NCBI RefSeq assembly: GCF_001556865.1
Contig: NZ_LSJY01000057.1
Coordinates: 1-19,884, forward strand
Length of the DNA stretch: 19,884 nt
Direction: 5' to 3'
Source: Sphingobium sp. CCH11-B1
GTDB lineage: Bacteria > Pseudomonadota > Alphaproteobacteria > Sphingomonadales > Sphingomonadaceae
The position numbers and the translations under genes were made by a program. The notes under the pieces are model-generated. The model had not been told where the DNA came from. It saw nothing but the letters and a program-made list of their open reading frames with translations, and did not search any database. The first letter of the stretch is position 1, and every line of letters begins with the position of its first letter. Below, one piece after another: positions 1 to 19,884 of the stretch.

Positions 1-113
1 CAGGGGGGCAGGCGGTAGGGGGCCGAACACGCGGCGGGCGCGGGCGGCACGTCGCGTCTGCAACGCGGGCGTCCTCCTGCAAATCCGGACCGTGGTGAGG
101 AGCCGATAGTTCG

Positions 114-312
114 TCAGGGTGCCAGGGTTTCGGCATGGGCTGGCTTGACCTTGCCCAGCATGACCAAAGCTATCGTGGCGACCTCCGCGGCCCAAGCCGA
201 TGACGATCCCGGTGCCGGCTCCCCTGATGGACGTCGGGAAGGATTGGGCGATGATAGGGTGGAATTTCCTGCCGCGGGCCTGATCCACAGCGGCCGCGAT
301 TGGCGCACGCCA
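114..312 (-). pseudogene. Remnant of a major-facilitator transporter (3' end, frameshifted)
   Basis: No intact gene fits positions 1-312. On the reverse strand, directly after the uvrC stop, one frame reads IIAQSFPTSIRGAGTGIVIG at about 255-196 and continues LGRGG. This resembles the conserved MFS segment 'E(I/V)FPT-x-RgtG-x-G-x-g-x-gR-x-G' found between late transmembrane helices of metabolite transporters. That frame then loses sense. A neighbouring frame picks up with ATIALVMLGKVKPAHAETLA and stops at 114-116. The simplest reading is a C-terminal transporter fragment broken by at least one frameshift near position 185. I see no start codon or ribosome-binding site, and the rest of the gene is absent on the uvrC side. 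The assignment rests on a short motif, so it is tentative. Positions 1-113 show nothing I can interpret. Confidence 0.36.
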
Positions 313-2226
313 TCATCCGTGGAAATAATCATAGACCTGTTGCGCGACGGCTTTTGACACGCCGGGGGCGCGTTGCAGGTCTTCCAGCGCCGCGTCGCGG
401 ACGGCGCGGGCAGTGCCGAAATGCATCAGCAGCGCCTTCTTGCGGGCGGGGCCGATGCCGGGGACTTCGTCCAGCGAACTCACCGTAATCGCCTTGCTGC
501 GCTTGGCCCGATGCGCGCCGATGGCGAAGCGGTGCGCCTCGTCGCGCAGGCGCTGAAGGTAGAAGAGGACGGGGTGGTTCAGGGGGAAGGTGATTTCGCG
601 CCCGTCCAGCAGGTGGAATATTTCGCGACCTTCGCGTCCGTGATGCGGCCCCTTGGCGACGCCGATCATGGTCACGTCCTCGATCCCCATTTCCTCCAGC
701 ATCGCGCGCGCGGCGGACAACTGCCCCTTGCCGCCGTCGATCAGGACGAGGTCGGGCCATTCGCCGCTCTCGCGATCGGGGTCTTCCTTCTGCGCGCGGC
801 CGAAGCGGCGCTCGAACATCTCGCGCATCATCGCGAAATCGTCGTTCGACGTTTCGGGGTTCTTCATGTTGAACTTGCGGTAGGCGTTCTTGCGGAAACC
901 CTCCGGCCCGGCGACCACCATCGCGCCCAGTGCATGGGCACCCTGGATATGGCTGTTGTCGTAGATTTCGATGCGGTCGGGCACGCCCTCCAGCCCGAAG
1001 GTCTCGACCATCTCGTCCATGATCCGGCCCTGGCTGGTGGTTTCCGCCAGCCGCCGGTCGAGCGCCTCCACCGCGTTGCGCTGCGCCTGTTTGATGAGGC
1101 GGGTGCGATCGCCGCGCTGGGGCACTTCGATACGCACGCGGCTGCCGAGGCGCTCGGTCAGCGCCTCGGCCATCAGCGCGCATTCGGCCGGCTCCCGGTC
1201 GGCCAGGATCAGTTTGGGCGGCGGCACTTCCTCGTAAAATTGCGCCATGAAGCTTTCGAGCACCTCCTCCGTCGCCACATCGGCGGTGTGGACCGGGAAG
1301 AAGCTGCGATGGCCCCAATTCTGGCCGCCGCGGATGAAAAAGGCCTGGATGCACATCGCGCCGCCTTTCTCCGCCAGCGCGAAGATGTCGGCGTCGCCCA
1401 GTCCCTCCGCATTGATCGCCTGCGACCCCTGGATGAAGGTCAGGGCCTTGAGGCGATCGCGGATGACCGCCGCCTGCTCGAAATCCATCGCGTCCGACGC
1501 CGACTGCATCGCGGCGCCCAGCTTCTTCTGCACGGCGGTCGATTTGCCGCCCAGGAAATCCTGCGCGTCGCGGACGAGTTCGGCATAACCCGCTTCGTCG
1601 ATGCGGCCGACGCAAGGGGCGGAGCAGCGCTTGATCTGGAACAGCAGGCAGGGGCGCGAACGATTGGCAAAGAAGCTGTCGGTGCAGCTTCGCAGCAGGA
1701 ACAGTTTCTGCAGCGCGTTGATCGTGCGCGTCACCGATCCCGCGCTGGCGAAGGGGCCGTAATAACGCCCCTTGGCCTTGCGCGCGCCGCGATGCTTCTG
1801 GACGCGGGGGAAGGCGTGATCCTCCCGCAGCAGGATGAAGGGGAAGCTTTTGTCGTCGCGCAGCAGGACATTATAGGGTGGCCGGTAGCGCTTGATGAGT
1901 TGCGCCTCCAGCAGCAGCGCTTCGGCTTCGCTGTTGGTGGTGACGATGGTCATGCTGCGGGTCTGCGCGACCATGCGCTGCAGCCGTTTGGGCAAGCGGT
2001 CGACCTGCGTGTAGTTGGCGACGCGGTTCTTCAGCGCCCGCGCTTTCCCGACATAGAGCACGTCGCCGCGCGCGTCGTGCATCCGATAGACGCCGGGGCG
2101 GATCGGAAGCGTCCTGAGCACGGTGCGGATCGCCGCCACGCCGGCATCGATGTCCGGCTGGCTGCCGGTGACGGTATAGGTCGCCTTGTCTTCGTTGAAA
2201 CGGTCGGGGGATTGCGGGCCGGACAT
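313..2226 (-). CDS. uvrC: Excinuclease ABC subunit C (UvrC)
   Basis: UvrC is the dual-incision nuclease of nucleotide excision repair. It is recruited by UvrB at a lesion and cuts 3' and then 5' of the damage. From the ATG at 2226 the protein has 637 residues, normal for the family. The N-terminal GIY-YIG nuclease is visible (GVY at 45-47, YVG at 58-60, followed by KARALKNR). A cysteine-bearing stretch KRCSAPCVGRI follows, then a UVR-type UvrB-binding segment, the RNase H-like second nuclease domain (IEIYDNSHIQG; VLIDGGKGQL), and a C-terminal helix-hairpin-helix pair (VPGIGPARKKALLMHFG). An in-frame GTG at 2250 would add eight residues (MDDAISPP). Neither start has a clear Shine-Dalgarno sequence, so the start is uncertain. 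It is the last gene of the reverse-strand block, about 80 bp after the serine hydrolase. Confidence 0.96.
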   Translation of the reverse strand: MSGPQSPDRFNEDKATYTVTGSQPDIDAGVAAIRTVLRTLPIRPGVYRMHDARGDVLYVGKARALKNRVANYTQVDRLPKRLQRMVAQTRSMTIVTTNSEAEALLLEAQLIKRYRPPYNVLLRDDKSFPFILLREDHAFPRVQKHRGARKAKGRYYGPFASAGSVTRTINALQKLFLLRSCTDSFFANRSRPCLLFQIKRCSAPCVGRIDEAGYAELVRDAQDFLGGKSTAVQKKLGAAMQSASDAMDFEQAAVIRDRLKALTFIQGSQAINAEGLGDADIFALAEKGGAMCIQAFFIRGGQNWGHRSFFPVHTADVATEEVLESFMAQFYEEVPPPKLILADREPAECALMAEALTERLGSRVRIEVPQRGDRTRLIKQAQRNAVEALDRRLAETTSQGRIMDEMVETFGLEGVPDRIEIYDNSHIQGAHALGAMVVAGPEGFRKNAYRKFNMKNPETSNDDFAMMREMFERRFGRAQKEDPDRESGEWPDLVLIDGGKGQLSAARAMLEEMGIEDVTMIGVAKGPHHGREGREIFHLLDGREITFPLNHPVLFYLQRLRDEAHRFAIGAHRAKRSKAITVSSLDEVPGIGPARKKALLMHFGTARAVRDAALEDLQRAPGVSKAVAQQVYDYFHG

Positions 2227-2307
2227 GGGCGGAGAGATAGCGTCGTCCACCTGTTTGGCAATGGCAGGCGACTTTCCCGCGCTGCTATCTTGACCGAACC
2301 GGTCGCG

Positions 2308-3609
2308 TTACCATCTGGCGGCGGTCGTGCCCCCGTCCGAAAGCAGGTTCATGAGGCGCGTCACCAGCGCCGTGAAGCGACCTTCGTCGAGCCGCGCGGC
2401 CGGATTGTTCCAGCTGGCGCTGATCGCGTACCAGCGGCCGTCCTGCCCCTGCGCCAACAGGTTGATCGCCATCACGCCCGGTTCGCTGCCGCCCTTGTAC
2501 CCCAGATAGCGCCAACGCTTCGCGTCCGCCGGGGGGATGCCGGGATTGACCGCCATGATCGGCAGCGCGTCGCCGCCATGGACGCGCAGCCAGTCCAGCA
2601 GCCCGATCATGTCGCGCGGGGAAGCGAACCATTCAGCCTCCCCGATCGCGGTCGGAACCTCCGCCACGCTGCCCACGTCCACCTGGCCGGCGGTCAGGCG
2701 AGCGGCTTCGTCCTTCAACAGCAGGCGGCGCTGATCGAGCGATGCGGCAGCATATCGGGCGAGCAGATCGCGATTGGCCGGCATCTTGAGCGCGAAGGTT
2801 TCGGCCGTGGTCAGGACGGGCATCGCCGATGCGGGGTCGGCATGGCCGGTGGCGGACAGCATGGCGTCCACCTTCGCCCGGCCGAGCGCCAGCAGCAGCG
2901 TATCGGCGGCGCTGTTGTCGCTTTCGGCGATCATCGCGGTGGCGAGGCTATGCAAGGTCATCGGCGCCTGGTCGGGCCATTCCGCCAGGCGGCCGGAAAA
3001 GCTCTTGGGGCCAAGCGGCATCACATCGGTCCAGTGCCTTTCCCCCGCCGCCGTGGCGCGGGCCGCTTCAGCGAGGATCAGCAGCTTGAAGCTGGACGCG
3101 ATCGCCATCCGCGCATTCGCGCGATGCGCCCGGATCAGGCTCGGCCCGCTGTCGTCCAGTCTCGCCACGGCGAAGGCCGTCGCGCCGGGGAGGGCCGCGA
3201 TCTCCGCCGCGACCTTGTCCGGCGTGTCGTTCATCGCCTTCGCGCCCACCACATGCAGTCCGACGACCGGATTGGGGGCCTCCGGCGCGACCACGAGGGA
3301 GAAGCCGATAGTGGCGCGCTCGTAGCGGATTTCCACCTGTCCCGCCGTGGGACTCGACCGGCTGACAGCCCCGACAGCGACGGGCCTGCCATGAGCGGCG
3401 CGCAATTCGGCGGCGACCACGCGCCAACGGTCGATCGGGACTGCGTCCAGAAACAGGGTGGAGAAGAAGTTTTCTTCACGCCCTGGCGCGGACAGGATGC
3501 CCAGCAATTGATCGGCACGCATCCGATAGGCCGGGTCGGACGCTGCGCGCGACGGGGACGGGAAGAGCGACATGGCCAGCAGGATCAGGACCACCGCCAC
3601 ATGCCTCAC
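2308..3609 (-). CDS. Exported serine hydrolase, class A beta-lactamase fold
   Basis: This 433-residue protein begins with a Sec signal peptide (residues 1-22, cut after SRA). An N-terminal domain (about 25-130) of unassigned type follows; its layout recalls LpqF-like proteins with an NTF2-like front domain. The C-terminal half carries the active-site motifs of class A beta-lactamases and related penicillin-interacting hydrolases: SSFK at 172-175 (nucleophile Ser172, Lys175), SDN at 230-232 and KGG at 372-374 in place of the usual KTG. All three are in order and correctly spaced, so the enzyme should be catalytically competent in the periplasm. The substrate is unknown; peptidoglycan-related or ester/amide hydrolysis is possible, and beta-lactam hydrolysis cannot be claimed. 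The start is a GTG that overlaps the parE stop (GTGA), implying translational coupling. No SD specific to this start is obvious. Confidence 0.9.
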   Translation of the reverse strand: MRHVAVVLILLAMSLFPSPSRAASDPAYRMRADQLLGILSAPGREENFFSTLFLDAVPIDRWRVVAAELRAAHGRPVAVGAVSRSSPTAGQVEIRYERATIGFSLVVAPEAPNPVVGLHVVGAKAMNDTPDKVAAEIAALPGATAFAVARLDDSGPSLIRAHRANARMAIASSFKLLILAEAARATAAGERHWTDVMPLGPKSFSGRLAEWPDQAPMTLHSLATAMIAESDNSAADTLLLALGRAKVDAMLSATGHADPASAMPVLTTAETFALKMPANRDLLARYAAASLDQRRLLLKDEAARLTAGQVDVGSVAEVPTAIGEAEWFASPRDMIGLLDWLRVHGGDALPIMAVNPGIPPADAKRWRYLGYKGGSEPGVMAINLLAQGQDGRWYAISASWNNPAARLDEGRFTALVTRLMNLLSDGGTTAARW

Positions 3610-5582
3610 GCGTCGATCGCTTCCTCGTCCACTGCCGCCGCATTTTCCTGGATGAAGGCGAAGCGGTGCGCGGGGTTGGTGCCCATCAGCCGGTCGACCA
3701 GTTCGCGCACCTGCTGCCGGTCCTCGATATCGTCGGGCAGGGTGATGCGGATGAGGCTGCGGGTCCTGGGGTCCATGGTGGTTTCGCGCAGCTGCATCGG
3801 GTTCATCTCACCCAGCCCCTTGAAGCGGCTGACATCGACCTTCTTGCCCTTGAACTCGGTACGCATCAGCTCCTCGCGATGGGCATCGTCCTTGGCGTAG
3901 AGGTTCTTGCCCCCTGCGACGAGCCGGTAAAGCGGCGGCTGCGCCAGGTAGAGATGGCCGCGCCGCACCAGTTCCGGCATTTCCTGGAAGAAGAAGGTCA
4001 TCAGCAGCGTGGCGATATGCGCGCCATCGACATCGGCGTCGGTCATGATGACGATGCGTTCATAGCGCAGATGATCGGGATTGCAGTCCTTGCGCGTGCC
4101 GCAGCCCAGCGCCAGGATCATGTCGGCAATTTCCTGATTGGCAAGGATCTTGGCGGTGTTGGCCGACGCCACGTTCAATATCTTGCCGCGCAGGGGCAGG
4201 ATCGCCTGCGTCTTGCGGTCCCGCGCCTGCTTGGCGGAGCCGCCCGCGCTGTCGCCTTCGACCAGAAAGATTTCCGCGCCTTCCGGGTCGTCATTGGAAC
4301 AGTCCGTGAGCTTGCCGGGCAGGCGCAATTTCCGGCTGTTGGTCGCGGTCTTGCGCTTGACTTCCTTTTCCTGCTTGCGGCGCAGGCGTTCGTCCATGCG
4401 GTCGATCACATAGGCGAGCAGCGCCTTGCCCCGGTCCATATGGTCGGTGAGGAAATGGTCGAAATGGTCGCGCACGGCATTTTCGACCAGCCGCGCGGCG
4501 TCCGGGCTGGTCAGGCGATCCTTGGTCTGGCTCTGAAACTGGGGATCGCGGATGAACACCGACAGCATGATTTCCGACGAGGTCATGATGTCGTCGGCGG
4601 TAATGTCCTTCGCCTTTTTCTGCCCCACAAGGTCAGCGAAGGCGCGGATGCCCTTCACCAGCGCGGCGCGCAGCCCCGCCTCGTGCGTGCCGCCGTCGGG
4701 CGTCGGGATCGTGTTGCAATACCAGCTATAGCTGCCGTCCGACCAGAGCGGCCAGGCGACCGCCCATTCGACGCGGCCGGCCGTGCCCGGAAAATCCTGA
4801 TTGCCCGAAAAGAAAACGCTGGTCGCGCATTCCCGGTCGCCCACCTGTTCCTTCAGATGATCGGCAAGACCGCCGGGGAACTGGAAGACGGCTTCGGCGG
4901 GCGTGTCGTCTGAGATCAGCTCGGGCGCGCATTTCCAGCGGATTTCCACGCCCGCGAACAGATAGGCCTTGGACCGGGCGAGGCGATAAAGGCGCGCGGG
5001 CTTGAACTTCTGTTCGCCGAAAATCTCCGTATCGGGAACGAAGCTGACCAGGGTTCCGCGCCGATTGGGTGCCGCGCCGATCTTCAGCAGGTCGGTTTGC
5101 GGCAGGCCGCGCGAAAAGCTCTGGCGGAACAGTTCCTTGTTGCGCGCGACCTCGACCACCGTCTCGGTCGACAGCGCATTGACCACGCTGGCGCCCACGC
5201 CGTGCAGGCCGCCCGAAGTGGCATAGGCCTTCCCCTCGAACTTGCCGCCGGAATGGAGCGTGGTCATGATGACCTCCAGCGCCGACTTGCCCGGAAATTT
5301 GGGATGTTCGTCGATCGGCATGCCCCGGCCATTGTCGATGATGGTCAGCCTGTTTCCGGCCTCGAGCGTGACTTCGATCCGGGTAGCATGACCGGCGACC
5401 GCTTCGTCCATGCTGTTGTCGAGCACTTCACTCGCCAGATGGTGCAGCGCCCGCTCGTCGGTGCCACCGATATACATGCCGGGACGGCGGCGAACCGGCT
5501 CAAGCCCTTCCAGCACCTCGATGGTGGAAGCGTCATATTGCGGCGTTGGCGATGCATGGGGGGCAAACAGATCTTCGGACAT
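3606..5582 (-). CDS. parE: DNA topoisomerase IV subunit B (ParE)
   Basis: ParE is the ATPase subunit of topoisomerase IV, which with ParC decatenates daughter chromosomes. The 658-residue protein has a GHKL ATPase domain with EVLDNSMDEA at 52-61 (catalytic Glu52, Mg-binding Asn56), DNGRGMP from 83 and the lid GGLHGVGASVVN from 124. A transducer domain follows, then a TOPRIM domain with EGDSAGGSAKQ from 442 and ADVDGAHIATLLM, and a C-terminal GyrB/ParE domain (FKGLGEMNPMQLRETTMDP). The length and the lack of the large insertion of some GyrB proteins favour ParE over GyrB. The ATG at 5582 gives the start usual for sphingomonad ParE (MSEDLFA) but has no Shine-Dalgarno upstream. A promoter-like sequence lies so close that the mRNA may be nearly leaderless. 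The stop overlaps the start of the downstream serine hydrolase gene. Confidence 0.96.
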   Translation of the reverse strand: MSEDLFAPHASPTPQYDASTIEVLEGLEPVRRRPGMYIGGTDERALHHLASEVLDNSMDEAVAGHATRIEVTLEAGNRLTIIDNGRGMPIDEHPKFPGKSALEVIMTTLHSGGKFEGKAYATSGGLHGVGASVVNALSTETVVEVARNKELFRQSFSRGLPQTDLLKIGAAPNRRGTLVSFVPDTEIFGEQKFKPARLYRLARSKAYLFAGVEIRWKCAPELISDDTPAEAVFQFPGGLADHLKEQVGDRECATSVFFSGNQDFPGTAGRVEWAVAWPLWSDGSYSWYCNTIPTPDGGTHEAGLRAALVKGIRAFADLVGQKKAKDITADDIMTSSEIMLSVFIRDPQFQSQTKDRLTSPDAARLVENAVRDHFDHFLTDHMDRGKALLAYVIDRMDERLRRKQEKEVKRKTATNSRKLRLPGKLTDCSNDDPEGAEIFLVEGDSAGGSAKQARDRKTQAILPLRGKILNVASANTAKILANQEIADMILALGCGTRKDCNPDHLRYERIVIMTDADVDGAHIATLLMTFFFQEMPELVRRGHLYLAQPPLYRLVAGGKNLYAKDDAHREELMRTEFKGKKVDVSRFKGLGEMNPMQLRETTMDPRTRSLIRITLPDDIEDRQQVRELVDRLMGTNPAHRFAFIQENAAAVDEEAIDA

Positions 5583-5590
5583 ATCGCCAA

Positions 5591-5618
5591 GCTATAAGGC
5601 GCGCGGGTCTGCGTGCAA
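5591..5618 (-). promoter_or_regulatory. Candidate parE promoter giving a near-leaderless mRNA
   Basis: Read on the reverse strand, TTGCAC (5618-5613) is separated by 16 bp from TATAGC (5596-5591). Initiation about 7 bp downstream would fall at about 5584, only one or two bases before the parE ATG at 5582. This agrees with the absence of a ribosome-binding site there. It is pattern recognition only; no transcription data support it. Confidence 0.35.
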
Positions 5619-5743
5619 GCGTTCCGAAATCGCGACGACAGCAATGATATGTCACAAAGGCCAATGAAACAAATGACGTGCCCGACACGTTAGCCGGCCG
5701 ACCGTGGAGGATCTATGTCCCACCAGGCGAGGAGAAGTGTTTA

Positions 5744-6577
5744 ATGAAGAACTTAGCTATCGCGCCGATCGGCGCCGCTTTGGCGTTGGCAATGGCGGCG
5801 CCGGCCATGGCGCAGGACAACGGCCCTGTCGACTGGACCGGCCCCTATGTCGGCGTGTCGTTCGGCAAGACCTGGCAAAAGAATGACGGCGATGAACATC
5901 TCCGCTTCGACACGAACCGGGACGGCAATTATGACGATGTGATCCGCACCGCTTCCGGCGCGAACGCTTTCTCGCCCGGCACCTGCGGCGGCGCGGCGCG
6001 TGGGCCGACCCCGGCCAGCGGCTGTAATTCCGACAAGAACGCGATCGCCTGGATGGGCCATGTCGGGTATGATCGGCAGTTCGGCAGCATCGTCGCCGGC
6101 GTCGTAGCGGAAGGCGGCCAGGCGTTCATCGACGACAAGGTCTCCGAATATTCCACCACCCCGGCCTTCTACACCATGCGCCGGAAGATCGACTGGAACG
6201 CCAACCTGCGTGCGCGCCTGGGTTATACGACGCCCGGCGGCATCATGCCCTACATCACCGGCGGCCTCGCCTATGCGCAGGTGCAGAATTATTTCCGCAC
6301 CAGCAACACGGCGAACAGCTTCACGCCGGTCGATGCGGAAGAGGATGCCTGGGGCTGGACCATGGGCGGCGGCGTGGAAGCGAAGGTCGCGCCGAATTTC
6401 TCGATCGGTGCGCGCTACCTGTGGACCCGCTACAATGTCGGTGACTATCGCGTCGATGTCGGCCAAGGCACCGCGCCCGCGACCAACCCGTTCGTCCTGA
6501 CGGGCGGCGCCAGCATCAATCGCGGCGACAAGTTCGACACGCAGAGCCTGATGGTCACCACCAGCTTCCGCTTCTGA
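5744..6577 (+). CDS. Outer-membrane beta-barrel protein (Omp25/OmpA-like porin family)
   Basis: This 277-residue protein starts with a clear Sec signal peptide (MKNLAIAPIGAALALAMAAP, cut after AMA near residue 21). The mature part begins with WTGPYVGVSFGKTW, typical of small outer-membrane barrels of alphaproteobacteria. It continues with alternating amphipathic strands such as IAWMGHVGYDRQFG, LRARLGYTTPGGIMPYITGG and FSIGARYLWTRY. It ends in an aromatic residue (TTSFRF), the expected recognition signal for the BAM insertion machinery. A loop of about 40 residues contains two cysteines (TCGG, GCNSD) that could form a disulfide. An in-frame start at 5678 is open, but the ATG at 5744 is preferred because it has an AGGAG ribosome-binding site about 9 bp upstream and begins the signal peptide. 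It probably serves as a structural or adhesion porin; the precise role is unknown. Confidence 0.9.
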   Translation: MKNLAIAPIGAALALAMAAPAMAQDNGPVDWTGPYVGVSFGKTWQKNDGDEHLRFDTNRDGNYDDVIRTASGANAFSPGTCGGAARGPTPASGCNSDKNAIAWMGHVGYDRQFGSIVAGVVAEGGQAFIDDKVSEYSTTPAFYTMRRKIDWNANLRARLGYTTPGGIMPYITGGLAYAQVQNYFRTSNTANSFTPVDAEEDAWGWTMGGGVEAKVAPNFSIGARYLWTRYNVGDYRVDVGQGTAPATNPFVLTGGASINRGDKFDTQSLMVTTSFRF

Positions 6578-6600
6578 TCGTCGGAAGCCCCGAGGCAAAG

Positions 6601-6634
6601 AAAGAGGCCGGTCCCGATGGGGCCGGCCTCTTTT
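6601..6634. terminator. Bidirectional intrinsic terminator between the barrel gene and gcrA
   Basis: The arm AAAGAGGCCGG (6601-6611) pairs perfectly with CCGGCCTCTTT (6623-6633). The inner bases add CCC/GGG pairs around a three-base loop. T runs flank the stem on both strands, so it can end transcription of the forward barrel gene and of reverse gcrA, which converge here. Confidence 0.85.
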
Positions 6635-6655
6635 CCATGCACTTGATCCAGTCGG

Positions 6656-7348
6656 TCAGCGTACGCGCGGACCGCCGAAGGGAAGGGGCGGGGGCGGCCG
6701 GCGCGTGCCGCGCGGCAGTTGCGCCTGATAGGCGCGGCCGCAATGTTCCACGCAATAGGGGAAGCCGGGGTTCACCGGTTCGCCGCAGAAATGGAAGTCC
6801 GGCTCGCCCGGATGCCCCATCGGCCATTTGCAGATGCGTTCCGTCAGATCGAGCAGGCTGGTCTTGCCCGCAATCTCAGCGCTCGGCTTGGCCGGAACCA
6901 GGCGGCGGGGCGGGGCAGGCGGAATCGGCGCCTGCTGATCGCCCGGACCCTGGCGAAGGAAGCCGCCGGGGCCGACCGAAATGATGCGCGGCTGCGGCGC
7001 GGGTGTCGGCGCGTCTTCGGCAGGCGCAGCGGACGCCGGAGCGGGGGGCGCGGCTGGCGTTGCAGCCGGCGCGCGGACGGGGGCAGCGGCGGGCGCCGCC
7101 GGCGCGGCGACGCGGGGCGTTTCGGCCTCTGTCGCGACCGGCGCGGGCTTGCGCGGGGCAGGCGCGGCCTTCTTGGGGGTTTCGTTCGCCTTCACCGGCG
7201 ACGGGCGCGATTGCAGGCCCAGCCGATGCGCCTTTCCGATCACCGCGTTACGGCTGACCCCGCCAAGTTCGTCCGCAATCTGGCTGGCGGTCAGGCCGCG
7301 CTCCCACATCGCCTTGAGCTGATCGATACGCTCCTCAGTCCAGGACAA
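6656..7348 (-). CDS. gcrA: GcrA cell-cycle regulator
   Basis: GcrA is an alphaproteobacterial transcription co-activator that binds RNA polymerase sigma-70 and promoters carrying CcrM-methylated GANTC sites. This 230-residue copy starts MSWTEERIDQLKAMWERGL, followed by the conserved DNA-binding helix-turn-helix (TASQIADELGGVSRNAVIGK, about 20-39). A long Ala/Pro-rich linker spans roughly residues 55-150. The conserved C-terminal sigma-interaction region (LLDLTERICKWPMGHP...) contains four cysteines spaced C-x14-C-x10-C-x3-C, which could bind metal. It is longer than the roughly 170-residue Caulobacter protein because of the linker. The start codon is TTG at 7348, supported by GAGGAG just upstream and by the family's MSWT beginning. 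A promoter-like pair lies about 35-60 bp upstream. Confidence 0.93.
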   Translation of the reverse strand: MSWTEERIDQLKAMWERGLTASQIADELGGVSRNAVIGKAHRLGLQSRPSPVKANETPKKAAPAPRKPAPVATEAETPRVAAPAAPAAAPVRAPAATPAAPPAPASAAPAEDAPTPAPQPRIISVGPGGFLRQGPGDQQAPIPPAPPRRLVPAKPSAEIAGKTSLLDLTERICKWPMGHPGEPDFHFCGEPVNPGFPYCVEHCGRAYQAQLPRGTRRPPPPLPFGGPRVR

Positions 7349-7381
7349 TTAAAAACTCCTCACAAATCTCGTCTGGCTTCC

Positions 7382-7410
7382 TATATGGGGAAGCAGCCAC
7401 CCAGGTTCAA
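7382..7410 (-). promoter_or_regulatory. Candidate sigma-70-type promoter of gcrA
   Basis: On the reverse strand TTGAAC (7410-7405) and CATATA (7387-7382) are exactly 17 bp apart. Initiation would fall near 7375, giving a leader of about 27 nt containing the GAGGAG ribosome-binding site. A small inverted repeat, GCTTCC/GGAAGC (7376-7381 and 7389-7394), overlaps the -10 element. I see no GANTC site in this gap. Confidence 0.45.
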
Positions 7411-7466
7411 ATCGCCGGACCTGACCCTCTTGCAGCATAACGGACCAGCCGATAGTCGATCCGCCC

Positions 7467-8336
7467 ATGAACGACCAGCCAAAAATTGCCATCGATGCGG
7501 CCGCCGCGACGCCGCTGCTGCCCTTTGCCGAGCCGGGCGTGCCGCAGATCCGCAACATCAACTGGGCAGGCACCTGGGCGCTGTACCGGAAGGAGGTGCG
7601 CCGTTTCATGAAGGTGCAGCTTCAGACGGTATGGGCGCCGGCCATCACCACGCTGATGTTCCTCATCATCTTCATCGTCGCGCTTGGCGGAAGCGGCCGG
7701 ACCGTCAGCCTGCGTGGCGAGGCGGTGCCCTTCGCGGACTTCATTGCCCCCGGCCTCATCATTATGGGCATGATCAACGCCTGCTTCGCCAATGCCAGCT
7801 TCTCGCTGATGGTGGGGAAGGTGCAGGGGACTTTGATCGATTATCTCATGCCCCCAATTTCTGTGGGAGAGTTGCTGTTCGCGCTGGTCGCCTCCTCCAT
7901 GACGCGCGCGCTGTTCGTGGGTTGCGCGCTGTGGCTGGCGATGGTCGCCTGGCCCGGCGTGCATGTAACGCCGGCGCATCTGTGGGCTGTCGTCTGGTTC
8001 GGCCTGCTCGGGATCAGCTTCATCGCTTTTCTGGGCGTGCTGACCTCCATCTGGGCAGAAAAGTTCGATCATGGCGCGGCGATCACCAATTTCGTGATCG
8101 GGCCGCTGGCGCTATTGTCCGGCACCTTCTATTCGATCGACCGGCTGCCGCCCTTCTTTCAGGGGATCAGCCATGCCAACCCCTTCTTCTACATCATTTC
8201 GGGGTTCCGCTACGGCTTCGTCGCAGCGGCGGATACGAATGTCGTGACAGGCAGCAGCGTGCTGGTCGCGCTCAACCTGCTGTTCGGGGGGCTGTGCTAC
8301 ATGTTGTTGCAGCGCGGGTGGAAGATCAAGGCCTGA
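7467..8336 (+). CDS. ABC-2 type transporter permease
   Basis: This 289-residue integral membrane protein has the layout of ABC-2 permeases of the YadH/NodJ type. A cytoplasmic N-terminus with the amphipathic segment WALYRKEVRRFMKVQLQTVW precedes about six transmembrane helices (for example TLMFLIIFIVAL, ALFVGCALWLAMVAW, LLGISFIAFLGVLTSIWA). The conserved region IGPLALLSGTFYSIDRLPPF, then GISHANPFFYIISGFRYGFV, is characteristic of the family. Such permeases export drugs, lipids or polysaccharides with a separate ATPase (YadG-like). No ATPase gene is adjacent here, so the partner must be elsewhere. It starts 118 bp from the divergent gcrA start, with only a weak ribosome-binding site. The substrate is unknown. 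Confidence 0.91.
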   Translation: MNDQPKIAIDAAAATPLLPFAEPGVPQIRNINWAGTWALYRKEVRRFMKVQLQTVWAPAITTLMFLIIFIVALGGSGRTVSLRGEAVPFADFIAPGLIIMGMINACFANASFSLMVGKVQGTLIDYLMPPISVGELLFALVASSMTRALFVGCALWLAMVAWPGVHVTPAHLWAVVWFGLLGISFIAFLGVLTSIWAEKFDHGAAITNFVIGPLALLSGTFYSIDRLPPFFQGISHANPFFYIISGFRYGFVAAADTNVVTGSSVLVALNLLFGGLCYMLLQRGWKIKA

Positions 8337-8340
8337 CGGA

Positions 8341-8469
8341 TCAGATGAAGGCGGCGAACAACGGCACCGCCAGGGTCATCGCCGCCAGGATCGCCGCGGC
8401 CTTCAGCCAGTGATGCCACCGGGGCGCGCCGGCTTGTGCGCCATCCGTCCGCCAGGGCCAGTCGATCAT
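8341..8469 (-). CDS. Small single-pass membrane protein, unknown function
   Basis: This 42-residue reading frame starts at the ATG at 8469. A good ribosome-binding site, GGAAGGA, lies about 7 bp upstream. The N-terminal half is hydrophilic (MIDWPWRTDGAQAGAPRWHH). The C-terminal half is one hydrophobic helix (LKAAAILAAMTLAVPLFAAF), so a small inner-membrane protein is likely. It converges with the ABC permease, whose stop lies 4 bp away, and is divergent from wecB. I do not recognise the family. The good SD and the helix argue for a real gene; the short length keeps confidence moderate. Confidence 0.52.
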   Translation of the reverse strand: MIDWPWRTDGAQAGAPRWHHWLKAAAILAAMTLAVPLFAAFI

Positions 8470-8587
8470 CCATCCGTCCTTCCGCTTGCCAGGCTCCGGC
8501 CCTAGCAACGTCGCGTCGTTCAGGCGATAGTTACCTATTCCTGTCACAGCCTGCGACCAGGACGATCGCATCTGACGAAGGAAGACG

Positions 8588-9700
8588 ATGAAGGTAGCGC
8601 TGGTGTTCGGGACGCGGCCCGAAGCGATCAAGATGTTTCCCGTGGTCCATGCGCTGCGCGCCCGTGCCGGGATCCACGTCCGCGTCATCGTGACGGCGCA
8701 GCATCGCGGCCTGCTGGATCAGGTGCTGGAGATCGCCGGCATCGTGCCGGACATCGACCTTGACGTCATGGTCCCCAACCAGACGCTCGATGGCCTCACC
8801 GCCAAGCTGATCGTCGAACTGGGCAAGGCGTTCGACGCCGAACGGCCCGACCGGATACTCGTCCATGGCGACACGTTGACGACGATGGTGGCGAGCCTTG
8901 CCGCCTATTACCGCAAGATTCCGGTCGGCCATATCGAGGCGGGCCTGCGCAGCGGGGACATCCATCATCCCTGGCCCGAGGAAGTGAACCGCCGCGTCGT
9001 CGCCTGCATCGCCGACATGAATTTCGCCCCCACGCAAGCGGCGGCCGACGCGTTACGGGCGGAAAATCGCGAACCGGCAAGCATATACGTTACCGGAAAC
9101 ACCGTGATCGACGCTCTGCTCGCGACGCGCGACCGGGTGGTGGCGGACCCCGCGCTGGCGCGCGGCCTCGACGATCTCGCCGCGCGCTTTGCGGGCAAGC
9201 GCATTGTCGCCGTCACCAGCCACAGGCGCGAAAATTTCGGCGGCGGAATGGAAGCGATCGCCCGTTCGATCGCCGACATCGCCGCGCGGCCGGACGTGGC
9301 GGTGATCTTCCCCGTCCATCCCAATCCCAATGTCCGTCCGGTGATGGACGCCGTGCTGGGCGACATGCCCAACGTCGCGATGATCGAGCCGCTCGATTAT
9401 CCGCATTTCGTTCGCCTGCTGGACCTGTGCCATCTCGTCCTCACCGACAGCGGCGGCGTGCAGGAGGAAGCCCCCTCGCTCGGCAAGCCGGTGCTGGTCA
9501 TGCGCGAAACGACGGAGCGGCCCGAGGGTGTGGCGGCGGGCACGGCCAAGCTGGTCGGCACCGACCGCGCGCTCATCGTGGGCGAGGTGCTTGCGCTATT
9601 GGACGACCGCGCCGCCTATGACGCCATGGCGCGAGCGCATAATCCATTTGGCGATGGCAAGGCGGCGGAGCGGATCGCCAATGTGATCGCGGGTGCATAA
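8588..9700 (+). CDS. wecB: UDP-N-acetylglucosamine 2-epimerase (non-hydrolysing)
   Basis: WecB interconverts UDP-GlcNAc and UDP-ManNAc in the cytoplasm, the first step towards ManNAc-containing polysaccharides. The 370-residue length matches the family. Visible hallmarks are VFGTRPEAIKMFPV at the N-terminus (substrate-binding Arg), VHGDTLTTM, HIEAGLRSGD and HPWPEEVNRR with the family's acidic residues. SHRRENFGGGM and TDSGGVQEEAPSLGKPVLVMR, the UDP-binding region of the GT-B fold, follow. The ATG at 8588 has a GAAGGAAG ribosome-binding site. A dehydrogenase (WecC) lies downstream on the same strand, which fits a pathway to UDP-ManNAcA feeding the export genes that follow. The roughly 120 bp upstream, between this gene and the small reverse gene, presumably hold its promoter; I could not pick one confidently. 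Confidence 0.95.
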   Translation: MKVALVFGTRPEAIKMFPVVHALRARAGIHVRVIVTAQHRGLLDQVLEIAGIVPDIDLDVMVPNQTLDGLTAKLIVELGKAFDAERPDRILVHGDTLTTMVASLAAYYRKIPVGHIEAGLRSGDIHHPWPEEVNRRVVACIADMNFAPTQAAADALRAENREPASIYVTGNTVIDALLATRDRVVADPALARGLDDLAARFAGKRIVAVTSHRRENFGGGMEAIARSIADIAARPDVAVIFPVHPNPNVRPVMDAVLGDMPNVAMIEPLDYPHFVRLLDLCHLVLTDSGGVQEEAPSLGKPVLVMRETTERPEGVAAGTAKLVGTDRALIVGEVLALLDDRAAYDAMARAHNPFGDGKAAERIANVIAGA

Positions 9701-9866
9701 TAAGCGCGACATATCGGCCCCCACCTGCTAGCAGCCGGCCATCGCCGCGAACTTCCGCCTGCAAGCCTTCGCTCCGACAGAGAGACCACCGCGCTCCCGC
9801 TTGCCAAAGCATGGAGCGTCGCATGTCGCCAATCCCCTACTTCCTCCCCGCCGTGGTGTTTTCCGC

Positions 9867-10103
9867 ATGAGCCGGGCGATCAACATCAACGCCAGCGTCG
9901 CCGATGTGGAAGCGCTGTGCGCGCGCCATGCGATCGCGATTTCGGTCATCGAGCCGCTTACGTCGGGCGGGACACGCGTGGTCCTGCTGAATCCCGACGG
10001 TGCGGAACGGGTCCGAACCCTGATGAAAACGAAGATCATCACAGCCGCGGTCGTGCGGTCGCCGATGCACATGGCGCGCCAGCCGGTGCCGCGCTACCGG
10101 TAA
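9867..10103 (+). CDS. Small conserved-looking protein of unknown function
   Basis: This 78-residue protein is MSRAININASVADVEALCAR, then HAIAISVIEPLTSGGTRVVL, then a basic C-terminus. It has no signal peptide or membrane helix and looks like a small alpha/beta cytoplasmic protein. The frame is open further upstream, to a TTG at 9801. The ATG at 9867 is preferred because the upstream residues look like untranslated sequence, although no good Shine-Dalgarno is visible. It lies between wecB and wecC on the same strand, with about 165 bp before and 90 bp after, so it may have its own expression. I recall similar small proteins in sphingomonads but cannot name a family. Confidence 0.6.
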   Translation: MSRAININASVADVEALCARHAIAISVIEPLTSGGTRVVLLNPDGAERVRTLMKTKIITAAVVRSPMHMARQPVPRYR

Positions 10104-10193
10104 TATGCCTCGCCCTTGAGGCAGTCGTTACCGAAATCTTCAGCATTTCCGGGCAGGAGGTTGGTCGTATTTCAGCGGCCACAAGGACCATCC

Positions 10194-11489
10194 ATGCCCG
10201 TCGACACCAAGCAGAAGGTTTCCGTCATCGGCCTTGGCTATATCGGCCTGCCCACCGCTGCGCTGATCGCGCGCGGCGGGGCGCAGGTGGTGGGCGTGGA
10301 CGTGTCGGCGCATGTGGTCGAAACGGTCAATTCGGGCCGCGTCCATATCGAGGAGGTCGATCTCGACGGCCTGGTCCAGGGCGTCGTCGCGCGCGGCAAT
10401 CTGCGCGCCAGCCTGGAGGTCGAGGATAGCGACGTCTTCATCATCGCCGTACCGACTCCGGTGGCGGAGGATCGCGCGCCCGACATCAGCTATGTCCTGA
10501 AAGCCGCGCGCACGGTCGCCCCGGTGCTGAAGGCCGGCGACACCGTGATCCTCGAATCCACATCGCCCGTCGGCACGACGGAGGCGATGCGCGACCTGTT
10601 CGCGGAACTGCGCCCCGATCTCAAGATGCCGGGTACCGGCGTGGCGGGCGACGTCGCCATCGCTTACTGCCCCGAGCGCGTGCTGCCCGGCCGCATCCTG
10701 GTCGAGCTGATCGACAATGATCGCTGCATCGGTGGCATCACGCCCCGCTGCGCGCGCAAGGCGCTGGGCTTCTATCGCCAGTTCGTGCGCGGCGCGTGCA
10801 TCACCACCACCGCGCGCGCGGCCGAGATGGTGAAGCTGGTCGAAAACAGCTTCCGCGACGTCAACATCGCCTTCGCCAACGAATTGTCGGTGATCGCGGA
10901 GAATATGGACATCGACGTGTGGGAGGTGATCCGCCTGGCCAACCGGCATCCGCGCGTCAACATCCTCAATCCGGGCCCCGGCGTCGGCGGCCACTGCATC
11001 GCGGTCGACCCGTGGTTCATCGTCCATGGCGATCCCGAAAATGCCCGCATCATCCGCACCGCGCGGGAAGTGAATGATGGCAAGACGGACCATGTCGTCG
11101 CGAAGGCATCGGACCTGATCGACGATTTCGCCGGTGAGGACGTCGCCTGCCTCGGCCTCGCCTTCAAGGCGAATATCGATGATTTCCGCGAAAGCCCGGC
11201 GGTGAAGGTCGCCGCGCGCCTTGCGCGCCGTTACGGTCGCCGGATCAAGCTGGTGGAACCCTATGCCCGTGCGCTGCCGATGGATTTTGCCGGCACCGCG
11301 GCGGAGTTGATCGATCTCGATACGGCACTGGAACAATGTGGCGTGTTCGTCATTCTTGTGGATCATGACATGTTCAAATCGGTCCCCGTCGACGAGCGCG
11401 CCGACAAGGCGGTGTATGATACGCGCGGCATCTGGCCGGACCAGCCGCGCCGCACGGTTCAGGCCTCGCCGGACCGCCTCGCTGTCTGA
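10194..11489 (+). CDS. wecC: UDP-N-acetyl-D-mannosamine dehydrogenase
   Basis: WecC oxidises UDP-ManNAc at C6 with two NAD+ to UDP-ManNAcA, an acidic sugar donor for cell-surface polysaccharides. The 431-residue protein has the N-terminal Rossmann motif VIGLGYIGLPTAALIA, followed by the WecC-like HIEEVDLDGLV. ILESTSPVGTTE and YCPERVLPGR come next. The central helix region EMVKLVENSFRDVNIAFANE carries the conserved Lys and Asn. The catalytic cysteine is Cys268 in GVGGHCIAVDPWF. A C-terminal UDP-binding domain follows (LAFKANIDDFRESPAVKVA). The ATG at 10194 is chosen because it has AAGGA about 8 bp upstream and starts just before the Rossmann strand; the frame is open to 10116. It completes the two-step pathway with wecB. 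Other UDP-sugar dehydrogenases are possible but the signature fits WecC best. Confidence 0.94.
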   Translation: MPVDTKQKVSVIGLGYIGLPTAALIARGGAQVVGVDVSAHVVETVNSGRVHIEEVDLDGLVQGVVARGNLRASLEVEDSDVFIIAVPTPVAEDRAPDISYVLKAARTVAPVLKAGDTVILESTSPVGTTEAMRDLFAELRPDLKMPGTGVAGDVAIAYCPERVLPGRILVELIDNDRCIGGITPRCARKALGFYRQFVRGACITTTARAAEMVKLVENSFRDVNIAFANELSVIAENMDIDVWEVIRLANRHPRVNILNPGPGVGGHCIAVDPWFIVHGDPENARIIRTAREVNDGKTDHVVAKASDLIDDFAGEDVACLGLAFKANIDDFRESPAVKVAARLARRYGRRIKLVEPYARALPMDFAGTAAELIDLDTALEQCGVFVILVDHDMFKSVPVDERADKAVYDTRGIWPDQPRRTVQASPDRLAV

Positions 11490-11606
11490 AGCGCGGGCGG
11501 CTGCGCCACGCCGATCCGGCTCGGTCTGTCCTATCCCAGGTTGCCATTCGCCTGCCGCGTCGTTACCGCGCCGCGTTGGACGGACTGTCACGGGGCGGGA
11601 GTGCGG

Positions 11607-12314
11607 ATGAGCCGCCGGAACGGCATCACAGGGAATATGGCGGTTCTGCTGGCTTGCGTCCTGCTGGGCGCTTGCGCCACGGTGGAGGACGCGCCGCGTG
11701 GAGAGGCCGCCTATGCCGCCATCCCGCCCGCGCCGGCGGTGGGGATGGAATATCGCATCGCGCCGGACGATGTGCTGCGCATCCAGGTCTATCACGAACC
11801 CGAACTTTCGCTGGAGGATGCGCAGGTCAGCGCCGCCGGCATGATCCGCATGCCGTGGATCGGCGACGTGTCGGTCGCCGGGCTCACCACGTCCGAAGCA
11901 TCGGACGTCATCGCCGGGCGGCTGGGCCAGCGCTACCTTGTTTCGCCCCAGGTCACGCTGTTCGTGAAGAAGGCGGTCAGCCGCCGGATCACCGTGGATG
12001 GGGAGGTGCGGGAGCCGGGGCTGTATCCGTTCGAAGGCCGCATCCTGCTGTCGCAGGCGGTCGCCATGGCCAAGGGGCCGACGCGGCTTGCCGGGCTGGA
12101 CCAGGTGGTCGTCGTGCGCTCCATGGATGGCCAAAGGCAGGCCGCGATGTTCGATCTGGGCGCGATCCGCAAGGGCGAAGCCGCCGACCCCGAAATCCTG
12201 CCGGGCGATCAGGTGATCGTCGGCCTTTCACGCGCCAGGGCGATCCTGGGCGGGGCGTTGCTGGCGATCCCGGCGCTGGCGACCGGCTTCATCGCGCTGG
12301 ACGGGGGGCGGTGA
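11607..12314 (+). CDS. Polysaccharide export outer-membrane lipoprotein (Wza/GumB-type)
   Basis: This 235-residue lipoprotein belongs to the polysaccharide biosynthesis/export family (Poly_export with SLBB). The signal peptide ends in a lipobox LGAC with lipidated Cys23. EYRIAPDDVLRIQVYHEPEL begins the periplasmic polysaccharide-export domain. ITVDGEVREPGLYPFEGRIL, with LSQAVAMAKGPT after it, forms an SLBB beta-grasp domain. A final hydrophobic stretch (GGALLAIPALATGFIAL) could be a membrane-spanning or barrel-lining segment. It is shorter than E. coli Wza (about 380 residues), as is usual in GumB-like members. The ATG at 11607 is preferred over an open start at 11541 because it begins the signal peptide. 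The stop overlaps the next start by one base (TGATG), tying it to the Wzc-type gene and so to an export channel spanning the envelope. Confidence 0.93.
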   Translation: MSRRNGITGNMAVLLACVLLGACATVEDAPRGEAAYAAIPPAPAVGMEYRIAPDDVLRIQVYHEPELSLEDAQVSAAGMIRMPWIGDVSVAGLTTSEASDVIAGRLGQRYLVSPQVTLFVKKAVSRRITVDGEVREPGLYPFEGRILLSQAVAMAKGPTRLAGLDQVVVVRSMDGQRQAAMFDLGAIRKGEAADPEILPGDQVIVGLSRARAILGGALLAIPALATGFIALDGGR

Positions 12315-12408
12315 TGGACCCGACCCTGTCAGACGCCGCGCGCTCCTACGGCTGGAACCGGTTGCTGGCCGACCGCGTACGCCATGCCGGATTCGTGCTG
12401 CGTCGCCA

Positions 12409-12454
12409 TCGCATCATCCTGTTTGTCACGCTGGCGCTCTGCCTGCTGGCCGGC
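12409..12454 (+). repeat. Left arm of a 46-bp perfect inverted repeat inside the Wzc-type gene
   Basis: This arm encodes residues 32-47 (HRIILFVTLALCLLAG), the first transmembrane helix. It is the native copy, since its reading is what the family requires. Its exact reverse complement lies at 12520-12565. The 65-bp spacer (12455-12519) encodes the normal continuation ALFILLSTPNYRATASVEVE. Confidence 0.97.
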
Positions 12455-12519
12455 GCGCTCTTCATCCTGCTGTCCACGCCCAATTATCGGGCGACGGCCT
12501 CCGTGGAAGTGGAGGACGT

Positions 12520-12565
12520 GCCGGCCAGCAGGCAGAGCGCCAGCGTGACAAACAGGATGATGCGA
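12520..12565 (-). repeat. Right arm: inverted copy of 12409-12454
   Basis: All 46 bases are the reverse complement of the left arm. The match ends at the A/T pair 12409/12565; the next base outside (12408/12566) and the innermost next base (12455/12519) both mismatch. On the forward strand it replaces conserved coding sequence. On the reverse strand it encodes the helix sequence RIILFVTLALCLLAG again. Confidence 0.97.
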
Positions 12566-12588
12566 AAAGCCGCGCCCTGGCCGAGGAT

Positions 12589-14364
12589 GTGGCGCGTTCG
12601 CTGGCGCTGGTCGGGACGCCGACCTTCTTCCGCGGCATGGGCGAATCGCGGCCGACGCAGGGCAAGGGCAGCCTGTCCCAGCGCCAGGTCGAGCAGGAGA
12701 GGGTGATCCAGCTGCTCCGCGACCGCCTGCAGGTGGAACTGCCGGGCAAATCGCGCGTGCTGCGCATCAGCTTCGACAGCGCCGACCCGATCCTGTCCGC
12801 CCGCGTCGCCAACGCCTATGCCGACAGCCTGATCCGGGCCGACCTGAAGCGCGGGTTCGATTCCGGGGTGCAGGCGCGCCGTTTCCTGCTGGGCGAACTG
12901 GATGGCGCGCGCAGCGACCTGGCGCGGGCCGAGCGCGATCTGGCGGTCTATGCGACCCGGAACGGCGCGCCAGAGCAGGAGAAGCAGGAGAGCACCAGCG
13001 AGAATGCGCCCCCAAGCGGCGTTCGCGAAAGGCTGGTGCAGCTGAACGGTTTCCGCGCGCAGGCCGTGGCGGAACGGATCGCCGCGCAGAAACGCTGGGA
13101 AAGCGCGCGGCGAGCCAGCGTCGATACCCTGCCCGAAGTGCTGGGCAACGGCGCCATGCAGCAGATCATGGCCGAACGCGCGCAGGCCCGCGCCGCAATC
13201 GCCGAGGAACGCCAGTTCCGCAAGGATGCTCATCCCGAAATGCGGGAGGCCCGCGCCCGGCTCGCGGCGCTCGACGATCAGGCGGATGCCATGGCGAACA
13301 GCATCCGCGCCTCCATGCGCGAACAATATGAGGTCGCGGTCAGGGGCGAGGAACAGATTGCGCGGGAAATCGCCGATCTGGAGCAACAGGCCAAGGTGGA
13401 GCAGGGCCGCGATGTCCAGCTGGGCATCATGCAGCGGTCGGTCGATACCTACAGGATGCTGCACGACAGCCTGCTGCAGCGCTATCGCGACATGGCCTCG
13501 CAGGCCGGGTTCCAGGCGGGGCGCATCCAGCCGCTCGATCGCGCAGCCGTGCCGGACGAACCTTTTTCGCCGCGCATCGGCATCATATTGCTGGTCGCGT
13601 CCTTGGGTGGGCTGGCGCTCGGCCTTGTGCTGGTGGTGTTGCGGCACATTTTTGACGACGCCGTCACCTCTGCCGACACGCTGGCCGAACGGGTCGACCT
13701 GCCGCTGCTTGGCGCTGTGCCGGTGACAGGTGACAGTCCGCAGCCGCCCGAAATCTTCACACCCATCGCCTCCTCGCTGCTGCTGGCGACCACCGGCGGC
13801 CTGCCGCGCTCGATCCTCGTCACCAGCGCGCAGGAAGGGGAGGGCAAGTCGCTGACCCTGCACGCCCTTTCGCTAGCTCTTGCCGGCCTTGGCAAATCGG
13901 TGCTGGTGCTGGACGCCGACATGCGCCGCCCGGTTCAGCATCGCCTGTTCCGGGCCACGCCCGGGCGTGGCATCGCCGAAGTCTTGACCGGGCAGGCGCG
14001 GGCGACCGACGCCATTCTGACGAGCGGCACGGCAGGCGTGTCGTTGCTGCCCTGCGCGGTGCTGCCGCCAAACCCGGCCGAATTGCTGGCGACGCCGGCG
14101 TTCGACGTGCTGCTGGCGGAAGTGGCGGGCAGCTACGATGTCGTGCTGATCGACGCGCCGCCCATATTGGGCCTCAACGATACGCTCCTGTTGGCGGAAA
14201 AGGCAGAGGCCAGCCTGCTGGTCGTCGAATGGGGACGCAACCATCATGGCGGGTTGCGCACGGCGGCGGAAAGGCTGCGGCGTTCGGGCACCGCCGTGAT
14301 CGGCGCGATCCTGACCAAGCAGCAGGGCCGGTCGCTGGATTATGACTATCACAGGGGAGGATAG
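12589..14364 (+). CDS. Intact downstream part of the Wzc-type protein (coiled coil, TM2, BY-kinase)
   Basis: This is the long open part of the disrupted gene, 591 residues from a GTG at 12589. That GTG is an internal valine of the original protein, not an evident true start, and it has no ribosome-binding site. Residues about 60-300 are Gln/Glu/Arg/Ala-rich coiled coil of the Wzz periplasmic region. PLDRAAVPDEPFSPR then precedes transmembrane helix 2 (IGIILLVASLGGLALGLVLV). A C-terminal bacterial tyrosine-kinase domain has Walker A SAQEGEGKS (Lys420), Walker A' VLVLDADMRRP (Asp442, Asp444) and Walker B VVLIDAPP (Asp522). The tail has only two tyrosines (YDY) near the end, fewer than the tyrosine cluster of E. 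coli Wzc. The kinase part looks fully functional and shows no decay. This argues that the upstream break is recent or artefactual. Confidence 0.8.
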   Translation: MARSLALVGTPTFFRGMGESRPTQGKGSLSQRQVEQERVIQLLRDRLQVELPGKSRVLRISFDSADPILSARVANAYADSLIRADLKRGFDSGVQARRFLLGELDGARSDLARAERDLAVYATRNGAPEQEKQESTSENAPPSGVRERLVQLNGFRAQAVAERIAAQKRWESARRASVDTLPEVLGNGAMQQIMAERAQARAAIAEERQFRKDAHPEMREARARLAALDDQADAMANSIRASMREQYEVAVRGEEQIAREIADLEQQAKVEQGRDVQLGIMQRSVDTYRMLHDSLLQRYRDMASQAGFQAGRIQPLDRAAVPDEPFSPRIGIILLVASLGGLALGLVLVVLRHIFDDAVTSADTLAERVDLPLLGAVPVTGDSPQPPEIFTPIASSLLLATTGGLPRSILVTSAQEGEGKSLTLHALSLALAGLGKSVLVLDADMRRPVQHRLFRATPGRGIAEVLTGQARATDAILTSGTAGVSLLPCAVLPPNPAELLATPAFDVLLAEVAGSYDVVLIDAPPILGLNDTLLLAEKAEASLLVVEWGRNHHGGLRTAAERLRRSGTAVIGAILTKQQGRSLDYDYHRGG

Positions 14365-14411
14365 GTAAAGGACAGGGCAGGCTGTCCGCAGCGCGACCTT
14401 ATTGGCAGCAA

Positions 14412-15086
14412 TCAGGCGCGGGTAAGCAGCCCTTTCACCAGTCCCTTGAACAGCCGTGCGCCGTCGGTCGATCCATGCGCCGGCTCGATCACCCGTTCGG
14501 GATGCGGCATCATGCCCAGCACATTGCCGCCGTCGTTCAGGATGCCCGCGATGTTGCGGGCCGACCCGTTGACCGGCTCGGCATAGCGCAGCGCCACGCG
14601 CCCTTCGCCTTCCAGCCGGTCGAGCGTCGCATCGTCGGCGAAATAATTGCCGTCATGATGCGCCACGGGGAAATGGATATGCTCGCCCGCATCATACAGG
14701 CTGGTGAAGGCGCTTTGCGCGTTGTCGACGGTCAGCGCCACGTCGCGGCAGACAAAATGGCCGCCCGCATTGCGCAGCAGTGCGCCGGGCAGCAGCCCGC
14801 TTTCGGTCAGCACCTGAAACCCGTTGCACACGCCCAGCACATATGCGCCGCGCCCGGCCGCCTTCGCCACCGCCTGCATCACGGGAGAGCGGGCCGCCAT
14901 CGCGCCGGAGCGCAGATAATCGCCATAGGAGAAGCCGCCGGGCACGCCGATCAGGTCGATATCGTCGGGAAGGTCGGTGTCGCGGTGCCAGATCATGTCG
15001 GGCTTCGTGCCGGTCGCAGCCTCGAACGCCACCGCCAGATCGCGGTCGCAATTGCTGCCCGGAAAGACGATGACGGCGCTCTTCAT
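14412..15086 (-). CDS. purQ: Phosphoribosylformylglycinamidine synthase, glutaminase subunit (PurQ)
   Basis: PurQ hydrolyses glutamine and supplies ammonia to PurL for the FGAR to FGAM step of purine synthesis, in complex with PurS. The 224-residue class I glutamine amidotransferase shows [14 protein letters not shown] at the N-terminus. The nucleophile elbow is [17 protein letters not shown] (Cys87). The His/Glu pair of the triad lies in [11 protein letters not shown] (His195, Glu197). Length and motifs are typical of the small-type PurQ that works with separate PurL and PurS. It starts 3 bp after the purS stop, so the two are co-transcribed. It converges with the Wzc-type gene; the 47-bp gap holds only a weak GGACAG/CTGTCC hairpin (14370-14387) without a T run. 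Confidence 0.96.
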
Positions 15087-15089
15087 GGC

Positions 15090-15323
15090 TCAGCCCACCT
15101 TTTCGATGCGGTAATTCTCGATCACCGTGTTGGCCAGCAGCTTGCGGCACATGGCGTCGACATCCTCGTCGCTGGTGCCATCGGCCAGGTCCAGTTCGAT
15201 CAGCTTGCCGGCGCGCACATCGTTGACCCCGCCAAAGCCCAGCCCTTCCAGGGCATGATGGATCGCCTTGCCCTGCGGATCGAGCACACCGCCCTTGAGG
15301 GTGACGAAGATGCGGGCTTTCAT
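15090..15323 (-). CDS. purS: Phosphoribosylformylglycinamidine synthase subunit PurS
   Basis: PurS is the small bridging subunit of the PurLQS complex; it is needed for ammonia channelling between PurQ and PurL. The 77-residue protein begins MKARIFVTLKGGVLDPQGKA, followed by IHHALEGLGFGGVNDVRAGK, which is the family signature, and ends in VIENYRIEKVG. The frame is open to 15389. The ATG at 15323 is chosen because AAGGAG lies about 10 bp upstream and homologues start there. Two GANTC sites (15332-15336 and 15341-15345) lie directly upstream, overlapping and flanking the ribosome-binding site. It is followed at once by purQ. Confidence 0.95.
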   Translation of the reverse strand: MKARIFVTLKGGVLDPQGKAIHHALEGLGFGGVNDVRAGKLIELDLADGTSDEDVDAMCRKLLANTVIENYRIEKVG

Positions 15324-15331
15324 GGGGCGGA

Positions 15332-15345
15332 GACTCCTTGGAATC
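15332..15345. promoter_or_regulatory. Paired GANTC methylation sites upstream of purS
   Basis: GACTC (15332-15336) and GAATC (15341-15345) lie 9 to 22 bp before the purS ATG. GANTC is the target of the CcrM methylase, and methylated sites can recruit GcrA, whose gene is in this window. Regulation is inference; the sites are directly visible. Confidence 0.35.
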
Positions 15346-15491
15346 GAACATGAACCGGCCGTCGGGCGCGGGGCTCGGTGTTGCCGCACCCCCTAGGCGC
15401 GTGGCCGCGCGGAGGCAAGCCATTATGCTGCTTCCGCTTGGTGCCCGCATCCGCCATTCTCATTCGTCGGAGGATCGCCTAAGCGCGCCGC

Positions 15492-16244
15492 ATGAGTCCC
15501 GATCTTCTCTACATCGTCTGTGCCGTCGGCGCGGTCATCCTGTCAGGCCTGGCCAAGGGCGGGTTCGCCGGTGTCGGCGCGCTGGCGATGCCGATCATGG
15601 CGATCGGCGTCGATCCGGTACGGGGCGCGGCCATCCTGCTGCCGATTCTGATCCTGCAGGATGCGGTCAGCGTCTGGGCCTTCCGCAGGAGCTGGGACGC
15701 GGCGGTGCTGAAGGTGATCCTGCCCGGCGCGGCCATCGGCATCGCGCTCGGCTGGCTGTTCGCGGCGCAGGTTTCCGAAGTGGTGGTGCTCGGCGCGCTG
15801 GGCGTCATATCCGTGCTGTTCGGGTTTCAGCGCTTGTGGGTCGAACGGGGCAACGGGGTGGTGCTGCCGTCCAACGCGCCGGGCTGGGTGGGCGTCCTGT
15901 TCGGCATCGCCAGCGGTTTCACCAGCCAAATCGCCCATGCCGGTTCGCCGCCGTTCCAGATGTATGTCCTGCCGCGCAAGCTGCCGCGCGACACGTTGAT
16001 CGGCACGACCGCCATCGCCTTTGCGGTCATGAACTGGATGAAAGTGCCCGCCTATGCCGCGCTCGGCCAGTTCACGCGGACGAACCTGTTGTCCACGGCG
16101 ATGCTGGTGCCCGTGGCGGTGGCGGCGACCTTTGCCGGCGTGTGGCTGGTGCGGCGGGTGGATGCCGCCCGCTTCTACACGCTGATCTATGTCCTCATGA
16201 TCCTGCTGGGCATGAAGCTGGTCGTCGACGCCGCGATGGCCTGA
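15492..16244 (+). CDS. TauE/SafE family membrane permease (sulfite exporter-like)
   Basis: This 250-residue polytopic membrane protein has the TauE/SafE (DUF81) layout: two repeats of about four transmembrane helices. The first begins VGAVILSGLAKGGFAGVGAL, with the glycine-rich 'KGGFAGVGALAMP' motif. The second is marked by LFGIASGFTSQIAHAGSPPF, the related repeat motif. Family members export sulfite, sulfoacetate or other organosulfur anions, but substrates of most are unknown. The ATG at 15492 is the only good start. The nearest Shine-Dalgarno-like GGAGG is about 17 bp away, which is unusually far. The gene is divergent from purS and convergent with purC, so it interrupts the purine genes; a terminator separates it from purC. 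Confidence 0.9.
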   Translation: MSPDLLYIVCAVGAVILSGLAKGGFAGVGALAMPIMAIGVDPVRGAAILLPILILQDAVSVWAFRRSWDAAVLKVILPGAAIGIALGWLFAAQVSEVVVLGALGVISVLFGFQRLWVERGNGVVLPSNAPGWVGVLFGIASGFTSQIAHAGSPPFQMYVLPRKLPRDTLIGTTAIAFAVMNWMKVPAYAALGQFTRTNLLSTAMLVPVAVAATFAGVWLVRRVDAARFYTLIYVLMILLGMKLVVDAAMA

Positions 16245-16249
16245 AACAA

Positions 16250-16276
16250 AAAGGCCGGCGCTGCGGCCGGCCCTTT
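16250..16276. terminator. Terminator between the TauE/SafE gene and purC
   Basis: GGCCGGC (16253-16259) pairs with GCCGGCC (16266-16272) around a six-base loop. It is flanked by AAA and TTT that extend the stem across one bulged C. It lies 5 bp after the forward gene's stop and 3 bp after the end of purC on the other strand, so it can serve both convergent genes. Confidence 0.72.
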
Positions 16277-16279
16277 CGC

Positions 16280-17062
16280 TTATTCCTTCTCGCGCTTCTT
16301 GCGATGGGTGTCGAGGTCGAGGACGGTGGTGTCCAGTCCTTCGGGCAGCAAGCCCAGCCGGCGGGCGACCTCCTGATAGGCTTCCACTTCGCCGCCCAGA
16401 TCGCGGCGGAAGCGGTCCTTGTCCAGCTTCTCGCCGGTGTTCATGTCCCACAGGCGGCACCCGTCCGGGCTGATCTCGTCCGCCAGGATGATGCGGCTAT
16501 AGTCCCCGTCGTAGAGGCGGCCGAATTCCAGCTTGAAGTCGATCAGGCGGATGCCGATGCCGGCGAACAGGCCGCACATGAAATCGTTGATGCGGATCGC
16601 CATGTCGGCGATGTCGTGCATCTCCTCCTGCGTGGCCCAGCCGAAGCAGGCGATATGCTCTTCGGACACCAGCGGGTCGCCCAGCGCATCGTCCTTGTAG
16701 CAATATTCGATGAGCGTGCGCGGCAGCTGCGTGCCTTCCTCGATCCCCAGCTTCTTGCTGAGCGACCCGGCGGCGACGTTGCGCACCACCACTTCGATCG
16801 GCACGATCTCCACCTGCCGCACCAGCTGCTCGCGCATGTTGAGGCGACGGATGAAGTGGGTCGGCACGCCGATCTGGCCGAGCAGGGTGAAGATATGCTC
16901 GGAAATCCGGTTGTTCAGCACGCCCTTGCCGGAAATCGTGCCCTTTTTCTGCGCGTTGAAGGCGGTGGCGTCATCCTTGAAATATTGGATGATCGTACCC
17001 GGTTCGGGGCCTTCGTAAAGGATCTTTGCCTTGCCTTCATAGATTTGGCGGCGACGGGCCAT
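16280..17062 (-). CDS. purC: SAICAR synthetase (phosphoribosylaminoimidazole-succinocarboxamide synthase)
   Basis: PurC joins aspartate to CAIR using ATP to form SAICAR in purine biosynthesis. The 260-residue protein shows [20 protein letters not shown], the nucleotide-binding entry, followed by [51 protein letters not shown] and [15 protein letters not shown], all conserved PurC signatures, follow. The frame is open to 17092. The ATG at 17062 is preferred because [11 protein letters not shown] is the usual alphaproteobacterial start and an AGGA ribosome-binding site lies about 9 bp upstream. Its leader contains a 9-bp hairpin. It is on the same strand as purS-purQ but separated from them by the opposing TauE/SafE gene. 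Confidence 0.96.
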
Positions 17063-17095
17063 GCGCGTTCCTGTCCGTTTCGTCAAAAACAATGC

Positions 17096-17138
17096 GCCCC
17101 GGCAACGCGAATCGGAAAAGATCAGCGGGTGCCGGGGC
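17096..17138 (-). promoter_or_regulatory. Hairpin in the purC leader / after the PLP-enzyme gene
   Basis: GCCCCGGCA (17096-17104) and TGCCGGGGC (17130-17138) are perfect complements around a 25-nt loop containing a GAATC site (17109-17113). On the reverse strand the stem is followed a few bases later by a TTTTT run. It may be a terminator for the upstream PLP-enzyme gene or a leader element of purC. The large loop makes a simple terminator less typical. Confidence 0.45.
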
Positions 17139-17186
17139 TGTCAGCGCGGCCCATAGAACAAAGTAGGACAGGGTGCAACGAAACCG

Positions 17187-18464
17187 TCAGGCAAGGCCCT
17201 TTGTCTTGCGGAACTGATCGTAAAGGCCAAGGAAGCGGTCGATGTCGGCCTTGCTCAGGAAATAGGGGGTGGCGAGGCGGAGCTTGCTGGGGTTGCCGCC
17301 CCGGATGCGGACCTTGTGATTGGTCCAGAGCCAGTCCTGCAATTCCATCCGCTGCACGCCCGGCACGTTCACCGTCGCGATCGCGCCGCGCAGATAAGGG
17401 TCGGGCGATGTCCAGCTTTCCGCGCCCCGCGCCATCATCCCGGCATGGATATAATCGGCCAGCATCCGCCCGCGCGCCTCGATCCGATCCATGCCGACCT
17501 GGTTCGCCAGCGCGATGGCGGCGTTCAATCCCATCAGCGTCGGGATGCAGGAAGAGCCGATCTGCATATAGCGATCCGCCATCCGCGCGGGATCGTCATA
17601 GCCGCCGGTGGCGATGGTGTTCCACACCCGGTCCATCACCTGCCGGTCGCGCAGGTAGAGAAAACCCGTGCCCTTGGTCGCGAACAGCCATTTGTGCATC
17701 GACCCTGTATAGATGTCGCAGCCGATGTCGTTCAGGTCGACCCCGATCATGCCGGGCGCATGCGCGCCGTCGAACGCGGACACGATCCCCTTCGACCGGG
17801 CGAGCGCGGCGATTTCCCTGGCAGGCAGGACCACGCCGGTCGCGGTGCTGATATGGCTGACGAAGATGATCCGCGTCCTGGGCGTGATCGCGTCGTTGAT
17901 GCGGTTGAGGATTTCGGCGGCGTTCTTCGGCGGCTTTGGCATGGCGAATGTCTTGACCACCACGCCATAGCGGCGTTGCCGCAGCATCCAGGGCATTTCG
18001 CCCGATCCATGTTCCTCGTCGGAAATCAGCACTTCGTCGCCCGGCTTCATGTCGAAGCCGTTGGCGACATAGCTGTTGGCTTCGGTGCAGTTGCGCAGGA
18101 TCGCCATCTGATCGGTCCGCGCGCCCATGAACGCGGCGAAGGGCGCGCGATACGCCTCCCACGCGCCATAGCCCCAGATCGGATAGTCTTCCGACCCCGC
18201 CTGCGTCATGCGTTCGGTGTCCATGAACCCGTCGAAGATCGCCTTCAACACAGGGCGGGGCGACGACCCGACAGTGCCGACGTTCAGGTTGACGACGTCG
18301 GCGGGGATCAGGAACTGCGCGCGCAGCGCCGCCCAATAGCCGTCCGGGTCCTTGCCGAACATGCCGCTGGCGGGAAGGGGGAGGCTGGTCAAAGCCTCGG
18401 CCCCCAGCGGTGTTGCGATCGAGGCGGCAGCCGCGCTGCCAAGGAAGGAACGGCGGTCGAGCAT
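17187..18464 (-). CDS. Tat-exported class V aminotransferase-fold PLP enzyme (isopenicillin-N-epimerase-like)
   Basis: This 425-residue protein starts with a twin-arginine signal (MLDRRSFLGSAAAASIATPL), so it should be exported folded with its cofactor. The rest is a fold-type I PLP enzyme of the class V aminotransferase/cysteine-desulfurase group. Cofactor-binding FDGAHAPG contains Asp232 and the Schiff-base lysine is Lys258 in GSMHKWLFATKGTGFLYL. NLNVGTVGSSPRPVLKA near residue 60 is the substrate entry typical of the CefD-like subgroup. The reaction could be amino-acid epimerisation, desulfuration or lyase chemistry; the sequence does not decide. The ATG at 18464 has AAGGAG close upstream. 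It is divergent from an L,D-transpeptidase gene, which raises the idea of periplasmic amino-acid chemistry linked to the cell wall; this is only inference from neighbourhood. Confidence 0.9.
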   Translation of the reverse strand: MLDRRSFLGSAAAASIATPLGAEALTSLPLPASGMFGKDPDGYWAALRAQFLIPADVVNLNVGTVGSSPRPVLKAIFDGFMDTERMTQAGSEDYPIWGYGAWEAYRAPFAAFMGARTDQMAILRNCTEANSYVANGFDMKPGDEVLISDEEHGSGEMPWMLRQRRYGVVVKTFAMPKPPKNAAEILNRINDAITPRTRIIFVSHISTATGVVLPAREIAALARSKGIVSAFDGAHAPGMIGVDLNDIGCDIYTGSMHKWLFATKGTGFLYLRDRQVMDRVWNTIATGGYDDPARMADRYMQIGSSCIPTLMGLNAAIALANQVGMDRIEARGRMLADYIHAGMMARGAESWTSPDPYLRGAIATVNVPGVQRMELQDWLWTNHKVRIRGGNPSKLRLATPYFLSKADIDRFLGLYDQFRKTKGLA

Positions 18465-18516
18465 CGGAACTCCTTAGCGAACAGGGTGACATGCCGGAAC
18501 GGCCTGTCCTGACAAC

Positions 18517-18571
18517 GATGCAGGGCGGAAAATCCGCCTGCATCCTGTGTGACCGGAAGGCAGCTTTCCGG
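18517..18571. promoter_or_regulatory. Tandem hairpins in the divergent intergenic region
   Basis: Two adjacent inverted repeats lie between the divergent PLP-enzyme and L,D-transpeptidase genes. The first is GATGCAGGGCGGA (18517-18529) with TCCGCCTGCATC (18533-18544), 12 pairs with one bulged G and an AAA loop. The second is CCGGAA (18553-18558) with TTCCGG (18566-18571). They could be an operator, an attenuator or leader structures; no T run follows directly. Confidence 0.4.
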
Positions 18572-18615
18572 GGTTTGATGCGTTTTTGGGCTGAGACCGA
18601 AAGGGAGAGCCAGCC

Positions 18616-19704
18616 TTGAAGACATCGATCCTGACCGCCGCCCTGCTGTGCAGCGCCTGCAACATATCGATCAGCGACGGCAATAACAGCGCAGCCGCCA
18701 ACGATGCACAGCCCAGTCCCGCGCAGTCAGGCGCTTTGTCGGACGCCGATTATGCGTTTCAGGTCGTGGAGGAACCGGCGGGCGAGGCGCCCCCGATCAA
18801 CCGCATCCTGCAGGCGCAGGTCGCGCTCGACCGGCGCGGCTTTTCGCCCGGCGTGATCGACGGCAAGGACGGCATGAGCTTCAAGGCGGCGCTGCGCGGT
18901 TTTCAGGAAGCGAACGACCTGCCAGCAAGCGGAACCTATGACGAGAAGACGGCGGCTGCCCTGCTCGCCGGGCAGCAGGTGCCCGACACGTGGATGGTGC
19001 GCATACCGGCCAATTTCGCGCGTGGCCCCTTCTTCAATATCCCCAAGGGGTTGAACGAACAGGCTAAGCTTCCGGCCCTGACCTATCGCAACCTGCTGGA
19101 GAAGCTGGCGGAGCGGTTTCATACCACGCCCGAGACGCTGGTCGCGCTGAACCCGCCGGGAACGAAGGCGGGGGCGGGGACGGCCATCCGCGTGCCTGCC
19201 GTCGCCAACCAGCCGATCGCCCGAATCGAGGGGGATGAACGCGGCTGGGGCGAAACGCTCGCAAGCCTCGGAGTCGCGAAGGACCAGCCGCAGGCGGACC
19301 ATCTGGTGGTCGACAAGTCGGAAGGCCTGTTGAAGGTCTATGACGCGCAGGACAAGGTGATCGCCCAGTTCCCCGTTACGACGGGTTCCGAACATGACCC
19401 GCTGCCGCTGGGCGAATGGACCATCAAGGGCATCAGCCGCAATCCCGACTTTCATTACAACCCGGACCTGTTCTGGGACGCGTCGTCCAAGGACGAGAAG
19501 GCGGTGCTGAAGCCCGGGCCCAACGGGCCGGTGGGTATCGTCTGGATCGACCTGTCCAAGGATCATTATGGCATTCACGGCACGCCCGAACCGCAGACCA
19601 TCGGCCGCACCGAAAGCCATGGCTGCATTCGCCTTACCAACTGGGACGCTGCCCGGCTCGCGCAGATGGTGAAGAGCGGGGTGACGGCGATATTCCAGGC
19701 ATGA
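18616..19704 (+). CDS. L,D-transpeptidase with peptidoglycan-binding domain (YkuD family)
   Basis: L,D-transpeptidases form 3-3 peptidoglycan crosslinks or attach proteins to the wall. The 362-residue protein begins with a short hydrophobic leader ending CSAC, a possible but imperfect lipobox (Cys in place of Leu at -3), so it may be a lipoprotein or simply secreted. Residues about 55-105 form a PG_binding_1 domain (ILQAQVALDRRGFSPGVIDG). The stretch YRNLLEKLAERFHTTPETLV (about 156-175), leading to ALNP and IRVP, resembles LysM. From about 230 the YkuD catalytic domain follows, with HGT at 321-323 and SHGCIRL at 334-340 (nucleophile Cys337). The start is TTG at 18616, preceded by AGGGAG about 9 bp upstream. 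The stop overlaps the start of the next gene by ATGA, so both are probably one operon of cell-wall enzymes. Confidence 0.93.
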   Translation: MKTSILTAALLCSACNISISDGNNSAAANDAQPSPAQSGALSDADYAFQVVEEPAGEAPPINRILQAQVALDRRGFSPGVIDGKDGMSFKAALRGFQEANDLPASGTYDEKTAAALLAGQQVPDTWMVRIPANFARGPFFNIPKGLNEQAKLPALTYRNLLEKLAERFHTTPETLVALNPPGTKAGAGTAIRVPAVANQPIARIEGDERGWGETLASLGVAKDQPQADHLVVDKSEGLLKVYDAQDKVIAQFPVTTGSEHDPLPLGEWTIKGISRNPDFHYNPDLFWDASSKDEKAVLKPGPNGPVGIVWIDLSKDHYGIHGTPEPQTIGRTESHGCIRLTNWDAARLAQMVKSGVTAIFQA

Positions 19705-19884
19705 GATGGCGGCTGTGGGGCGGCATTGCGGTCGCGCTGTTCCTCTGTGCCGGCTTCGTCCGCTTCTGCGTGCGGATCGTCCCGGCGGACGCGCCTTCGC
19801 CGGCGGTCGAGGGGCGGGGCGATACGGCCGGAGCCGGCCCGCTGCTGGTCCCGGTGGAAGGGGTGGGGCCCTCCGCCCTTGTCG
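19701..19884 (+). CDS. Membrane-anchored envelope protein, probably an M23 peptidase (truncated by window end)
   Basis: The frame starts at an ATG whose last bases form the L,D-transpeptidase stop (ATGA). It remains open to the window edge, giving 61 residues. It begins with a membrane anchor or uncleaved signal (MRWRLWGGIAVALFLCAGFV), then a Pro/Ala/Gly-rich linker. It ends LLVPVEGVGPSALV. This last segment resembles the lead-in of sphingomonad M23 (lysostaphin-like) peptidoglycan endopeptidases, where a 'VPVAGV-x-P-x-x-L' stretch precedes the catalytic domain. The catalytic motifs themselves lie outside the window, so the family call is tentative. Coupling to a transpeptidase gene fits a cell-wall role. 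Confidence 0.5.
   Translation, partial: MRWRLWGGIAVALFLCAGFVRFCVRIVPADAPSPAVEGRGDTAGAGPLLVPVEGVGPSALV

Follow-up and report, generated by a model that had tools for sequence, protein, structure and literature searches.

How does a gene come to hold a long, perfect and inverted copy of a part of itself, and was that copy made in a cell or in a tube? The question is raised by a stretch of 19,884 nucleotides from a contig of Sphingobium sp. CCH11-B1 (NZ_LSJY01000057.1), here called the window, in which the affected gene is a Sphingobium polysaccharide kinase of the Wzc/GumC type. The features of the locus are collected in Table 1.

Table 1. Coordinates of the inverted repeat, its junctions and the surrounding genes; positions are those of the window unless another locus is named.
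Feature	Position	Strand	Description
Left arm	12409..12454	+	Original DNA, encodes the kinase's first transmembrane helix; served as template for the right arm
Template-side annealing site	12449..12454	+	GCCGGC, self-complementary hexamer; predicted pairing with 12520-12525
Spacer	12455..12519	+	Original Wzz-domain coding sequence (...ATASVEVEDV); protein identical to P0001
Right arm	12520..12565	-	Inverted copy of the left arm; reverse complement at 46/46 positions
Fold-back junction	12520..12525	+	GCCGGC, hexamer identical to 12449-12454
Newly templated part of right arm	~12526-12564		39 nt replacing ~85 nt; P0001 has 28 other residues here
Second junction	12564..12565	+	1-2 nt in common: A, plus G provided that the Leu codon lost had G as its last base
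5' kinase remnant	12314..12706	+	Frame of 130 residues: 71 original ones including membrane helix 1, followed by a foreign or frame-shifted tail of 59 and a stop
3' kinase remnant	12565..14364	+	Other frame; GNVR and AAA_31 kinase domains
Polysaccharide export gene (Wza/GumB-type)	11607..12314	+	Intact, just upstream of the kinase; Pfam Poly_export and SLBB; start codon chosen by the analyst
Post-kinase hairpins of related loci	L012:6289-6361, L020:7786-7854, L008:7857-7924, L036:7844-7910, L026:7796-7885		

The two arms are exact reverse complements over all 46 positions and enclose a spacer of 65 nt, just as the original prediction had described them. Only about 1e-19 such pairs, with a spacer of up to 300 nt, are expected by chance in this window, which rules out a chance repeat, and the longest other perfect inverted match in the window measures 17 nt. 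In a set of 103 records (1.10 Mb, partly overlapping and including the window), 14 inverted repeats had perfect arms of at least 20 nt and a spacer of up to 300 nt; the longest arms were the 46 nt of the window, followed by 33 and 31 nt, both at one related locus (L012), and within this set and spacer limit no perfect arms above 33 nt were found besides those of the window. The hairpin of the window is predicted to be very stable (-83.5 kcal/mol as DNA, z -16).

Which arm is the original can be read from the best public match, P0001, a protein of 698 residues whose 90% cluster represents 4 sequences on 3 contigs. P0001 is 100% identical to the window over the 591 residues after the lesion, shares the same 71 residues before it and is intact across the site. 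The left arm had been taken for the original DNA, and this holds because the first membrane helix, RIILFVTLALCLLAG, stands unchanged in this intact protein, whose flanks match the window exactly; in the related loci, matches to the left arm occur in one orientation only, and the window alone has both. The right arm is likewise the inverted copy that it was thought to be, put in place of conserved Wzz-domain coding sequence: P0001 has GAAGVGSAQRAVAPGDIEALMQTELEVL at this place, in agreement with the homologues, and the 28 residues between VEVEDVPA and KSRALAED are represented in the window by inverted first-helix DNA, about 85 original nucleotides having been replaced by an inverted copy of about 39 nt. 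The flanking protein resumes with KSRALAEDVARS, whose coding sequence restarts at the arm's final base, 12565, as the original prediction had it.

From the ATG to the Lys codon, the gene measures 297 nt in P0001 and 251 nt in the window, a net loss of 46 nt. This loss equals the length of one arm (window 12409-12565), an equality that is probably a coincidence, as no mechanism demanding it was found. A consequence that had escaped the earlier description is a frameshift: the two halves of the gene lie in different frames, the N-terminal one stops at 12704-12706, and its product therefore ends after 130 residues. The Pfam Wzz match covers residues 28-73 in the window and runs to residue 111 in P0001, which scores above the TIGR01007 cut-off and in which, unlike in the window, a single open frame spans the Wzz, GNVR and kinase domains. 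The break would be expected to stop or alter the export of the polysaccharide concerned. That loss of slime was selected, as the original prediction suggested, is a conjecture. Among non-mucoid variants of Klebsiella, many with a broken wzc have been described, the cause being insertion sequences and small mutations in the available part of that study (PMC7590720).

The surroundings of the kinase include wecB and wecC, both above cut-off, and an ABC-permease-like gene below it. Further away, on the minus strand of the window at 2311-3609, lies a protein with a likeness to class A beta-lactamases; its score of 36 bits falls well short of the curated cut-off of 200, and it is perhaps another serine hydrolase. 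In five Sphingobium loci, the kinase gene is followed within about 100 nt by the start of a long hairpin, with perfect arms of 25-31 nt and a loop of 10-40 nt (Table 1); at the same place the window has no inverted repeat of at least 18 nt. In another genome of the genus (G036:C4:247859-249706), the kinase match is split in two, leaving about 65 bases of the query without a match in the middle, and this gap may be a variable linker.

Is the second arm an old feature of the gene, or is it confined to this sequence? The nearest genome with DNA compared is the Sphingobium MAG MCMED-G18 (G001, its locus being L001), at 93% protein and about 90% DNA identity; a search of 94 genus genomes centred on G001 returned no kinase DNA match above 89%, and 20 loci from its kinase matches went into the comparison. 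All 65 related loci examined by tblastn read through the site uninterrupted; these comprise L001-L042, the 42 closer ones among 79 (the other 37, L043-L079, being distant), and L080-L102, several of which come from the same genomes. The alignment with close homologues that had been proposed as a check thus placed the arm on 28 residues of the Wzz domain and found the same inverted arm in none of the 65 loci. Among the protein matches listed (120 of 581 found), 120 of 120 are intact at the site, 97 by a loose pattern and 23 by eye. The absence of the second arm from the 65 loci and these 120 of 581 proteins points to a private change or an artefact. A search with the broken N-terminal protein gave nine relatives, none of which carried the chimeric part; it may miss others, since the window's own broken protein is also absent from its matches.

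In public data, the neighbouring export protein occurs exactly in a 235-residue form on nine contigs and in a 225-residue form on two, and the longest contig with the exact protein has 383,329 bases, equal to the longest one behind P0001. Over 13 kb aligned to L001 (6780-19877), the lesion is the only frame-breaking coding change in a comparison that took in gaps of at least 2 nt, those of 1 nt not being listed. The other coding gaps of this size are one of 3 nt and a pair of 5 and 4 nt, in frame together, and three further gaps are intergenic, after the kinase. No relative of the window was found among viral contigs, and the matches in 19 plasmid records concern single genes, each at most 10% of the window, and so give no sign of a plasmid.

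The two junctions differ in the number of matching bases, with 6-7 nt at the first and 1-2 nt at the second, where 40 of 42 relatives have a Leu codon with G as its last base. At the first junction, 12520 and 12523 each hold the third base of a codon, and that they are original is inferred, not proven. The GTG CCG codons found there also occur in the nearest relative, L001; among the 42 relatives, GTG is present in 26 and CCG in 12, and GCCGGC stands at both places in four. The predicted pairing before the event comprises 6-7 exact nucleotides and three further inward pairs, one of them G-T. When the strand 12400-12526, which ends where copying starts, is folded, its 3' end is predicted to lie in a stem on GGCCGGCGCG (z -2.3, with 4 of 200 shuffles as good), and the strand shorter by one base, 12400-12525, gives z -1.8, with 10 of 200 shuffles as good; the predicted pre-event fold thus beats shuffled sequences only mildly. 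At least six matching bases at a random inverted junction with the same spacing were obtained in 0.3% of 200,000 draws. Inverted matches lying at most 150 nt upstream exist for 7.6% of window positions at 6 nt and for 2.5% at 7 nt, and with a 6-nt match at 7.6% of positions in this GC-rich window, a priming site is easily found.

Both junctions fit the fold-back or template-switch origin that was first proposed for the repeat, and we consider it fairly probable that the lesion is the scar of one fold-back templated event which broke the gene in a cell recently ancestral to those sequenced. Near 12525, the end of a strand that was either growing or broken would have bent back, with its terminal 6-7 bases (GCCGGC[C]) annealing to the same self-complementary stretch at 12448-12454. 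A polymerase would then have made a reverse copy of some 39 nt of first-helix DNA, after which the end would have been released and rejoined about 85 nt downstream by means of 1-2 matching bases, either through a polymerase switching back or through end joining at a break. This would leave a perfect inverted repeat of 46 nt and a gene of the wzc/gumC type that is 46 nt shorter on balance, frame-shifted and broken. The sequence comparisons show how the lesion is built, where the copy came from, what was lost (through P0001) and that the tested relatives lack it; the strand and direction of the event, its occurrence inside a cell and its effect on the polysaccharide are what we infer. Its two junctions, 39 nt apart and restoring the right strand, favour a cellular event without proving it.

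The alternative that survives best places the same fold-back copying in the tube, as a chimera of whole-genome amplification or library preparation that took over in the assembly at a place of thin coverage; an amplification chimera was already an alternative in the original prediction, and we hold this to be a real possibility, if short of probable. Of 475 chimeras from phi29 amplification, 406 (85%) were of the inverted type, mostly with less than 10 kb between the parts, and most were primed by matches of at least 2 bp, in the accessible text of that study (PMC1855051). Library end repair also yields inverted chimeric reads, some of them longer and with two complementary stretches, according to the part of the report at hand (PMC10908179). 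The lesion is known from one sequence only, and an intact protein with identical flanks is public, which is also the picture that a one-off artefact would give. Rearrangement junctions judged genuine in Salmonella showed end matches of no fewer than 7-9 nt at first screen and of 8-12 nt after verification, in the available portion of that work (PMC3411829); the 6-7 nt of the window lie at or below these values and speak mildly against a confident call. The window resembles the chimeras of multiple displacement amplification in its nearby inverted join, its priming by a short match and its intervening deletion, but those have one junction, and the text available mentions no switch back to the original strand (PMC1855051). 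Against the tube, amplification and library chimeras mainly have one inverted junction, as far as these two partial sources go (PMC1855051, PMC10908179), whereas the window returns to the right strand after 39 nt, and this would need two joins in one molecule. Nor does the window hold a second perfect inverted repeat exceeding 17 nt.

A pure assembly error, in which the assembler joined unrelated k-mers, is very improbable: contigs from metagenomes can be misassembled, but assemblers usually work with k-mers far longer than the 6-7 and 1-2 nt in common at the junctions. A functional reading of the repeat, as an invertible switch or as an RNA hairpin that regulates the kinase, might draw on the stability of the predicted hairpin but is rejected as more improbable still: no tested relative has the second arm, and the gene has lost its frame together with 28 conserved residues that inversion of the spacer would not restore.

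With the long skip on return and only 1-2 matching bases at the second join, end joining fits at least as well in our judgement. We put forward, tentatively and as a rather unlikely reading in its full form, that a double-strand break in this bacterium was repaired by a hybrid route of the type known from yeast, with fold-back priming, self-templated synthesis and joining by Ku and LigD; a 10-nt imperfect inverted match would have primed, about 39 nt would have been synthesised, Ku/LigD would have joined the ends and about 85 nt would have been lost. In the nearest relative, matches to Ku and LigD_N start about 1.4 kb apart on one strand (G001:C65:9339-11094). Among the 94 genus genomes, Ku is matched in 76 (one match being weak and broken) and LigD_N in 75, and each was matched in one of 14 control genomes; the genome of the window presumably has them as well. 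In the titles and abstract openings searched, which leave most subscription papers outside coverage, no report was found that dealt with this locus or that had bacterial end joining complete a fold-back insertion, and the available text of mycobacterial work on inverted repeats and end joining is without the terms 'fold-back' and 'template switch' (PMC3519483).

The lesion is an unusually clean case, both junctions being readable because the template, the copy, the lost protein segment and the intact counterpart are all known. If it is real, it shows one fold-back event disrupting a gene in a bacterium and, in the same stroke, generating an inverted repeat of 46 nt, and a perfect inverted repeat in a frame-shifted gene with intact relatives becomes a search pattern by which such events could be counted and the need for Ku/LigD probed. 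If the break-repair reading is true, the window would hold a natural trace of the yeast-type route in a bacterium, with end joining able to make long inverted repeats. If the lesion is not real, it provides a signature for the filtering of chimeric assemblies.

Similar events are known from other systems, each of them cited here from partly available texts. The quasipalindrome mutation of E. coli is alike in that a nascent strand templates itself at a hairpin and an inverted repeat is made perfect; in the reporter, an imperfect 18-bp repeat pre-exists and a 4-bp change is removed, whereas here a match of 6-10 nt would have grown to 46 nt, at the cost of about 85 nt (PMC7202029). That a single template-switch event can create a perfect stem is described in a paper on RNA hairpins (PMC8794818). 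Fold-back inversions at induced breaks in yeast have as their primer an imperfect inverted match of 10 nt that encloses a 41-nt loop, and their second join, by end joining, has 0-5 matching bases with a median of 2 (PMC11724301). In the window, the corresponding values are an imperfect match of about 10 nt, a loop of 59-65 nt, 39 nt copied and 1-2 nt at the second join, which lies within the 0-5 nt of yeast and follows a first junction of 6-7 nt whose third-position bases are probably original. The yeast insertions are mostly shorter than 14 bp, with a range to about 150, so the 39 nt of the window are long; the break was induced in yeast, while in the window both break and end joining are hypothetical (PMC11724301). 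The pattern is also that of great ape template switches, among which 3-2-1-4 is one of two majority orders in a four-point model (PMC7954356). As in the 3-2-1-4 cases, a nearby upstream reverse complement has been inserted, one perfect inverted repeat has arisen and the original strand has been resumed, the differences being that the window concerns a bacterial gene and that about 85 nt were skipped on return (PMC7954356). The reverse complement of a nearby source stands at the site with 46 of 46 positions matching, the ancestral state without the copy is seen in P0001 and in 65 of 65 loci, and the order runs from the source at 12409-12448 through the switch at about 12525 to the resumption at the Lys codon about 85 nt on. 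On the favoured reading, the event would be of an already known kind, the template switch of order 3-2-1-4.
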